The notes under the pieces were generated by a model that made no database searches, had not been told where the DNA came from, and saw only the letters and a program-made list of their open reading frames with translations. This document shows, one piece after another, positions 1 through 64,000 of a stretch of DNA of 64,000 nt (positions are counted from its first letter, which is position 1; every line of letters starts with the position of its first letter). The translations under genes were made by a program, and so were the position numbers. This DNA comes from Paracoccaceae bacterium (GTDB taxonomy: Bacteria > Pseudomonadota > Alphaproteobacteria > Rhodobacterales > Rhodobacteraceae), in the NCBI GenBank assembly GCA_016936395.1, contig JAFGXY010000009.1:1-64000 (forward strand), written 5' to 3'.

Positions 1-960
1 CGTCTTGCCCTCGGCCCGGGCGGTAGCCGCCACAAGGCGCGACGGCACCTCACGGGTCCAGACCTGATCCTGATCCGCCCAGCCCTGCGCCGTGCCCTTG
101 GCCCGGTTCGGGTTCAGGCGCCCATCGGTGAAGGCGGTCTTGTAGCCTTTGGGAATGGCGGGTTGGTCTTGTGACGACACCACAACCCGCGGCGTCGGAC
201 GCATCCCCGCCGCTGCCGCCGGATCCGGCACCTCCAGAAAGCCCGACGGCGCAACCGCCGCAGGCCCGGCCAGCACCCGTGGCGGGCGGGCCGAGCCGAT
301 ATCGCCATCACCGCGGGTGCACAGCACAATCGTGCCGCCGCCGCGCAGACGAAAGCGCTGGGCCACCGGGGCATCGCGGTAGCAGCCGATCTTGCCGCCG
401 CCCGACCGCGTTGCCACAGGCTTGGCCGGTTGCGGGCGGGCCGCAGCCGCCGAACCGGGCTTTTGCACCACGGCGCGCGGCACAGGCGCGGCCACCGGCG
501 GCGGCGCATAGGCTTGCGACGCGATGCCCGAAGGCTTCGTCGCTTGCGGCGGTGTCACCGCCCTGATCCGCGGCGGCGTGGTCAGGCTTGCCACCGTGTT
601 CATCGGCTTGCGCACCACCGGGGCGGCAGGCACCGGGGCGACGCGGGCCGGGCGCGGGGCCTCAACTTGGGGTTTGGCGGGCGCTGCCGGTTCGGCAATG
701 GCCACCTGATTGTTGCCAAAGGTGGGCGGGTAGCCGCACAACTGGCGGCGATTGGCGTTGACCCGCGGCACCCAATTGACCTGCCCGCCAAAGCCCGCGC
801 GCAAGAAAACGCAGCCCTTGCTGTCCACATATTGCTGTCCGGAAAACGACGCAGGCGGCACTTCGCGCGGGCCACCGAAATCACCGGCGGACTGGGCGTT
901 GGCAACACCCGATCCGGCCACAACCGCCAGCACAGCGGCCGAAACCAACTTCAAAATCAT
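1..960 (-). CDS. Secreted SPOR-type envelope protein, C-terminus outside window
   Basis: The frame is open from an ATG at 960 down to base 1 (320 codons), so the 3' end is missing. Residues 1-22 are a signal peptide ending in an Ala-Asn-Ala site. A segment near residues 46-80 holds two cysteines around a WVPRV motif, a Pro/Ala-rich linker follows, and a second Cys pair lies near residues 193-214. This layout matches Rhodobacteraceae proteins whose missing C-terminus is a SPOR peptidoglycan-binding domain; that domain is inferred from the family, not seen. It is likely periplasmic and linked to cell wall or division. It lies downstream of upp on the same strand with a 67-base gap, so it could be read from the upp transcript or its own promoter. 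Confidence 0.72.
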
Positions 961-1027
961 GACTACCCCCAAGCAGCGTAAGGGGAATACTGGAATACTA
1001 TCGGTTCCGAGTAAAGGGGATAACCCG

Positions 1028-1660
1028 CTATTTTGTGCCAAACATCCGATCACCCGCATCCCCTAGTCCGGGGACGATATAACCGTGATCATTCAAATGG
1101 CTATCGACCGAAGCTGTGACAATCGGAACATCGGGATGCGCCGCCTTCATCCGGGCGATGCCTTCGGGGGCCGCCAACAGGCACAGAAAGCGGATGTTCT
1201 TCGCGCCATTGTCCTTCAGCAATTGCACCGCCGCCGCCGAGGAATTGCCGGTGGCCAGCATCGGGTCCACCACGATGCAGATCCGGTCTTCCAGCATGGT
1301 CGGCACCTTGAAGTAATACTGCACGGGCTGCAATGTTTCCGGATCGCGATACAATCCGACAAAGCCGACCCGCGCCGCCGGGATCAATTCCAGTATCCCG
1401 TCCAACAGCCCGTTGCCCGCCCGCAGGATCGAGATCAGCGCCAGCTTCTTGCCCTCGATCACCGGAGCGTCCATTTCTTCCAGCGGCGTCTCGATCCGCT
1501 TGGTGGTCATCGGCAGTTCGCGCGTCACCTCATAGGCCAGAAGCAGGCTGATCTCGCGCAAAAGCTGGCGGAACGACGCGGTCGAGGTGTCCTTTTCGCG
1601 CATCAGGGTCAGCTTGTGCTGAACCAGCGGGTGGGAAACGACGGTCAGATGGTCCAGCAT
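1028..1660 (-). CDS. upp: Uracil phosphoribosyltransferase
   Basis: Makes UMP from uracil and PRPP in the cytoplasm, closing the pyrimidine salvage route begun by cdd and deoA. The 210-residue length is normal. The PRPP loop ([10 protein letters not shown], about residues 130-140) and the C-terminal uracil-binding segment around [12 protein letters not shown] are intact. The ATG at 1660 lies three bases after the stop of an adenosine deaminase remnant. Its Shine-Dalgarno sequence (GGAGG, about 1670) lies inside that remnant, so upp was probably translated from an add-upp message and still uses the site. It belongs to the cdd-deoA-deoB-(add)-upp group although 311 bases now separate it from deoB. 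Confidence 0.96.
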
Positions 1661-1663
1661 GGG

Positions 1664-1819
1664 TCAGCCCTCCAGAATCTTGGCAATGCGCGTTTTGGTA
1701 TCGGCATCACGGAAAGCCGCGTCAAGCGCGGTTCGGCCGAGGCTGGCAAACATCGCCTTCTCCCCGTCGAAGGCTTGGTGCAGCCTGTCGAACGCCTGCG
1801 CCCTGCTGGTCTGCAAGAA
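1664..1819 (-). pseudogene. add: C-terminal remnant of adenosine deaminase
   Basis: On the minus strand 51 codons ending at a TGA (1664-1666) encode a segment that resembles the last residues of alphaproteobacterial adenosine deaminase (key parts AFDRLHQAFDGE and ALDAAF, then DTKTRIAKILEG). A TGA lies in frame a few codons upstream of 1819 and no start or catalytic region exists, so the gene is truncated. In Rhodobacteraceae add commonly sits exactly here between deoB and upp; that is remembered family knowledge. The fragment may persist because it carries the upp ribosome binding site. The match is from memory and was not aligned. Confidence 0.62.
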
Positions 1820-1971
1820 CGGCGGCTCTCATCGCAAAATCCCGGAATTGCCGCCCGAGTATCGGCACTACGGACTGATTGCCGACACCACGGCCCAGTC
1901 ATGGTTTTCCTCTTGGCGAAAATACCCCACGGGGGGCCCGGGGGGTGTGAAACCCCCCGGTTCCACGGTCC
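1820..1971. other. Scar region between add remnant and deoB
   Basis: About 150 bases hold no gene I can support. The add-like reading stops abruptly near 1820. The stretch 1820-1920 matches nothing I recognise on either strand, and 1920-1971 is GC-rich with a hairpin. This looks like the join left by a deletion in add. Confidence 0.45.
1938..1960 (-). terminator. Possible terminator hairpin after deoB
   Basis: A perfect 9-base-pair stem (CCGGGGGGT / ACCCCCCGG, loop GTGAA) lies 12 bases past the deoB stop. On the minus strand a TATTTT run follows, but about 14 bases after the stem, so it is a weak intrinsic terminator. If it works, upp needs its own promoter between 1661 and 1937. Confidence 0.45.
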
Positions 1972-3168
1972 TCAGACAAAGCTGCGGCCTGGCCCCTGCC
2001 CCGGCACGCCCAGATGTGCGGCCACACTGGCGCCGACATCGACAAAGCCGCGCAGCCCGATCGCCCGCGCGCCCAGCCCCGCGCCCACCACCGGCACCCG
2101 CTCGCGGGTATGTTCGGTGCCGCGAAAGGTCGGGTCATTGCCATGATCGGCGGTGAAGATCGCCAGATCACCCGGGCGCAGTTGCGCAAGGAACCGCGGA
2201 AGGCCCGCGTCGAACCATTCCAGCGCGCGGGCATATCCCGCCACGTCGCGCGGATGGCCATAAAGGCTGTCGAACTCGACAAAGTTGGCAAATGTCAAGG
2301 AACCGGGCTCAGCCTCAGCCCCAAGCCGCACCAGATGTTCGAAAAGGTCAGCATCCGACTTGCCCTTGTGCAGCGCGCCCACGCCGCGCATCGAAAAGAT
2401 GTCGCCGATCTTGCCAATCGCATGGGTTGCGCGGCCCGCGCCCGCCACCCAATCCAGCAACGTCGGCGCAGGCGGGGCGATGGCATAATCGTGGCGGTTC
2501 GGCGTGCGCGTGAAATCATCGCAGGTGCCGGCAAAGGGCCGCGCAATCACCCGGCCCACCCGGCGGGCGTGGAGCATGGGCGCAAGGTCGGCACACAGCT
2601 TCAGCAGGCGGTCCAGCCCGAAGCCCTGTTCATGCGCGGCAATCTGGAACACCGAATCCGCGCTGGTATAGCAGATCGGCCATCCGGTACGCAGATGCGC
2701 TTCGCAATGCTGGGCGATGATCGGCACACCCGAGGCGTGGCAATTGCCAAGGATGCCTTGCGTTCCGGCCAATCGGCAGACCTCGGCCACGATGTCATCG
2801 GGGAAGGCGGGCACGGTGTGCGAAAAATAGGTCCAGTCCCATGGCACCGGCACCCCCGCCAGTTCCCAATGGCCCGACGGCGTGTCCTTGCCGCGCGACA
2901 CCTCGGTCGCGGCCCCCCACAGCCCGGCCGGGGTGGCCCCCAGCCCCGGCGCGTCAAGGCCAGAGGCCAGTTTGATCGCAGCCCCCAACCCCAACGCATC
3001 AAGGTTCGGCATCCGCAACGGCCCGCTGCGGCCCTGTTCGGCGCGGCCAGCAGCACAGGCCTGCGCGATATGGCCCAGCGTGTTGGCCCCGGCATCGCCG
3101 AATTCGGCCGCATCGGGGGCCCCACCGCAGCCCACCGAATCCATCACGATCAGAAAGGCGCGCGGCAT
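1972..3168 (-). CDS. deoB: Phosphopentomutase
   Basis: Interconverts ribose- or deoxyribose-1-phosphate and the 5-phosphate, linking nucleoside breakdown to central carbon metabolism. The 398 residues carry the alkaline-phosphatase-superfamily metal sites: MDSVG near the N-terminus, KDTPSGHWE with the phosphorylated Thr near residue 95, and ADHGND plus an EHT motif near residues 340-355. The start ATG overlaps the deoA stop by one base (TGATG), so the genes are translationally coupled. Length and motifs are normal, so the product should be active. Confidence 0.97.
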   Translation of the reverse strand: MPRAFLIVMDSVGCGGAPDAAEFGDAGANTLGHIAQACAAGRAEQGRSGPLRMPNLDALGLGAAIKLASGLDAPGLGATPAGLWGAATEVSRGKDTPSGHWELAGVPVPWDWTYFSHTVPAFPDDIVAEVCRLAGTQGILGNCHASGVPIIAQHCEAHLRTGWPICYTSADSVFQIAAHEQGFGLDRLLKLCADLAPMLHARRVGRVIARPFAGTCDDFTRTPNRHDYAIAPPAPTLLDWVAGAGRATHAIGKIGDIFSMRGVGALHKGKSDADLFEHLVRLGAEAEPGSLTFANFVEFDSLYGHPRDVAGYARALEWFDAGLPRFLAQLRPGDLAIFTADHGNDPTFRGTEHTRERVPVVGAGLGARAIGLRGFVDVGASVAAHLGVPGQGPGRSFV

Positions 3169-4478
3169 CAGCCGATCCTTTTCAGCACATGCGGCGGCTC
3201 GTCTGGCACCGAGGTTCCCACCGCATAGGCCGCCTGCACTGCGCGGATCGCGGCCTGCGCGGCCTCTTCGGTCGCGGCATGCACCATGCCCAAGGGCACG
3301 CCCGCGCCGATTTCCTCGCCCAGACCGATCAGGTCCGAAAGCCCGACCGCCGGATGCACCCGGTCTCCGTCGCGCAGGCGGCCACCGCCCAGACGCACCA
3401 CGACATGACCCAAGGCCTCGGTGTCGATCCGGGCGATATAGCCGTCGTCCAGCGCCGGGATCTCGCGCACCACCGGGGCGGCGGGCAGCCGGTCGGGCCA
3501 GCGTTCGACAAAATCCGATGGCCCGCCTTGCGCCGCGACCATGCGGCCGAACACCTCGGCTGCGGCCCCTGACTCAAGCGCCTGCGCGATCCGGCCCGCG
3601 CCATCGGTGGCATCGGCCACCAGACCACCCAGCGCCAGGGCCTCACCGCCCAGGGCACAGGTCAGATCCCACAGCGCGGTGTTGACCGAGGTGCCGGTCA
3701 GCGTTTCCATCACCTCGATCACCTCCAGCGCATTGCCTGCCGCCGTGGCCAGCGGCTGCGACATGTCGGTGATCAGCGCGGTGGTCATGCAGCCTGCACC
3801 TTGCGCCGTGCTGACCAGCGCGCGGGCCAAAGCCTCGGCCCGATCCAGCGTTTTCATGAAGGCACCCGATCCGCATTTGACGTCCAGCACCAGCCCTTCC
3901 AGACCGGCGGCCAGCTTTTTCGACAGGATCGACGCGCAGATCAGGTCGATGCTTTCCACCGTGCCCGAAATATCGCGGATCGCGTAAAGCCGCTTGTCGG
4001 CGGGGGCAAGGTCGGCACTGGCCGCCACGATGGCGCAGTGCACCGTGCCCATCTGGGCGCGCAACTGATCCTCGGTCAGCCCCGTGCGAAAGCCGGGGAT
4101 CGACTCAAGCTTGTCCAGTGTGCCGCCGGTATGGCCAAGGCCCCGGCCCGAGATCATCGGCACATAAGCCCCGCAGGCCGCCAAGGCCGGGGCCAGCAGC
4201 AAGGACACACAGTCGCCGATGCCGCCGGTTGAGTGCTTGTCCAGCACCGGGCCCGGCACATCCCAGGCCATCACCCGGCCGGTATCGCGCATCGCCCGGG
4301 TCAGCGCCACGCGGCCATCATCGGTCAGCCCGCGCAGCAGAACCGCCATGGCAAAGGCCCCGGCCTGCGCATCGGTCACCGTGCCATTGGCCAGACCGTT
4401 TGCGAACCAGCCAAGGTCCGCCGCGGATGGGGCCTGCCCGTCGCGGATCTGCACGATGATGCTGCGCGCGTCGGTCAT
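3168..4478 (-). CDS. deoA: Thymidine phosphorylase
   Basis: Splits thymidine, deoxyuridine or uridine with phosphate into base and (deoxy)ribose-1-phosphate, the substrate of DeoB. The 436 residues show the pyrimidine-nucleoside phosphorylase signature SGRGLGHTGGTLDKLES near residues 111-127 and the phosphate loop KHSTGGIGD near residue 81. The start overlaps the cdd stop (ATGA) and the stop overlaps the deoB start. The family also includes broader pyrimidine-nucleoside phosphorylases, so strict thymidine preference is inferred from length and operon. Confidence 0.96.
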   Translation of the reverse strand: MTDARSIIVQIRDGQAPSAADLGWFANGLANGTVTDAQAGAFAMAVLLRGLTDDGRVALTRAMRDTGRVMAWDVPGPVLDKHSTGGIGDCVSLLLAPALAACGAYVPMISGRGLGHTGGTLDKLESIPGFRTGLTEDQLRAQMGTVHCAIVAASADLAPADKRLYAIRDISGTVESIDLICASILSKKLAAGLEGLVLDVKCGSGAFMKTLDRAEALARALVSTAQGAGCMTTALITDMSQPLATAAGNALEVIEVMETLTGTSVNTALWDLTCALGGEALALGGLVADATDGAGRIAQALESGAAAEVFGRMVAAQGGPSDFVERWPDRLPAAPVVREIPALDDGYIARIDTEALGHVVVRLGGGRLRDGDRVHPAVGLSDLIGLGEEIGAGVPLGMVHAATEEAAQAAIRAVQAAYAVGTSVPDEPPHVLKRIG

Positions 4479-4882
4479 TTCTGATCCTTGGGGGCGCGGT
4501 CCATATGGGCGGCAGAAAACACGCCGGGCAGCAGGTCGGCCACCGTGGTTTCAAACGTCTTGCCATCGGTGGTGCACAGCGTGACCTTGACATCCTGCCC
4601 GGCAAATTCGGCGATCTTTTGCCGGCAACCGCCGCACGGCGGCACCGGGTCGGGGCTGTCGGCGATCACGCAGATCTCGGTGATGCGGGTGTCGCCGCCG
4701 GCGATCATTGCGGCGATCGCCCCGGCCTCGGCACAGGTGCCTTCGGGGTAGGCCACGTTTTCCACGTTGCAGCCGACATAGACCGCGCCGGACCCTGCCC
4801 GCAGCGCCGCGCCCACCTTGAAGCGGGAGTAGGGCACATAGGCCCGCAGACGAACATCGGTGGCGGCGGACAGCAGGGACAT
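4475..4882 (-). CDS. cdd: Cytidine deaminase
   Basis: Deaminates cytidine and deoxycytidine to uridine and deoxyuridine, feeding DeoA. It is a 135-residue tetrameric-type enzyme: zinc and catalytic motif CAEAGA (the usual C-A-E) and the second zinc motif PPCGGCRQ. I start it at ATG 4882 (MSLLSAATDV), preceded by CGAGG at a good distance; an upstream ATG at 4945 would add 21 unusual residues. It is the first gene of the nucleoside salvage operon, and the stop overlaps the deoA start by four bases. Confidence 0.95.
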   Translation of the reverse strand: MSLLSAATDVRLRAYVPYSRFKVGAALRAGSGAVYVGCNVENVAYPEGTCAEAGAIAAMIAGGDTRITEICVIADSPDPVPPCGGCRQKIAEFAGQDVKVTLCTTDGKTFETTVADLLPGVFSAAHMDRAPKDQK

Positions 4883-5030
4883 GGCAACCTCGGAGGATTT
4901 GACCTTTTCGCCGCGAAGTGTGGCGCTTGGCCGCCCAAAGCGCAAGGGTCAGCGCGGCCCCGGCGGATTCGGGCCCGGGGGCCGCCCGACGCACAGGCTG
5001 AGTCGGCCGAACCCGCCGACGGCGCTAAAA

Positions 5031-5120
5031 TTTGCAAATCATGCACCCAAGCGCAGTTTGACAACAGCAAATCCACTGTTTTGCAAATATTTGCAGCGTG
5101 TTCTTGCGTAAGTCTGCAAA
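5031..5120 (+). promoter_or_regulatory. TTTGCAAA-type operator cluster upstream of prpE
   Basis: The 337-base cdd-prpE gap holds a perfect TTTGCAAA palindrome at 5031-5038, a second at 5080-5087 followed by the half TTTGCAG at 5090-5096, and a degenerate pair TCTTGCGT / TCTGCAAA at 5102-5109 and 5113-5120. TTTGCAAA is the element bound by short-chain fatty acyl-CoA regulators of the RamB/PrpR/PccR (ScfR) family, known from propionate genes in Rhodobacter and actinobacteria. A TTGACA at 5058-5063 could be a -35 box, but no clean -10 follows at 16-18 bases. Binding is inferred. The rest of the gap shows nothing else. Confidence 0.66.
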
Positions 5121-5219
5121 TATTCTCGGTCGCATACCCAATGGACAACGGTAACAATGTTGCGCGGTTGCCTTGCGTTCAGTAACACATCGTAGAAGCG
5201 TTTGGAGGAGGCGCGGACG

Positions 5220-7112
5220 ATGGGGTATTCCGTTATCTATGCGAAATGGCAGGCTGATCCGGAAGGGTTCTGGATGGATGCGGCTGGCGCGATCGACTGG
5301 TTCAAGAAGCCGGCGCGCGCGCTGAACGTCGACCGCGCGCCGATGTATGAATGGTTCACCGATGGCATGGTCAACACCTGCTGGAATGCGGTGGACCGGC
5401 ATGTGCTGGCGGGCCGGGGGGACCAATTGGCGATCATCCATGACAGCCCGGTCACCCACCTCAAGCACGGCATCACCTACCGCGAATTGCAGGCCCGCGT
5501 GGCCAGCCTTGCCGGGGCCCTGCGCGCCAAGGGCGTGGAAAAGGGCGACCGCGTGATCATCTACATGCCGATGGTGCCCGAGGCGCTGGAGGCGATGCTG
5601 GCCTGCGCCCGGCTGGGGGCCATTCACTCGGTCGTCTTTGGTGGCTTTGCAGCGGCCGAACTGGCGGTGCGGATCGACGATTGCAAACCAAAGGCCATCA
5701 TTGCGGCATCTTGCGGGATCGAGCCATCACGGGTGGTGCATTACAAACCGCTGCTGGATGCGGCCATTGATCTGGCCAGCCACACGCCCGACTTCTGCGT
5801 GATCTTCCAGCGCGAACAAGAGGTGGCCAAGCTGACCCCGGGCCGCGATGTCGCGTGGCATACCTTCCAATATGGCGTGGAACCTGCCGATTGCGTGCCG
5901 GTCGAGGGCAACCACCCGGCCTATATCCTGTATACCAGCGGCACCACCGGCGCGCCCAAGGGCGTGGTGCGGCCGACCGCCGGGCATCTGGTGGCGCTGA
6001 ACTGGACCATGCGCGCAATCTATAATTGTGGCGTGGGCGATGTGTTCTGGGCCGCGTCCGATGTGGGCTGGGTCGTGGGCCACAGCTATATCTGCTACGC
6101 GCCGCTGATTGCCGGCTGCACCACCGTGGTGTTCGAGGGCAAGCCGGTGGGCACCCCCGATGCGGGCACCTTCTGGCGGGTGATCGAGGAGCACAAGGTC
6201 AAGTCGTTCTTCACCGCCCCCACCGCCCTGCGGGCGATCAAGCGCGAAGACCCCGAGGGCAAGCTGGTGGGCGACTATGACCTGCGCCATCTGCAAGCCC
6301 TGTTTCTGGCCGGCGAGCGTGCTGACCCAGACACCGTGCATTGGGCGCAGCGCCATGTCGGCGTGCCGGTGATTGACCATTGGTGGCAGACCGAAACCGG
6401 CTATGCGATTGCCGCCAACCCCTTGGGCCTTGGGCTGCTGCCGGTGAAGGTGGGCAGCCCATCGGTGCCAATGCCCGGATTTGACGTGCAGGTGCTGGAT
6501 GAAGGCGGGCATGAGGTCGCCCCCGGCACGCTGGGCGCGATCGCGATAAAGCTGCCCTTGCCCCCCGGCACCCTGCCGACGCTGTGGAATGCCGAAGAGC
6601 GGTTTGTGAAATCCTATCTGAACCACTTCCCCGGCTATTATGAAACCGGCGATGCGGGCTATGTCGATGAAGATGGCTATCTCTACATCATGGCGCGCAC
6701 CGATGACGTGATCAACGTGGCAGGCCATCGGCTGTCCACCGGCGCGATGGAAGAGGTGCTGGCCAGCCACCGCGATGTGGCGGAATGTGCGGTGATCGGG
6801 GTGGCCGATGACCTGAAGGGGCAGTCGCCGCTTGGCTTTTTGTGCCTGAACAAGGGCGCTGACCGCGACCCGGCCGAGGTGGTGGCCGAATGCGTCAAGC
6901 TGATGCGGGAAAGGATCGGGCCCGTGGCCGATTTCAAGCGTGCGGTGGTGGTGGAACGGTTGCCGAAAACCCGGTCCGGCAAGATCTTGCGCGCCACAAT
7001 GGTGAACATCGCCGACAGCAAGCCGTGGAAAATGCCCGCAACCATCGACGATCCGGCGATCCTGGACGAAATCGCAGGTGCGCTGAAAACGCTGGGGCTG
7101 GCAAAAGGCTAA
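5220..7112 (+). CDS. prpE: Propionyl-CoA synthetase
   Basis: Activates propionate with ATP and CoA to propionyl-CoA through an acyl-AMP intermediate. The 630 residues fit PrpE. Motifs of the ANL superfamily are present: YTSGTTGAPKG (P-loop), the PrpE-like stretch around ASDVGWVVGHS, WWQTETGY, YETGDAGYVD and the C-terminal TRSGKILR with the catalytic, acetylation-prone lysine. ATG 5220 is chosen because GGAGGAGG ends nine bases upstream; a TTG at 5202 is less likely. TTTGCAAA operators upstream support a propionate role. The alternative is a related acetyl-CoA synthetase, but the core motifs match PrpE better. Confidence 0.9.
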   Translation: MGYSVIYAKWQADPEGFWMDAAGAIDWFKKPARALNVDRAPMYEWFTDGMVNTCWNAVDRHVLAGRGDQLAIIHDSPVTHLKHGITYRELQARVASLAGALRAKGVEKGDRVIIYMPMVPEALEAMLACARLGAIHSVVFGGFAAAELAVRIDDCKPKAIIAASCGIEPSRVVHYKPLLDAAIDLASHTPDFCVIFQREQEVAKLTPGRDVAWHTFQYGVEPADCVPVEGNHPAYILYTSGTTGAPKGVVRPTAGHLVALNWTMRAIYNCGVGDVFWAASDVGWVVGHSYICYAPLIAGCTTVVFEGKPVGTPDAGTFWRVIEEHKVKSFFTAPTALRAIKREDPEGKLVGDYDLRHLQALFLAGERADPDTVHWAQRHVGVPVIDHWWQTETGYAIAANPLGLGLLPVKVGSPSVPMPGFDVQVLDEGGHEVAPGTLGAIAIKLPLPPGTLPTLWNAEERFVKSYLNHFPGYYETGDAGYVDEDGYLYIMARTDDVINVAGHRLSTGAMEEVLASHRDVAECAVIGVADDLKGQSPLGFLCLNKGADRDPAEVVAECVKLMRERIGPVADFKRAVVVERLPKTRSGKILRATMVNIADSKPWKMPATIDDPAILDEIAGALKTLGLAKG

Positions 7113-7155
7113 GATGGGCATTGGAGCGGGGCTGGGCATGGGGTAGCCTTCGGGC

Positions 7156-7668
7156 ATGGCTGTGTCGCGTATCGCCCCTTTCGACCCTGATGCACCGCTT
7201 GCGGCTTTGCGGCAGGCGTTAACACGGCTTGACGCCCTGGACCTGGAGCCTGACGCCCGTGCCGCGCTAAAGGCTGCGTGGTCGGCGTTTGGCGCCCTCG
7301 ATCTGCCGCAGGGGCCGGTCGATAACAGTGTGTTTGCGGCGTTGCTGGCCATGGCCGGCCCTGAAGTCGCGCCCGAACTGCTGACCCAGATGGCGGCTGA
7401 CCTGCGCGCCGTCGGCCATGTGCTGACGCCTGCGATGCGGGCGCACGACTGGGCCGCCATCTGTGCGCAAAGCCATGTGCTTGTGGCGCTTGCAGGGGCG
7501 GCGGGGGCGACAGGTCTGGCGGCCTTGGCGCAAGCGTTGAACCGGGCCGCCCACCGGGCGGATGACCGGGCGGTGGATCAGGTCGCGGGCCGGATCAGCG
7601 GCGCATTGCAGCAGCTGATCAGCTTTGTCGAACAGGCGCAATCTGACGTGCCACAGGCCGGGGCCTGA
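7156..7668 (+). CDS. Hpt-like phosphotransfer protein, degenerate site
   Basis: A 170-residue, alanine-rich, mostly helical cytoplasmic protein with no membrane segment. Residues 105-118 carry a histidine phosphotransfer-like site: His107, Leu at +2 and Gly-Ala at +10/+11 are kept, but the usual Lys-Gly after it is Val-Ala. It ends two bases before a sigma-54 response regulator, as LuxU precedes or follows LuxO, so the likely role is to pass phosphate to that regulator's Asp57. No sensor kinase is nearby. Function is inferred from the motif and context; it could instead be a non-phosphorylated partner. Confidence 0.62.
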   Translation: MAVSRIAPFDPDAPLAALRQALTRLDALDLEPDARAALKAAWSAFGALDLPQGPVDNSVFAALLAMAGPEVAPELLTQMAADLRAVGHVLTPAMRAHDWAAICAQSHVLVALAGAAGATGLAALAQALNRAAHRADDRAVDQVAGRISGALQQLISFVEQAQSDVPQAGA

Positions 7669-7670
7669 CC

Positions 7671-9071
7671 GTGGCAGAAGCCAGACCCCCACCGCTGCTG
7701 TTGATCGAAGACACGCCGTCGTTGCAGCTTGTCTATCGGTCGGTGTTGCAGACCGCAGGCTATGCGGTGCAGGCGGCGGGCACGGCGGCCGAGGGGATGC
7801 GGATCTTCCGCGACAGTGGCGCGCAGGTCGTGCTGCTGGATGTGATGCTGCCCGACCGTGACGGTCTGGCACTGATGCGCGACATGCTGGCGCTGCGCCC
7901 CGAGGCGCGGGTAATCGTGATCACCGCCAACGCCAGCATCAACAAGGCGGTCGAGGCGATGCGCGGCGGCGCGCATGACTTTCTGGTCAAGCCGTTTGAC
8001 GAGTTGCGGTTTCTGGCAGCGGTCGAAAATGCCGGGGGCGGTGCCCGCGCCCTGCCCCGCCCGGCCCCGCGCTCCCCGGCAGCAGCGGAAAGCCCGGTGG
8101 CCGAGGATGTGTTCATCGGATCGTCTGATGCGATGCGGCGGGTGCAAGACACCATCCGGTCGGTCGCGGGGTCGATGGCCACCGTGTTCATCACCGGCGA
8201 AAGCGGCACCGGCAAAGAGCTTTGCGCCTTGGCCATCCATGCCGGCAGCCCGCGCGCCAACGGGCCGTTCATCGCGCTGAACTGCGGTGCCATTCCGCAG
8301 GATTTGCTGGAATCCGAGGTGTTCGGCCATATCAAGGGCAGCTTTACCGGCGCGATTTCCGACAAGCCGGGTGCGGCGGCTGCGGCCGATGGCGGCACGC
8401 TGTTTCTGGACGAGATCTGCGAAATGGCTCCGGCCTTGCAGACCAAGCTCTTGCGCTTCCTGCAAACCTCGACCGTGCAGCCGGTGGGGGCCACGCGGCC
8501 GCGCAAGGTGAATGTGCGCATTGTCTGTGCCACCAACCGCGACCCGATCGAGGCCGTGCGGCGCGGCGAGTTTCGCGAAGACCTGTATTACCGGCTGTTT
8601 GTCGTGCCTGTCCACATGCCGCCCTTGCGTGAACGCGGCGATGATGTGATCGAAATCGCCCAAGCCGCGCTGGAACGCTTCGCCCATGAAGAGCGGCGGC
8701 GCTTTGACGGGTTCGACGCCGAGGTGCTGGACCTGTTTCGCAGCCTGAGCTGGCCCGGCAATGTGCGGCAGGTGCTGAACGTGATCCGCAACATTGTGGT
8801 GCTGAACAAGGGGGGGCGGGTGACCCTTGCGATGATCCCCGCCTCGCTTGCCTGCAATGCGACGCTTTCGCAAACCAGCCCCTGCCCCGATCAGGTGCGC
8901 GCCGGGCTGCTGGAGGGGTTGATCGGCCGCCCGATGGCCGAGATCGAGCGGATCGTGATCGAAGAAACCATCGCCCGCCATGACGGGTCGGTCCCGCGGG
9001 CCGCGCGGGTGCTGCACCTGTCGCCCTCCACGATCTATCGCAAACGCGAAAGCTGGGGCATCAAGCCTTAG
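7671..9071 (+). CDS. Sigma-54-dependent response regulator, LuxO-like
   Basis: The 466 residues contain a receiver domain (acidic pair near 13-14, Asp57, Thr85, Lys107), an AAA+ activator domain (Walker A GESGTGKE near 176-183, Walker B TLFLDEI, arginine finger region around FREDLYYRL) and a Fis-type helix-turn-helix at the C-terminus. The sigma-54 contact loop reads GSFTGA (223-228) instead of GAFTGA, a mild Ala-to-Ser change. It starts with GTG two bases after the Hpt-like gene and so is co-translated. It probably activates RpoN promoters when phosphorylated. Targets are unknown. The 3' end overlaps convergent nadK by four bases. Confidence 0.88.
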   Translation: MAEARPPPLLLIEDTPSLQLVYRSVLQTAGYAVQAAGTAAEGMRIFRDSGAQVVLLDVMLPDRDGLALMRDMLALRPEARVIVITANASINKAVEAMRGGAHDFLVKPFDELRFLAAVENAGGGARALPRPAPRSPAAAESPVAEDVFIGSSDAMRRVQDTIRSVAGSMATVFITGESGTGKELCALAIHAGSPRANGPFIALNCGAIPQDLLESEVFGHIKGSFTGAISDKPGAAAAADGGTLFLDEICEMAPALQTKLLRFLQTSTVQPVGATRPRKVNVRIVCATNRDPIEAVRRGEFREDLYYRLFVVPVHMPPLRERGDDVIEIAQAALERFAHEERRRFDGFDAEVLDLFRSLSWPGNVRQVLNVIRNIVVLNKGGRVTLAMIPASLACNATLSQTSPCPDQVRAGLLEGLIGRPMAEIERIVIEETIARHDGSVPRAARVLHLSPSTIYRKRESWGIKP

Positions 9072-9844
9072 GCGAACTGTTCGGACAACAGCCGCTCTTC
9101 CAGCCCGTGACCGGGGTCGAACAGGATGCGATGACGGACCGTCGGTTCCGACCGGATTTCCACCGACAGCACATTGTTGACCGATCGGCTGTCGGCATCG
9201 GCCATCACCGGGCGCTTGTCGGGGTCCAGCACCTCGATCCGCACCACGGCGGTTTTCGGCAACAGCGCCCCGCGCCATCGCCGGGGGCGAAAGGCGGCCA
9301 CGGCGGTGAGCGCCAGCACATCCGACTCAATAGGCAGAATGGGACCATGCGCCGAGTAGTTATAGGCGGTGGACCCGGCCGGGGTGCACAGCATCGCGCC
9401 GTCGCAGACCAGTTCATCCAGCCGCAACTTGCCATCGACATAGATCGCCAGCTTGGCCGCCTGAGGGCCGGCACGCAACAGCGAAACCTCATTGATGGCA
9501 AGCGCCTCAAGCAGCAGGCCATCGGCGGTGACGGCCCGCATGTGCAGCGGGTTGATCACGGTTTCCTCGGCGGCTTGCAGACGGTGGATCAGATCCTGCG
9601 TGGCATAGGCGTTCATCAAAAAGCCAACCGTGCCGCAATTCATGCCATAGACCGGCAACCCGGCGCTTTGGGTTTCGTGCAGGGTTTGCAGCATGAACCC
9701 ATCGCCACCAAGGGCCACAACCACATCGGCCTGCGCCAGATCGGTCTGGCCATGCTGGGCCACAAGACTTGCATACGCCTCTTGCGCGGCGGGGGCAGAG
9801 CTTGCGCGAAACGCAATGCGGGTGGTCGGCGCGGTCTGGGTCAA
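9068..9844 (-). CDS. nadK: NAD kinase
   Basis: Phosphorylates NAD to NADP with ATP. The 258 residues have the family GGDG motif (LGGDGFMLQ, about 46-54), the NE/S motif region (NEVSLLRA) and the conserved TPAGSTAYN stretch. No ATG precedes the conserved region; the frame opens with TTG at 9844, preceded by GGAG nine bases upstream, so a TTG start is likely. It lies downstream of nadE on the same strand, linking NAD synthesis to NADP synthesis, but 334 non-coding bases separate them. Confidence 0.94.
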   Translation of the reverse strand: MTQTAPTTRIAFRASSAPAAQEAYASLVAQHGQTDLAQADVVVALGGDGFMLQTLHETQSAGLPVYGMNCGTVGFLMNAYATQDLIHRLQAAEETVINPLHMRAVTADGLLLEALAINEVSLLRAGPQAAKLAIYVDGKLRLDELVCDGAMLCTPAGSTAYNYSAHGPILPIESDVLALTAVAAFRPRRWRGALLPKTAVVRIEVLDPDKRPVMADADSRSVNNVLSVEIRSEPTVRHRILFDPGHGLEERLLSEQFA

Positions 9845-10178
9845 GGCAGGTCTCCGTTGCCGACAGTCTTGACGGGGTGGGGCCCGGAACTCAAGCCCAA
9901 CTCAAGCCCACTGCACGGATTGGCACAGCCAACTGGCCGAAGAAGTTGCCGTTCGACCATCTTGGACATACAGGCCAGAAGACGACCCCACCGGTCCGCC
10001 GGTTGGGCGCAGCTTCACGGGGTCAGGGCGCTTTGCGGTTCAGTCACTGCGAACGCACCTCGTGACGAGACAAGGCGAAAGTTCACCGTTTTGGTTTTGG
10101 TCAGGCGCGGGCCGTGCTTGAGTTGCGGCCCAGAACCGCAGGCACCGACCGTCCGCCATGCGTCAGGTATCCGCAGAG
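9845..10178. other. 334-base non-coding gap with inverted ends
   Basis: No gene is supported between nadE and nadK. An 11-base tandem duplication (AACTCAAGCCC) lies at 9888-9909, and an inverted copy of its core (GCTTGAGTT) at 10116-10124. The flanks of the two copies are also similar, roughly an 18-base imperfect inverted repeat bracketing about 240 bases. This could be a small non-autonomous element, but no target duplication is evident. Confidence 0.35.
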
Positions 10179-11843
10179 TCACACCCCGCTGTCATCCCGG
10201 AACCGGTTGGCAATCGGATAACGGCGGTCCAGCCAGAACGCCTTTTGCGTCAGCCGCGTGCCGGGGGCGGATTGGAAGCGTTTGTATTCTGCCAGATACA
10301 GCAGGTGTTCCACCTTTTTCACCGTGGCCCGGTCAAAGCCTTCCGCCACCAGATCGGCCACGCTGGCTTCGCGTTCCACCAGCCCTTCCAGAATGGCATC
10401 CAGCACCTCATAGGGCGGCAGGCTGTCCTGATCGGTCTGGTTGGCGCGCAATTCGGCACTGGGGGGCTTGGTGATGATCCGGTCGGGGATCACCTCGCCC
10501 GCCGGACCTTTCATCCATGGCCGGTGATGTTCATTGCGCCAGCGGGCGGTCAGGAACATGCGGGTCTTGTACATGTCCTTGACCGGGTTATAGCCGCCGT
10601 TCATGTCGCCATAGATGGTGCAATAGCCGACCGCCATTTCCGATTTGTTGCCGGTGGTCAGCAGCATCTCGCCGTATTTGTTGGAAATCGCCATCAACAT
10701 CACGCCGCGCAGGCGGCTTTGGATGTTTTCCTCGGTGATGCCCTCTTCGGTGCCTGCAAACAGCGGGGCCAGCGTGTCCAGCACTGCGCCCTGCGCCGCC
10801 GTGATCGGCACAGTGTCCAGCCGGCAGCCAAGCGCGCGGGCGCACCTCTCGGCATCTTCCAGCGAATGGGCGCTGGTGAACTCGGATGGCAGCATCACAC
10901 AGCGCACGTTCTCGGGGCCCAAGGCATCGGCGGCAATCGCGGCGACGATGGCGGAGTCAATCCCGCCCGACAGGCCCAGCACGGCCTTTTTGAACCCGGT
11001 CTTGGCGAAGTAATCCGCCACCGACAGCACGCAGGCGCGATAATCCGCCTCGCTGATCGGCGGGATCGGGGCAATCTCGCCTTGGTCAGCATGCCAGCCT
11101 TCGGGGGTGCGGCGGAAGGTGACATGGGTCACCACCTCATCGAACTGCGGCATCTGCAGCGCCAGATGACCACCGGGGTTCAGCACCATGGATGACCCGT
11201 CGAACACCTGATCGTCCTGCCCGCCGACCATGTTCAGGTAAACCAGCGGCAAGCCCGTCTCCACCACCCGGGACACCATCAGGTTCAGCCGCAGGTTCGG
11301 CTTGCCGCGATGGTAGGGGCTGCCGTTCGGCACCAGCAGGATCTCGGCCCCGGTCTCGGCCAGAGTTTCGGCCACATCCGCATGCCAGGCGTCCTCGCAG
11401 ATCGGGCTGCCGATACGGACCCCGTTGACGATAAACGGGCCATGCACATCAGCCGAGGCGAACAACCGCCGCTCGTCAAACACCGCATCATTGGGCAGGT
11501 GGTGCTTCAGCACGGTGGCCGTCACCCGCCCACCCTGCAAAATGTAATAGGCGTTATACAGCCGCCCGTCCTGCACCGCAGGGCCACCGATCGCGATGGC
11601 AGGACCTTCGGCGCAATCCACCGCAAGCTGGTGGATCGCCGCGATGGCAGCCTGCTGAAAGGCGGGTTTCAGGATCAGATCCTGGGTCTGATAGCCGGTG
11701 ATGAACATCTCGGTCAGCGCCAGAAGGTCGGCATCGGCGGCTTTCGCCTGATCCCAGGCCGCGCGGGCGCGAGCGGCATTGCCGCGCAGATCACCCACGG
11801 TCGGGTTCAACTGGGCGAGGGTCAGACGGAACAGATCGGCCAT
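10179..11843 (-). CDS. nadE: Glutamine-dependent NAD synthetase
   Basis: Amidates nicotinate adenine dinucleotide to NAD using ammonia released from glutamine. It has an N-terminal nitrilase domain (about 1-260) with the Glu (LTEMFITGYQ), Lys (VLKHHLPN) and Cys (GSPICEDAW) triad and a C-terminal synthetase domain with the P-loop SGGIDS near residue 290. The length of 554 fits the two-domain form. ATG 11843 (MADLFRLTL) matches the family start; the open frame upstream to 11915 is not needed. It is divergent from the MORN gene and upstream of nadK. Confidence 0.96.
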   Translation of the reverse strand: MADLFRLTLAQLNPTVGDLRGNAARARAAWDQAKAADADLLALTEMFITGYQTQDLILKPAFQQAAIAAIHQLAVDCAEGPAIAIGGPAVQDGRLYNAYYILQGGRVTATVLKHHLPNDAVFDERRLFASADVHGPFIVNGVRIGSPICEDAWHADVAETLAETGAEILLVPNGSPYHRGKPNLRLNLMVSRVVETGLPLVYLNMVGGQDDQVFDGSSMVLNPGGHLALQMPQFDEVVTHVTFRRTPEGWHADQGEIAPIPPISEADYRACVLSVADYFAKTGFKKAVLGLSGGIDSAIVAAIAADALGPENVRCVMLPSEFTSAHSLEDAERCARALGCRLDTVPITAAQGAVLDTLAPLFAGTEEGITEENIQSRLRGVMLMAISNKYGEMLLTTGNKSEMAVGYCTIYGDMNGGYNPVKDMYKTRMFLTARWRNEHHRPWMKGPAGEVIPDRIITKPPSAELRANQTDQDSLPPYEVLDAILEGLVEREASVADLVAEGFDRATVKKVEHLLYLAEYKRFQSAPGTRLTQKAFWLDRRYPIANRFRDDSGV

Positions 11844-11972
11844 GCCGGCACCTTTCGCAAGTGGCTGGTTCTGTTCTAGCAGGTTGTCCGCCAAGGGAAA
11901 GTGATTGCCAGCCAAACTCCGCCCCGCTTGTCAGCCCGGTGTCACCCGGCTAGGGTTTTGCCAAGGCGAGAT

Positions 11973-12003
11973 GACGGCCAGATACGACGGCCAGATACGA
12001 CGG
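11973..12003. repeat. 13-base tandem repeat before MORN gene
   Basis: The unit GACGGCCAGATAC occurs twice in direct succession (11973-11985, 11986-11998) and is followed by the first five bases of a third copy. It lies 12 bases upstream of the MORN gene start and could vary in copy number by slippage, which would shift spacing in the leader. Confidence 0.75.
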
Positions 12004-12014
12004 AGAGTCCGACC

Positions 12015-13457
12015 ATGCGGCAAGCTGTGAAACGTCTGATGGCTGCGGCCCTGCTTGGCCTGGCGCTGCCGGGTCTTGCCCTTGCGCAAGACGGCGAGAT
12101 CGTCACCAAGCAGTATGACGACGGATCGTTCTATGAAGGCACCTTCCTGAATGGGCGTCAGCATGGCACCGGCACCTATACCCTGCCCAACGGCTACAGC
12201 TACACCGGCGACTGGGTGGCGGGCGAGATCACCGGCATGGGCGTTGCGCGCTACCCCAACGGGTCAGTCTACGAGGGTCAGTTCGCGGCAGGCAAGCCGG
12301 AAGGCCGCGGCAAGATCACCTATGCCGATGGTGGCAGCTATGACGGCGACTGGACAAACGGCCAGATGACCGGCGAAGGTGTCGCGCGCTATGCCGATGG
12401 CTCGGTCTATACCGGCGCGTTCCTGAACGGCAAACACCATGGCATCGGCGTGCAGGACGGCCCCGATGGCTATCGCTACGAAGGCGGCTGGACCGAAGGG
12501 GTGAAAGACGGCAAGGGCCGCGTCACCTATGCCGATGGCACCGTGTTCGACGGCACGCTGAAGGCCGGGCAGCGCGAGGGAGAGGGCAGCCTGACCATGC
12601 CCGACGGCCTGGTCTATGTGGGCCAATGGGCCGGCGGCCAGATCAATGGCTCCGGCAAACTGACCCAGGCCAATGGCGACGTCTATGAGGGAAGCTTCGT
12701 CGATGGCCAGCGACAGGGCGAAGGACGCGCCACCTCGGCCAATGGCGATGTCTATGAAGGCGGCTTTCAGGCCAACAAGCGCGCGGGCAAGGGCGTGTTC
12801 CGCGCCAAGGACGGCACCGTGCTGGAGGGCGACTGGCTGGACGGCCGCCTGACAGGCGTGGGCCGCATCACCTTTCCCGATGGCGCGATCTACGAAGGCG
12901 CGGTCAAGAATGACGAGGCAGATGGCACCGGCAAGATCACCTATGCCGATGGGGCGATCTATGATGGCACCTGGGTGGCGGGCATCATCGACGGCACCGG
13001 CACCGCCACCTACGCCACCGGCGCGGTCTACACCGGCGGCTTCAAGGCTGCCAAACCGCATGGCAGCGGCACCATGACCCTGCCCGATGGCTATCGCTAT
13101 GAAGGCACATGGGAAAACGGCCAACGCGCCGGCAAGGGAACGGCCACCTATGCCGATGGCACGGTCTATACCGGCGATTTCGTGGCGGGCCTGCGGTCCG
13201 GCAAGGGCGAACTTACCGGCCCGGACGGCTTTGTCTACACCGGCGACTGGAAAGACGGCGAGATCGATGGTCTGGGCAGTGCCACCTATCCCAACGGCGA
13301 CCGCTATGACGGCAGCTTTGCCAAAGGCCGCCGGTCAGGTCAGGGAAAACTGACCTATGCCAGCGGGCAAGTGGCAGAAGGCCTGTGGGAAAACGGCATC
13401 CTGATGGCCCCCAGTCCGGCGCCCACCGATCCGGCCGCCCCGACGCCCTCGCCCTGA
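12015..13457 (+). CDS. Secreted MORN-repeat protein, 19 units
   Basis: A signal peptide (residues 1-24, LALPGLALAQ before the cut) is followed by 19 consecutive MORN units of 23 residues, core pattern DG-x-x-Y-x-G-x-W or F, from about residue 35 to 460, then a Pro/Ala-rich tail. The protein is 480 residues and should be periplasmic or exported. MORN units form beta-hairpin scaffolds; in bacteria their roles are mostly unknown. The units are 69 bases each and similar enough to allow recombination. ATG 12015 is chosen because the signal peptide begins there. It stands alone, divergent from nadE. Confidence 0.86.
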   Translation: MRQAVKRLMAAALLGLALPGLALAQDGEIVTKQYDDGSFYEGTFLNGRQHGTGTYTLPNGYSYTGDWVAGEITGMGVARYPNGSVYEGQFAAGKPEGRGKITYADGGSYDGDWTNGQMTGEGVARYADGSVYTGAFLNGKHHGIGVQDGPDGYRYEGGWTEGVKDGKGRVTYADGTVFDGTLKAGQREGEGSLTMPDGLVYVGQWAGGQINGSGKLTQANGDVYEGSFVDGQRQGEGRATSANGDVYEGGFQANKRAGKGVFRAKDGTVLEGDWLDGRLTGVGRITFPDGAIYEGAVKNDEADGTGKITYADGAIYDGTWVAGIIDGTGTATYATGAVYTGGFKAAKPHGSGTMTLPDGYRYEGTWENGQRAGKGTATYADGTVYTGDFVAGLRSGKGELTGPDGFVYTGDWKDGEIDGLGSATYPNGDRYDGSFAKGRRSGQGKLTYASGQVAEGLWENGILMAPSPAPTDPAAPTPSP

Positions 13458-13479
13458 CCCTGACCCCGTCAATCCGGCA

Positions 13480-13626
13480 GAGCGCCTGCGGCGCAAGCCA
13501 TTCAGGGCGCCTGCGCGGGCGTGCCGCCCGCTTGTCTTCGCCGGGGGCTGCGCGCCCCCGGACCCTGCGGAGTATTTTCAAAGCAGCAATGCAACAGAGG
13601 TGGGATTGCTGCTTGCCAAATACTCC
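13480..13626. repeat. Composite inverted repeat, copy 1
   Basis: Between convergent genes (MORN and cryB). It holds the motif GAGCGCCTGCGGCGCAAGC at 13480-13498, a GC-rich hairpin, then a left arm GAGTATTTTCAAAGCAGCAA (13570-13589) and a right arm 13606-13626 that is its inverse except for TTGCC replacing TTGAA. The same arms occur near 27.8 and 46.1 kb. Likely a bidirectional transcription end or a REP-like element. The remainder of the 295-base gap shows nothing further. Confidence 0.8.
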
Positions 13627-13752
13627 CGCGCGGAGCGCAGCCGACGCGACAGATGGCGCTGCGGCAACCCGGTTCGTGACCGGGTGCGACAAGCGGATGG
13701 CAATGCCGTTGCTGGCCCCTAGATGGGGTTGGCGACGGCTTTCGGCTTGCGG

Positions 13753-15282
13753 TCACACCGGGGTGCCCGCGTCAAGTTTGGCCAGAAAGGCTTCGGCTTC
13801 TGCCAGCGTGGCGGCCTGCCGGGACGGGGCCATCTTGTCCCATGTCCGGTACATCTGCGCCATGCGTGGGTTGGCCTGAAACCGTGTGCGATGGCGCAGC
13901 AGGAAATCCCAGTAAAGCAGGTTGAACGGGCAGGCATTGGGTCCGGTCTTGTCGGCCACGCGGTAGTGGCATCCGCCGCAATAGTCGGACATCCGGTCGA
14001 TATAGGCCCCGGAGGCAGCGTAGGGTTTCGACCCCAGCACGCCGCCATCGGCAAACTGGCTCATCCCGATCGCGTTGGGGGCCTCGACCCATTCGAAAGC
14101 ATCAATGTAAACAGACAGATACCATTCATGCAGCGCGTGCGGATTGACACCTGCCAGCAGGGCAAAGTTACCAGTCACCATCAGCCGCTGGATGTGGTGG
14201 GCATAGGCCATATCGCGGGTTTGCCCCACCGCATGCGACAGGCAGGCCATTTGCGTCTTGGCCCCCCAATAGAGCGGCGGCAGCGCTCGGCTGGCCCCCA
14301 GCGCGTTCTGGTCGGCATAGCCGGGGCCGTGCAACATGTAGATGCCGCGCACGAACTCGCGCCAACCGATGATCTGGCGGATGAAGCCCTCGACCGCATT
14401 GAGCGGCGCTTTGCCCGCGTGCCAGGCGGCCTCGACCGCTTGGCACACCTCAAGCGGGTTTAGCAGGCCGATGTTGAGGTAGGGCGAGATCAGCGCGTGG
14501 CTGAGGGTCGGGTCAGCGGCCAGCATCGCGTCTTGTTCATCCCCAAAGCTGGGCAACGCGTGGTCGATGAAATGCGTCAGCGCCGCCTGCGCGTCCTCGC
14601 GGGTGACAGCCCAGCCAAAGGGCCGCAAGCACCCGAAATGGTTGGGAAATCGCGCTTCGACCAATGTCAGCACCTGCTGCGTCACGGCATCGGGGGTGAA
14701 CTGCGGCGGGCGGGGGCGGAACAGGTCGGGTTTGGCGCGCTTGCGGTTGTCGTGGTCAAAGTTCCACTCGCCGCCGATAGGGTCTTTGCCTTGCATCAGC
14801 AGGCCGGTCTTGCGGCGCATGTCGCGGTAGAACCATTCCATCCGCAACTGTTTGCGGCCCTCGGCCCAGGCGGCAAATTCGGCGTCCGAGCAGATGAAGC
14901 GGTCATCGGGCAGTTGGGTGACGGGCAGCGGCAAATCGTCCAGCGCGGTGATCAGCCGCCATTCGCCGGGGCGGGTGGCAAGGATTTCGGTCGCCCCGTA
15001 TTCCGCGGCGCGGCGCAGCAGTTCGCCTTGAATCGATTGGGTATTTTCGGGGTCATCCAGCTTTGAATAGGCAACCTGCCAGCCGTTTTTGCGCAGATCT
15101 GCTGCAAAGTGACGCATGGCTGACAGGATCAGGGCAATCTTTTGCGGGTGATGCGGGACATAGGTTCCCTCGGCCTGAACCTCGGCCATCACCACCAAGT
15201 CTTGAGCGGGATCAGCGGCCCGAAGACACGATATATTGGGGGTCAACTGATCACCCAACACAAGGATCAGGCGTTTCACCAT
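13753..15282 (-). CDS. cryB: FeS photolyase/cryptochrome, CryB/PhrB family
   Basis: A 509-residue FAD protein of the FeS-BCP branch, which includes Rhodobacter sphaeroides CryB and Agrobacterium PhrB; PhrB repairs (6-4) photoproducts with blue light. The N-terminal Rossmann-like domain starts RLILVLGDQL. The FeS ligands are visible: CGGC near residue 440, a Cys in NACPF about 13 residues later, and a Cys in the MACLSHAVGQ segment near 350. The start overlaps the SDR stop by seven bases, so the two are co-expressed. CryB also affects photosynthesis gene expression in Rhodobacter; whether this one repairs DNA, signals or does both cannot be read from sequence. Confidence 0.92.
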   Translation of the reverse strand: MVKRLILVLGDQLTPNISCLRAADPAQDLVVMAEVQAEGTYVPHHPQKIALILSAMRHFAADLRKNGWQVAYSKLDDPENTQSIQGELLRRAAEYGATEILATRPGEWRLITALDDLPLPVTQLPDDRFICSDAEFAAWAEGRKQLRMEWFYRDMRRKTGLLMQGKDPIGGEWNFDHDNRKRAKPDLFRPRPPQFTPDAVTQQVLTLVEARFPNHFGCLRPFGWAVTREDAQAALTHFIDHALPSFGDEQDAMLAADPTLSHALISPYLNIGLLNPLEVCQAVEAAWHAGKAPLNAVEGFIRQIIGWREFVRGIYMLHGPGYADQNALGASRALPPLYWGAKTQMACLSHAVGQTRDMAYAHHIQRLMVTGNFALLAGVNPHALHEWYLSVYIDAFEWVEAPNAIGMSQFADGGVLGSKPYAASGAYIDRMSDYCGGCHYRVADKTGPNACPFNLLYWDFLLRHRTRFQANPRMAQMYRTWDKMAPSRQAATLAEAEAFLAKLDAGTPV

Positions 15283-15938
15283 GGGATGGTCTTGCCGTTC
15301 TGGTCAAAGAAGCCGCCGCTGTCAGCCGGGGTCAGCGCTGCCAGCACGCGCAGCAGGTTTTCTGCCGCCTGATCTGGCGTGACGGTGGGGTGCGAGCCGG
15401 CGTATTTCGCGGTCAGTGGCGTAGATACTGTGCCGGGGTGCAGGCAGACCACAACCGCTTGGGGGTGGCTGCGGGAAATTTCCACCGCTGCGGTGTGGAT
15501 CAACTGGTTCAGCGCGGCCTTGGCGGCACGATAGCTGTGCCAGCCGCCAAGCCGATTGTCCCCGATGCTGCCCACCCGCGCCGATAGCACGGCAAACCGC
15601 GCCGGGCGGTCCTTGGGCATCAGGCGCACGCTGTGTTTCAAGACCAGTGCCGGGCCAGTGGCGTTCAGCGCAAATTGCGCGGAAAGGCCCGCGAAATCTA
15701 ACATTTTCAATGACTTCTCGGGGGCGACCCCGTTCAGCTCCAGCGCCCCGGTGGTCACAAGGATATGGTCGAACGGGCCGTCCAGCGCGGCCAGATGGTC
15801 CCGGATGCTGACCTCATCGGTGATGTCGAACCCGTTTGTCCGGCGTGACAGGCGCGTCACTTCGGCCCCTTGCGCTGCCAGACGGTCGGCGACCGCGCGC
15901 CCGATCCCCCCCGATGCCCCGATCACCAATGCCCGCAT
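15276..15938 (-). CDS. Short-chain dehydrogenase, CsgA-like
   Basis: A 220-residue SDR with the nucleotide motif GASGGIG (residues 8-14), the catalytic Ser in VLSARVGS and the YRAAK Tyr/Lys pair near residue 147. The acidic/basic end of the second strand (LSRRTN) suggests NADPH. A strong AGGAAGG lies before ATG 15938. It is the first gene of a two-gene operon with cryB; this pairing suggests a light or oxidative stress setting. The substrate is unknown. Confidence 0.9.
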   Translation of the reverse strand: MRALVIGASGGIGRAVADRLAAQGAEVTRLSRRTNGFDITDEVSIRDHLAALDGPFDHILVTTGALELNGVAPEKSLKMLDFAGLSAQFALNATGPALVLKHSVRLMPKDRPARFAVLSARVGSIGDNRLGGWHSYRAAKAALNQLIHTAAVEISRSHPQAVVVCLHPGTVSTPLTAKYAGSHPTVTPDQAAENLLRVLAALTPADSGGFFDQNGKTIPW

Positions 15939-15963
15939 GATACCCTTCCTGAATGGACCCGTC

Positions 15964-15991
15964 AGATAGCGGGAATGTGGCGTGGGGCAAG
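15964..15991 (-). promoter_or_regulatory. Candidate sigma-32-type promoter for SDR-cryB
   Basis: Reading the minus strand, CTTGCCC is followed after exactly 13 bases by CGCTATCT, and the SDR start codon lies about 26 bases further on. The heat-shock sigma consensus is CTTGAAA-N13-CCCCATNT, so the spacing and the CTTG core fit and the -10 fits partly. RpoHII, encoded in this window, controls cryB in Rhodobacter sphaeroides as I recall it. This is an inference from a short match. Confidence 0.42.
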
Positions 15992-16012
15992 CGTGGTCTG
16001 GCTGTGGGGAAC

Positions 16013-16034
16013 GCGTGGTGCATCCGTGACCACG
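16013..16034. repeat. Dispersed 22-base palindrome, copy A
   Basis: Core GTGGTGCATCCGTGACCAC, a 6-base-pair inverted repeat (CGTGGT / ACCACG) with a 9-base centre. The same 22 bases occur inverted at 42586-42607, again in an upstream region. Possibly a protein site or a small hairpin. Confidence 0.6.
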
Positions 16035-16067
16035 GCCACGTCCTGCCGGGACAGCCCCCCCACCCCA

Positions 16068-16165
16068 CCCTCCCCCACGAGGGGGGAGGGAGGCGAGCCT
16101 GTCTGATGCGAAGGGGGCAAGCGGTCAGGTCGGGCACCTCCCCTCCCCCCTCGGGTGGGGAGGGG
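16068..16165. repeat. Two GC hairpins in SDR-leuA gap
   Basis: CCCTCCCCC pairs with GGGGGAGGG (16068-16090) and CCCCTCCCC (16140-16148) with GGGGAGGGG (16157-16165). The arms of the two hairpins are similar, so the region can also fold as one long structure. Such C/G-tract pairs are common intergenic repeats in high-GC alphaproteobacteria. No gene is seen from 15939 to 16233. Confidence 0.6.
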
Positions 16166-16233
16166 ATGGGCGTGGGGGTCGCGCGTCGCAAATCGCCCTT
16201 TACATTCCGGGCAGCGGCGATATCGTCGCGGGC

Positions 16234-16320
16234 ATGAAACGGGGTCCACATATCGCATGTTCGACCGGGGATATTGCCCTGCCGGCCACCCGTGGTCTGC
16301 TTGTCCTTAGCTGCCTCTGA
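16234..16320 (+). CDS. leuL: Leucine leader peptide for leuA attenuation
   Basis: A 28-codon frame starts at ATG 16234 and ends at TGA 16318-16320, 74 bases before leuA. Its last eight codons read Gly-Leu-Leu-Val-Leu-Ser-Cys-Leu, a cluster of the amino acid that LeuA makes. The stop codon lies inside the first arm of a 10-base-pair hairpin. This is the arrangement of attenuation leaders known for amino acid operons in proteobacteria: ribosome stalling at Leu codons when leucyl-tRNA is scarce would change the RNA fold. The ribosome binding site is weak. Function is inferred from position, codons and structure. Confidence 0.68.
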   Translation: MKRGPHIACSTGDIALPATRGLLVLSCL

Positions 16321-16360
16321 GCGTGCCCTTGGGCGCGACCGCTCAGAGGTGACAGCGCCC
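16314..16360 (+). promoter_or_regulatory. leuA attenuator with two exclusive hairpins
   Basis: Arm CCTCTGAGCG (16314-16323) pairs perfectly with CGCTCAGAGG (16340-16349). A second pair, GGGCGC (16331-16336) with GCGCCC (16355-16360), interleaves with the first, so the two stems cannot form together as nested hairpins. The first arm contains the leader peptide stop codon. No T run follows, so control may act on Rho-dependent termination or translation rather than on an intrinsic terminator. Confidence 0.62.
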
Positions 16361-16394
16361 GGCAACGAGAAGCAAAGCATCAAGGATCAGACCC

Positions 16395-17966
16395 ATGACA
16401 TCTGCAACGCAAGACCGCGTTTTCATTTTCGACACCACCTTGCGCGATGGCGAGCAAAGCCCCGGCGCCACCATGACCCATGAAGAAAAGCTGGAGATTG
16501 CCAGCCTGCTGGACGAGATGGGCGTCGATATCATTGAAGCCGGGTTCCCGATTGCCAGCGAAGGCGACTTTGCCGCCGTGTCGGAGATTTCAAAGCGGGC
16601 GAAGAACAGCACGATCTGCGGGTTGGCACGGGCGAATTTCAAGGACATCGACCGCTGCTGGGAGGCGGTGAAACATGCGCGCAGCCCGCGCATCCACACC
16701 TTCATCGGCACCTCGCCGCTGCACCGCGCCATTCCCAATCTGGACATGGACCAGATGGCCGAGCGCATCCACGACACCGTGACCCATGCCCGCAACCTGT
16801 GCGACAACGTGCAATGGTCGCCGATGGATGCCACGCGGACCGAGCATGATTATCTGTGCCGGGTGGTGGAAATCGCGATCAAGGCCGGGGCGACCACGAT
16901 CAACATTCCCGACACCGTCGGCTATACCGCGCCACGCGAAAGCTCTGACCTGATCGCCATGCTGCTGGAGCGGGTGCCGGGCGCCGATACCATCATCTTT
17001 GCCACCCATTGCCACAATGATCTGGGCATGGCGACGGCCAATGCGCTTGCGGCGGTCGAGGCGGGGGCGCGGCAGATCGAATGCACCATCAACGGCTTGG
17101 GCGAACGGGCCGGCAACACCGCGCTGGAAGAGGTGGTGATGGCAATGAAGGTCCGCAATGACATCATGCCATATCGCACCGGGATTGACACCACCAAGAT
17201 CATGAACCTGTCGCGCCGGGTGGCCAGCGTGTCAGGCTTTCCGGTGCAGTTCAACAAGGCGATTGTCGGCAAGAACGCCTTCTTGCATGAGTCCGGCATC
17301 CATCAGGACGGGGTGCTGAAGAATGTCGAGACCTTCGAGATCATGCGGCCCGAGGATATTGGCCTCGTGCAGAAGAACATCGCCATGGGCAAGCATTCGG
17401 GGCGGGCGGCGTTGCGGGCCAAGCTGCGCGAGCTGGGCGTCGAACTGGCGGACAACCAGCTGAACGATGTGTTCGTGCGGTTCAAGGCTTTGGCCGACCG
17501 CAAGAAAGAGGTTTATGACGATGATCTGGTGGCCCTGGTCGCCGATGAACAGACCAACGATGCGCATGAGTATTTGCAGTTGAAAAAGCTGCGGGTGATC
17601 TGTGGCACCGAAGGCCCGCAAGAGGCCGACATGGTGCTGTCGATTGACGGGGTGGATCACCACATTGACGCCACGGGCGACGGTCCGGTGGATGCGGCGT
17701 TCAACTGCGTGAAGATGCTGTTCCCGCACAAGGCACGGCTGGAGATCTATCAGGTGCATGCCGTGACCCAAGGCACCGATGCGCAGGCCACGGTGTCGGT
17801 GCGGTTGCAAGAGGATGGGCGGATCGTCACCGGGGCCTCGGCCGATACCGATACCATCGTGGCCAGCACCCGCGCCTATATCAACGCGCTGAACAAGCTG
17901 ATCGTGCGGCGGCAGAAAACCGCGCCGGGCAATGACGTGAAGACGGTCAGCTATCACGGGGAGTGA
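16395..17966 (+). CDS. leuA: 2-isopropylmalate synthase
   Basis: Condenses acetyl-CoA with 2-ketoisovalerate, the first committed step of leucine synthesis. The 523 residues include the HMGL-like catalytic barrel (DTTLRDGEQSPG near residue 12, the metal motif THCHNDLGMA near 204) and the C-terminal LeuA allosteric domain that binds leucine. ATG 16395 is preceded by AAGGA. The leader peptide and hairpins upstream suggest attenuation by leucyl-tRNA supply on top of feedback inhibition. Position near mreB matches other Rhodobacteraceae. Confidence 0.97.
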   Translation: MTSATQDRVFIFDTTLRDGEQSPGATMTHEEKLEIASLLDEMGVDIIEAGFPIASEGDFAAVSEISKRAKNSTICGLARANFKDIDRCWEAVKHARSPRIHTFIGTSPLHRAIPNLDMDQMAERIHDTVTHARNLCDNVQWSPMDATRTEHDYLCRVVEIAIKAGATTINIPDTVGYTAPRESSDLIAMLLERVPGADTIIFATHCHNDLGMATANALAAVEAGARQIECTINGLGERAGNTALEEVVMAMKVRNDIMPYRTGIDTTKIMNLSRRVASVSGFPVQFNKAIVGKNAFLHESGIHQDGVLKNVETFEIMRPEDIGLVQKNIAMGKHSGRAALRAKLRELGVELADNQLNDVFVRFKALADRKKEVYDDDLVALVADEQTNDAHEYLQLKKLRVICGTEGPQEADMVLSIDGVDHHIDATGDGPVDAAFNCVKMLFPHKARLEIYQVHAVTQGTDAQATVSVRLQEDGRIVTGASADTDTIVASTRAYINALNKLIVRRQKTAPGNDVKTVSYHGE

Positions 17967-17976
17967 TGTGGCTTTG

Positions 17977-18071
17977 CCCCGGCGTTCCGCAGGGGATGCC
18001 GGGGATGGGGTGCAAGCGCCCTGATTTTCAGCAGGCGGGACAATTTGCCCGTGCAACCGGCCGTCAAATTG
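17977..18071. promoter_or_regulatory. Hairpin after leuA and inverted repeat before DASS gene
   Basis: CCCCGGC (17977-17983) pairs with GCCGGGG (17998-18004) just past leuA; no T run follows. Further on, CAATTTG (18041-18047) and CAAATTG (18065-18071) form a perfect 7-base inverted repeat, extended by GCAGGC / CCTGC with a small bulge. The second could be an operator for the transporter downstream. Confidence 0.42.
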
Positions 18072-18142
18072 CCTGCCCGTCGTTGCAATGACGTGAAATC
18101 GGCGTAGAGGTCTGGGGCCGTTTTCAGCCGGATCGTGCCGCC

Positions 18143-19627
18143 ATGCCAGAGCCCCAGACGCCTCGCCTGCCCGAAGACGGCCAAATCCGCGCCCGGATCG
18201 GCCTTGTGCTGGGCCCGCTGGTCTTTGGCGCGATGCTGCTGGCAGGCCCGCCCGGCGGGGTAACGGATCAGGTCTGGACGGTGGCGGCGCTGACCTTGCT
18301 GATGGCGCTGTGGTGGGTGACCGAGGCGCTGCCGATCCCGGCCACGGCCCTGTTGCCGGTGGCGGTGCTGCCGACATTGGGCACCGCGACGTTCACCGAG
18401 GCGGCCGCGCCTTATGCCAATCCGCTGATCTTTCTGTTTCTGGGCGGCTTCATGCTTGCACTGGCGATTCAGCGCTGGAATCTGCACCAGCGGATTGCCC
18501 TGTTCATCCTGGGCTTTGTCGGGCAGCGGCCCGATCATCTGGTGGCCGGGTTCATGCTGGCGACGGCGGGCCTGAGCATGTGGGTGTCGAACACCGCGAC
18601 CGCCGCGCTGATGCTGCCGATCGGGGTTTCGGTGCTGGCGATGATTGATGCCGGGCCAACACCGCCCGAGCGCGCGCGCAGCATCGGGATCGCGTTGATG
18701 CTGGGCATTGCGTTCGGGGCCAATATCGGCGGCATTGCCACGCTGATCGGCACGCCGCCAAATGCCTTGCTGGCGGCCTATCTGGCGGAAAGCTGGCAGA
18801 TCGAGATCGGCTTCATGACATGGATGGCCTTTGCACTGCCGCTGTCCTTGGCGTTGCTGGTGGCCTGCTGGTGGGTGCTGTGCCGCTGGGCCTTTGTGGT
18901 GACGCCCGAGCCGGTGGCCGGGATAGCCGAGTTGCTGGCAGAGCGCCGCGCGGCGCTGGGGCCGATGGGGGGGGCCGAGCGGCGGGTGGCCATGGTGTTT
19001 GCGGCGGTGGCGGCGGCATGGGTGCTGCGCCCGCTGCTGGATGCGGCCTTGCCGGGGCTGACCCTGAGCGATGCGGCGATTTCGGTGATCGCGGCGGTGG
19101 TGCTGTTTGCGTGGCCTGCGGGTGGCGGCAACCGTCGCGCGCTGCTGACATGGACTGACACCGCGCAACTGCCCTGGGGGGTGCTGATCCTTGTCGGTGG
19201 GGGTCTCAGCCTTGGCGAGGCGATCGGGTCCAGCGGGTTGGCGGACAGTCTGGCGGTGGCGATGCGCGGGTTGACCGATTGGCCGGGCTGGCTGCTGGTC
19301 GGGCTGGTCTCGGCGGGGGCCATGGGCCTTAGCCATGTCACCTCGAACACCGCGACCGCCGCCACCCTGATCCCGCTGGCAGGGGCCATGGCGATCAGCC
19401 TTGGGGTGTCGCCCTTGCTGCTGACACTGCCGGTCACGCTGGCGGCGTCTTGCGCCTTCATGCTGCCGGTGGCGACGCCGCCCAATGCGATTGTGTTCGG
19501 CAGCGGCCGGATCGGCGTGCCCGACATGGTGCGGGCGGGTTTGTGGATGAGCCTGATCTCGATGGTGCTGATCGGGGCCTGCGTGATGGCGCTGGATTGG
19601 ACCGGGCTGTTGCCTGTGGCGGGGTAA
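18143..19627 (+). CDS. DASS/SLC13-family anion symporter
   Basis: A 494-residue membrane protein with about 12 hydrophobic segments. Both halves carry the Ser-Asn-Thr motif of the divalent anion:sodium symporters (SMWVSNTATAALMLPIG region near residue 152 and LSHVTSNTATAATLIPL near 394). The family imports dicarboxylates such as succinate, or citrate or sulfate, with sodium. The substrate cannot be read here. It stands between leuA and mreB and is not obviously functionally tied to either. Confidence 0.9.
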   Translation: MPEPQTPRLPEDGQIRARIGLVLGPLVFGAMLLAGPPGGVTDQVWTVAALTLLMALWWVTEALPIPATALLPVAVLPTLGTATFTEAAAPYANPLIFLFLGGFMLALAIQRWNLHQRIALFILGFVGQRPDHLVAGFMLATAGLSMWVSNTATAALMLPIGVSVLAMIDAGPTPPERARSIGIALMLGIAFGANIGGIATLIGTPPNALLAAYLAESWQIEIGFMTWMAFALPLSLALLVACWWVLCRWAFVVTPEPVAGIAELLAERRAALGPMGGAERRVAMVFAAVAAAWVLRPLLDAALPGLTLSDAAISVIAAVVLFAWPAGGGNRRALLTWTDTAQLPWGVLILVGGGLSLGEAIGSSGLADSLAVAMRGLTDWPGWLLVGLVSAGAMGLSHVTSNTATAATLIPLAGAMAISLGVSPLLLTLPVTLAASCAFMLPVATPPNAIVFGSGRIGVPDMVRAGLWMSLISMVLIGACVMALDWTGLLPVAG

Positions 19628-20980
<1,353 letters not shown>

Positions 20981-21029
20981 TCGACTGCGACAGTTGACCG
21001 GACCTTGAGGCCGGGCAGGAAAGACCGCC

Positions 21030-22013
21030 ATGGCAAAACCACGCACAGACCCGGAGGACTTTGCCCGCCCGTTGCGACGGGTGCTGGTGGCGCTGTTGGT
21101 GCTGGCCCTGCTGGGGCTGTTTGCGCTGTGGCGGATCGACAGCCCGAGGGTCGAGCGGTTCCGTGCCGCCTTGGTGGATCGGGTGGTGCCGTCGTTCGAC
21201 TGGGCGATGGCCCCGGTGACCAAGGCGGCCGGGATGATCGAACAGTTTCAAAGCTATGCCAGCCTGTATGAGCAAAATCAGGATCTGCGCCGCGAGTTGC
21301 AGCAGATGAAGGCCTGGAAAGAGGCCGCGTTGCAGTTGGAACAGCAAAACGCCCGCCTGCTGGACCTGAACCAGGTGCGGCTGGACCCCAAGCTGACACA
21401 TGTCACCGGGCAGGTGCTGGCCGACAGCGGCAGCCCGTTCCGGCAATCGGTGCTGATCAACGTCGGTGCACGCGACGGGATCGTGGACGGCTGGGCCACA
21501 ATGGATGGCATCGGTTTGGTGGGCCGGATTTCGGGCGTGGGGACGCGCACGTCGCGGGTGATCCTGTTGACCGACACCAACAGCCGCATCCCGGTGACGG
21601 TGCAGCCCTCGGGGCAAAAGGGCCTGCTGTCGGGGGACAACTCGGCCCTGCCCCCGTTGGAGTTTCTGGAGAACCCCGATGAGGTGCGCCCCGGCGACCG
21701 GGTGATCAGTTCCGGCGATGGCGGGATGTTTCCGGCGGGCCTGCTGGTGGGTCAGGTGGTGATGGGCAATGACCGGCGTCTGCGCGTCAGCCTGAGCGCC
21801 GATTATCAGCGGCTGGTGTTCTTGCGGGTGCTGCGCAGCCATGCGCTGACCCCGATCACCGATGCCGGCGCCCTGGTCGCCCCGCCCTTGTTGCCCGATG
21901 GACCCGATACCTCGGGCGCGCTGAACACCGACGAGATGCCCGCGCGCGGCACCCAGCCCGAGGCCGACCCCGCCGCCGATGCCACGTCGGAAACCGAGGG
22001 CAGCGATGGTTGA
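21030..22013 (+). CDS. mreC: Rod-shape protein MreC
   Basis: A bitopic periplasmic protein of 327 residues that links MreB to PBP2 and RodA. One membrane segment lies at residues 18-38, a coiled coil at about 70-110, then a beta-rich core (around GRDGIVDGW-like positions 150-260) and a disordered Asp/Pro-rich tail. The stop overlaps the mreD start, so translation is coupled. Length and layout are typical. Confidence 0.95.
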   Translation: MAKPRTDPEDFARPLRRVLVALLVLALLGLFALWRIDSPRVERFRAALVDRVVPSFDWAMAPVTKAAGMIEQFQSYASLYEQNQDLRRELQQMKAWKEAALQLEQQNARLLDLNQVRLDPKLTHVTGQVLADSGSPFRQSVLINVGARDGIVDGWATMDGIGLVGRISGVGTRTSRVILLTDTNSRIPVTVQPSGQKGLLSGDNSALPPLEFLENPDEVRPGDRVISSGDGGMFPAGLLVGQVVMGNDRRLRVSLSADYQRLVFLRVLRSHALTPITDAGALVAPPLLPDGPDTSGALNTDEMPARGTQPEADPAADATSETEGSDG

Positions 22014-22545
22014 GGCACTGCGATCCGGGGTGTGGCTGTATCGCGGGCTGTTTGTCGGCTTTGCGCTGGTGCTTTTGTATCTGCGGCTGCTGCCTCTGGG
22101 CACGCAGGCGGGCGATCTGCCGGGGCCGGACCTGTTGCTGTGCCTGATCTTTGCCTGGGCGACGCGGCGGCCCGACTATCTGCCGGCGTGGTTGCTGGCG
22201 GGGGTGTTGCTGTTGGAAGACATGGTGTTGATGCGCCCGCCAGGGTTGTGGACGGCGCTGGTGGTGATGGCGGTGGAATTCGTGCGCGCCCGGGTGGCGC
22301 TGACGCGCGAGCTGACGCTGATTGCGGAATGGGCGATGGTGGCGGGGTTGATGGTGACCTGCCTGATGGTCTATCGGCTGATCTTCACGGTATCGTTCCT
22401 GCCGCAGCCCGGATTGGGCTTTGCCTTGTTGCAGGTTTTCTGGTCCATCCTGTGCTATCCTGTCGTGGTGGGCGTCAGCCGTCTGGCGCTGGATCTGCGC
22501 AAGCCCGCCACGGGCGAAGTGGACAGCTACGGACGCCGGTTGTAG
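22006..22545 (+). CDS. mreD: Rod-shape protein MreD
   Basis: A 179-residue inner-membrane protein with about five hydrophobic segments, part of the MreBCD complex. ATG 22006 lies inside the last codons of mreC (8-base overlap), as usual for this pair. An upstream ATG at 21979 in frame would add nine charged residues lacking membrane character and is rejected. Sequence conservation in MreD is low, so the call relies on position, topology and length. Confidence 0.9.
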   Translation: MVEALRSGVWLYRGLFVGFALVLLYLRLLPLGTQAGDLPGPDLLLCLIFAWATRRPDYLPAWLLAGVLLLEDMVLMRPPGLWTALVVMAVEFVRARVALTRELTLIAEWAMVAGLMVTCLMVYRLIFTVSFLPQPGLGFALLQVFWSILCYPVVVGVSRLALDLRKPATGEVDSYGRRL

Positions 22546-22555
22546 GGGGGCAAAG

Positions 22556-24499
22556 ATGCGACGCAGCCCGAAAGAGACCGAAGACAGCGCCCGGCTGACG
22601 CATCGGCGCGCGCTGTTGATGGGCGGCGCGATGACGGCGATGTTTGCCGTGCTGGGGGCGCGGATGCGCTATCTGTCGGTCGATCAGGCCGACCAGTTCA
22701 AGCTGCTGGCCGAGGAAAACCGCATCTCGATCCGGCTGATCCCGCCGGCGCGCGGCCTGATCCAGGATCGCAACGGCAAGCTTCTGGCCGGGAATGAGCA
22801 GAATTACCGGGTGATCATCACCCGTGAGGATGCCGGCGACGTCCATGCGGTGCTGGCGCGGTTGGCCTATGTCATCCCGCTGACCGCCGAGGATCTGGAT
22901 CGCACCGCCAAGGAAATGCAGCGCTCCAGCCCGTTTGCGCCGATCACGGTGGCTGACCGGCTGACATGGGAAGACCTGTCGAAGGTGGCGCTGAACGCGC
23001 CGTCGCTGCCCGGCGTGTCGCCCGAGTTCGGGCTGAGCCGCATCTACCCCCGCGATACCGATTTTGCCCATGTTCTGGGCTATGTCGGGCCGGTGTCGGA
23101 AAAAGATCTGGAAGGGCTGGACAAGCCCGATGCCCTGCTGACCATCCCGAAGTTCCAGATTGGCAAGATCGGGGTCGAGCGCTGGTTGGAAAATGACCTG
23201 CGCGGCAAGGCGGGAACCCGGCGGATCGAGGTCAACGCCGTTGGCCGGGTGATGCGCGAGCTGGAGCGTGTCGAGGGCGACCCCGGTGCCGATATCCGGC
23301 TGACAATCGACGCCGATGTGCAGAACTTTGTGCAGGCGCGGCTGGGCGATGAATCGGCGGCCGCGGTGGTGATGGATGTAACCAATGGTGATGTGATCGC
23401 CATCGTGTCTTCGCCGTCGTTCGATCCGAACCTGTTCGTGCGCGGGATCAGCCATACCGATTACAACGGGCTGATGGAAAACGACCACCGCCCGCTGGCC
23501 AACAAGACGGTTCAGGGCGTCTATCCGCCGGGATCGACCTTCAAGATGGTGACCGCCCTTGCCGCGCTGAAAGAAGGCGTGATCAGCGTCAACACCACCA
23601 TACGCTGCCCCGGTTACATCGAGTTCGGCGGCCGGCGGTTCCATTGCTGGAAACGTGCGGGCCACGGGCAGGTGGACCTGGAACGGTCTTTGACCGAAAG
23701 CTGCGACGTTTATTATTACGAAATCGCGCAGAAGGTGGGTATCGACAAGATCGCCGAGATGGGCCGCGCGCTGGGCCTTGGCATCCGGCATGATCTGCCG
23801 ATGTCGGCGATTGCCGAAGGGGTGATGCCCGACAAGGCGTGGAAGCTGGCCAGCCAGAAGGCAGAATGGCGGATCGGCGATACGATCAACGCCAGCATCG
23901 GGCAGGGCTATGTGCTGACCTCGCCCTTGCAACTGGCGGTGATGACGGCGCGGATCGCCACGGGCCGGGCGGTGGTGCCGCGCCTTGTGCGGTCGATCGA
24001 CGGGCGCGAGACCGCGGTGCCCGACGCCCCCCGGCTGGAGATCGGGACCGAAATCCTGAACCGGGTGCGCGCGGGCATGTTTGCGGTGGTCAACGCCGAG
24101 CGGGGCACGGCCAAATCGTCGCGTATCGTTGACCCGGACATGGTCTGGGCAGGCAAGACCGGCACCAGCCAGGTGCGCAACATCACCGCCGCCGAACGGG
24201 CGCGCGGAGTGATTTCCAACGATCAACTGCCGTGGAACCGCCGCGATCATGCGCTGTTCGTGGGCTTTGCGCCCTATGACAAGCCGCGCTATGCGGTGTC
24301 TGTCGTGGTGGAACATGGCGGCGGCGGGTCCACCGCCGCAGCGCCGATTGCCCGCGATGCCATTCTGCGCGCGATGAGCGACGGTCTGCCACCGCTGACG
24401 GCCTATCCCGCCAGTCAGCGCAACCGGATCGAGGCGATGCTGGCCAAGCTGCCATTGCGCGATGCAACAGGCCGCGCGCCCACCCCCACACGGGCATAG
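22556..24499 (+). CDS. mrdA: Penicillin-binding protein 2, transpeptidase
   Basis: Cross-links peptidoglycan during cell elongation together with RodA. The 647 residues have an N-terminal anchor (about 20-40), a dimerisation/pedestal domain, and a transpeptidase domain with PPGSTFK (SxxK active serine near residue 325), SCD (SxN-type triad near 383) and KTGTS near 532. ATG 22556 follows a G-rich ribosome binding site; an upstream open stretch in frame overlaps mreD and is ignored. The next gene, rodA, follows after nine bases. Confidence 0.97.
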   Translation: MRRSPKETEDSARLTHRRALLMGGAMTAMFAVLGARMRYLSVDQADQFKLLAEENRISIRLIPPARGLIQDRNGKLLAGNEQNYRVIITREDAGDVHAVLARLAYVIPLTAEDLDRTAKEMQRSSPFAPITVADRLTWEDLSKVALNAPSLPGVSPEFGLSRIYPRDTDFAHVLGYVGPVSEKDLEGLDKPDALLTIPKFQIGKIGVERWLENDLRGKAGTRRIEVNAVGRVMRELERVEGDPGADIRLTIDADVQNFVQARLGDESAAAVVMDVTNGDVIAIVSSPSFDPNLFVRGISHTDYNGLMENDHRPLANKTVQGVYPPGSTFKMVTALAALKEGVISVNTTIRCPGYIEFGGRRFHCWKRAGHGQVDLERSLTESCDVYYYEIAQKVGIDKIAEMGRALGLGIRHDLPMSAIAEGVMPDKAWKLASQKAEWRIGDTINASIGQGYVLTSPLQLAVMTARIATGRAVVPRLVRSIDGRETAVPDAPRLEIGTEILNRVRAGMFAVVNAERGTAKSSRIVDPDMVWAGKTGTSQVRNITAAERARGVISNDQLPWNRRDHALFVGFAPYDKPRYAVSVVVEHGGGGSTAAAPIARDAILRAMSDGLPPLTAYPASQRNRIEAMLAKLPLRDATGRAPTPTRA

Positions 24500-24508
24500 G
24501 GTCGGGAC

Positions 24509-25648
24509 ATGAGTTTTCTGGAATATCGCGTCAAGTTCGTGCCCACAGGGCTGCGCAAGATCCTGTACATGAACTGGCCCCTGGTGGTGCTGGTCACGGC
24601 GGTGTCTGCCGTGGGCTGGCTGGCGCTTTATTCCATTGCCGGTGGCCGGATGGAGGTTTGGGCCGGGCGGCAAATGCAGGTCTTCGGGCTGGGGGCGGCG
24701 CTGATGTTCGTGATCGCCTTCGTGCCGATCTGGTTCTGGCGCAACATGTCCTTGCTGGCCTATCTTGGGTCGCTGCTGTTGCTGCTGGTGGTCGAGTTTT
24801 TCGGAACCGTCGGCATGGGGGCGCAGCGCTGGCTTGAGCTGGGCGGTTTTCGGTTGCAGCCCTCCGAGTTGATGAAAGTGGCGCTGATCATGCTGCTGGC
24901 CGCCTATTACGACTGGCTGGATGTGAAAAAGGTCTCACGCCCGCTGTGGGTGGCAGTGCCGGTGCTGCTGACCGTGATCCCCACGGTTCTGGTGCTGATG
25001 CAGCCCAATCTGGGCACGGCGCTGATCTTGCTGATGATCGGCGGCGCGGTGATGCTGCTGGCGGGGGTCAGCTGGTGGTATTTCGCCGGCGTCGCCAGCC
25101 TGATTGCCGGGGCGGTGGCGGCGATCATGCTGTCGCGCGGAACCGACTGGCAGTTGCTGCACGATTACCAGTATCGCCGGATCGACACCTTCCTTGACCC
25201 GACCGCCGACCCTTTGGGTGCCGGATACAACATCATCCAGGCGCAGATTGCGCTGGGATCGGGCGGCTGGAGCGGCAAGGGGTTCATGCAGGGCACCCAA
25301 AGCCGGCTGAACTTTCTGCCCGAAAAGCACACCGATTTTATCTTTACCACACTGGGCGAGGAATTCGGCTTTGTCGGCGTCTTCAGCCTGCTGGTGCTGT
25401 ATGGCCTGATCTTGCTGTTTTGCTATGTCTCGGCCTTGCAGAACAAGGACCGGTTTTCCACGCTGCTGATCCTGGGCATCGCGGTGAACTTCTTTTTGTA
25501 TCTGGCGATCAATCTGGCGATGGTGATGGGGCTTGCCCCGGTGGTGGGGGTGCCGTTGCCCTTCCTGTCTTACGGCGGCTCGGCCATGCTGGTCTTGCTG
25601 GTGGCGTTCGGACTGATCCAGAGCGCCCATGTTCACCGACCAAGGTAG
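24509..25648 (+). CDS. rodA: SEDS glycosyltransferase RodA
   Basis: Polymerises lipid II into glycan strands in elongation; it works as a complex with PBP2. The 379 residues form about ten membrane segments with the SEDS features GAQRWLELGGFRLQPSE near residue 105 and GFVGVF plus PLPFLSYGGSAML near the C-terminus. The catalytic Asp region lies in the large loop around DFIFTTLGEEFGF. The stop lies four bases before the ghrA start, so ghrA may be co-transcribed. Confidence 0.97.
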   Translation: MSFLEYRVKFVPTGLRKILYMNWPLVVLVTAVSAVGWLALYSIAGGRMEVWAGRQMQVFGLGAALMFVIAFVPIWFWRNMSLLAYLGSLLLLLVVEFFGTVGMGAQRWLELGGFRLQPSELMKVALIMLLAAYYDWLDVKKVSRPLWVAVPVLLTVIPTVLVLMQPNLGTALILLMIGGAVMLLAGVSWWYFAGVASLIAGAVAAIMLSRGTDWQLLHDYQYRRIDTFLDPTADPLGAGYNIIQAQIALGSGGWSGKGFMQGTQSRLNFLPEKHTDFIFTTLGEEFGFVGVFSLLVLYGLILLFCYVSALQNKDRFSTLLILGIAVNFFLYLAINLAMVMGLAPVVGVPLPFLSYGGSAMLVLLVAFGLIQSAHVHRPR

Positions 25649-25652
25649 GCCC

Positions 25653-26579
25653 ATGCCCAAGATCCTGTTTGCTGCCCCCGACCTGTGGGACGAATACCGC
25701 GACGCTCTGCCGCTTGCCTTGCATCAGGCGGGGGTGGTGGCCGATCTGGTGCTGGAGGCGGACCCCGAAACGGTGGATTACATCATCTACGCCCCGTCCG
25801 CGCCGTTGCAGGACTTTACCCCCTATACCCGCACCAAGGCGGTGCTGTCGCTGTGGGCCGGGGTCGAGCGGATTGTCGGCAATGCCACGCTGACCCAGCC
25901 CTTGTGCCGGATGGTGGACCCAAGCCTGACCGAGGGCATGGTCGAATGGGTGGTGGGCCACACCCTGCGCCACCATCTGGGAATGGACGCCCATATCGTG
26001 AACCCCGCCCACAGGTGGGAGCAGATCGTGCCACCGCTGGCGCGCGAACGCCCGGTGACAGTGCTGGGTCTGGGCGAGCTGGGCCGCGCCTGCGCACAGG
26101 TCCTTGCGGCGCTGAACTTTGCCGTCACCGGCTGGAGCCGGACCCCGAAAACGCTGGCCGGCATCCGCTGCCTGTCGGGAGAGGGGGGCCTGCGGCAGGC
26201 GCTGACCGGCGCGCAGATCGTGGTGACGCTGCTGCCGCGCACGACACAGACCGAAAACACCCTGAACGCCGAAACGCTGGCCTTGCCCGCACGCGGGGCG
26301 GTGGTGCTGAACCCCGGACGCGGCGCGCTGATCGACGATGCGGCGCTGCTCGCGGCGCTTGATACCGGCCAGATCGGCCATGCCACGCTGGATGTGTTCC
26401 GGGTGGAACCCCTGTTCGCGGGCCACCCCTACTGGCAGCATCCGCGCGTCACCGTGACGCCGCATATCGCCGCCGACACCCGCGCCAGTTCCGCCGCCCG
26501 CGTGATCGCCGAAAACGTCCGCCGCCACGAGGCCGGCGAGGCGCTGCTGCATCTGGTGGACCGCGCCCGCGGCTACTGA
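25653..26579 (+). CDS. ghrA: Glyoxylate/hydroxypyruvate reductase, GhrA-type
   Basis: A 308-residue D-2-hydroxyacid dehydrogenase that reduces glyoxylate and hydroxypyruvate with NADPH. The NAD(P)-binding motif is LGLGELGRAC near residue 135 and is followed by WSRTPK, whose Arg suits NADPH; the catalytic Arg lies in NPGRGALID, with Glu and His in VFRVEPLFAGHPYW and PHIAADT. ATG 25653 is preceded by AGG. It sits behind rodA with four bases between, an arrangement without an obvious functional reason. Confidence 0.87.
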   Translation: MPKILFAAPDLWDEYRDALPLALHQAGVVADLVLEADPETVDYIIYAPSAPLQDFTPYTRTKAVLSLWAGVERIVGNATLTQPLCRMVDPSLTEGMVEWVVGHTLRHHLGMDAHIVNPAHRWEQIVPPLARERPVTVLGLGELGRACAQVLAALNFAVTGWSRTPKTLAGIRCLSGEGGLRQALTGAQIVVTLLPRTTQTENTLNAETLALPARGAVVLNPGRGALIDDAALLAALDTGQIGHATLDVFRVEPLFAGHPYWQHPRVTVTPHIAADTRASSAARVIAENVRRHEAGEALLHLVDRARGY

Positions 26580-26707
26580 ACATGGCGGGTTCGGGTCACG
26601 GATGGATCACACAGTGTCCTTAATAGGCTTGGGCTAAGGGCTGAGGGCTTTACCGAACCTGCCCCAGAGGGCTAGGGAAGACCGCAGACAGGCAACAGGA
26701 GGCGGGC

Positions 26708-27712
26708 ATGACGGGCAAGGTTCTGATCACGGGGGCGGCCGGGTTCATCGGCTTTCACCTGGCGCGGCGGATGCTGGCGGGTGGCTGGCAGGTGACCGGC
26801 TTTGACGGGATGACCGCCTATTACGACCCGGCGCTGAAACAGGCCCGGCTGGATATCTTGCGTGACGATCCGCAGTTCAGCTTTCATCAAGGCATGCTCG
26901 AAGACGAGGGGCGCCTCACCGCGCTGGTCGACGCAGTGCGCCCCGATGTGATCATCCACCTCGCAGCCCAGGCCGGGGTGCGCTATTCGATCGACGCGCC
27001 CCGCAGTTATGTGCAATCCAACCTGATCGGCACGCATGAGGTGCTGGAGGCCGCACGGGCGCATCCGCCCCGCCACCTGCTGATGGCCTCAACCTCCTCG
27101 GCCTATGGCGCAAACACCAAGATGCCCTACAGCGAAACCGACCGCGCCACCCATCCGATGAGCTTTTACGCCGCCACCAAGATCGCCAACGAGGCGATGG
27201 CGCACAGCTATGCCCATCTGTTCGGGGTGCCGACCACGATGTTCCGGTTCTTTACCGTCTACGGCACCTGGGGCCGCCCCGACATGGCGCTGTTCAAGTT
27301 CACCAAGGCGATCCTGAACGGCGAACCGATCGACGTCTACAACCACGGCAACATGCAGCGCGACTTCACCTATGTCGAGGATCTGGTCGAAGGCATCACC
27401 CGCCTGACCGCCACTCCGCCGGGCAGTTCGCCGGTGGGCGCGATGGACAGCCTGTCCCCCGTCGCCCCGTTCCGCGTGGTGAACATCGGCAATGGCGCGC
27501 CGGTGCAACTGACCGATTTCATCGCCGCCATCGAGGCCGCAACGGGGCGCACCGCGACCCGCAACCTGATGCCGATGCAACCCGGCGACGTGCCCGCCAC
27601 CTGGGCCGACGCGGCCCTGATCACCGCCCTTGTCGGCCCCCTGCCGCGCACCGACATCCGCGACGGCGTGGCGCGCTTTGTGGAATGGTATCGCGGCTGG
27701 AACCGGAGTTGA
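26708..27712 (+). CDS. UDP-glucuronate 4-epimerase-like SDR
   Basis: A 334-residue extended SDR with GAAGFIG at residues 8-14, the STSSAYG serine region near 127-133 and YAATK near 153. Sequence features (GVRYSIDAPRSY, NHGNMQRDFTY) fit UDP-glucuronate epimerases, which make UDP-galacturonate for lipopolysaccharide or capsule. AGGAGG precedes ATG 26708. No other polysaccharide gene is adjacent, so the pathway is inferred. A different UDP-sugar specificity is possible. Confidence 0.85.
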   Translation: MTGKVLITGAAGFIGFHLARRMLAGGWQVTGFDGMTAYYDPALKQARLDILRDDPQFSFHQGMLEDEGRLTALVDAVRPDVIIHLAAQAGVRYSIDAPRSYVQSNLIGTHEVLEAARAHPPRHLLMASTSSAYGANTKMPYSETDRATHPMSFYAATKIANEAMAHSYAHLFGVPTTMFRFFTVYGTWGRPDMALFKFTKAILNGEPIDVYNHGNMQRDFTYVEDLVEGITRLTATPPGSSPVGAMDSLSPVAPFRVVNIGNGAPVQLTDFIAAIEAATGRTATRNLMPMQPGDVPATWADAALITALVGPLPRTDIRDGVARFVEWYRGWNRS

Positions 27713-27715
27713 GCG

Positions 27716-27867
27716 GAGCGCCTGCGGCGCAAGCTTTTCATCTCGGCGCGCGGCCTGCGCCGCACACCTGCGGGGCAGGGGCTTTGCCCCCCGCCGCCCA
27801 AGGGCGGCTCACCCCAGAGTATTTTCAAAGCAGCAAACCTGAAGCGATTGCTGCTTTGAAAATACTC
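27716..27867. repeat. Composite inverted repeat, copy 2 (perfect arms)
   Basis: Between convergent genes. GAGCGCCTGCGGCGCAAGC at 27716-27734, a GCCGCC-CAAG-GGCGGC hairpin at 27793-27808, then GAGTATTTTCAAAGCAGCAA at 27817-27836 and its exact inverse at 27848-27867 with an 11-base loop. A 20-base-pair stem of this kind next to GC hairpins could end transcription on both strands. Confidence 0.85.
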
Positions 27868-27947
27868 CCGCCGGAGGCATCACCCGAGGCGGTTGGCCGC
27901 AGGCCAGAGCCGAGACAAGACCTTGCGCCGCAGGCGCACCATTCGCC

Positions 27948-28934
27948 TTACAGCATGCCCGGAACCACCTGATCGGGGGGGCGGTGGCCATCGGCGAAGG
28001 TCTTGATGTTGATGATCACCTTCTCGCCCATCTCGATCCGGCCTTCCAGTGTGGAGCTGCCCATATGCGGCAGCAGCACGACATTGGGCAGTTCGCGCAG
28101 GCGGGGGTTGACCTCGTGGCCGTGTTCGAACACGTCCAGCCCCGCGCCGCCCAATTCGCCCGCCCGCAGGCCGCGGGTCAGGGCATTTTCGTCGATCACC
28201 TCGCCGCGGGAGGTGTTGACGATCACCGCGGTGGATTTCATCAGCTTCAGCCGCCGCGCGTTCATCAGATGATAGGTCGACGGCGTGTGCGGGCAGTTGA
28301 TCGACAGGATGTCGATCCGGCTGACCATCTGGTCGAGGCTTTCCCACCAGGTGGCGTCGAGGTCGGCCTCCACTTCCGGGCGCAGGCGTTTGCGGTTGTG
28401 GTAATGGACCTGCAAGCCAAAGGCGCGGGCGCGCCGGGCGACCGCCTGACCGATGCGGCCCATGCCAAGGATGCCAAGCCGCTTGCCGCCCAGACGCACC
28501 CCCATGAAGGCGGTGGGGGCCCAGCCCTGCCATTCGCCGGCCTGCATCACTGCCAGACCCTCGGGGATGCGGCGGGTGACGGCCATGATCAGGGCCATCG
28601 TCATATCGGCGGTGTCTTCGGTCGTCACGCCGGGGGTGTTGGACACCAGAATGCCGCGCTGGCGGGCGGTGGCCACGTCGATGTGATCGACCCCCGCGCC
28701 GTAATTGGCGATCAGTTTCAGCCGGTCGCCGGCTTGCGCGATCAGGGCGGCGTCGATCTGGTCGGTGATGCAGGGCACCAGCACATCGGCGCGGCGCATC
28801 GCAGCCACCAGATCGTCGCGCGTCATTCTCGTATCGGGATCGCGCAATTCGACATCGAACAGCTCTTTCATCCGGGTCTCGACGGGTTCGGGCAACCGTC
28901 GCGTGACTACAACACTCAGCCGCTGTGCGGGCAT
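27948..28934 (-). CDS. D-2-hydroxyacid dehydrogenase, glyoxylate reductase-like
   Basis: A 328-residue NAD(P)-dependent enzyme: GMGRIGQAVA near residue 157 is the cofactor loop, followed by YHNRKR (Arg-rich, NADPH-leaning); catalytic Arg in NTSRGEVIDE, Glu in FEHGHEV and His in LLPHMGS. It is close to the enzyme at 41559 and belongs with GyaR-type glyoxylate reductases. ATG 28934 is preceded by GGAG and starts the conserved region; a very long open frame continues upstream but is antisense to real genes. Physiological substrate unknown. Confidence 0.88.
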   Translation of the reverse strand: MPAQRLSVVVTRRLPEPVETRMKELFDVELRDPDTRMTRDDLVAAMRRADVLVPCITDQIDAALIAQAGDRLKLIANYGAGVDHIDVATARQRGILVSNTPGVTTEDTADMTMALIMAVTRRIPEGLAVMQAGEWQGWAPTAFMGVRLGGKRLGILGMGRIGQAVARRARAFGLQVHYHNRKRLRPEVEADLDATWWESLDQMVSRIDILSINCPHTPSTYHLMNARRLKLMKSTAVIVNTSRGEVIDENALTRGLRAGELGGAGLDVFEHGHEVNPRLRELPNVVLLPHMGSSTLEGRIEMGEKVIINIKTFADGHRPPDQVVPGML

Positions 28935-29078
28935 GTTTGGACTCCGTGGGCTTGATCTTGGCGCTTCCCTGACCGCAAAGTGACGCCAACCGGGACGGGG
29001 CACAAGACCCCAACGCAACCCGTCGCAGAACTTTAGGCGAGAGCGGCCCGTTGACCGGGCCAGACAGGCAGGCGGAAG

Positions 29079-29774
29079 ATGACACCGATGCGCAAAGCCG
29101 GGGCGGTATGCCTTGCGCTGTTTGCCCTTGCGACCCCCGGTCTGGCCGAGGGCGTGCGACCCAAGCCACGCCCGGTGCCGGCGGCAAACACCGCCCCGCT
29201 GCCTGCGGTGCAGCCCGCTTCGGTTTCCGGCATCGCGGCCGTCGACATGCCGCAGGCACCCCCCGGTGCGCAACCGATGCCGCTGGCGCGGCCCCTCGCA
29301 GGACCGGAGACCAAGTCTGCGGCGGCTGCCGTGCCTCGCGACACCGGCAAAGGCGCAGTGACCAACCTGCCCTTGCCGCGATTCGTGTCGTTGAAAACCG
29401 GTGAGGGCAACGCAAGGCGCGGGCCGGGGCTGACGCATCGGATCGACTGGGTGTTCACGCTGGCCGGGATGCCGCTGAAGATCACCGCCGAGCATGAGCA
29501 TTGGCGGCGGGTCGAGGATGCCGAAGGTCTGGGCGGCTGGGTGCATTATTCCTTGCTGTCGGGGGTGCGCTCGGTTCTGGTGACCCGGCCGATGACGCCG
29601 TTCTACAGCCGGGCCGACAGCGCCTCGACGGTGGTGTTTCAGGCCGAGGCCGGGGTGGTGGCGCGGGTCATCGAATGTGCGGATGGCTGGTGCCGGGTGT
29701 CGGTCGAGGGCCAGAAGGGCTGGGCCCAGACTGCGGGTCTGTGGGGTGTCACCGCCGATGAGGTGATTGACTGA
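29079..29774 (+). CDS. Secreted SH3-domain protein
   Basis: The signal peptide spans residues 1-23, a Pro/Ala-rich linker runs to about 100, and two SH3-like beta domains follow (about 105-165 and 168-225). The first contains RFVSLKTGEGNARRGPG, the usual start of bacterial SH3 modules. Such proteins are periplasmic and thought to bind cell-wall peptides. Its single-gene unit is divergent from the 2-hydroxyacid dehydrogenase. ATG 29079 or an ATG nine bases later could be the start. Confidence 0.85.
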   Translation: MTPMRKAGAVCLALFALATPGLAEGVRPKPRPVPAANTAPLPAVQPASVSGIAAVDMPQAPPGAQPMPLARPLAGPETKSAAAAVPRDTGKGAVTNLPLPRFVSLKTGEGNARRGPGLTHRIDWVFTLAGMPLKITAEHEHWRRVEDAEGLGGWVHYSLLSGVRSVLVTRPMTPFYSRADSASTVVFQAEAGVVARVIECADGWCRVSVEGQKGWAQTAGLWGVTADEVID

Positions 29775-29843
29775 CCCCTTCGCGCTTGCCCTTGGCATCG
29801 CATTGGCGGTAACGCATCCCTGACCCTGACAAGGACAGTGCGG

Positions 29844-30731
29844 ATGACGGCGGATCAGACCAGATTGAACCTGTCGGCGGGGCTGGCATCGGTGGCCGTG
29901 GCGGCGGTGCTGGTGGCGTTGAAGCTGTGGGCGCTGGGGCAGACCGGGGCGTTGTCGGTGGCGGCGTCGCTGGCCGACAGTGCGATGGACATGATGGTCA
30001 GTCTGGTTGCAATGATGGCCATTCTCTATGCCGCCAAGCCCGCCGATGAAGACCACGCCTTTGGCCATTCCTCGGCCGAGGATCTGGCATCGCTGGGTCA
30101 GGCCCTGTTCATTCTGGTCTCGGCAGGGGTGATTGCGGTGGCGGCGGTGCAGCGGTTGCGCGCGCCGGAACCGCAGAGCATTGCCGCCGAAGGGGTCGGC
30201 ATGGCGGTGATGGTCGTGTCGATCCTGCTGACGCTGGGGTTGGTGCTGTGGCAAGGCCGCGTCGCGCGGCAGACCGGCAACAAGGTGGTGGCGGCGGACC
30301 GGCTGCATTACATGGGCGACCTGTTGCCCAATATCGGCGCGATTGCCTCGCTGTGGGCGTCCAGCCGGTTTGGCCTTGTCGCGGTTGACTCGGTGGTGGC
30401 GCTGGGGGCCGCCGGGATGCTGGCGCTGGGGGCGGTGCGGATCGGGGCCGAGGCCTGGGACGCGCTGATGGACCGCCGCGCCGACCCGGCAGTGATTGCC
30501 GCAATCGCCGAGATGGCCCGCAACTGGCCGGGGGTGCGGGGGTTTCATGACATCAAGACCCGCCGGGCCGGCAGCCGGATTTTCGTGCAGATCCACATCG
30601 AGTTGGACGGCGATCAGCCCTTGCGGGATGCGCATGCCACGGGGGCCGCACTCAAGCGCGCCATTCTGGCGGCCTATCCGCAGGCGGATGTGATCATTCA
30701 CAAGGATGTATCGCGTGCGCCGCATGTGTAA
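29844..30731 (+). CDS. Cation diffusion facilitator, FieF-like
   Basis: Exports Fe2+, Zn2+ or similar ions in exchange for protons. The 295 residues show about six membrane segments; the metal site motifs are DSAMD near residue 45 and DEDHAFGHSSAEDL near 70-83, as in FieF/YiiP, and a cytoplasmic C-terminal domain begins near 210. AAGGA precedes ATG 29844 by eight bases. It is probably in one unit with the SH3 gene and perhaps the aminotransferase downstream; the metal is not predictable. Confidence 0.92.
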   Translation: MTADQTRLNLSAGLASVAVAAVLVALKLWALGQTGALSVAASLADSAMDMMVSLVAMMAILYAAKPADEDHAFGHSSAEDLASLGQALFILVSAGVIAVAAVQRLRAPEPQSIAAEGVGMAVMVVSILLTLGLVLWQGRVARQTGNKVVAADRLHYMGDLLPNIGAIASLWASSRFGLVAVDSVVALGAAGMLALGAVRIGAEAWDALMDRRADPAVIAAIAEMARNWPGVRGFHDIKTRRAGSRIFVQIHIELDGDQPLRDAHATGAALKRAILAAYPQADVIIHKDVSRAPHV

Positions 30732-30869
30732 GCCGGTTTTGCCGCAGTCCCTGACACCCACCGCCGGGTCGTGCCAGGGGCCTGATCGCAAGGCGGCATG
30801 GAATGGCCTGTGGCGGGCCTGCGCTGCCGCCGTGCCGCCTGTGCGCGCCGCAGATCGCGTGGGGGTGAC

Positions 30870-32054
30870 ATGAGATATGCCCCCGTGCTGGACCGGCTGG
30901 CCGGACAGGGCAGCGCCAAATGGGCGGTGCATTACCGCGCACGCCAATTGCAGGCCGAAGGCCACGCCGTCTTGCAACTGACCATTGGCGAGCCGGACAC
31001 GCCGCCGCCCGAGGGCCTGATCCGTCATGTGGCCGATGCACTGGCGGCGGGTCGCTGGGGCTATTCCAACGGGCGCGGCGAGCCTGCGCTGCTGCGCGCA
31101 CTGGCCGCCCGCTATACCGCGCGGCAGGGGCGGGTGTTCGGACCCGATCAGTTCCTGTGCCTGCCCGGCACGCAGACCGCGCTGTATCTGGTGATGCAGG
31201 CCGTGGCCTCGGCGGGCGACGAGGTGCTGGTGGGCGATCCGATGTATGCCACCTATGAGGGCATCATCCGTGCCAGCGGCGCCAGCATGGTGCCGGTGCC
31301 GTTGCGGGCCGAGCATGGCTTTGCGATGCAGGCCGAGGATGTTGCCGCACGGATCACGCCCAAAAGCCGGGTGTTGTTTCTGAACAGCCCGCACAACCCG
31401 ACCGGCGCGGTGCTGACAGCCGCCGATCTGGCGGCGCTGGCCGAGATTGCCCGGGCACATGATCTGTGGATCGTGTCGGACGAGGTCTATGAGGAGTTGG
31501 TGTTTCCCGGGGTGGCCTTCGCCTCGGCGCTGGCGCTGCCCGGGGTGGCTGATCGGGTGATCGCGGCGGCGTCAATTTCCAAATCGCACGCAGCGCCGGG
31601 GTTGCGGTCGGGCTGGTGCGTGGGGCCGGCCGCGTTCATTGACCGGGCCTTGCCGCTGGCGGAAACCATGCTGTTTGGCAACCAGCCGTTTCTGGCCGAT
31701 GCGACGGCGGCGGTGCTGGGCCAGCCATCGCGCATCGCCGCCGACATGGCCGTGCGGTTCCGGGATCGGGCGGCGATGCTTGCCGCGGCGCTGGACGGGG
31801 TGGCCGGGTTGCGGCTGCATCAGCCGCAGGCGGGGATGTTCGCGCTGCTGGATGTGCGGGCAAGCGGCCTGTCGGGGCAACAATTCGCGCTGGCGCTGCT
31901 GGAGGCCGAGCATGTGGCCTGCATGCCCGGCGAAAGCTTTGGCGCGGGGCTGGCCGGCTGGCTGCGGATCAGCCTGACCCAACCCGATGCGGTGATCGCG
32001 GCGGCGGCGATTGGGCGCTTTGCCCGGCGCATGGCGGCCGAAAGCCGGCCCTGA
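30870..32054 (+). CDS. PLP-dependent class I/II aminotransferase
   Basis: A 394-residue fold-type I aminotransferase. Visible features are LTIGEPDTP near residue 45, NSPHNPTGAV (Asn binding the PLP ring) near 172, SDEVYEEL near 205 and the Schiff-base lysine in SISKSHAAPGLRSGW near 235. It likely transfers amino groups between an amino acid and 2-oxoglutarate or pyruvate; aspartate or aromatic acids are usual for the subgroup. ATG 30870 follows GGGGGTG. The substrate is not resolved. Confidence 0.9.
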   Translation: MRYAPVLDRLAGQGSAKWAVHYRARQLQAEGHAVLQLTIGEPDTPPPEGLIRHVADALAAGRWGYSNGRGEPALLRALAARYTARQGRVFGPDQFLCLPGTQTALYLVMQAVASAGDEVLVGDPMYATYEGIIRASGASMVPVPLRAEHGFAMQAEDVAARITPKSRVLFLNSPHNPTGAVLTAADLAALAEIARAHDLWIVSDEVYEELVFPGVAFASALALPGVADRVIAAASISKSHAAPGLRSGWCVGPAAFIDRALPLAETMLFGNQPFLADATAAVLGQPSRIAADMAVRFRDRAAMLAAALDGVAGLRLHQPQAGMFALLDVRASGLSGQQFALALLEAEHVACMPGESFGAGLAGWLRISLTQPDAVIAAAAIGRFARRMAAESRP

Positions 32055-32203
32055 TCACGCAACCCGCTGATTTCCCTGCCGCTATCCGATAGCAGACCGG
32101 CGTTTTTGCCTGACACCCCCCGCTTGCGCCAAGTCTGGGTGATCAAGCCGCGGTGGACGTTTTGCTCTGCCCGCCACGGCGCTTTGGGAAAGGACACCCG
32201 ACC

Positions 32204-32746
32204 ATGCTGCCAAATCTGAAAACCACCGCCCTTGCCGCTGTCACCGCCCTGTCGGTCGCGCTGACCAGCGTGGCCCCCGCCCACGCCTTGGGCCGCGATC
32301 AGCGCAAGTTCCTGCAAGGCGTTGCCGCCGCGCTGATCGTGGGGGCCATCGTGCGCGATGCGCAGGGCCGCACCCGGGCCGCCCCAGCCCCGCGGTATGT
32401 AACCCCCGGCCATACGGCCCCAAGGGTCGCAGCCCCTGCCCCGCAGCCGCACTACCGCCCAGCACCGCCACGGCAGGATCAATACACCACCGGGCGGGTG
32501 ATCGGATCGTCGAACTCGGTCCATGCCACGCTTGCCGCGCAGACCTTCAACAGCTATTCGCTGCGCCAACGGCAGGCGATCCAGTCGCGGCTGCGCGCCT
32601 ATGGCTACTATCGGGGCAGCATTGATGGGGCCTTCGGTCCGGCAACCTTGCGCGCCGTGCAGGCCTATGCCCGCGACAGTGGCGGCGAGCGCCAGTTGCA
32701 GACCCGCGCCGGCAGCCATGGCCTCTACGACAGCCTGATCGCCTGA
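32204..32746 (+). CDS. Secreted peptidoglycan-binding-domain protein
   Basis: A 180-residue protein with a signal peptide (1-28, ending APAHA), a Pro-rich linker and a C-terminal PG_binding_1 module (about 117-165: QRQAIQSRLRAYGYYRGSID then GAFGPATLRAVQAY). It should lie in the periplasm and hold onto peptidoglycan. AAAGGA stands before ATG 32204. It converges on the FAH gene with a 60-base gap that contains a GGGCGAC / GTCGCCC hairpin (32777-32807). Confidence 0.88.
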   Translation: MLPNLKTTALAAVTALSVALTSVAPAHALGRDQRKFLQGVAAALIVGAIVRDAQGRTRAAPAPRYVTPGHTAPRVAAPAPQPHYRPAPPRQDQYTTGRVIGSSNSVHATLAAQTFNSYSLRQRQAIQSRLRAYGYYRGSIDGAFGPATLRAVQAYARDSGGERQLQTRAGSHGLYDSLIA

Positions 32747-32806
32747 GGCTTTGGGCTGGCAGCGCCATGACCTTGCGGGCGACCGGCGATGACAGCGCCA
32801 GTCGCC

Positions 32807-33646
32807 CTAGGCCACCACCACCTGCCGCTGTGCGCCCAGACCCTCCACCCGCACGTCCATCACATCACCGGGGCGCAGGAAGCGTTGCGGCCGCATGCCC
32901 AGCCCCACCCCTTCGGGCGTGCCGGTGGTGATGATGTCGCCGGGCAGCAGTTGCATGAACTGGCTGATATAGGACACGATCTGCGCCACGCCAAAGATCA
33001 TGTCGCCGGTGGTGCTGTCTTGCACCCGCACACCGTTCAGATCCAGCGACAGGCGCAAGGCTTGCGGATCGGGCACCTCATCCGCGGTCACCAGCCAGGG
33101 GCCGATCGGGCCAAAGCTTGGGGCCGACTTGCCCTTGACCCATTGCCCGCCGCGCTCGATCTGGAAGGCGCGCTCTGACACGTCATTCACCACGCAATAG
33201 CCCGCGACATGGGCAAGGGCCTCGTCCTGCGAGACATACAGCGCCGGGCGCCCGATGATCACGCCCAACTCCACCTCCCAATCGGCCTTGACCGACCCGC
33301 GCGGCAGGATCACCGGGTCATTCGGCCCCGACAGGCACGAGGTGGCCTTGGAAAACAGCACCGGCTCGGTCGGGATCGCGGCCCCCGATTCCATGGCGTG
33401 CTTGGCATAGTTCAGCCCGACGGCGTGAAAATCGGGCACCATCGCCAGACAAGGGCCAATCCGGCCGGGGGCGGTGATCACCGGCAGACGGGCCAGATCC
33501 AGCGCCCGGATCGCATCCAGTGCCGCAAACGACACGCCCTGCCCGGCAAAGTCGGGCACCACGCCGGACAGATCGCGCACCTGTCCGGCGCTGTCCAGAA
33601 TGGCGGGCTTTTCCTGCCCCACCGGGCCGACACGCAGCAGTTTCAT
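32807..33646 (-). CDS. Fumarylacetoacetate hydrolase-family protein
   Basis: A 279-residue FAH-superfamily enzyme. It has the metal-binding acidic set (ADWEVELGVIIG, Glu residues near 125 and 127) and TGDMIFGVAQIVSYISQ and TGTPEGVG motifs. Members cleave acylpyruvates, decarboxylate oxaloacetate or act on 2-keto acids; specificity is not readable. ATG 33646 has GGGGGAAAG before it. It diverges from an ABC importer, so shared regulation and a shared substrate are possible. Confidence 0.87.
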   Translation of the reverse strand: MKLLRVGPVGQEKPAILDSAGQVRDLSGVVPDFAGQGVSFAALDAIRALDLARLPVITAPGRIGPCLAMVPDFHAVGLNYAKHAMESGAAIPTEPVLFSKATSCLSGPNDPVILPRGSVKADWEVELGVIIGRPALYVSQDEALAHVAGYCVVNDVSERAFQIERGGQWVKGKSAPSFGPIGPWLVTADEVPDPQALRLSLDLNGVRVQDSTTGDMIFGVAQIVSYISQFMQLLPGDIITTGTPEGVGLGMRPQRFLRPGDVMDVRVEGLGAQRQVVVA

Positions 33647-33997
33647 GGTCTTTCCCCCTTGGATGTAGCTCTGGCGTCTGCGGCCGCCTGTCTGGCCTGC
33701 CCGCGATCCCCACTTGCCCGACATGCGGCAGGCCGTCGGACTGTAAGCCCAAACCCAAAGGAAGGAAAACCCCCGGGGTTCGGGCGGCACAGCGGTCCCA
33801 GACCAGCGCGGCACCCTGATGCCGCCACAGCGGCCCTGCAAGTTGCGCAAATTTCGCCTTTTTTAAGGGCGCGCGGCCCTTTATCCGCACACTGTTTATG
33901 CACCTAACCACCGCCAAATGGCAAATGCCCTGCAATGCGTGGACTCAAGGCCGCCGATTGGCACCCTCGGACAATCACTTATCAGGGAGACTGTCTC
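33647..33997. promoter_or_regulatory. Divergent promoter region, FAH gene and ABC importer
   Basis: These 351 bases have no supported gene. Candidate sites are the palindrome TTGCGCAA (33843-33850) and AAGGGC-GCGCG-GCCCTT (33865-33881), which follows a run of six T. No riboswitch fold such as the thiamine element was recognised, although the importer family includes pyrimidine transporters. Confidence 0.4.
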
Positions 33998-35005
33998 ATG
34001 TTCCGCCACGCCGTTGCCAGTTTCGCCGCCGCACTGCTGATCGGGTCGGCCGCCAGCGCCGAAACCGCAATGCCCTTTGCCCTTGACTGGAAGTTTGAAG
34101 GCCCCGCTGCCCCCTATTTCGTGGCGCTGGACAAGGGCTATTTCAGCGCCGAAGGGCTGACGGTCGAGATCACCGAAGGCGCGGGCAGCCTTGATGCCAT
34201 TCCGAAGGTGGCGACCGGGGCCTATCCGATTGGCTTTGCCGACATCAACAGCCTGATGAAGTTTCTGGACCAGAACCCCGGCGCGCCGGTGACCGCTGTC
34301 ATGATGATCTACGACAAGCCGCCCTTCGCCATGGTCGGCCGCAAATCGCTGGGCATCGAAAAGCCCGCCGACATCGCGGGCAAGGTGCTGGGCGCACCGC
34401 CGCCCGATGGTGCCTGGGCGCAATTCCCGATCTTTGCCGCCGAGAACGGCATCGACATGGCGACCGTCACCGTCGAACCCGTGGGCTTTCCGGTGCGCGA
34501 ACCGATGCTGGCCGAGGGCAAGGTTGCGGCGGTGACCGGGTTCAGCTTTACCTCCAGCCTCAACGTCAAGCGGTTGGGCGTGCCTGCCGAGGATATCTCG
34601 GTCATCCTGATGGCCGATCATGGCGTGGCGCTGTATGGCAACGCGGTCATCGTGAACACCGATTTCGCCAAGGCCAACCCCGCCGCCGTGACCGGCTTCC
34701 TGCGCGCCGTGGCGATGGGGTGGAAAGACACCGTGGCGGACCCGGAGGCCGCGATTGCCAGCCTCATCACCCGCAACCCCGCCGCTGACCCAGGCTTGGA
34801 AGCCGAGCGTCTGGCCCTGTCGATCAAGGACAACGTGATGACCGACTGGGTGATGGCCAATGGCATGGGCAACATCGACCCGGCCCGGATGGACAAGGCG
34901 ATTGAACAGACCAAATCGGTCTATACCTTCGTCAACGCCCCAGACGCGGCGCTGTATTTCGACCCCGCCTATCTGCCGACCGACGGCAGCCTGATGATGA
35001 AATAA
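33998..35005 (+). CDS. ABC importer solute-binding protein, NMT1/TauA-like
   Basis: A 335-residue periplasmic binding protein with a signal peptide (about 1-22, SAASA cut). The mature start (FALDWKFEGPAAPYFVALDKGYF) fits the NMT1/THI5-like group that binds pyrimidines, taurine, nitrate or sulfonates. It is the first gene of a three-gene importer; a perfect GC hairpin separates it from the ATPase gene. ATG 33998 has GGGAGA before it. The ligand is unknown; a carboxylate tied to the FAH enzyme is possible. Confidence 0.87.
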   Translation: MFRHAVASFAAALLIGSAASAETAMPFALDWKFEGPAAPYFVALDKGYFSAEGLTVEITEGAGSLDAIPKVATGAYPIGFADINSLMKFLDQNPGAPVTAVMMIYDKPPFAMVGRKSLGIEKPADIAGKVLGAPPPDGAWAQFPIFAAENGIDMATVTVEPVGFPVREPMLAEGKVAAVTGFSFTSSLNVKRLGVPAEDISVILMADHGVALYGNAVIVNTDFAKANPAAVTGFLRAVAMGWKDTVADPEAAIASLITRNPAADPGLEAERLALSIKDNVMTDWVMANGMGNIDPARMDKAIEQTKSVYTFVNAPDAALYFDPAYLPTDGSLMMK

Positions 35006-35012
35006 GGCCCAA

Positions 35013-35034
35013 GGCCGCCCCTTTGCGGGCGGCC
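35013..35034 (+). promoter_or_regulatory. Intercistronic hairpin after binding-protein gene
   Basis: GGCCGCCC (35013-35020), loop CTTTGC, GGGCGGCC (35027-35034): a perfect 8-base-pair stem eight bases past the solute-binding-protein stop and eight bases before the ATPase start. With no T run it is more likely an mRNA stabiliser or partial block than a full terminator. Confidence 0.6.
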
Positions 35035-35041
35035 GCATCCC

Positions 35042-35830
35042 ATGGCAAACCTGATCGACATCAAGGGCGTCACCCACGCCTATCGCACCAAGGCCGGGCC
35101 CCTGCCGGTTCTGGACAATCTGAACATCGCCGTGCCAGAGGGCGAATTTGCCGCCGTCGTCGGCCCCTCGGGCTGCGGCAAGTCCACCCTCACGCGGCTG
35201 GTTGCGGGGCTGATGAAACCCGATCAGGGTGAGGTCTGGTTGCATGGCGAACGGGTCACCAGCCCGCGCAAGACGGTTGGTATGGCGTTTCAGAACCCGG
35301 TCATGCTGGAATGGCGGACGATCCTTGAAAATGTCATCCTGCCCTTGGAAATCGTCGCCCCCCGCATGGCGCAGCGCGACCGGGTGGACCGTGCCATGCA
35401 CCTGCTGGAAATGGTCGGGCTGAAAGGGTTTGAGGCCAAGCGCCCCAGCCAGCTTTCGGGCGGCATGCGGCAACGCGCCAGCCTGTGCCGCGCCATCGTC
35501 CACAAGCCCGATGTGCTGATCATGGACGAACCCTTTGGCGCGCTGGATGCGTTCACCCGCGAAGACCTGTGGCAGACCATGCGCGATCTGCGCGCCGCCG
35601 AGCCTTTTACCTGCGTGCTGATCACCCACGATTTGCGCGAAAGCGTCTATCTGGGCGATCAGGTCTTTGTGCTGTCGGGACGCCCCGCCCGCACCCAGAC
35701 GGTGCTGGACGTGGACCTGCCCGCCGACCGCACACTGGACATCCTGTTCGAGCCGAAGGCGCAAGAGATGCTGCACACCCTGCGCGACCAGATCCGCATC
35801 GCCCAAGGCCGTGACGGGGGCGCGCATTGA
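35042..35830 (+). CDS. ABC importer ATPase, TauB/SsuB-like
   Basis: A 262-residue ATP-binding subunit: Walker A GPSGCGKST near residue 41, signature LSGGMRQRA near 138, Walker B VLIMDEPFGALD near 157 and a downstream His switch in LITHDL. It powers uptake of the ligand caught by the protein at 33998. Its stop overlaps the permease start (TGATG), so the two membrane-complex subunits are made in equal amounts. Confidence 0.95.
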   Translation: MANLIDIKGVTHAYRTKAGPLPVLDNLNIAVPEGEFAAVVGPSGCGKSTLTRLVAGLMKPDQGEVWLHGERVTSPRKTVGMAFQNPVMLEWRTILENVILPLEIVAPRMAQRDRVDRAMHLLEMVGLKGFEAKRPSQLSGGMRQRASLCRAIVHKPDVLIMDEPFGALDAFTREDLWQTMRDLRAAEPFTCVLITHDLRESVYLGDQVFVLSGRPARTQTVLDVDLPADRTLDILFEPKAQEMLHTLRDQIRIAQGRDGGAH

Positions 35831-36594
35831 TGGAAACGTTTCAGAAAATCGCCGTGCCGCTGCTGGCCGTCGCGCTGTTCCTGCTGGCATGGGAAGGCCT
35901 CGTCTGGGTCAACAACTGGCCGAATTACAAGATGGCCTCGCCGTCCGACCTGCCGCCCGCGTTCTGGAAGTTCCGCTGGCTTTTCCTTGAAATGGGCTGG
36001 CAAACCCTGTGGCGCACCGTTCTGGGCCTTGGCTTGGCCGTGCTGTTCGGCACGCTGATCGGCATGATCATGGGCTTTTCGCGCATCGCCCGCGACGGGC
36101 TTTACCCGCTGCTGGTGGGCTTCAACGCCATTCCCAAGGCCACGCTGGTGCCGGTGATCGCGCTGATCTTCATCGGCCAGCATGATTTCAACACCGTCCT
36201 CATGGCCTTTCTGATCAGCTTTTTCCCCATCGCCGTGTCAGTTGGCATCGGCCTGTCGACGCTGGAACCGGAATATCGCGATATCCTGCGCAGCCTGGGC
36301 GCGTCGCGCTTTACCATCTTCCGCAAGATCGCCCTGCCGAAAACCCTGCCCGAGTTCTTTGGCGCGCTGAAGGTCTCGGTCACGCTGGCCTTCATTGGCA
36401 CCAATCTGGTGGAAATCGTCTCGCCGCACGGGCGCGGCCTTGGTGCCCTGTTCAAATCGGGCGAAACCAACGGCGATTACCCGCTGATGTTCGCCGTTCT
36501 GATCGCGCTCGCCGTGCTGGGCATCGTGCTGTACTACGCCGTGCTGGTGCTGGAACGCATCTTCGCAGGCTGGGCCGAACGCGCGCAAAGCTGA
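35830..36594 (+). CDS. ABC importer permease, TauC/SsuC-like
   Basis: A 254-residue inner-membrane subunit with six hydrophobic segments and the EAA loop region (EYRDILRSLGASRFTIFRKI, about 155-174) that contacts the ATPase. ATG 35830 overlaps the ATPase stop by one base. It completes the importer operon; the next gene is on the other strand six bases away. Confidence 0.94.
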   Translation: METFQKIAVPLLAVALFLLAWEGLVWVNNWPNYKMASPSDLPPAFWKFRWLFLEMGWQTLWRTVLGLGLAVLFGTLIGMIMGFSRIARDGLYPLLVGFNAIPKATLVPVIALIFIGQHDFNTVLMAFLISFFPIAVSVGIGLSTLEPEYRDILRSLGASRFTIFRKIALPKTLPEFFGALKVSVTLAFIGTNLVEIVSPHGRGLGALFKSGETNGDYPLMFAVLIALAVLGIVLYYAVLVLERIFAGWAERAQS

Positions 36595-36600
36595 CAGCGG

Positions 36601-36762
36601 TCAACCGCGGTTGCCGGTCAGTCCCTGATACAAATCCCACCCAGCCAGGGCCACGGTCACACCGACCACGCCGATCAGGTCAAGCCGCGGCACATGCCAC
36701 AGCAAAATCCCCAGAAACGCGAGCAACACCGAAAACGCAAAAATCGCCAGAACACTGTTCAT
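36601..36762 (-). CDS. 53-residue membrane protein in TRAP/amidase operon
   Basis: A 53-codon frame on the minus strand starts at ATG 36762 and ends at TGA 36601-36603. Residues 4-22 are a strong membrane helix (VLAIFAFSVLLAFLGILLW) and a weaker one lies near 28-42; the end is short and basic. Its start overlaps the amidase stop (ATGA), so it is translationally coupled. Short proteins like this are often missed in annotation. It might assist the TRAP transporter or the amidase. No known family comes to mind. Confidence 0.68.
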   Translation of the reverse strand: MNSVLAIFAFSVLLAFLGILLWHVPRLDLIGVVGVTVALAGWDLYQGLTGNRG

Positions 36763-38126
36763 CCTTGCACCCCATCGTTCAGATTTTCCACATGCGCCAT
36801 CAGCCAGCGGGCCGTGCGCAACAGCCGTGCGTCATCGCCACGCCGCCCCACCAGTTGCAGCCCCATCGGCAGGCCGTTGTCGGCCCAGAACAGCGGCAGG
36901 GTGATCGCAGGCACCCCGGCCAGGGTCCAGAGCCCGTTGAAGATCGCTGATCCGGTCGAGCCAAGCCCCTCGGGCGCCGGGCCCGGGGCGGCGGGGCACA
37001 GGATGGCATCGCAACGGTCAAACAGCGGGTTCAGCGCCGCCGTCATCAAGGCCCGCCAATCCAGCGCCGCCAGATAGTCGCGCGCCAGCACGGCCTTGCC
37101 CTCATCCATCGCGGCCAGCAGCACATCCGACATCTGGTCGCGCCCGCGCCGTTCCAGCCCATAATAGCACTTGGCCATCTCGGCAAAGTTGATGCGCTGG
37201 CGGATCGCCGCCACCGCATCCATCCCCGGCAAAGGTGCCTCAAAGCACTGATCGCCCAACAGGGTCGCCAGTTCCTCGACCGCGCCCTGCATCTGGCTGT
37301 CGGCCGTGTGCCATCCCGGCGGGCGCACAAAGGCAAACATCGGCGTCACCGGAACGCGGGCCTGCGCCACGTCCAGCAGGCGCGGCATCGGCGCGGCCTC
37401 GGTCGCCGGATCGCCCGCGTCATGCCCGGCGAGTACCTCGGCCAGCAAGGCTGCATCCGCGACCGTGCGGGCGAACACCCCGACCGTATCCAGAAACGGC
37501 GATTGCGGCAAAATCCCGGTGCGCGGGATCAGGCCAAAGCTGGGCTTGAACCCCACCACCCCGCAAAACGCCGCCGGACGGATCACCGACCCGCCGGTCT
37601 GCGTGCCGATGGCAAGGGGCACCATGCCCGCCGCCACTGCCGCGGCCGACCCTTGCGATGACCCGCCCGGCGTGTGGGCGGGGTTGTGCGGGTTGCGGGT
37701 CTTGCCGGGGTGCAGGAAGGCGCCCTCAGTCGTCACCGTCTTGCCAAGGATGATCGCCCCCGCCGCGCGCAACCGCGCCACGATCCACGCATCCTCGGCC
37801 GGAACCCGGCCCGCATCCACTGCCATGCCATTGGCCGTGGGAATGCCCTTGGTGTCGATGATATCCTTCAGCGCCACCGGGAGCCCGTGCAGCGGGGCAA
37901 TCGGCCGCCCCGCCTGCCGCCGCGCATCCAGTGCGCGCGCCTGCTCCAGCGCATGGTTCCCGTCCAGCCAGGCCCAGGCCTGCACCACAGGTTCATACGC
38001 TGCGATCTGCGCAAGGCAGGCCTCGACCAGATCCACCGCCCGCAAGGCCCCCGTGGCCAGCCGGTCGCGCAGCGCAACCGCGCCAAGCGCCAGCAAAGCC
38101 TCGGCGTTATCGCGTAGAGGTGCCAT
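36759..38126 (-). CDS. Amidase signature-family hydrolase
   Basis: A 455-residue amidase: Lys in PVALKDIIDTKG, the Gly/Ser-rich block TPGGSSQGSAAAVAAG and cis-Ser plus nucleophile Ser in GTQTGGSVIRPA form the Ser-cisSer-Lys triad. It hydrolyses an amide to acid and ammonia. ATG 38126 overlaps the dctM end by 20 bases; ATG 38135 is equally possible. Being between a TRAP carboxylate carrier and a small membrane protein suggests the imported compound is an amide or its product. The family is similar to GatA but lacks gatB/gatC neighbours. Confidence 0.88.
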   Translation of the reverse strand: MAPLRDNAEALLALGAVALRDRLATGALRAVDLVEACLAQIAAYEPVVQAWAWLDGNHALEQARALDARRQAGRPIAPLHGLPVALKDIIDTKGIPTANGMAVDAGRVPAEDAWIVARLRAAGAIILGKTVTTEGAFLHPGKTRNPHNPAHTPGGSSQGSAAAVAAGMVPLAIGTQTGGSVIRPAAFCGVVGFKPSFGLIPRTGILPQSPFLDTVGVFARTVADAALLAEVLAGHDAGDPATEAAPMPRLLDVAQARVPVTPMFAFVRPPGWHTADSQMQGAVEELATLLGDQCFEAPLPGMDAVAAIRQRINFAEMAKCYYGLERRGRDQMSDVLLAAMDEGKAVLARDYLAALDWRALMTAALNPLFDRCDAILCPAAPGPAPEGLGSTGSAIFNGLWTLAGVPAITLPLFWADNGLPMGLQLVGRRGDDARLLRTARWLMAHVENLNDGVQG

Positions 38127-39534
38127 AAACCGCATCCGGAAGCATGAAGACGATACTCGGGAACAGATACAGCAGCACCATGCAGATCACCACCATGCCG
38201 CAATAGGGCAGCACGCCCGCGAAAATCTCGGTCAGTTTGATCTGCGGGGGGGCGATGCCTTTCAGGTAATACGCACTCATCGCCATGGGTGGCGTTAAGA
38301 AGGACGTTTGCAGGTTCAGCGCCACCAGCACGCCGAAAAACAGCGGATCAATCCCGAACAACGGCAGCAGCGGCAGGAAGATCGGCACAAAGATGATGAT
38401 GATTTCCGACCATTCCAGCGGCCAGCCCAGCAGGAAGATGATGATCTGAGCCAGAATCAGGAACTGAATTGGCGTCATGTCGAGGCTTTTAACGAAATCG
38501 CCAATCACCTGCTCGCCGCCCAGATAGCTGAACACTGCCGAGAAGGTGTAGGAACCGACAAACAGCCAGCACACCATCGCCGTTGTGCGCACCGTCAGAT
38601 AGACGCTTTCGCGTAGCCGCTGAAACGTCATGGCGCGGTAGGCAACGGCCAGCACCATGCCGCCAAGCGCCCCGATCGACGCGGCCTCGGTGGGCGTGGC
38701 AAGGCCAAACAGGATCGACCCCAGCACCGATAGGATCAGGATCGCCAGCGGCAGAAAACTGGTGAACAGCATCCACATCAGCGTGGCGAACGGCACCTCG
38801 GGCAGTTCTTCCTTGGTGGGCTTGGGGGCCAGTTTCGGGTTCAGGATCGACCGGCCCATGATGTAGATCAGATACAAGCCTACCAGCGTGAACCCCGGCA
38901 ACAGCGCCCCGGCGTAAAGCCGGACGATGGAAACGCCAGACGAGGCGGCATAGACGATCAGCATGATCGACGGCGGGATCAAAATCCCCAGCGTGCCGCC
39001 GGCGCAGATGATGCCGCTGGCAAAGGAATGGTCATAGCGCGCCTTCAGCATCTGCGGCAACGCCAGCAGCCCCATCAGCGTCACCACCGCGCCCACGATG
39101 CCGGTCGCCGTGGCAAACAACGCGCAGGTGATCAGCGCCGCCACCCCCATCGACCCCGGCACATTGCGCGTGGCAATCGCCAGCGTGCCAAACAGCTTGT
39201 CGACGATATTGGCGCGTTCGACGATATAGCCCATGAACAGGAACAACGGGATCGCGGTCAGCACCTCGTTCGAGATCACCGTATAGGTCTGGTTCACGAA
39301 CAGATCGAAGATGCGATTGTTGTAGAACCCCTCGATCCACAATCGCGTGCTTTCCCATGAACTCGCGTCTTCGCCCAGCCGGTTGAAGGCCCGCCACATC
39401 CGGGTCGGGTCATAATAGGCGTAGTAGCCAAAGCCGATGCCAAGCGCCATCAGGGTGAAGGCGATGGGAAAGCCCAGAAACACGAAGGAGATGAAAATGC
39501 CCAGCATGGCAAGGGCGATTTGCGGGTCGGTCAC
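38107..39534 (-). CDS. dctM: TRAP transporter large permease, DctM
   Basis: A 475-residue integral protein with about 12-14 hydrophobic segments, the sodium-driven channel of a TRAP importer. Characteristic stretches are ALITCALFATATG-like helices near 135 and LGILIPPSIMLIVYA near 180. It follows dctQ after 36 bases and overlaps the amidase start. The family takes up carboxylates and related compounds; this one is likely matched to the binding protein at 40288. Confidence 0.94.
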   Translation of the reverse strand: MTDPQIALAMLGIFISFVFLGFPIAFTLMALGIGFGYYAYYDPTRMWRAFNRLGEDASSWESTRLWIEGFYNNRIFDLFVNQTYTVISNEVLTAIPLFLFMGYIVERANIVDKLFGTLAIATRNVPGSMGVAALITCALFATATGIVGAVVTLMGLLALPQMLKARYDHSFASGIICAGGTLGILIPPSIMLIVYAASSGVSIVRLYAGALLPGFTLVGLYLIYIMGRSILNPKLAPKPTKEELPEVPFATLMWMLFTSFLPLAILILSVLGSILFGLATPTEAASIGALGGMVLAVAYRAMTFQRLRESVYLTVRTTAMVCWLFVGSYTFSAVFSYLGGEQVIGDFVKSLDMTPIQFLILAQIIIFLLGWPLEWSEIIIIFVPIFLPLLPLFGIDPLFFGVLVALNLQTSFLTPPMAMSAYYLKGIAPPQIKLTEIFAGVLPYCGMVVICMVLLYLFPSIVFMLPDAVYGTSTR

Positions 39535-39570
39535 GTTTGCGAACTCCGGGTGCGGCGCCGTTTGGGCCGA

Positions 39571-40167
39571 TTATCTTTGAGCCTTGGCGGCGGCTTCGGC
39601 GGCTGCTTCTGCCGCCTGCTTGATCAGCAATTGTTCGGTTTCCTCGACATCATCTTCGGCTTGCAGCCAATAACCGCGCTGCATGCACAAGATGCACCGA
39701 AACACCTGCGCGATGCCCTGAATGATCAGCAAGATGCCGGCGGCCACGATGACCGACTTGAATTGATAGATCGGAATGCCGGCCGGGCTGTTCACCGACA
39801 CCTCGCCATAGCCCCAGGACCGGCCGGCATATTTGAAGCCGGTAAACACCAGCGCCAGAATACCCGGAAAGAAGAACAGAAAATACAGCACCAGATCCAC
39901 CGCCGCCTGCACCCGTGGCTGCCATGTGCGGTAGATGAAATCGCCGCGCACATGCCCGCCGCGCGACAGGGTATAGGCCCCGCCCATCATGAAGATCGTG
40001 CCATACATGATGAAACTGACATCCAGCGCCCAGGGCGTTGGCCGGTTGAAGGCATAGCGCACCAGAACCTCATAGCTCATGCCAAAGGTCATCAGGATGA
40101 TCAGCCAACCAAAGGTCTTGCCAAACCAGGCAGACAGCCGGTCGGCAAAGCGAATATACCCGATCAT
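39571..40167 (-). CDS. dctQ: TRAP transporter small permease, DctQ
   Basis: A 198-residue membrane subunit with four hydrophobic helices (about 17-35, 55-75, 95-115, 140-160) and an Ala/Glu-rich cytoplasmic tail. ATG 40167 (MIGYIRFADRL) is chosen because GGAG lies before it; a TTG nine bases upstream opens the same frame. The long 120-base gap to dctP contains a strong terminator-like hairpin. Confidence 0.92.
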   Translation of the reverse strand: MIGYIRFADRLSAWFGKTFGWLIILMTFGMSYEVLVRYAFNRPTPWALDVSFIMYGTIFMMGGAYTLSRGGHVRGDFIYRTWQPRVQAAVDLVLYFLFFFPGILALVFTGFKYAGRSWGYGEVSVNSPAGIPIYQFKSVIVAAGILLIIQGIAQVFRCILCMQRGYWLQAEDDVEETEQLLIKQAAEAAAEAAAKAQR

Positions 40168-40242
40168 GGGGGACAACTCCGTTCAGACGGTCGCGTGGGT
40201 GGGGGGGGCACGATGTCCCACGTCAGGGATCGCGGCACACAT

Positions 40243-40272
40243 AAAAGGCGGGGGCGCGGCGACCGCGCCCCC
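40243..40272 (-). terminator. Terminator-like hairpin between dctP and dctQ
   Basis: On the minus strand GGGGGCGCGG, loop TCG, CCGCGCCCCC form a perfect 10-base-pair stem (40250-40272), followed by GCC and TTTT. That is an intrinsic terminator shape inside an operon. It should end part of the transcripts after dctP, so the binding protein exceeds the permease. Confidence 0.68.
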
Positions 40273-40287
40273 CCCCGTTCAATCAGA

Positions 40288-41427
40288 TTACAGCTTCAGC
40301 TTGCCGGGGAAGTAGTGCTCATAGGCAAGACCCAGATCGGGGGCGTTCATCAGCTCGTAATAGGCGACCTGCTCGACCCAGGCGCGCTGGCTGTCCATCA
40401 CCTTCTTGTTGAAGGCATCGGTTTCCAGATCGACAATCAGCCTGTCCCAGGCCTCAAGCTGCCCGGCCAGGATCTCTTTCGAGGTCCGGTGCACGGTCAC
40501 GCCCGACTCGGTCGCCAGCTTTTGCAGATCGCCGGAATATTCCTTCATCGCCAGTGCCAGGTTCGACGTGGCCGAGGCCTCGACGCCATAGCGCAGGATG
40601 GCCTGCAGATCGGGCGCGAGGTCATCCATGAAATCCTTGTTGAACAGGAATTCAAAGGCTTCCGACGCCTGGTGATAGGACGACAGATAGTAGTTCTTCG
40701 CCACGTCCTGCGCGCCGAAACGGCTGTCGGACGAGGGGTTGTTGAACTCGAAGGCGTCGATCACGCCACGCTCCATCGCGGGCACGATCTCGCCGCCCGG
40801 AAGCTGGGCCACCGACATGCCCATCGCCTGCAGCAGGTCAGCCGCCAGACCCACGGTCCGGTATTTGAAGCCCTGAATGTCACCGATGGTGTTCACTTCG
40901 GTCTTGAACCAGCCAAACGGCTGCGCCGGCATCGGCATGCCCATCAGGCCATAGACGTTCAGGCCCAGGATCTGCTGCGTCAGCTCTTCATACAGCTCCT
41001 TGCCGCCGCCCTGATAGAACCAGCCAACCATGGTGCTGGCCGAGCCGCCGAAGACCGGGCCGGTGCCAAAGAACGATGCGGCTTTCGATTTGCCATACCA
41101 GTAGACCGGAACGGTGTGCGCGGCATCCAGAACACCGTCGCTGACGGCGTCCATCACCTGAAACGCACCGACAACGGCCCCGGCAGGCAGCAGGTCGATC
41201 TTCAGACGGCCACCCGACATTTCCTCGACACGCGTCACATATTCACGCGCCATGTCCATCCAGATGTCAGATGCGGGCCACGAGGTCTGCATCTTCATCA
41301 CCAGCGGGGCCTGCGCCAGAACGGCAGGGGCTGCCAGCACAGAGGCCGCGGCAGCGGCCGAGCCGCCCAGCGCACCCTTGTGCAGGAACGAACGACGGGA
41401 AAGCCCGGTAGTGCGGGTAACAGTCAT
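40288..41427 (-). CDS. dctP: TRAP transporter solute-binding protein, DctP/TakP-like
   Basis: A 379-residue periplasmic receptor. The N-terminus has a twin-arginine signal (SRRSFL near residues 10-15, hydrophobic core, cut after VLAQ). The mature part resembles the TakP subgroup, which binds 2-keto acids: the region HTVPVYWYGK and the conserved Arg in FKYRTVG that salt-bridges the ligand carboxylate. ATG 41427 is preceded by GGAGGA. It heads a five-gene unit dctP-dctQ-dctM-amidase-small protein, below a palindromic operator. Confidence 0.92.
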   Translation of the reverse strand: MTVTRTTGLSRRSFLHKGALGGSAAAAASVLAAPAVLAQAPLVMKMQTSWPASDIWMDMAREYVTRVEEMSGGRLKIDLLPAGAVVGAFQVMDAVSDGVLDAAHTVPVYWYGKSKAASFFGTGPVFGGSASTMVGWFYQGGGKELYEELTQQILGLNVYGLMGMPMPAQPFGWFKTEVNTIGDIQGFKYRTVGLAADLLQAMGMSVAQLPGGEIVPAMERGVIDAFEFNNPSSDSRFGAQDVAKNYYLSSYHQASEAFEFLFNKDFMDDLAPDLQAILRYGVEASATSNLALAMKEYSGDLQKLATESGVTVHRTSKEILAGQLEAWDRLIVDLETDAFNKKVMDSQRAWVEQVAYYELMNAPDLGLAYEHYFPGKLKL

Positions 41428-41479
41428 GTGGTGTCCTCCCAGACAGTTTTGGCCGCTTTTCGCGGCACGGTGTCGCGGC

Positions 41480-41532
41480 AACATTAACTTGTCAGAACCG
41501 AAAAGCAAGCGCTGGTAAACTCTTTTTACCAG
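41480..41532 (-). promoter_or_regulatory. TRAP operon promoter with CTGGTAAA palindrome
   Basis: A perfect inverted repeat CTGGTAAA-CTCTT-TTTACCAG lies at 41512-41532. Reading the minus strand, TTGCTT and TAATGT follow it with 16 bases between, a plausible -35/-10 pair, and dctP starts about 55 bases on. The TGGT/ACCA pattern fits GntR (FadR subfamily) operators, which commonly control TRAP and hydroxyacid genes. No regulator gene is adjacent in this window. Confidence 0.55.
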
Positions 41533-41558
41533 ATATGCCGTTTTACCGGGACCATGGC

Positions 41559-42521
41559 TCAGGCCACCCGGTCGCCCGGCGCGCGCCCGGCAAAGAAGGC
41601 GTCCAGATTGTCCAGCGCCCGGACCCCCATGGCATCGCGGGTTTCTTCGGTGGCCGACCCGATATGCGGCAGCAAGAACACGTTGGGCAGCGCGGCCAGG
41701 CCTGGGTTGCCACCCGGTTCGGTCTGAAACACATCAAGGCCCGCCGCGAACAAGCGCCCCGATTGCAGCGCCGCAATCAGCGCGTCCTCATCCACCAAGG
41801 CCCCCCGCGCCGTGTTCACCAGAATCGCCCGCTCGGGCAGCAGTGCCAGCGTGCGCGCATTGATCAGCCCCGCCGTCGCGGGCGTTGACGGGCAATGCAG
41901 GCTCAGCACATCCGACACCGCCAGCAGGCTCTCGACCGTGTCATGGAACACCGCGCCTTTTTCCAGATGGTCGGGCAGACGCGTGCGGTTGTGGTAATGC
42001 ACCTGCATGCCAAAGCCGCGCGCCCGTTCTGCCGTCACCTGCCCGACGCGCCCCATGCCCAGCACGCCAAAGCGTTTGCCGGTCACCTGCCGCCCCACCA
42101 TAAAGGCAGGCGACCAGACATCCCACTTGCCCGCCCGGATCAGCGCATCACCCTCGGCCCCGCGCCGGGCCGCGCCCAGCATGCACAGCATGGCAATCTC
42201 GGCCGTCGCATCCGACAAAACGTCGGGCGTGTTCGTCACCACGATCCCGGCCGCCTTTGCCGCCGCTAGATCGACATGGTCGGTGCCGACCGAATGGTTG
42301 GCGATGATCTTCAGCCGTGGTCCCAGTTCGGCAATCACCCCGGCGCTGAACCGTTCCGAATGGCAGGGCAGCACCGCATCCACCACGCGGCAGGCGGCGA
42401 TCAGCTCACCCTGCGAAAACACCCGGTCTTCGGGGTTCAGGATCACGTCATAATCGCGCGCCGCCCGCGCCTCGACCACCGGGCGCAGCTTGCGCGCAAT
42501 CAACAGCTTCGGTTTTGTCAT
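41559..42521 (-). CDS. D-2-hydroxyacid dehydrogenase
   Basis: A 320-residue enzyme with GMGRVGQVTA near residue 153 and HYHNRTRL after it, catalytic Arg in NTARGALVDE, Glu in FQTEPGGN and His in LLPHIGSA. It is a close relative of the enzyme at 27948. It stands just upstream of the TRAP operon on the same strand, with the palindrome in the gap, so it may act on a 2-keto acid imported by TakP-like DctP. Cofactor NADPH is suggested by the Arg residues after the second strand. Confidence 0.88.
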   Translation of the reverse strand: MTKPKLLIARKLRPVVEARAARDYDVILNPEDRVFSQGELIAACRVVDAVLPCHSERFSAGVIAELGPRLKIIANHSVGTDHVDLAAAKAAGIVVTNTPDVLSDATAEIAMLCMLGAARRGAEGDALIRAGKWDVWSPAFMVGRQVTGKRFGVLGMGRVGQVTAERARGFGMQVHYHNRTRLPDHLEKGAVFHDTVESLLAVSDVLSLHCPSTPATAGLINARTLALLPERAILVNTARGALVDEDALIAALQSGRLFAAGLDVFQTEPGGNPGLAALPNVFLLPHIGSATEETRDAMGVRALDNLDAFFAGRAPGDRVA

Positions 42522-42585
42522 CGCTCTCTCCCTCGTTTGACGCCATGGCTAGCCTATCGCCACGCCCCGTCAAGCGTGCGGCGTT

Positions 42586-42607
42586 CGTGGTCACGGATGC
42601 ACCACGC
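42586..42607. repeat. Dispersed 22-base palindrome, copy B
   Basis: Exact inverse of the 22 bases at 16013-16034. Here it lies about 65 bases upstream of the 2-hydroxyacid dehydrogenase start. Sequence next to it (CCCCAC and GCC) is also shared, so the repeat is longer than the exact core. A partial relative, GGTCACGGATG, occurs near 26595 upstream of the epimerase. Confidence 0.58.
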
Positions 42608-42663
42608 AAACCCCACGGCCCGCATACGGATTTGGCACAGTGTTTTCTTTTCCAAACAATCCC

Positions 42664-43434
42664 TTAGGCAAAGGGGTTGTCGCGATACCCCACCCCGGTC
42701 AGATACAGCCCCTGCGGCGGGCATACCGGACCGCAGGCCGTGCGGGTCCGCGCCTCCAGCGCCCGCTTCACGTCATCGGGCGACCAGGCCCCCGCCCCCA
42801 CCCTCTCCAGCGTGCCAACGATCGACCGCACCTGATTGTGCAGAAAACTGCGGGCGCGCAGGGCAAAGCGCACCTCATGGCCGCCGGGATAGGGATGCTC
42901 GGAAATCTCGATGCAATCCAATGTCTTGACCGGCGATTTCGCCTGACACAGTGTCGAGCGGAAGGTGGTGAAATCATGGTTGCCCAGCAGATGCGCCGCC
43001 CCCGCCCGCATCGCGGCCACGTCCAGCGGCCCACGCACCTGCCACACCTGCCCGTGGTCATGCGTCACCGGCGCGCGCCGGATCACCAGCCGGAACAGAT
43101 AGCGCCGCTCGATGGCCGAAAACCGGGCGTGAAAATCATCCGCCACCCGCACCGCCCTCAGCACCGCCACCGGCAGCGGCCGCATGTGGAAATTGAGCGC
43201 CTCGGCCAGCCGGATCCCCTCCCAGTCGCGCGCCAGATCGACCGTCGCCACCTGCCCCGTCGCATGCACCCCGGCATCGGTGCGTCCGGCCGCGGCCACC
43301 GTGTGCGGCCCCGGTTCCAGCCGGGAAAGTGCAGTCTCGACAGTGGCTTGCACCGAAGGCTGACCGACGGCCTGCCGCTGCCAGCCCTGAAACGGGCCGC
43401 CGTCATAGTCGATCTGAAGCGCAAAGCGGGGCAT
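42664..43434 (-). CDS. truA: tRNA pseudouridine(38-40) synthase TruA
   Basis: Converts uridines 38-40 in tRNA anticodon arms to pseudouridine. The 256 residues carry the catalytic Asp in [15 protein letters not shown] near residue 52 and the C-terminal [13 protein letters not shown] segment. ATG 43434 ([12 protein letters not shown]) fits family starts; an ATG 12 bases upstream is possible. It diverges from ycjX and stands alone. Confidence 0.96.
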
Positions 43435-43517
43435 GGGGTGTTGCATACCGGAAAAACCCGGTGCTTCAAGACCCAGACCGGGTGCATTCTTGCCAATTGC
43501 AGAGGCGCTATGCGCAT

Positions 43518-43538
43518 GAGTATTTGGCAAAGCAGCAA
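43518..43538. repeat. Single arm of the GAGTATTT...GCAGCAA repeat
   Basis: GAGTATTTGGCAAAGCAGCA followed by A matches one arm of the composite repeat but has no full partner; only TTGCCAA at 43490-43496 can pair with its TTGGCAA. It lies between divergent genes, unlike the three intact copies. Confidence 0.6.
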
Positions 43539-43591
43539 TGACAAAGCCCGCGCGACTTCTTATGTAAGGTCCAACAGAAGGAATATGACGA

Positions 43592-45001
43592 GTGGTTCTG
43601 TCTTACCTGACCGACAGCATCAGCCGAACCCTCGAAGGCGTGACCAGCTCCGTCTCTGACCTGTTCGAGCCGACCTTGCGCCTTGGCGTCACCGGCCTGT
43701 CGGGCGCCGGCAAGACCGTGTTCATCACGGCGCTGGTCGCCAATCTGCTGGACCGGGGCCGGATGCCGCAACTGGCGGCACAGACCCAAGGCCGGATCGA
43801 GGCGGTGGTGCTGCAACCCCAGCCAGACCTGACCTTGCCGCGCTTTGACTATGAAGGCCACATGACCGCATTGATGGGCGACAATCCGCGCTGGCCGCAA
43901 TCCACCCGGGCGGTTTCGGAACTGCGGCTGTCGTTCCGGCTGCGGCCCTCGGGCTTTCTGGGGCTGACCGGAAACACCCGGCTGCATCTGGACATTGTCG
44001 ACTACCCAGGCGAATGGTTGCTGGATTTGTCCTTGCTGGACAAGGACTTCGCCCGCTGGTCTGACGAGACGCTGGACCGCATCGCCAAACGCCCCGAGGC
44101 CGCGGACTTCATGGCCCAGGCCCGCGCCGAGGATGGCGCACTGCGGCTGGACGAGGCGCGCGCGCAAGCACTTGCCGCCAGTTTCACCGCCTATCTGAAC
44201 GCCGCGCGACACAAGGGCTGGTCCGATCTCACGCCGGGGCGGTTCCTGTTGCCCGGCGAACTCGCAGGCTCGCCCGTGCTGACCTTTGCGCCCTTGCCGC
44301 GCCCGGCCAGCACGCCGCGCAACAGCCTGTGGCATGAAATGGCGCGGCGGTATGAGGCCTACAAGGCCCGCGTCATCAAGCCATTCTTCCGCGACCACTT
44401 TGCCAAGATCGACCGTCAGGTGGTGCTGATGGACGTGCTGGGGGCCATCCATGCCGGCCCGCAAGCGGTGGAAGACCTGCGCCGCACCATGGCCGAGATC
44501 CTGACCGCGTTTCGACCCGGTGCAAATGGCTGGCTGACAAGCCTTCTGGGCGGCAAGCGGGTGGAACGCATCCTGTTTGCCGCGACCAAGGCCGACCACC
44601 TGCACCACCACCAGCACCCGGCACTGACCGCGATCACCGAGGCTCTGCTGGCCGATGCCAAGCGGCGCGCCGATTTTTCCGGCGCGCGCACCATGGCGAT
44701 CTCGATGGCATCGCTGCGCACCACGGTCGAAGACACGCTGCAACGCGATGGCGCGCCGCTGGATGTGGTGCGGGGCCGGCTGCTGAGCACCGGCAAACAG
44801 GCCGCGATGTATGCCGGTGACCTGCCCAGCGACCCCGCCCGCATCCTGGCCCCCGCGCGTGCCGGGGCTGACCGCTGGCTGGACGCCGACTTTGGCCTGA
44901 TGGCCTTTGCTCCCGCAAGGATGACCCTGAAGCCCGGCGACGGCCCGCCCCACATCCGCCTTGACCGCGCGGCCCAGTTCCTGATCGGAGACCGGCTGTG
45001 A
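43592..45001 (+). CDS. ycjX: YcjX-family P-loop protein (DUF463)
   Basis: A 469-residue cytoplasmic protein with Walker A GLSGAGKT near residue 36 and the YcjX signature [13 protein letters not shown] near 135-147. The family is GTPase-like and associated with envelope stress in E. coli (Psp regulon), with unclear biochemistry. The GTG at 43592 is the likely start, with AAGGA about nine bases upstream. It overlaps ycjF by four bases (GTGA). No psp genes are present here. Confidence 0.88.
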
Positions 45002-45993
45002 CCGACACGCCCCCGCCCCCGCGCAAACCGCTGATCCTTGAAATGGAAGACGAGGTTGACCCGTCCCTGGCCGCCCCGGTGCCGGACCCAATGCCGCAAG
45101 GTCAAGCGATGCAACTGGCGGCGCGCATCGCCCCCCCCCGTTCGGGCCTAAGCCGCTTTGCGCTGTGGTCCTTTGGCGCGCTGTTCAGCTTTGTGCTGTC
45201 GGTGGCCGCATGGAATTTCGTGACCGGCCTGATGGCCAGTTCGCCCCTGCTGGGCGGCATTGCGGCGGTGCTGCTGGCATTGGCGGTGATCGCAGCCCTC
45301 TTGCTGGCGGGGCGGGAATGGTCCGCCTATGCCCGGCTGTCGCGGCTGGATCATTTGCGCAGCCAAGCCATCACCGCCCGCGCCGAGGGCAACCTGAAAG
45401 CTGCCAAGTCCACCGTGGCCGCCCTGAACCGGCTGTATGCGCATCGCGAAGATACCGCTTGGGGCCGGCAAAAGCTGGCCGAACGCGGGGCTGAGGTGAT
45501 GGATGCCGACGCCCTGCTGTCGCTGGCCGAAACCGATCTGATGCCGCCCCTTGATATCCGCGCCCGGGCCGAGGTGGAACTGGCCGCACGTCAGGTTGCA
45601 ACCGTCACGGCGCTGGTGCCGCTCGCCCTTGCCGATGTGGCCACCGCGCTTTACGCCAACCTGCGGATGATCCGGCGCATTGCAGAAATCTATGGCGGTC
45701 GGTCTGGCGCGCTGGGGTCTTGGGGCCTGTTGCGCCGGGTGTTCACCACGCTGCTGGCGACCGGGGCCCTTGCGCTGACCGATGATCTGATCGGCTCGGT
45801 CGCGGGCGGCGGCGTGCTGTCGAAACTGTCGCGCCGCTTTGGCGAAGGCGTGGTCAATGGCGCGCTGACCGCCCGCGTCGGCCTTGCCGCCATCGACCTG
45901 TGCCGCCCGTTGCCCTTCGTGGCGCTCGACCGCCCCTCGACCACCGGCACCGTCAGCCGCGCCCTGGCCGGGATCATCCCCGGCAAATCCTGA
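44998..45993 (+). CDS. ycjF: YcjF/TIGR01620-family membrane protein (DUF697)
   Basis: A 331-residue protein with two membrane helices near residues 55-75 and 80-100 and a DUF697 domain in the C-terminal half. It begins with a GTG that overlaps the ycjX stop. YcjX and YcjF form a conserved pair; YcjF may anchor YcjX at the inner membrane. Function is not established. Confidence 0.87.
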   Translation: MTDTPPPPRKPLILEMEDEVDPSLAAPVPDPMPQGQAMQLAARIAPPRSGLSRFALWSFGALFSFVLSVAAWNFVTGLMASSPLLGGIAAVLLALAVIAALLLAGREWSAYARLSRLDHLRSQAITARAEGNLKAAKSTVAALNRLYAHREDTAWGRQKLAERGAEVMDADALLSLAETDLMPPLDIRARAEVELAARQVATVTALVPLALADVATALYANLRMIRRIAEIYGGRSGALGSWGLLRRVFTTLLATGALALTDDLIGSVAGGGVLSKLSRRFGEGVVNGALTARVGLAAIDLCRPLPFVALDRPSTTGTVSRALAGIIPGKS

Positions 45994-46034
45994 AGCCATA
46001 CTCCTCTGGCCCGGCGGTGGGTGCGCGCCGCGCG

Positions 46035-46099
46035 GGAGTATTTGGCAAGCAGCAAATGCCAGTCGCGCCTTCCGGGTATTGCTGCTTTGAAAATACTCC
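46035..46099. repeat. Composite inverted repeat, copy 3
   Basis: Left arm at 46035-46055 (GAGTATTTGGCAAGCAGCAA core) and right arm at 46079-46099 (TTGCTGCTTTGAAAATACTC core), with 23 bases between, followed by a GAGGGGCAGCGCCCCTC hairpin. It lies between convergent ycjF and the ABC permease, like the other two intact copies. Confidence 0.8.
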
Positions 46100-46159
46100 G
46101 GGGTGAGGCCGCAGGCCGAGGGGCAGCGCCCCTCTCTTCTGGCCAGTGCGGCAGCGCCG

Positions 46160-46957
46160 CTATCGTTCTGACCGGGCCCGCAGCCGCGCCTCGATCCGGC
46201 GCAGGATCAGGCTGAGGCCGATGGTCATGGTCAGATAGATCAGCGCGGCCACGTTATAGGTCTCGAAATAGCGGAAATTGCCTGCGGCCGTGACCTTGGC
46301 CAGTTGCGCCACATCGGTGACGCCCAGCACGCTGACAAGGCTGCTGTCCTTGACCATGGCCACGAAATCATTGCCCAAGGGCGGCAGGATCATCCGGAAG
46401 GCCTGCGGAAAGATGATGTGGCGGAACCGCTGTCCGCCGGACAGGCCAAGTGCCTGCGCGGCTTCGATCTGGCCCTTGTCCACCGCTTGCAGGCCGGCGC
46501 GGAAAATCTCGGCCAGAAAGGCGGAATAGGCCAGCATCAGCGCAATCACCGCCCGCGCGATCAGCGGGAAATCCCGGGTGCGCCATGGCGAAAGCCCCAG
46601 CGGTTCGATCACCGCATTGACCGCGATCACCAGCATCGGGGCCAGCACGAAAGCCACATACAAAAGCAGCACGATGATCGGCACACCGCGCATCACCTCG
46701 ATATAGAGCCGTGCCGTCTGGCGCAGAACGACAAACCGTGACATCCCCATCACCGCCAGCCCCAGCCCGATCAGGCAGGCACCCAGATAGGCCACCACAG
46801 CCGCAATGATGGTGACGACAATGCCTTTTGACAGCGTGTTCAGTGCCTTGGCATAGACAGGATCGGCCAGCACCTGCCAGAACAGGGCAAGGCCTGTGAC
46901 CACAAGGATCACCAGCCACCAGGGAAAATCGTGGTCAGGCTTGGGGTTCGGGGTCAT
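46160..46957 (-). CDS. Polar amino acid ABC transporter permease
   Basis: A 265-residue HisM/GlnP-type inner-membrane subunit with about five or six hydrophobic segments, the MRGVPIIVLLLYVAF helix region and the ATPase-contact loop (IEAAQALGLSGGQRFRHII, near 165-185). It works with the binding protein at 46997. No matching ATPase gene is next to it in this window, so it must borrow one or have it elsewhere. Confidence 0.92.
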   Translation of the reverse strand: MTPNPKPDHDFPWWLVILVVTGLALFWQVLADPVYAKALNTLSKGIVVTIIAAVVAYLGACLIGLGLAVMGMSRFVVLRQTARLYIEVMRGVPIIVLLLYVAFVLAPMLVIAVNAVIEPLGLSPWRTRDFPLIARAVIALMLAYSAFLAEIFRAGLQAVDKGQIEAAQALGLSGGQRFRHIIFPQAFRMILPPLGNDFVAMVKDSSLVSVLGVTDVAQLAKVTAAGNFRYFETYNVAALIYLTMTIGLSLILRRIEARLRARSER

Positions 46958-46964
46958 GTCGGCT

Positions 46965-46988
46965 GGCCCCGGCGCGGTGACCGGGGCC
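46965..46988 (-). promoter_or_regulatory. Hairpin between binding-protein and permease genes
   Basis: GGCCCCGG (46965-46972) pairs with CCGGGGCC (46981-46988): a perfect 8-base-pair stem filling most of the 39-base gap. It lacks a T run. As at 35013 and 40243 it follows a solute-binding-protein gene. Confidence 0.6.
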
Positions 46989-46996
46989 GGGGGCCG

Positions 46997-47779
46997 TTAC
47001 TGACCCATCTTGTAATCAAGAAACCACTTGGTGTTCAGCGCCTCAAGGGAGCCATCCGCCTTCATCGCCGCAATTCCGGCGTTGATCGGCGCGACCAGAT
47101 CCGAGCCCTTGGGGAAGATGAAGCCGAAATCCTCGGTCCCCAGCTTGTCGCCCACGATCTTGAGGCCGCCGGCCGACGCCTCGACATAGCCCGCACCAGC
47201 GGTGCCGTCGGTCAGCACCAGATCGACATCGCCGGCCTTCAACGCTTCGACCGTGGCGCCAAAGGTTTCAAACAGCTTGATGCGCGGGTTAGCCTCATCG
47301 CCATCCAGCACCTCGTAGACCGAGACATAAAACGGCGTGGTGCCGGGCTGGGCCGCGATCAGCAGGGTCGGATCGGCCTTGAAGCTGGCGGCATCGGTGA
47401 ACCGCGCCTCATCGCCGCGCACCATCATCACCATCTGGCTGGTCATGTAGCTGTCGGAAAAATCGACTTTTTCCTTGCGGTCGTCCTTTATGGTGATGCC
47501 GGTCATGCCAAGGTCGAACTGGCCCTCGGACACGGCAGGGATCATCGCATCCCACGAGATGTTTTCGAATTTGACGGTAAAGTTCAGCCGTTTCGCCAGT
47601 TCGGCCATTGCGTCGTATTCCCAGCCGATCGCGGTGCCCGAGGCATCCAGAAATTGCAGCGGCGGATAGGCGTTTTCGGTGACGACAACAATCTCGCGGC
47701 CGCCCAGATCGGGCAGGTTCTGGGCAAGGGCAACCGTCGTTGTCAGGGCAAGGGCGGCAAAGGCAGCGGTCAGTTTCAT
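46997..47779 (-). CDS. Polar amino acid ABC transporter binding protein
   Basis: A 260-residue periplasmic receptor with a signal peptide (1-19, cut near VALAQ) and the SBP_bac_3 fold: VVTENAYPPLQFLD near residue 33, the Asp/Arg ligand segments and DLVLTDG near 190. It likely binds a polar amino acid or opine. The gene order is binding protein then permease; the ATPase is missing from the cluster. Confidence 0.92.
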   Translation of the reverse strand: MKLTAAFAALALTTTVALAQNLPDLGGREIVVVTENAYPPLQFLDASGTAIGWEYDAMAELAKRLNFTVKFENISWDAMIPAVSEGQFDLGMTGITIKDDRKEKVDFSDSYMTSQMVMMVRGDEARFTDAASFKADPTLLIAAQPGTTPFYVSVYEVLDGDEANPRIKLFETFGATVEALKAGDVDLVLTDGTAGAGYVEASAGGLKIVGDKLGTEDFGFIFPKGSDLVAPINAGIAAMKADGSLEALNTKWFLDYKMGQ

Positions 47780-47862
47780 CGGTCAGGCTCCCGGTTGGAT
47801 GGCCCGTGATCGGGCGCGTTCTGGTGGCGACTATGCGGCGGTGCGCGGGTCTCGGCAAGTCG

Positions 47863-48915
47863 TCAGCTTTGGGCCGCCGCACGGTGCAGGCCCGCACACA
47901 CCGGGCAATCGGCCCGATGCGTCACCACAATCACCCGTGCCTGCGCATAAAGCGCGTCGTGAATCATCAGACGCCCGCGCAAGCCTTCGCCCGCGTCGGT
48001 GATGTGCTTGACGGCCTCCAGCGCCATCATCGACCCCATCACACCGGGCAGCGGCGACGCGACGCCCGCCTCGGCACAGCTTGGCGCTAGGCCGGGCGCG
48101 GGCCGCACCGGGAAGACGCATTCATAACACGGGCCGCCGCGCGCCGGATCATACAGGCTGATCTGGCCTTCCCACTGGGTGATCGCCGCCGAAATCAACG
48201 GCTTGCCCGCCGCCACGCAAACCCGGTTCAGCAGATAGCGGGTGTCGAAATTGTCGGTGCCGTCCAGCACAAGGTCATAATCGGCCACCAGCGCCGCCGC
48301 CGTCACCTGGTCCAGTCGCCGGTGATAGGGCCGCACCTCGATGAAAGGGTTCAGCGCCTGCATCGCCACTTGCGCCGAAAACACCTTGGGCATGCCGATG
48401 CGGGCATCGGTGTGGATTATCTGGCGTTGCAGGTTCGACCCTTCGACGCCGTCACCATCAATCACCCCGATCACGCCCACGCCGGACGCCGCCAGATACA
48501 GCAAGGCGGGCGAGCCAAGGCCCCCCGCCCCCACCACCAGCACCCGTGCCGCCTTCAGCCGCTTTTGCCCCGGCCCGCCGATTTCACGCAGCATGATGTG
48601 GCGGGCATAGCGGTCCAGCTCGGTGGGCGAAAACGTGCCCGGCTTGGGGGCAACTTCGGCCTTGGGCACCACCTGCCCGCGCAACCGCCGCAGCCCGGTG
48701 CGATAGGCAAGGGCCACCACCGCCAGAACGCCCAGCAACAGCCAGCCGCGAAACTCGCCGCCGACGAAGCGGCCCAGACCCGGCGGCATATAGGGCGCGT
48801 GCGCCACCAGTAGCACCGCGAGCCAGCCCCAGGCCGCCAGCCACATCCACCGCGATGACCAGCCAAACCAGCGGCCTGCGCCAAAGATTGCGGCAAAACC
48901 CAAAAGCCCGATCAT
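47863..48915 (-). CDS. moeB: MoeB/ThiF-type adenylyltransferase with membrane N-terminus
   Basis: Adenylates the C-terminus of MoaD or ThiS-type sulfur carriers. After two or three hydrophobic segments in residues 1-75 comes the ThiF/E1 domain (from about 95): ATP loop VVGAGGLGSPAL, DGTDNFDTRYL and the zinc Cys pairs CYEC and CPVC. The membrane extension is unlike E. coli MoeB (249 residues) and makes 350 residues here. It is followed upstream by dut after nine bases, in a moeB-dut-coaBC run. It could serve thiamine or molybdopterin synthesis. Confidence 0.88.
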   Translation of the reverse strand: MIGLLGFAAIFGAGRWFGWSSRWMWLAAWGWLAVLLVAHAPYMPPGLGRFVGGEFRGWLLLGVLAVVALAYRTGLRRLRGQVVPKAEVAPKPGTFSPTELDRYARHIMLREIGGPGQKRLKAARVLVVGAGGLGSPALLYLAASGVGVIGVIDGDGVEGSNLQRQIIHTDARIGMPKVFSAQVAMQALNPFIEVRPYHRRLDQVTAAALVADYDLVLDGTDNFDTRYLLNRVCVAAGKPLISAAITQWEGQISLYDPARGGPCYECVFPVRPAPGLAPSCAEAGVASPLPGVMGSMMALEAVKHITDAGEGLRGRLMIHDALYAQARVIVVTHRADCPVCAGLHRAAAQS

Positions 48916-48925
48916 GCGCGCCCCA

Positions 48926-49393
48926 TCACTTGCGGCCCGTCGAGCCGAAACCGCCCGTCCCCCGCGCGGTATCCGTCAGGGCGTCGACCACGACAAAGCC
49001 CGCCTGCACCACCGGGGCGACAATGATCTGCGCGATGCGGTCGCCATGCTGCACGGTATAGGGTTCAGCGCCAAGATTGACCAAAGCCACGCCCAATGGC
49101 CCGCGATAATCAGAGTCGATGGTGCCGGGCGTATTTGGCAAGGTTATGCCGAACCTGGTCGCAAGGCCGGACCGTGGCCTGATCTGCATCTCGAACCCGG
49201 GCGGGATCTCGACCCGGATCCCGGTCGGGCAGATCGCCCGCTGCATCGGGGCCAGTGTGAACCCGGCGGACCGGCTTTCGGGCGGCAGGTTGGCGCGAAT
49301 GTCTGCCCCAGCAGCGCCCGGCGTTTCATAGGCGGGCAAGGGCAGGCTGCGGTCGGCCCAGTCTTCAAACAGGATCTTTACCAACGGGGTCAT
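48926..49393 (-). CDS. dut: dUTP diphosphatase
   Basis: Hydrolyses dUTP to dUMP and diphosphate, keeping uracil out of DNA. The 155 residues carry the five trimeric dUTPase motifs: [26 protein letters not shown] (catalytic Asp), the GDRIAQ stretch and the C-terminal [10 protein letters not shown] arm. It overlaps coaBC by four bases. Confidence 0.96.
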
Positions 49394-50583
49394 TGCAGCG
49401 CCTTTGCGATCCGTTCGGCCAGCCGCCGTGCCACCGCATCCTTGGACATGCGCTGCCAGCCCTCGGCGCCGCTGTCGGAAATCACCGTCACCGCGTTTTC
49501 ACTGCCACCCATGATGCCGGTCGCGGGCGACACATCATTGGCCACGATCCAGTCACAGCCCTTGCGCGCGCGTTTGGCCGTGGCGTGGGCGACCACGTTT
49601 TCGGTTTCAGCGGCAAAGCCCACCACCAAGGCCGGGCGCATCGGCCCCTTGGATACGCTCGCCAGAATGTCGGGGTTCTCGGCAAACTCCAGCACCGGGG
49701 CCTTGCCTGAGCCGTCTTTCTTCATCTTTTGCGCGCCCGCATTGGCCACCCGCCAATCGGCCACCGCCGCCGCCATCACCGCCGCATCGGCGGGCAAGGC
49801 GGCCTGCACCGCATCCAGCATCTGTTGCGCGGTTTCCACCCTGACCACATCGACGCCCGCAGGCGGTGGAACAGACGCGGGCCCGGTCACGAAGGTCACC
49901 CGTGCCCCCAGATCGCGCAGCGCCGCCGCAAGCGCCGTGCCTTGGGCCCCCGAACTGCGGTTGGCAATATAGCGCACCGGGTCAATCGGTTCATGCGTCG
50001 GGCCAGATGTCACCAGCACATGTCGCCCCATCAGCAGCCCGGCCCCCAAGGCCGCCGCGATGGCCGCCACAATCTCGGCCGGTTCCGCCATCCGACCCGG
50101 GCCAAACTCGCCACAGGCCATCTCGCCATCGTTGGGCCCGACAAACAGCACCCCGTCACCGCGCAAGGTGGCGACATTGCGCTGTGTTGCCGGATGGGTC
50201 CACATCCGCACATTCATCGCAGGCGCGACCAGCACCCGCTTGTCGGTGGCCAGAAGCAGGGTCGAGGCCAGATCTTCGGCCCGCCCGCCCGCCATCTTGG
50301 CCATCAGATCGGCCGTTGCCGGGGCCACCACCACAAGGTCAGCGGCGCGCGAAAGCTGGATGTGACCCATCTCGGCTTCATCGCCCAAGTCGAACAAATC
50401 CTGATACACCTTGTGCTGGGCCAGCGCCGACACGGAAAGCGGCGTCACGAACTGCGCCCCGGCACGGGTCAGCACCGGCACCAGCGATGCCCCGGCCTTT
50501 TGCAACAGCCGGATCAATTCAAGTGACTTGTAGGCCGCGATCCCGCCGCCAATGATCAGAAGAACCCGTTTTCCGGCCAGCAT
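49390..50583 (-). CDS. coaBC: Bifunctional CoaBC, pantothenate to 4'-phosphopantetheine steps
   Basis: Joins cysteine to 4'-phosphopantothenate (CoaB, C-terminal) and decarboxylates the product (CoaC, FMN-binding, N-terminal). The 397 residues show the CoaC motif PAMNVRMW near 118 and the CoaB start [15 protein letters not shown] near 190, followed by NRSSG. It is the first gene of the coaBC-dut-moeB run; the ATGA overlap couples it to dut. Confidence 0.96.
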
Positions 50584-50644
50584 CCTGCGCCCCCCGTTGC
50601 CGTACCGACGTTAGGGCGCAACGCGCGCCAAAGGCAACACCTCG

Positions 50645-51445
50645 TCAGCGCAACCCAAGGCAAGGATCTTCGCGCGGGGCGGCTTCGGTCACGATCCACA
50701 GATCAAACGGCGGATCATCGGGGGCCGCGTTTTCCATCTGGCCAACCGACAGCACCGAAACATCGGGGGCCGCTTGCGCCAGAATCGACGGCACCCCCCA
50801 ATCCTTGCGGGCATGGCCCGACCCGGTGATCACCGCGACCGGCGGCCCCACCTCATCCAGCGCCTTCATCACCGCCTGCGCCAGATAGGCATCGCGCAAC
50901 CGCTGTGCCTGCACCATGCCGGGCAACAGCGACGGCGGCATCGCGTTGCAATGCGCCTCCATCTGCTCGGCCTCGCGCGCGGTCTGTTCCTCGGCGGGCA
51001 GCGCCTTTGCCAGACCGAAAACCTCGCCGCCCGGCATCACCGCCAAGGCACCATCCGTCACCGATTGCCGGGCCAAGGCGCGCGGCACCTCGGCGCCATA
51101 GTGGCGGGCGTCGCGGGCGGCGACGAACACCGGATAATACAGGCTGAAGTCAGGCCAGCCGCTGTTGGCCCAGCCCAAGATGCGCGCCACGCCGTCGCGG
51201 TCACCCAGATCGGCAGGCACCTTTTCGGCGGCCTCCGCGCTCAGCATTTCCCAGACCACCGCTTTCGGGGCCAAAGAAAACACCGCCCGCGCCTGGTTCA
51301 TATGGTGCAGCGGGTTATCGTGCACCTCGCCCAGCACCACAACATCGGCCTTGGGAATGGCGTCAAACGCCTCGGGCGCCATCGCCTCGGCCCAAGCCAT
51401 CGGTGCAAAACCGCAAATCGCGACAAGGCGAATGATCCATGCCAT
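50645..51445 (-). CDS. ChaN-family haem-binding-like protein
   Basis: A 266-residue exported protein: signal peptide 1-19, then the ChaN (Cofac_haem_bdg) core with LGEVHDNPLHH near residue 35 and ITGSGHARKDWG near 207. E. coli and Campylobacter relatives bind haem and relate to iron uptake. ATG 51445 overlaps the rpoHII stop by one base (TGATG), so it is made with the stress sigma factor. The haem ligand Tyr/His set cannot be confirmed by eye. Confidence 0.82.
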   Translation of the reverse strand: MAWIIRLVAICGFAPMAWAEAMAPEAFDAIPKADVVVLGEVHDNPLHHMNQARAVFSLAPKAVVWEMLSAEAAEKVPADLGDRDGVARILGWANSGWPDFSLYYPVFVAARDARHYGAEVPRALARQSVTDGALAVMPGGEVFGLAKALPAEEQTAREAEQMEAHCNAMPPSLLPGMVQAQRLRDAYLAQAVMKALDEVGPPVAVITGSGHARKDWGVPSILAQAAPDVSVLSVGQMENAAPDDPPFDLWIVTEAAPREDPCLGLR

Positions 51446-52320
51446 CACAGGAAATGCTGCACTTCGCGCGACTGGCTTTCAAGGCTCTTGCGCATCTTGC
51501 CAAAGGCCGCGGCTTCCAATTGACGCACCCGCTCCTTGCTCAGGCCCAACTCCTCCCCAAGCGATTCCAGCGTGCGCGGGTCATCGCGCAATTTGCGCTC
51601 GGCCACGATAAAACGTTCGCGCGCGTTCAGCGCCTGCATCGCCTTGACCAGCCAGCCGCGCAGCCGCGCCGCATCATGCGACAATTCCACCGCTTCGGCG
51701 GCCTGCGTGCTGTCATCTTCCAGCGCGTCAATCCACTCGCGGCCGTCCTCGTCGCTGGATTGCGTCGCGTTCAGCGAAAAATCCGACCCGGACAGACGGC
51801 CTTCCATCATCTCGACATCGGCCAGTGACACCCTCACTTCGGTGGCGACCTGCTGGCGCAACTGGAACTGGTCCAGCACTTCGCCACGCTGTGCCGCCTC
51901 GCGCTCCAGCTTGGCCTGCACCCGGCGCAGATTGAAAAACAGCGCCTTCTGGCTGCTGGTGGACCCGGTGCGCACCATCGACCAGTTGCGCATCACATAG
52001 TCCTGAATGCTTGCCTTGATCCACCACACCGCATAGGTGGAAAACCGAACGCCACGGTCAGGATCGAACTTGTCTGCGGCCTTCATCAGGCCAAGCGATG
52101 CCTCTTGAATAAGGTCGGGCATCGGCGCGCCATAGCGGCGGAACTTGGCCGCCATCGAGATCGCCAGCCGCATGTAGGCGGTCACCAGACGATGCAGGGC
52201 CCGTTCGTCACGCTGGTCACGCCAGGCATAGGCAAGGCGCAACTCTGTCTCGGCATCCAGCAACTCTGCCCGCATGGCTTTGCGTGACATCGTTTGGTCG
52301 TTATATCCGTCCAGTGCCAT
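51445..52320 (-). CDS. rpoH2: RNA polymerase sigma-32 factor, RpoHII type
   Basis: A 291-residue sigma-70-family factor. Region 2.3-2.4 (FSTYAVWWIKASIQDYV, about 92-108), the RpoH box-like segment (QKALFFNLRR) near 122 and region 4.2 (LSKERVRQLEAAAFGKM) are present. The MALDGYND start and the RTGSTSSQK stretch resemble Rhodobacter RpoHII, which acts in singlet oxygen and heat responses downstream of RpoE. The promoter found upstream supports this type. RpoHI is the alternative and cannot be fully excluded. Confidence 0.88.
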   Translation of the reverse strand: MALDGYNDQTMSRKAMRAELLDAETELRLAYAWRDQRDERALHRLVTAYMRLAISMAAKFRRYGAPMPDLIQEASLGLMKAADKFDPDRGVRFSTYAVWWIKASIQDYVMRNWSMVRTGSTSSQKALFFNLRRVQAKLEREAAQRGEVLDQFQLRQQVATEVRVSLADVEMMEGRLSGSDFSLNATQSSDEDGREWIDALEDDSTQAAEAVELSHDAARLRGWLVKAMQALNARERFIVAERKLRDDPRTLESLGEELGLSKERVRQLEAAAFGKMRKSLESQSREVQHFL

Positions 52321-52363
52321 CTTCCAACCCCCAGTTGCGGATCGTCCACCGCAGTTTTCAAGG

Positions 52364-52392
52364 TATTACGCAGCGTGTCCTCTACCGGATCA
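52364..52392 (-). promoter_or_regulatory. RpoE-type promoter for rpoH2
   Basis: On the minus strand TGATCC is followed by exactly 18 bases and then TAATA, 44 bases before the rpoH2 ATG. The Rhodobacter sphaeroides RpoE (ECF11) consensus is TGATCC-N18-TAAGA, and rpoHII is a known RpoE target there. The -35 is perfect, the spacing exact and the -10 differs by one base. The element also overlaps the likely start of cobU on the other strand. Confidence 0.76.
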
Positions 52393-52944
52393 CCCCCCGC
52401 ACCGTCTTTTTCCCTGCCTCCCCTTACGCTGATCATCGGCGGAGCAAGGTCAGGCAAGTCGCGCATCGCAGAACGTCTGGTCGTCGGCAGCGGTCGCCCC
52501 CGGGTTTATATCGCCACCGCGCAACCGCTGGATGACGAAATGCAGGACCGGATCGCCCACCACCGCCGCGACCGCGGGCCAGGCTGGACCACGATCGAAG
52601 CACCCTTGAACATAGACGCAGCCCTTGCTGCCTGTAAACCTGAGTTTACAATCCTTGTGGACTGCGCGACAATTTGGCTCTCAAATGCCTTGTTTTCCGG
52701 GGGTGACCTCACGAATATGTGTCATGGATTGGTTGACAGTCTTTGCAGAAGCCCCGCCCCGATCGTCATTGTATCCAACGAGGTCGGGGGCGGTATCGTT
52801 CCCGAAAATGCCGTCGCGCGGCAGTTTCGCGATGCTCAGGGCCGCCTGAACCAGATGATCGCTGCCCGTGCCGATCTGGTGGTGGTGGTGATGGCGGGCC
52901 TGCCTTTGGTGCTGAAAGGCAGCCTGCCGCCGGGTGCGCTGTGA
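52375..52944 (+). CDS. cobU: Adenosylcobinamide kinase / guanylyltransferase
   Basis: Phosphorylates adenosylcobinamide and attaches GMP in the cobalamin nucleotide loop pathway. The 189 residues have the P-loop GGARSGKS near residue 23, IATAQPLDDEM, the hydrolytic His region (DRIAHHRRDRGPGW) and SNEVGGGIVPE. The start is uncertain: GTG 52375 gives a usual length; no ATG is near. It overlaps cobC by four bases (GTGA). Confidence 0.92.
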   Translation: MSSTGSPPAPSFSLPPLTLIIGGARSGKSRIAERLVVGSGRPRVYIATAQPLDDEMQDRIAHHRRDRGPGWTTIEAPLNIDAALAACKPEFTILVDCATIWLSNALFSGGDLTNMCHGLVDSLCRSPAPIVIVSNEVGGGIVPENAVARQFRDAQGRLNQMIAARADLVVVVMAGLPLVLKGSLPPGAL

Positions 52945-53519
52945 CCCGCCTGCACCTTGTCCGGCACGGCCCCACTCACGCACGTGTGATGGTGGGCTGG
53001 ACCGATCTTCCCGCCGATCTGTCGGATCAGGCCGCCCTTGCGCGGTTGTCGGCCCATCTTCCGCCGGATGCGCCCGTCATCTCGTCCGACCTGTCGCGCG
53101 CCATCGCCACCGCCGATGCACTTGCCCTGCCGACGCGCCGCCGCTTGCCCGCGGACCCTGCCTTGCGCGAAATCCACTTTGGCGGGTGGGAGATGCGTGA
53201 CTTTACCGAGGTCGAGGCTGAAACCCCCGACCTGATCCATACGTTTTGGGAAACACCGGGCAGCATCCGCGCGCCGGGGGGCGAATGCTGGAACGACGTT
53301 ACGGCCCGCGTTGCGGGCGCGTTGACCCGGCTGACCGAGCAGACCCCCGATCAGATCATCGTCGTGTGCCACTTCGGCGCCATCCTTGCCGCCCTGCAAG
53401 TCTGCCTGCGCCTGAGCCCGGCCGAAGTGTTTGCTCACAAGATCGACAATCTGTCTGTCACAGAACTGCACAAAACCCGCTCCGGCTGGCAGCTTGAGCG
53501 GATCAATCACATTCGTTGA
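52941..53519 (+). CDS. cobC: Histidine phosphatase, probable alpha-ribazole phosphatase
   Basis: A 192-residue phosphatase of the phosphoglycerate mutase-like group: LVRHGPTH (catalytic His) near residue 7, Glu in EIHFGGWEM and second His in VVCHFGA near 145. Coupled to cobU by a GTGA overlap, it probably removes phosphate from alpha-ribazole-5'-phosphate in cobalamin assembly. Without that context it could be another small phosphatase. Confidence 0.82.
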   Translation: MTRLHLVRHGPTHARVMVGWTDLPADLSDQAALARLSAHLPPDAPVISSDLSRAIATADALALPTRRRLPADPALREIHFGGWEMRDFTEVEAETPDLIHTFWETPGSIRAPGGECWNDVTARVAGALTRLTEQTPDQIIVVCHFGAILAALQVCLRLSPAEVFAHKIDNLSVTELHKTRSGWQLERINHIR

Positions 53520-53582
53520 TGTGCCGGTGCAGGAGTCATCGCTGGATCGCCGGTCATGCCCGGGCCTAGAAGCCCATTGATG

Positions 53583-53611
53583 TTAACCATTCGCTAACCC
53601 TGCCCCCTTAA
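53583..53611 (+). promoter_or_regulatory. CtrA-like box upstream of comM
   Basis: TTAA-N7-CTAA at 53583-53597, beginning with TTAACCAT, is one base from the CtrA consensus TTAA-N7-TTAA and is 43 bases before the comM start. A second TTAACC lies at 53608. In Rhodobacter capsulatus CtrA controls comM and other DNA uptake genes used to receive gene transfer agent DNA, which supports the reading. Binding is inferred. Confidence 0.5.
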
Positions 53612-53639
53612 CCCTTTGGCAAGGGGAACGGGGTGAAAC

Positions 53640-55154
53640 ATGGTCGCCAAAGCCTACACGGTCGCCTTTGAAGGCGTCGAAGCCCGGCTGGTCGAGGTGC
53701 AATGCGCCGTCTCGCCCGGTCTGCCCGGCTTTGCCGTGGTCGGCCTGCCCGACAAGGCGGTGTCTGAGGCGAAAGAACGGGTGCGTGCTGCGCTGCAAGC
53801 CATGTCGATCGCGCTGCCCAGCAAGAAGATCACCATCAACCTGTCGCCCGCCGACCTGCCCAAGGAAGGCTCACACTTCGACCTTCCCATCGCGCTAGCC
53901 GTTCTTGCCGCGCTTGACATCATTCCGAAGGACGAGGTCGAACAGACCGTGGCGCTGGGGGAATTGTCGCTGGATGGCCGCCTGATCGCCGTCATCGGCG
54001 CGCTGCCCGCCGCCATGGCCGCGGCTGACAGCGACCGTGCGCTTCTTTGCCCGCGCGCCTGCGGGGCCGAAGCCGCCTGGGTCGGCGCCACGGAAGTGCT
54101 GGCCGCCGCGACCTTGGACGAAGTGGTGCGCCACTATACCGGCCAATGCCCGCTGACACCCGCTGAAGCCGGCGAAGTGCTGCCGCCGCAGCGCAGCCGC
54201 GATCTGGCCGAGGTCAAGGGCCAGGAACGCGCCAAACGGGGCTTGGAAATCGCTGCCGCCGGGCGGCATCACATGCTGATGGTCGGCACGCCGGGGTCAG
54301 GCAAATCCATGCTTGCCGCCCGCCTGCCCGGCATCCTGCCGCCACTTTCGGCGGCCGAGGCGCTGGAAACCTCGATGATCCATTCGCTGGCGGGGCTTCT
54401 GTCCGAAGGCGGCATCTCGCGCGAACGCCCGTTTCGCGAACCGCATCACACCGCGTCGATGGCTGCGATTGTGGGCGGCGGCAAGGGTGCCAAACCGGGC
54501 GAGATTTCCCTTGCCCACAATGGCGTGCTGTTTCTGGACGAATTCCCCGAGTTTCCCCGCCCGGTGCTGGAAACCCTGCGCCAGCCGATCGAGACCGGCG
54601 AGATCATGGTGGCCCGCGCCAATGCCCATATCCGCTACCCCTGCCGGTTCTTGCTGATCGCCGCTGCCAATCCCTGCCGCTGCGGCTATCTGACAGACCC
54701 GGCCCGCGCCTGTGGCAAGGCCCCGACCTGTGGCGATGACTATCTGGGCCGCATTTCCGGCCCCCTGATGGACCGCTTCGATCTGCGCGTCGATGTGCCG
54801 CCGGTGGCCTATACCGACCTTGACCTTCCGTCGTCGGGCGAAGGTTCCGCCACCGTCGCCGCCCGTGTCGCCGCCGCCCGCGCCCGGCAAGACGCGCGCT
54901 TTGCCGGTCATGCCGGGGTCAGGGTCAATGCCGACATGGAAGGCGCGCTGCTGGAAGAGGTCGCAACCCCCGACAGCGACGGTCGCGCCCTGATCTCCCG
55001 CGTGGCCGAGCGCATGGGCCTGACCGCGCGCGGCTATCACCGGGTGCTGCGGGTGGCGCGCACCATCGCCGATCTGGACGGATCCGCCCAGGTGCGCCAG
55101 CCACATGTGGCCGAGGCGGTCAGCTATCGCCTTGCCATCACAGCCAAATCCTGA
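53640..55154 (+). CDS. comM: ComM/YifB-family AAA+ helicase
   Basis: A 504-residue protein with an N-terminal Lon-like fold (1-165), a Mg-chelatase-type AAA+ domain (Walker A GTPGSGKSMLA near 220, Walker B VLFLDEFPEF near 297) and a zinc-like Cys set in the ANPCRCGY region. ComM promotes branch migration during natural transformation and, in Rhodobacter, gene transfer agent DNA integration. It has its own upstream region with a CtrA-like box and converges on gshB with three bases between. Confidence 0.92.
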   Translation: MVAKAYTVAFEGVEARLVEVQCAVSPGLPGFAVVGLPDKAVSEAKERVRAALQAMSIALPSKKITINLSPADLPKEGSHFDLPIALAVLAALDIIPKDEVEQTVALGELSLDGRLIAVIGALPAAMAAADSDRALLCPRACGAEAAWVGATEVLAAATLDEVVRHYTGQCPLTPAEAGEVLPPQRSRDLAEVKGQERAKRGLEIAAAGRHHMLMVGTPGSGKSMLAARLPGILPPLSAAEALETSMIHSLAGLLSEGGISRERPFREPHHTASMAAIVGGGKGAKPGEISLAHNGVLFLDEFPEFPRPVLETLRQPIETGEIMVARANAHIRYPCRFLLIAAANPCRCGYLTDPARACGKAPTCGDDYLGRISGPLMDRFDLRVDVPPVAYTDLDLPSSGEGSATVAARVAAARARQDARFAGHAGVRVNADMEGALLEEVATPDSDGRALISRVAERMGLTARGYHRVLRVARTIADLDGSAQVRQPHVAEAVSYRLAITAKS

Positions 55155-55157
55155 AGC

Positions 55158-56102
55158 TCAAAGCCCGCGCCTGGCCTCGATCACCTGCCAGATCCGCTCG
55201 GCCGTGTTGGTGCCGTCAAACCGCTCCAACTCCTGTATCCCGGTGGGCGAGGTCACGTTGATTTCGGTCAGCCAGTCGCCGATCACGTCAATGCCGACAA
55301 ACACCTGCCCCTTTTCCTTCAGAACCGGGCCGATGGTGGCGCAAATCTCCAGATCGCGCGGCGTCAGCCCCACCTGTTCCGGTCGCCCGCCCGCATGCAT
55401 GTTCGACCGGGTTTCCCCGGCCTGCGGCACCCGGTTGATCGCGCCAACCGGCTCGCCATCAACCAAGATCACCCGTTTGTCGCCCTTGGACACATCGGGA
55501 AGGAATTTCTGCACGATCATCGGCTCGCGGCTCATACCGGTGAACATCTCGTGCAGGCTGGCCAGATTGCGGTCATTGGGGTCCAGCCGGAACACCCCGG
55601 CGCCGCCATTGCCATACAGCGGCTTGAGGATGATATCGCCATGCCGCGCCTTGAACGCCCTAATCGTCTGCAAATCCCGCGCAATCGCTGTGGGCGGGGT
55701 CAGTTGCGCAAATCGCAAGACCAGCAGCTTTTCGGGGAAATTGCGCACCCAGAACGGATCATTCACCACCAGGGTCTTCGGGTGGATCATCTCCAGCAGA
55801 TGCGTGGTGGTGATATAGCCCATATCAAACGGCGGGTCTTGCCGCAGCCAGACCACGTCGAAATCGGCCAGATCAACCTCGGTTTCAACTCCAAAACTGA
55901 CATGATTGCCAAGGTCGCGCCGCACCTCGATCGGCCAACCCCGCGCCATCACCCGGCCTTCGATAAAGGCCAGTTTGTCCGGCGTGTAGTAAAACAGGCT
56001 ATGCCCGCGCAACTGCGCCTCAAGCGCAATGCGAAACGTGCTGTCGGCGTCAATATTGACCGCGCCAATCGGGTCCATCTGCAAAGCGACTCTGAGCGGC
56101 AT
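55158..56102 (-). CDS. gshB: Glutathione synthetase
   Basis: Joins gamma-glutamylcysteine and glycine with ATP. The 314 residues start [13 protein letters not shown], as in GshB proteins; GGAGG lies five bases before ATG 56102, which is preferred to ATGs at 56114 and 56138. ATP-grasp features are [15 protein letters not shown] near 145 and the Mg site [10 protein letters not shown] near the end. It is followed upstream by yraN and rsmI on the same strand. Confidence 0.96.
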
Positions 56103-56160
56103 ACCGTCCTCCATGACCTTGCGCCAGCTTTGGCGCAATCAGGCGACAGATGCAAACCGG

Positions 56161-56514
56161 TCAGGCAGCATACGCGTTCTCGACAATCTCGATCCGGCCC
56201 GCAGCATCGACCAAAGCCACATCAAACCGTGCAGGCGTGTTGGCCCCGGCCGGCTCCCCGCCCAGAAAACATGCGGCAGACGCATGTATCCGCGCCATCT
56301 GACGCTCGGTGATCCGTTCGGCTGCCCAAGCATGGGTGCGGGCCTGCTTGACCTCAATGAAAATCACCTCGGCCCCGTCACGGGCAATCAGATCAATCTC
56401 GCCACCCGGGCCGCGCCACCGCCGTGCGCAAACCGGGCGCCCCTGACGCCCATAGAATTGCGCGACCTGATCCTCAGCCGCCAGACCCGCGTAATATGAC
56501 CGTTGACCACTCAT
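56161..56514 (-). CDS. yraN: YraN-family (UPF0102) protein
   Basis: A 117-residue protein with a restriction-endonuclease-like fold: GGEIDLIARDGAEVIFIEVKQ (Glu, Asp, then Glu-x-Lys) near residues 37-57 is the family core. Nuclease activity is only suspected. Its start overlaps the rsmI stop (ATGA). Neighbours rsmI and the LpoA-like gene match the E. coli yraL-M-N cluster. Confidence 0.92.
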   Translation of the reverse strand: MSGQRSYYAGLAAEDQVAQFYGRQGRPVCARRWRGPGGEIDLIARDGAEVIFIEVKQARTHAWAAERITERQMARIHASAACFLGGEPAGANTPARFDVALVDAAGRIEIVENAYAA

Positions 56515-57422
56515 TCGCCGCCTCCATCCGCGCGCCCGCGCGCCAAAGCCATCTGATACACCTGACGCCGCGGCAGCGCGAAAGCCTCTGCAACGGCAGA
56601 AGCTGCATCCTTCATCGACAGGGTGTCCAATGCCTTGTCCAAAGCCGCCTCTATCGTTTCAGGTTCTGCCGCCACCACGCCAGAGCGGTCGATCAGCAGA
56701 ACGATTTCACCTTTCACATCGCGCCCGGTATAGGCAGCCACCAGATCGTCAAGGCTGCCGCGGCTGACCTCTTCAAAGCGTTTGGTCAGTTCCCGGCACA
56801 CCGCCGCCTGTCTGTCACCTCCGAAGCATTGCACACAGTCCCCTAATGTTTCCTGAATCCGCTTTGGCGACTCATACAAGATCAGCGTCGCCTCGACGCG
56901 CGACAGGTCTTCCAGAAACCGTCGCCGCGCGCCCGAGGACGACGGCGCAAACCCCGCAAAGAAAAATCGGTCTGTTGGCAAGCCGGACACGGTCAGCGCG
57001 CACAGCACGGCCGATGCGCCGGGGGCCGCCAGCACCGGCACGCCTTCGGCAATCGCCGCGCGGGCCAGGCCAAAACCCGGATCGCTGATCAGCGGCGTTC
57101 CTGCCTCGGAGGCATAGACCACCGACCGCCCGTCCTGAAGCGCACGCATCAGACGGGGCAAGGCGTGGGCTTCGTTATGCTCGTGGTAGGACACAATCGA
57201 CCGATCCCGCAGAGCGATGCCGTGGATTTCCATCAGGTGCCGCAGGCTGCGGGTGTCCTCGGCGGCCAGAACATCGGCCCCTGCCAGCAGGTCCAGCGCG
57301 CGCAACGTGATGTCACGTGCAGCCCCGATAGGGGTTGCGATGAAATGCAGGCCCGGCGGGATCTCGCGCGGCGAGGTCACATATGCGGCGGGTCGGCTGG
57401 GGTCGTCGGCGGTGGCTGGCAT
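56511..57422 (-). CDS. rsmI: 16S rRNA (cytidine1402-2'-O)-methyltransferase
   Basis: Methylates the ribose of C1402 in the ribosomal P site using SAM. The 303 residues have the tetrapyrrole methylase fold: LHFIATPIGAARDITLRAL near residue 25, VLAAEDTRS, YASEAGTPLISDPG near 103 and PGASAV near 133. It is divergent from the LpoA-like gene, with 97 bases between. Confidence 0.95.
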   Translation of the reverse strand: MPATADDPSRPAAYVTSPREIPPGLHFIATPIGAARDITLRALDLLAGADVLAAEDTRSLRHLMEIHGIALRDRSIVSYHEHNEAHALPRLMRALQDGRSVVYASEAGTPLISDPGFGLARAAIAEGVPVLAAPGASAVLCALTVSGLPTDRFFFAGFAPSSSGARRRFLEDLSRVEATLILYESPKRIQETLGDCVQCFGGDRQAAVCRELTKRFEEVSRGSLDDLVAAYTGRDVKGEIVLLIDRSGVVAAEPETIEAALDKALDTLSMKDAASAVAEAFALPRRQVYQMALARGRADGGGE

Positions 57423-57519
57423 CGGGCTGGTCCTGACAAGTTTACTTCGCCCTGTATTCGCCGTAGGTTTGCTGACAGGTCGTGCGCAGCTGATTAGCCG
57501 CTGGGAAGAGGAAGTTCAC

Positions 57520-58698
57520 ATGTTGTCCGTTTTAAGCCGGGCCCGCAAGTCGCTGGGTCGTGTTGCCTTTGGCCTGGCCGCCCTGGCGCTGGCCGCCTGT
57601 CAGCCGGTTGTCGGCCCCAACGCCGGGGGGGGCGCGGTCGATCCGGGCACGGCGGTCGTGGTGGCGTTGCTGGTTCCCGGCGGCTCGGGTCAGGCGAGTG
57701 ACGAGCTTCTGGCACGTTCCTTGCAGAACGCAGCCCGTCTGGCAATTTCCGATCTGGCTACCAGCCGCATCGACCTGCGGGTCTACAACACCGCAGGTCA
57801 GCCCGCACAGGCGCAGGCCATGGCCACCCAGGCCATCAACGATGGGGCCCGAATCATCCTTGGCCCGGTCTTCGCGCAAGAGGCCAATGCTGCCGGTGTC
57901 GCGGCAGCGGCGCAGGGTGTCAACGTGCTGGCGTTTTCGAACAACCCCGATATCGCCGGTGGCAATGTCTTCATCCTTGGGCCGACCTTTGCCAACACCG
58001 CCACCCGGCTTGCGGGCTATTCGGTGCGCAACGGCAAACGCCGGATCATGGTGGTGCATGAACAAAACACCGCCGGCAACCTTGGCCGCACGGCCATCGA
58101 GCAAGGCGTGGCGCGAGCCGGTGGGTCCGTCGTCGGTGTCGGGTCGTATGAGTTCTCGCAAAACGGCGTGGTCGTGGCCGCACCCGGCATTGCCGCTGCG
58201 GCCCGGGCCAATGCAGCCGATGCGCTGTTTCTGACCGCAGATACGGCGGGGGCCCTGCCACTGATCAGCCAGCTCTTGGCCGACAACGGCATGGGGCCTG
58301 CCGTGACGCAGTTCATCGGCCTGACCCGCTGGGATATCCCGCAGGCCACTCTGGCGCTGCCAGGCGTGCAGGGCGGGTGGTTTGCCTTGCCGGACCCGGC
58401 TTTGTATCAGCAATACCAGTCGCGCTATCAAACCGCCTTTGGCGAGGCGCCGCACCCGATTTCCGGCCTTGCCTATGATGGCATCGCCGCCATCGGGGCC
58501 TTGCTGAAACGCGGCAATGCAACGGCGCTGTCATCTGCCGCGCTGACCCAAGGGGCGGGCTTTGTCGGCGTCAACGGCATTTTCCGGCTGCGCAGCGACG
58601 GCTTGAACGAGCGCGGCCTAGCCGTGGCGCAGGTGCGCAACAATCAGGTCGTGATCGTCGATCCGGCCCCGCGCAGCTTTGGCGGCTTCGGATTCTGA
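57520..58698 (+). CDS. LpoA-like penicillin-binding protein activator lipoprotein
   Basis: A 392-residue outer-membrane lipoprotein: lipobox LAAC near residue 27 after a hydrophobic core, then a Peripla_BP_6-type two-lobed domain (VVALLVPGGSG near 45 to 380). This family includes LpoA (YraM), which activates PBP1A in E. coli; here it keeps the position beside rsmI and yraN. ATG 57520 follows GGAAG. Direct PBP activation is known only in gammaproteobacteria, so the role is inferred. Confidence 0.83.
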   Translation: MLSVLSRARKSLGRVAFGLAALALAACQPVVGPNAGGGAVDPGTAVVVALLVPGGSGQASDELLARSLQNAARLAISDLATSRIDLRVYNTAGQPAQAQAMATQAINDGARIILGPVFAQEANAAGVAAAAQGVNVLAFSNNPDIAGGNVFILGPTFANTATRLAGYSVRNGKRRIMVVHEQNTAGNLGRTAIEQGVARAGGSVVGVGSYEFSQNGVVVAAPGIAAAARANAADALFLTADTAGALPLISQLLADNGMGPAVTQFIGLTRWDIPQATLALPGVQGGWFALPDPALYQQYQSRYQTAFGEAPHPISGLAYDGIAAIGALLKRGNATALSSAALTQGAGFVGVNGIFRLRSDGLNERGLAVAQVRNNQVVIVDPAPRSFGGFGF

Positions 58699-58708
58699 GG
58701 ACCGTTTG

Positions 58709-61510
58709 ATGGCGCTGGCCGCCGAACAACCCGCCCTTCCTGCGCTGCATGGTCACGCCCCAGTCGAGATGATCCTGCCTCCGGCACGGATCATCGACGT
58801 TGGCGCAATGCAGGCGGCCATTCGCGCCGAGGTGCAGGCCACCGGCACCACCGATCCGCACGGTCTGCGTGCGATTGCCGTCAGCCACATGTCAGAGGTG
58901 CGGATCGCCGGGTCTGCCGCCTTGGCCGAGGCGTTCCTTGCCCGCCCGCGCGACGCCCGCGCGCTGGTTGCAGCACAGTCTTTCCTGACCGATGGGCTGG
59001 TGCGGGTGGCGCTTGAGGTGTCGTGCCATCACCTGCACCCGCTGGCCAACCCGACCGAGGCCGAACGGATTGCCATTGTCGCCGTCGGCGGCTACGGCCG
59101 TGCCGAAATGGCCCCGGCCTCGGACGTGGACCTGTTGTTCCTGACGCCGTGGAAAACCACGCCCTGGGCTGAAAGCGTCATCGAATCGCTGCTCTACATG
59201 CTGTGGGATCTGAAGCTGAAGGTGGGCCACGCCACCCGCACGGTAAAAGACTGTGTGCGGCTTGGCCGCGAAGACATTACCATCCGCACCGCTTTGCTGG
59301 AGCACCGCTTCATCGCAGGCCATGCAGCACTTGCCACCGATCTGGGCGACAAGCTGTGGTCGGACCTGTTCCGCAACACCGGGCCCGAGTTCATCGAGGC
59401 CAAGCTGGCCGAACGGGCCGCGCGCCACAAACGCCAGGGCGGGCAGCGCTATGTGCTGGAACCCAACGTGAAAGAGGGCAAGGGCGGGTTGCGCGATCTG
59501 CAGACCCTGTATTGGATCGGCAAATACCTGCACCGCGTCGGTGCCGCGCGCGAGTTGGTGGCGGTTGGATTGTTCCGACCCGAAGAATATGAAACCTTCC
59601 GCACCGCAGAAGAGTTCCTCTGGGCGGTGCGCTGCCATCTGCACTATATCGCCGGGCGGGCGATGGACCAGTTGACCTTTGACCTGCAGGTCGAGGTTGC
59701 AGCCCGGATGGGATACCGTGACGCCGGCGGCAGACGGGCGGTCGAGATCTTCATGCAGGACTATTTCCGCCACGCCACCCGCGTCGGCGAATTGACCCGC
59801 ATCTTCCTGACCGAGCTTGAGGCCCGCCACGCCAAGCCCGAGGCCAGCCTTCTGGGCATCTTCAAGCGCAAGAAGCGGGTGAAGGCGGGTTATACGCTGG
59901 TGCAGGGCCGGATTGACGTGACCGATCCCGCGGCATTTCTGGCCGACAACCTTAACCTTCTGCGGGTTTTCGAAGAGGCGTTGCGCACCGGATACCTTCT
60001 GCACCCCAACGTCATGCGCCTGATTGCGGCCAACCTTGACCGCATCGATGATCGCATGCGCAATGACCCCGAGGCCGTTCAAATCTTCCTTGACCTGCTG
60101 CTGAAGCACGGCAACCCCGAACGGGCGCTGCGCCGGATGAACGAGTTGGGCGTCCTGGGCGCCTTCATCCCCGAATTTGAACCCATCGTCGCGATGATGC
60201 AGTTCAATGTCTATCACCACTACACGGTGGATGAGCATATCATCCAATGCGTGAGCATTCTGGCCCAGATCGAACGCGGCGAGCTGGTGGAAGAGCTTCC
60301 CGTGGCCACCGGCATCCTGAAGGCCGGGGTGAACCGCAAGGTGATTTACATCGCCATCCTGCTGCACGACATTGGCAAGGGCCGGCCCGAAGACCATTCC
60401 ATCATCGGTGCCCAGATGGCCCGCCGCATTGCCCCACGCCTTGGACTGACGCCGGAAGACTGCGAGACCGTCGAATGGCTGGTGCGCTATCACCTTCTGA
60501 TGTCCGACATGGCGCAAAAGCGTGACATCGGCGACCCGCGCACCGTGCGTGACTTTGCCAAGGCGGTGAAGACCCGCAAACGGCTGGACCTGCTGACCCT
60601 GCTGACAGTCTGCGACATCCGCGGCGTGGGGCCGGGCACATGGAACAACTGGAAGGCCATGCTGCTGCGCCGCCTGTATAATGAAACCGCCGATGCGCTG
60701 ACCAGCGGGCTGGAACACATCAACCGCGACAAACGCGAGGATGAGTCGAAAAGGGCCCTGCGCGAGGCGCTGGCCGACTGGCCCGCCGCCGATCTGCGCG
60801 CCGAACTGGCCCGCCACTACCCGCCCTATTGGCAGGGGCTTTCGACCGAAACCCAGGCCGTCTTTGCCCGCCTGCTGCGCGGACTGGCCGACAACGAGAT
60901 CCGCATCGATCTGCACCCGGAACCCGACCGCGACGCCACCCGCGCCGCCTTTGCGCTGGCCGACCATCCCGGCATCTTCTCGCGTCTGGCCGGGGCCCTG
61001 GCACTGGTCGGGGCCAACGTCGTCGATGCCCGCACCTATACCTCGAAAGACGGCTATGCGACGCCGGTGTTCTGGGTGCAGGACGCCGAAGGCAAACCCT
61101 ATGACGAGGCCCGCCTGCCCCGCCTGCGAACCATGATCGACCGAACGCTGAAAGGAGAGGTCGTCGCCCGCGATGCGCTGAAAGACCGCGACAAGGTGAA
61201 AAAGCGCGAACGCGAGTTCCGCTTTCCTACCCACATCACTTTCGACAACGAAGGCTCGGAGATTTATACGATCATCGAGGTTGACACCCGCGACCGCCCC
61301 GGTCTGCTGTATGATCTGACCCGAACCCTTGCCAACGCCAACATCTACATCGCCAGTGCGGTGATCGCGACCTATGGCGCGCAGGTGGTCGACGCGTTTT
61401 ATGTAAAGGACATGTTCGGGGTAAAGCTGCACGCCAAGTCCAAACAGGAAGCGCTTGAGAAAAAGCTGCGTCAGGCGATTGCCGACGGCGCCGAGCGGGC
61501 CGCGACGTGA
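58709..61510 (+). CDS. glnD: [Protein-PII] uridylyltransferase
   Basis: Senses glutamine and uridylylates or deuridylylates PII (GlnB/GlnK). The 933 residues run in order: nucleotidyltransferase (GGYGRAEMAPASDVDLLF near 130), central linker, HD hydrolase (LLHDIGKGRPEDHS near 552), and two ACT domains (near 745 and 855; DRPGLLYDLTRTL in the second). ATG 58709 is close behind the LpoA-like gene. The end overlaps murJ by four bases (GTGA). Confidence 0.97.
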   Translation: MALAAEQPALPALHGHAPVEMILPPARIIDVGAMQAAIRAEVQATGTTDPHGLRAIAVSHMSEVRIAGSAALAEAFLARPRDARALVAAQSFLTDGLVRVALEVSCHHLHPLANPTEAERIAIVAVGGYGRAEMAPASDVDLLFLTPWKTTPWAESVIESLLYMLWDLKLKVGHATRTVKDCVRLGREDITIRTALLEHRFIAGHAALATDLGDKLWSDLFRNTGPEFIEAKLAERAARHKRQGGQRYVLEPNVKEGKGGLRDLQTLYWIGKYLHRVGAARELVAVGLFRPEEYETFRTAEEFLWAVRCHLHYIAGRAMDQLTFDLQVEVAARMGYRDAGGRRAVEIFMQDYFRHATRVGELTRIFLTELEARHAKPEASLLGIFKRKKRVKAGYTLVQGRIDVTDPAAFLADNLNLLRVFEEALRTGYLLHPNVMRLIAANLDRIDDRMRNDPEAVQIFLDLLLKHGNPERALRRMNELGVLGAFIPEFEPIVAMMQFNVYHHYTVDEHIIQCVSILAQIERGELVEELPVATGILKAGVNRKVIYIAILLHDIGKGRPEDHSIIGAQMARRIAPRLGLTPEDCETVEWLVRYHLLMSDMAQKRDIGDPRTVRDFAKAVKTRKRLDLLTLLTVCDIRGVGPGTWNNWKAMLLRRLYNETADALTSGLEHINRDKREDESKRALREALADWPAADLRAELARHYPPYWQGLSTETQAVFARLLRGLADNEIRIDLHPEPDRDATRAAFALADHPGIFSRLAGALALVGANVVDARTYTSKDGYATPVFWVQDAEGKPYDEARLPRLRTMIDRTLKGEVVARDALKDRDKVKKREREFRFPTHITFDNEGSEIYTIIEVDTRDRPGLLYDLTRTLANANIYIASAVIATYGAQVVDAFYVKDMFGVKLHAKSKQEALEKKLRQAIADGAERAAT

Positions 61511-63054
61511 AGCCCATCCGTCTGGTGCGCGGCTTTTTCACCGTGGGCGGCTGGACGCTGGCCAGCCGCATCCTTGGCTTTGTCCGTGATGCATGGATCG
61601 CGGCCGTGCTGGGCACCGGGCCTGCGGCACAGGCCTTCATCGTGGCGTTTTCGCTGCCCAACATGTTTCGCCGCTTCTTTGCCGAGGGGGCCTTCAACAC
61701 CGCCTTCGTGCCGATGTTCTCGAAAAAACTGGAAAGCGGCGAGTCACCCGAAGATTTCGCGCGCGAGGCGATGTCGGGCCTGGCCTCGGTGGTGCTGGCG
61801 CTGACGCTGATTGCACAGGTGTTCATGCCGTGGCTGGTGCTGGCGATGGCCTCGGGCTTTCAGGGCGACGCGCGCTTTGATCTGTCGGTCAGCTATGGCC
61901 GCATCGCCTTTCCCTATATCCTTTTCATCTCGCTGGCGGCTTTGGCCTCGGGCGTGCTGAATGCCTCGGGCCGCTTTGCCGCCGCTGCCGCAGCACCGGT
62001 GCTGTTGAACCTGATCTTCATCGCCACGCTGTGGCTGACGCCGCGCCTTGGCTGGGACGCAGGGCTTGCCCTGACCTGGGCCGTCCCCCTGGCCGGGATC
62101 GCACAGTTCGCGCTGGTCTGGGTTGCGGCCCGGCGGGCAGGCATCACCCTGATCCCCCGCCTGCCTCGCCTGACGCCCGACATCAAGCGTCTGGCCATCA
62201 TCGCAGCCCCCGCCATGCTGGCCGGTGGCGTGGTGCAGATCAACCTTCTGGTCGGGCGGCAGGTGTCGTCCTACTTTGGCGAGGCGGTGGCCTGGCTCTA
62301 TAACGCCGACCGGCTGTATCAGCTTCCTTTGGGCGTGGTGGCGATTGCCATCGGCGTTGTACTGCTGCCCGACCTGTCGCGGCGCCTGAAAGCCGACGAT
62401 ACCGACGGCGCGCGGCACAGCTTTTCCCGCGCGACCGAATTTGCGCTGGCGCTGACCATTCCGTCGGCCGTGGCGCTGGTTGTGATTGCCACGCCGCTGG
62501 TGTCAGTGCTGTTTGAACGCGGCAAATTCGGCCCCGCCGATACGGTGGCGACCGCGTTTGCGGTGGCAGTCTATGGCTTGGGTCTGCCGGCCTTTGTGCT
62601 GCAAAAGGTGCTGCAACCGCTGTTCTTTGCCCGCGAAGACACCAGAAGCCCGTTCAATTATGCCGTGGTGTCGATGGTGGTGAACGCGGTGCTGGCCGTC
62701 GGACTGGCCCCGTTGATCGGCTATATCGCCGCCGCTGTCGCCACTTCGGTGGCGGCTTGGGCGATGGTCTGGCAACTTTGGCGTGGCAGCCGCGCCATGG
62801 GCGAGGCCGTGCGCCTTGATGACCGGCTGACCGCCCGCGCGCCGCGCATCGTGCTGGCATCGCTGATCATGGGGGCGGTGCTTTACGCCGCAATGTTGAT
62901 TCTGATGCCGATGCTGGGCACACCCGGCTGGCGCTATCTGGGCCTTGCCCTGTTGGTGCTGGCCGGCGCTGTGACCTATTTCGGCGCAGGGGCCATGATC
63001 GGCGCGTTCCGGCTGTCGGACTTCAAGGCCGGGCTCAGCCGTCGCAAGGCCTGA
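61507..63054 (+). CDS. murJ: Lipid II flippase MurJ
   Basis: Moves lipid II across the inner membrane for peptidoglycan synthesis. The 515 residues have about 14 membrane helices and the MurJ start TVGGWTLASRILGFVRD, with conserved Arg residues lining the cavity, and NMFRRFFAEGAFNTAFVP. It starts with GTG overlapping the glnD stop, a linkage common in Rhodobacterales. It converges on the rhomboid-like gene. Confidence 0.96.
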   Translation: MKPIRLVRGFFTVGGWTLASRILGFVRDAWIAAVLGTGPAAQAFIVAFSLPNMFRRFFAEGAFNTAFVPMFSKKLESGESPEDFAREAMSGLASVVLALTLIAQVFMPWLVLAMASGFQGDARFDLSVSYGRIAFPYILFISLAALASGVLNASGRFAAAAAAPVLLNLIFIATLWLTPRLGWDAGLALTWAVPLAGIAQFALVWVAARRAGITLIPRLPRLTPDIKRLAIIAAPAMLAGGVVQINLLVGRQVSSYFGEAVAWLYNADRLYQLPLGVVAIAIGVVLLPDLSRRLKADDTDGARHSFSRATEFALALTIPSAVALVVIATPLVSVLFERGKFGPADTVATAFAVAVYGLGLPAFVLQKVLQPLFFAREDTRSPFNYAVVSMVVNAVLAVGLAPLIGYIAAAVATSVAAWAMVWQLWRGSRAMGEAVRLDDRLTARAPRIVLASLIMGAVLYAAMLILMPMLGTPGWRYLGLALLVLAGAVTYFGAGAMIGAFRLSDFKAGLSRRKA

Positions 63055-63107
63055 CCCGCGTCGGGCACGTTGCGCGACGCTGGCAGGCACAGGCCCGCAG
63101 CCGGCCC

Positions 63108-63794
63108 CTACCTCTGCCGCACCTTCTGCAACACCCGCGCAAACCCGCCCGGACTGACCACAAAGGACAGCAGGAAGCCGGTGGCAAAGCCCGTCAGATC
63201 GGCCACCCATTCATAGCCGCCCCCAAACAACAGCCCGAACACCAGCTGTACCCCCAGCAGGAAGCCGATCATCGTGAAGGCGCGGAATTTGTTGGCCCCC
63301 ACCGCCGCCAGATTGACCCACAAGAGGAAGGTGAAGCCGCCGATCAAGCCATAGACCGCCGGATAGGCCCCGACCAGCGGCGCCCGAACCCCCGGCAAGA
63401 CCAGCGTATAGACCAAGGCCCCCATCGCCGCGGCAGCAAAGAACACCAGAAGAACCGCCCACCAACGAAACACCTCTCCCACCATCTTGCCCAAAGCCAG
63501 CAGGATGACGACCGCAAACAGCGCGTGGGTCACCCCGCCATGCACCAAGGGATAGCTGATCAGCCGGTGAAGGCCGTTCAACGGATATTGCCCGGTCTCC
63601 AGAAAATACCGCATCAGATCGGGCGAGAAGGCGAACCGCTCCAACGCCTGCAAGCGCCAGCCCACACCAGTCGCGCCGCCCACAAGGCCCCGCTCGGCAA
63701 GGCTCAGCACGACCTCCATCGCGATCATCGGCAGGGCAAGTGCCCAGACCACAAGCGGCAGCGGGTTCAACGGCGGGGCATTGCGGTCATCCAT
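63108..63794 (-). CDS. Rhomboid-like membrane protein without catalytic pair
   Basis: A 228-residue membrane protein with about six helices of rhomboid order. The Gly-x-Ser-Gly nucleophile site reads GAYPAVYGLIG near residue 143 (Tyr and Pro in place of Ser-Gly), and the helix-6 His site reads DLTGFATGF near 200 (no His). Both catalytic residues are therefore absent, so it should be an inactive homologue like iRhom or derlin. The function is unknown. It is divergent from trpS. Confidence 0.82.
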   Translation of the reverse strand: MDDRNAPPLNPLPLVVWALALPMIAMEVVLSLAERGLVGGATGVGWRLQALERFAFSPDLMRYFLETGQYPLNGLHRLISYPLVHGGVTHALFAVVILLALGKMVGEVFRWWAVLLVFFAAAAMGALVYTLVLPGVRAPLVGAYPAVYGLIGGFTFLLWVNLAAVGANKFRAFTMIGFLLGVQLVFGLLFGGGYEWVADLTGFATGFLLSFVVSPGGFARVLQKVRQR

Positions 63795-63826
63795 GGGCGG
63801 CTCCTGCGCGGGACGGTCGCGATTGA

Positions 63827-64000
<174 letters not shown>

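Follow-up and report, generated by a model that had tools for sequence, protein, structure and literature searches.

A probable leucine-responsive translational attenuator in the leuA leader of Rhodobacteraceae

The leuA locus and its leader reading frame

The DNA analysed here (64,000 nt of contig JAFGXY010000009.1, Paracoccaceae bacterium; hereafter, the window) carries a leuA gene, the product of which matched the equivalog model NF002087 with 850 bits at a cut-off of 729. Genes for a photolyase-related protein (13753–15282, − strand; PF04244) and a short-chain dehydrogenase (15276–15938, − strand) are both divergent from leuA, a DASS-family sodium-coupled anion symporter is encoded 3′ of it (18143–19627, + strand), and the frame at 11901–13457 (+ strand) encodes a protein built of many short Y/G/W-rich repeats, which we take by eye to be MORN-like. 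The following features were assigned to leuA and its leader:

16199–16226, + strand: promoter-like site TTTACA-16 nt-TATCGT matching the consensus at 9 of 12 positions, with 7 nt between the −10 hexamer and the leader ATG
16234–16320, + strand: leader reading frame MKRGPHIACSTGDIALPATRGLLVLSCL, 28 codons from an ATG start to the TGA at 16318–16320; probably translated as a leaderless frame
16297–16308, + strand: putative regulatory codons CTG CTT GTC CTT (Leu Leu Val Leu), assigned from codon counts in relatives
16382–16386, + strand: leuA Shine-Dalgarno sequence AAGGA, assigned from the sequence and anti-Shine-Dalgarno energies
16395–17966, + strand: leuA, 2-isopropylmalate synthase, 523 aa (NF002087, TIGR00973, PF00682, PF08502)

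An initial annotation of this DNA had described a 28-codon frame with a Leu-rich end ahead of leuA, and the frame was found as described, terminating in Gly-Leu-Leu-Val-Leu-Ser-Cys-Leu before the TGA. For comparison, 80 named Rhodobacterales leuA loci were collected, 79 of which had a usable upstream region (L019 was left out, as its start motif had no match and its LeuA frame breaks off before the motif); together with the window they make up the 80 sequences referred to below. In all 79 usable relatives as well as in the window, the leader has terminal Leu codons, after which come stop-GCG and the same stem-loop. Most relatives have four Leu codons, mainly CTT or CTC, and Val24 (GTC) of the window is replaced by the Leu codon CTC in both genomes of the same genus. 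The commonest leader end is LLLLS-R/C-L, LLLLTLR and LLLLIRL occurring as well, while the fourth codon before the stop (codon −4) encodes Leu in each of the 80 sequences, the window being one of them (CTT 67, CTA 11, CTC 2).

With the gap to the leader ATG chosen as the best between 3 and 12 nt, the best −10 match ended 6–8 nt upstream of this ATG in 71 of the 80 sequences. The leader ATG is not preceded by a good Shine-Dalgarno sequence: median anti-Shine-Dalgarno energies over the 80 sequences, calculated with an assumed 16S rRNA tail, were −1.6 kcal/mol for the leader and −5.6 kcal/mol for leuA. The spacing between the −10 hexamer and the ATG in Rhodobacteraceae is that of leaderless mRNAs, and to judge from the sequence the leader looks leaderless. 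Outside the family this spacing was found in 0 of 43 loci (see below), in a scan that must be regarded as weak, since both control frames also gave zero.

Alignment of the 80 leaders at their ATG revealed, in addition, a conserved N-terminus (16234–16257 in the window) of the form Met-Thr-Arg/Lys...His-Ile; the bases near CATATC (+16 to +21) are likewise conserved. This region lies far from the Leu codons and is perhaps related to leaderless initiation or to an operator element. Two GC-rich near-palindromes (CCTCCCCC..GGGGGAGG) occupy 16069–16089 and 16142–16163, between the divergent short-chain dehydrogenase gene and the leuA promoter; four matches (two sites, both strands) were counted at 0.31 expected. 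The weak Rfam microRNA matches at these near-palindromes (16069–16163) are surely due to chance.

Stems around the leader stop codon and their distribution

The stop codon of the leader had been noticed in a perfect 10-bp stem, with which a second stem interleaves, and both stems (A and B, respectively) are indeed present and perfectly paired in the window:

16314–16323, + strand: 5′ arm of stem A, CCTCTGAGCG, holding the leader stop codon; supported by perfect pairing and covariation
16340–16349, + strand: 3′ arm of stem A, CGCTCAGAGG, forming 10 perfect pairs with 16314–16323
16325–16334, + strand: inner hairpin, GCC-CUUG-GGC, located within the stem A loop (16325–16327 with 16332–16334) and competing with stem B
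16331–16336, + strand: 5′ arm of stem B, GGGCGC, in the loop of stem A
16355–16360, + strand: 3′ arm of stem B, GCGCCC, perfectly complementary to 16331–16336

In the window, stem A has a calculated energy of −16.9 kcal/mol alone and −20.6 kcal/mol with the inner hairpin, and stem B one of −11.0 kcal/mol. The whole-leader fold of the window was no more stable than that of shuffled sequences (z −0.32), so that one sequence could not prove the element; the relatives do. In an alignment of 74 of the 80 sequences (A1; six with long spacers were left out), 97.4% of the stem A cells were paired and three pairs had changed on both sides, and the core TGAGCG...CGCTC is near-invariant across Rhodobacteraceae. 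Stem B was paired in 85.8% of cells, four of its pairs (13 cells) showed changes on both sides, and its covariation score was reached by 0 of 500 shuffles. When the columns of stem B were slid by +3, five pairs and 17 cells appeared changed on both sides, as against the true four and 13, but only 31.5% of cells could pair. With the 3′ arm left free, a stem B helix of 5–11 pairs was found in 80 of 80 sequences (e.g., GGGTGC/GCACCC), although in one of them (L030) the best-scoring helix lay elsewhere. The hairpin in the loop of stem A had a mean z of −2.55 over the 80 sequences. Thus the check proposed with the initial annotation, conservation of the Leu codons and of both stems in the leuA leaders of related Rhodobacteraceae, came out positively, with compensatory changes in both stems.

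The suggestion that A and B exclude each other and so form the switch was not supported. Their arms share no nucleotide, and what stem B conflicts with is the inner hairpin (16325–16327/16332–16334). Since no bases are shared, A and B may form an H-type pseudoknot rather than exclude each other, and the spacers are compatible with such a fold: stem B is separated by 1–3 nt from the 3′ arm of A, and its own 3′ arm is preceded by a spacer of 9–15 nt (each in 79 of 80 sequences). In Rhodobacteraceae the loop of stem A also pairs downstream, probably within a pseudoknot or in place of the inner hairpin. A search for stem B in 42 loci of other families, which keep the rest of the element, did not reveal it (mean z +0.34).

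The two matches of the terminator scan both fall within leuA, leaving no candidate for an intrinsic terminator in the stretch from the leader stop to the leuA ATG. The lack of a T run, pointed out from the window, extends to the relatives: the longest run between leader stop and leuA is 1–4 nt in the 80 sequences, and none exceeds 5 nt in 43 loci of other families. An intrinsic terminator was rejected on both grounds, the empty scan and the lack of long T runs in the 80 and 43 loci. The 3′ arm of stem A together with the next bases (16345–16352, AGAGGTGA) forms a strong Shine-Dalgarno-like sequence, which recurs in many Rhodobacteraceae and might be a standby site; in the window no obvious start codon follows close 3′ of it.

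A covariance model (R1) built from 52 of the 80 sequences (alignment A2) matched 390 of 390 Rhodobacteraceae genomes (139 of 139 genera), once per genome, and leuA followed on the same strand at all 30 matches that were made into loci. Outside the family R1 matched in 8 of 285 genomes. The leader itself is distributed more widely: a frame of the form CTN-NNN-NNN-CCY-stop with its stop in a stem preceded leuA in 43 of 60 upstream regions from other alphaproteobacterial families, the shuffled regions giving 0.3 per 60 and at most 1. These 60 loci came from 98 genomes with a LeuA match outside the family, were taken from near the top of the list and are a non-random sample; 17 of them failed the leader rule, a few of which (L152, L155) look similar by eye. 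The loop of stem A varies from 18 to 51 nt in the other families. In an alignment of 41 of the 43 loci with the window and six further Rhodobacteraceae (A3, 48 rows), 7 of the 10 stem A pairs had changed on both sides (0 of 500 shuffles), and the pair formed by the second base of the stop codon was G-C in 37 rows, A-U in 6 and G-U in 5. The Leu run of the leader often reads Leu-Arg-Leu outside Rhodobacteraceae; the fifth codon before the stop is Arg CGA in 28 of these 43 leaders (L131–L190), usually between two Leu codons.

A class-wide model (R2) matched a single time in 75 of the 241 alphaproteobacterial genomes searched, many of them from its training set. For 57 matches the position relative to a listed leuA could be determined, and each lay upstream of the gene on the same strand; 16 of these genomes were outside the training set. 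In a search of the phylum, R2 matched 53 of 249 genomes, all in the class or family of the window, the number of genomes drawn from other classes not being given. In one Rhodobacteraceae genome (G006) R2 had no match where R1 finds one.

Complementarity between the Leu codons and the ribosome-binding site of leuA

The Leu codons of the leader are complementary to the region from which leuA translation is initiated, and this duplex (P1), absent from the initial annotation, is probably the working part of the element, as far as can be judged from sequence comparison:

16294–16312, + strand: 5′ arm of P1, the Gly-Leu-Leu-Val-Leu-Ser codons, forming a duplex with 16376–16393
16376–16393, + strand: 3′ arm of P1, covering the leuA Shine-Dalgarno sequence AAGGA and ending 1 nt upstream of the leuA ATG

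Taken by itself, the window offers a modest duplex (−18.3 kcal/mol, z −1.46, with 10 of 100 shuffles as good). In the relatives, the full complement of the hexamer made of codons −4 and −3 occurred within the last 45 nt upstream of leuA in 38 of 80 sequences, at 2.4 expected; in the remaining 42, including the window (5 of 6 bases), it is missing, and many of these pair in another register. The complement is specific to the class of leader. Leaders with CTTAGC were accompanied by GCTAAG or its wobble forms GCTAGG and GCTGAG in 29 of 56 cases and those with CTTACG, mostly from Paracoccus, by CGTAAG in 5 of 7, while the complement of the other class was found in 0 of 7 CTTACG and 0 of 56 CTTAGC leaders. 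The pairing of the Leu codons with the ribosome-binding site had a mean z of −1.61 (se 0.14, n = 80) as compared with −0.52 to +0.08 for eleven control pairings, the lowest of which (−0.41 and −0.52) are themselves 3–4 standard errors below zero. In the swap test, the leader's own partner stood at a mean percentile of 0.25 (n = 43) and 0.27 (n = 80). For the z-score pairing test the leuA start was moved in four loci, the hexamer tests and the duplex and register of the window being based on unmoved starts; all significance values are inflated by the kinship of the sequences. The same pairing recurs in the 42 loci of other families with a sufficiently long spacer (mean z −1.42, se 0.22; controls −0.18 and −0.12), L171 with GACTTAGGTG/CACCTAAGTC being an example.

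Masking of the Leu codons lowered the computed opening energy of the leuA ribosome-binding site by 1.2–1.3 kcal/mol on average over the 80 sequences, with a fall of more than 1 kcal/mol in 33–36 of them and a rise in 10–12; the comparison masks gave −0.3 to −0.4 (upstream controls) and −1.1 (stop codon), and in the 42 loci of other families the Leu mask and the upstream control mask were equal, at −1.95 each. The computed opening and folding energies lend weak support to a switch based on P1.

An insertion in one genus provides a natural experiment. In five of eight genomes of this genus (g2; loci L116, L241, L242, L243 and L245), a gene of 118 aa stands between the leader and leuA; in the one tested (L241) its product is a cupin (PF07883), and the other four look alike. 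In all five, P1 forms with the ribosome-binding site of the inserted gene (−11.8 to −13.8 kcal/mol) rather than with that of leuA (−4.5 to −6.4 kcal/mol): the three with the leader sequence CTAATC have GATTAGGA at the ribosome-binding site of the inserted gene, and the two with CTAGTC have ACTAGGA or GCTAGGA there. In the three genomes without the insert, P1 pairs at leuA (−15.2 to −17.5 kcal/mol). Since the partner of P1 lies at the inserted gene, the element apparently acts on the gene that stands first in the mRNA, and the five genomes offer a ready comparison made by nature.

Translational attenuation, its alternatives and known leaders

Considering these data, we propose that the leuA leader is a leucine-responsive translational attenuator and assign to this reading a probability of about 0.72. 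At the level of sequence it is established that a short frame, apparently at or next to the mRNA 5′ end in Rhodobacteraceae, bears Leu codons closely before a stop codon located inside stem A, and that the region around the Shine-Dalgarno sequence of the transcript's first gene is complementary to these codons. As the two can pair, a ribosome waiting for leucine on the codons would probably free the translation of leuA. At ample leucyl-tRNA, the ribosome would reach the stop codon and leave, stem A would re-form, P1 would close and leuA translation would be low; at scarce leucyl-tRNA, it would wait on the Leu codons and cover the 5′ arm of P1, so that the leuA ribosome-binding site would stay open. 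With typical footprint values, a ribosome with the Leu codon −4 in its A site would extend just to the stop codon and leave most of the stem A core free. The likelier switch is P1 against the stalled ribosome rather than A against B. Untranslated leuA mRNA may also be lost to Rho as a secondary effect. The logic of amino-acid attenuation read from the window at the outset is thus supported, as leucine attenuation without an intrinsic terminator, by the conserved Leu codons, stems and compensatory changes; of the two kinds of control hinted at then, Rho-dependent and translational, the pairing of the Leu codons with the leuA ribosome-binding site now tips the balance towards the latter.

Rho-dependent transcription attenuation, in which the ribosome leaves at the stop codon, Rho loads on the spacer and transcription ends before or in leuA unless a stalled ribosome blocks Rho, appears unlikely to us. 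Such a mechanism agrees with the missing intrinsic terminator and with the many spacers that look A/C-rich by eye, and Rho was proposed for other leaders lacking a terminator in PMC1262725; however, it leaves unexplained the complementarity between the Leu codons and the ribosome-binding site, its change in step with the leader and its place at the inserted gene. We hold it for improbable, too, that a regulatory protein or a ligand binds the A/B core, with P1 as the expression platform and leader translation secondary. The near-invariant TGAGCG...CGCTC core of Rhodobacteraceae would suit a binding site, and a protein was preferred for the actinobacterial LEU element by its authors (PMC1262725). 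But in 43 of 60 loci of other families the frame, its Leu codons and the position of the stop are kept while the loop takes any length from 18 to 51 nt and stem B was not found, and in-frame Leu codons would be out of place in a pure protein-binding site.

It is very unlikely that rare Leu codons are kept merely for codon-rate sensing and that the pairing with the Shine-Dalgarno sequence arises incidentally, from pyrimidine-rich codons that happen to face a purine-rich site. CTT indeed makes up 42% of the Leu codons in the leader as compared with 6% in leuA, and CTT and CTC are pyrimidine-rich; nevertheless, much of the pairing is lost on dinucleotide shuffling of the ribosome-binding region, which preserves the purine content, and the complement also tracks the codon that follows the final Leu codon. 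Classical attenuation of transcription, with A or B as terminator or antiterminator, although a leader peptide with Leu codons followed by a GC-rich hairpin recalls the E. coli leu leader, is hardly credible with T runs of at most 4 nt (80 sequences) or 5 nt (43 loci) after the leader stop or stem A and with stem B not found outside Rhodobacteraceae.

In the leu and trp attenuators of E. coli, a leader peptide rich in codons for the regulated amino acid is followed by hairpins. The leuA leader is alike in its Leu codons and hairpins, and differs in that it lacks an intrinsic terminator and that the sequestered element is the ribosome-binding site. In translational attenuators of the ermC/cat type, the stall codons lie in the stem arm that hides a downstream Shine-Dalgarno sequence, and the signal is an antibiotic. 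The same layout is present here, with putative stall codons within the arm that hides the Shine-Dalgarno sequence of leuA, whereas the signal would be a missing amino acid and a conserved stop-codon stem is added. Among alphaproteobacterial leaders, rnTrpL/trpL of Sinorhizobium meliloti shares the leaderless leader frame and differs in being a Trp transcription attenuator upstream of trpE (PMC10117765). Within the same order, the cysS leader uORFC-8-2 of Rhodobacterales likewise encodes a peptide with codons for the relevant amino acid; it differs in the amino acid (Cys), the gene (cysS) and the intrinsic terminator stem described for it (PMC8632094).

In Rfam 15, region 14000–18500 of the window gave ten matches at E up to 5, all below the gathering threshold and none on the leader, and nine relatives gave 0 matches. 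No report of such an element in Proteobacteria was found among open-access papers, although the study of proteobacterial attenuators by Vitreschak et al. (2004) may overlap with it.

The closest counterpart is the LEU element upstream of actinobacterial leuA, described with a leader frame with Leu codons, a base stem to the Shine-Dalgarno sequence and an inner pseudoknot or alternative hairpin, and no terminator (Seliverstov et al., 2005; PMC1262725). Mutations of the leader codons in Streptomyces coelicolor had, as reported there, no effect, or some effect unlike classical attenuation, and because of this misfit the authors preferred a regulatory protein (PMC1262725). The Leu-run leader frame of the LEU element recurs here upstream of leuA, its base stem between Leu codons and Shine-Dalgarno sequence recurs as P1, and its alternative hairpin on the base stem as stem A with the inner hairpin. 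Its pseudoknot might have a counterpart in Rhodobacteraceae, where two interleaved stems are conserved and their spacers would allow such a fold; stem B was not found in the 42 loci of other families. The LEU element belongs to another phylum. Found on the alphaproteobacterial side are a promoter spacing as in leaderless mRNAs (Rhodobacteraceae) and a stop codon within a covarying stem (class). The LeuA enzyme subfamily of the actinobacterial systems also differs, we presume, from the one here. Compared by plan, and not as a proven member, the alphaproteobacterial element works like the LEU element and is probably a variant of it.

In a wider sense, we find it fairly likely that a terminator-free Leu attenuator belongs to the core equipment of leuA across much of the Alphaproteobacteria, with Leu codons serving as the anti-Shine-Dalgarno sequence, a stop codon in a covarying stem and an action on the first gene of the transcript; with a plan common to the actinobacterial LEU element, by common descent or repeated invention; and with leaderless initiation and a gained pseudoknot in Rhodobacteraceae. 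If this is true, direct translational control by Leu codons, proposed, as far as the searches of open-access papers show, only for Actinobacteria and unexplained there, extends to a class with good laboratory models.
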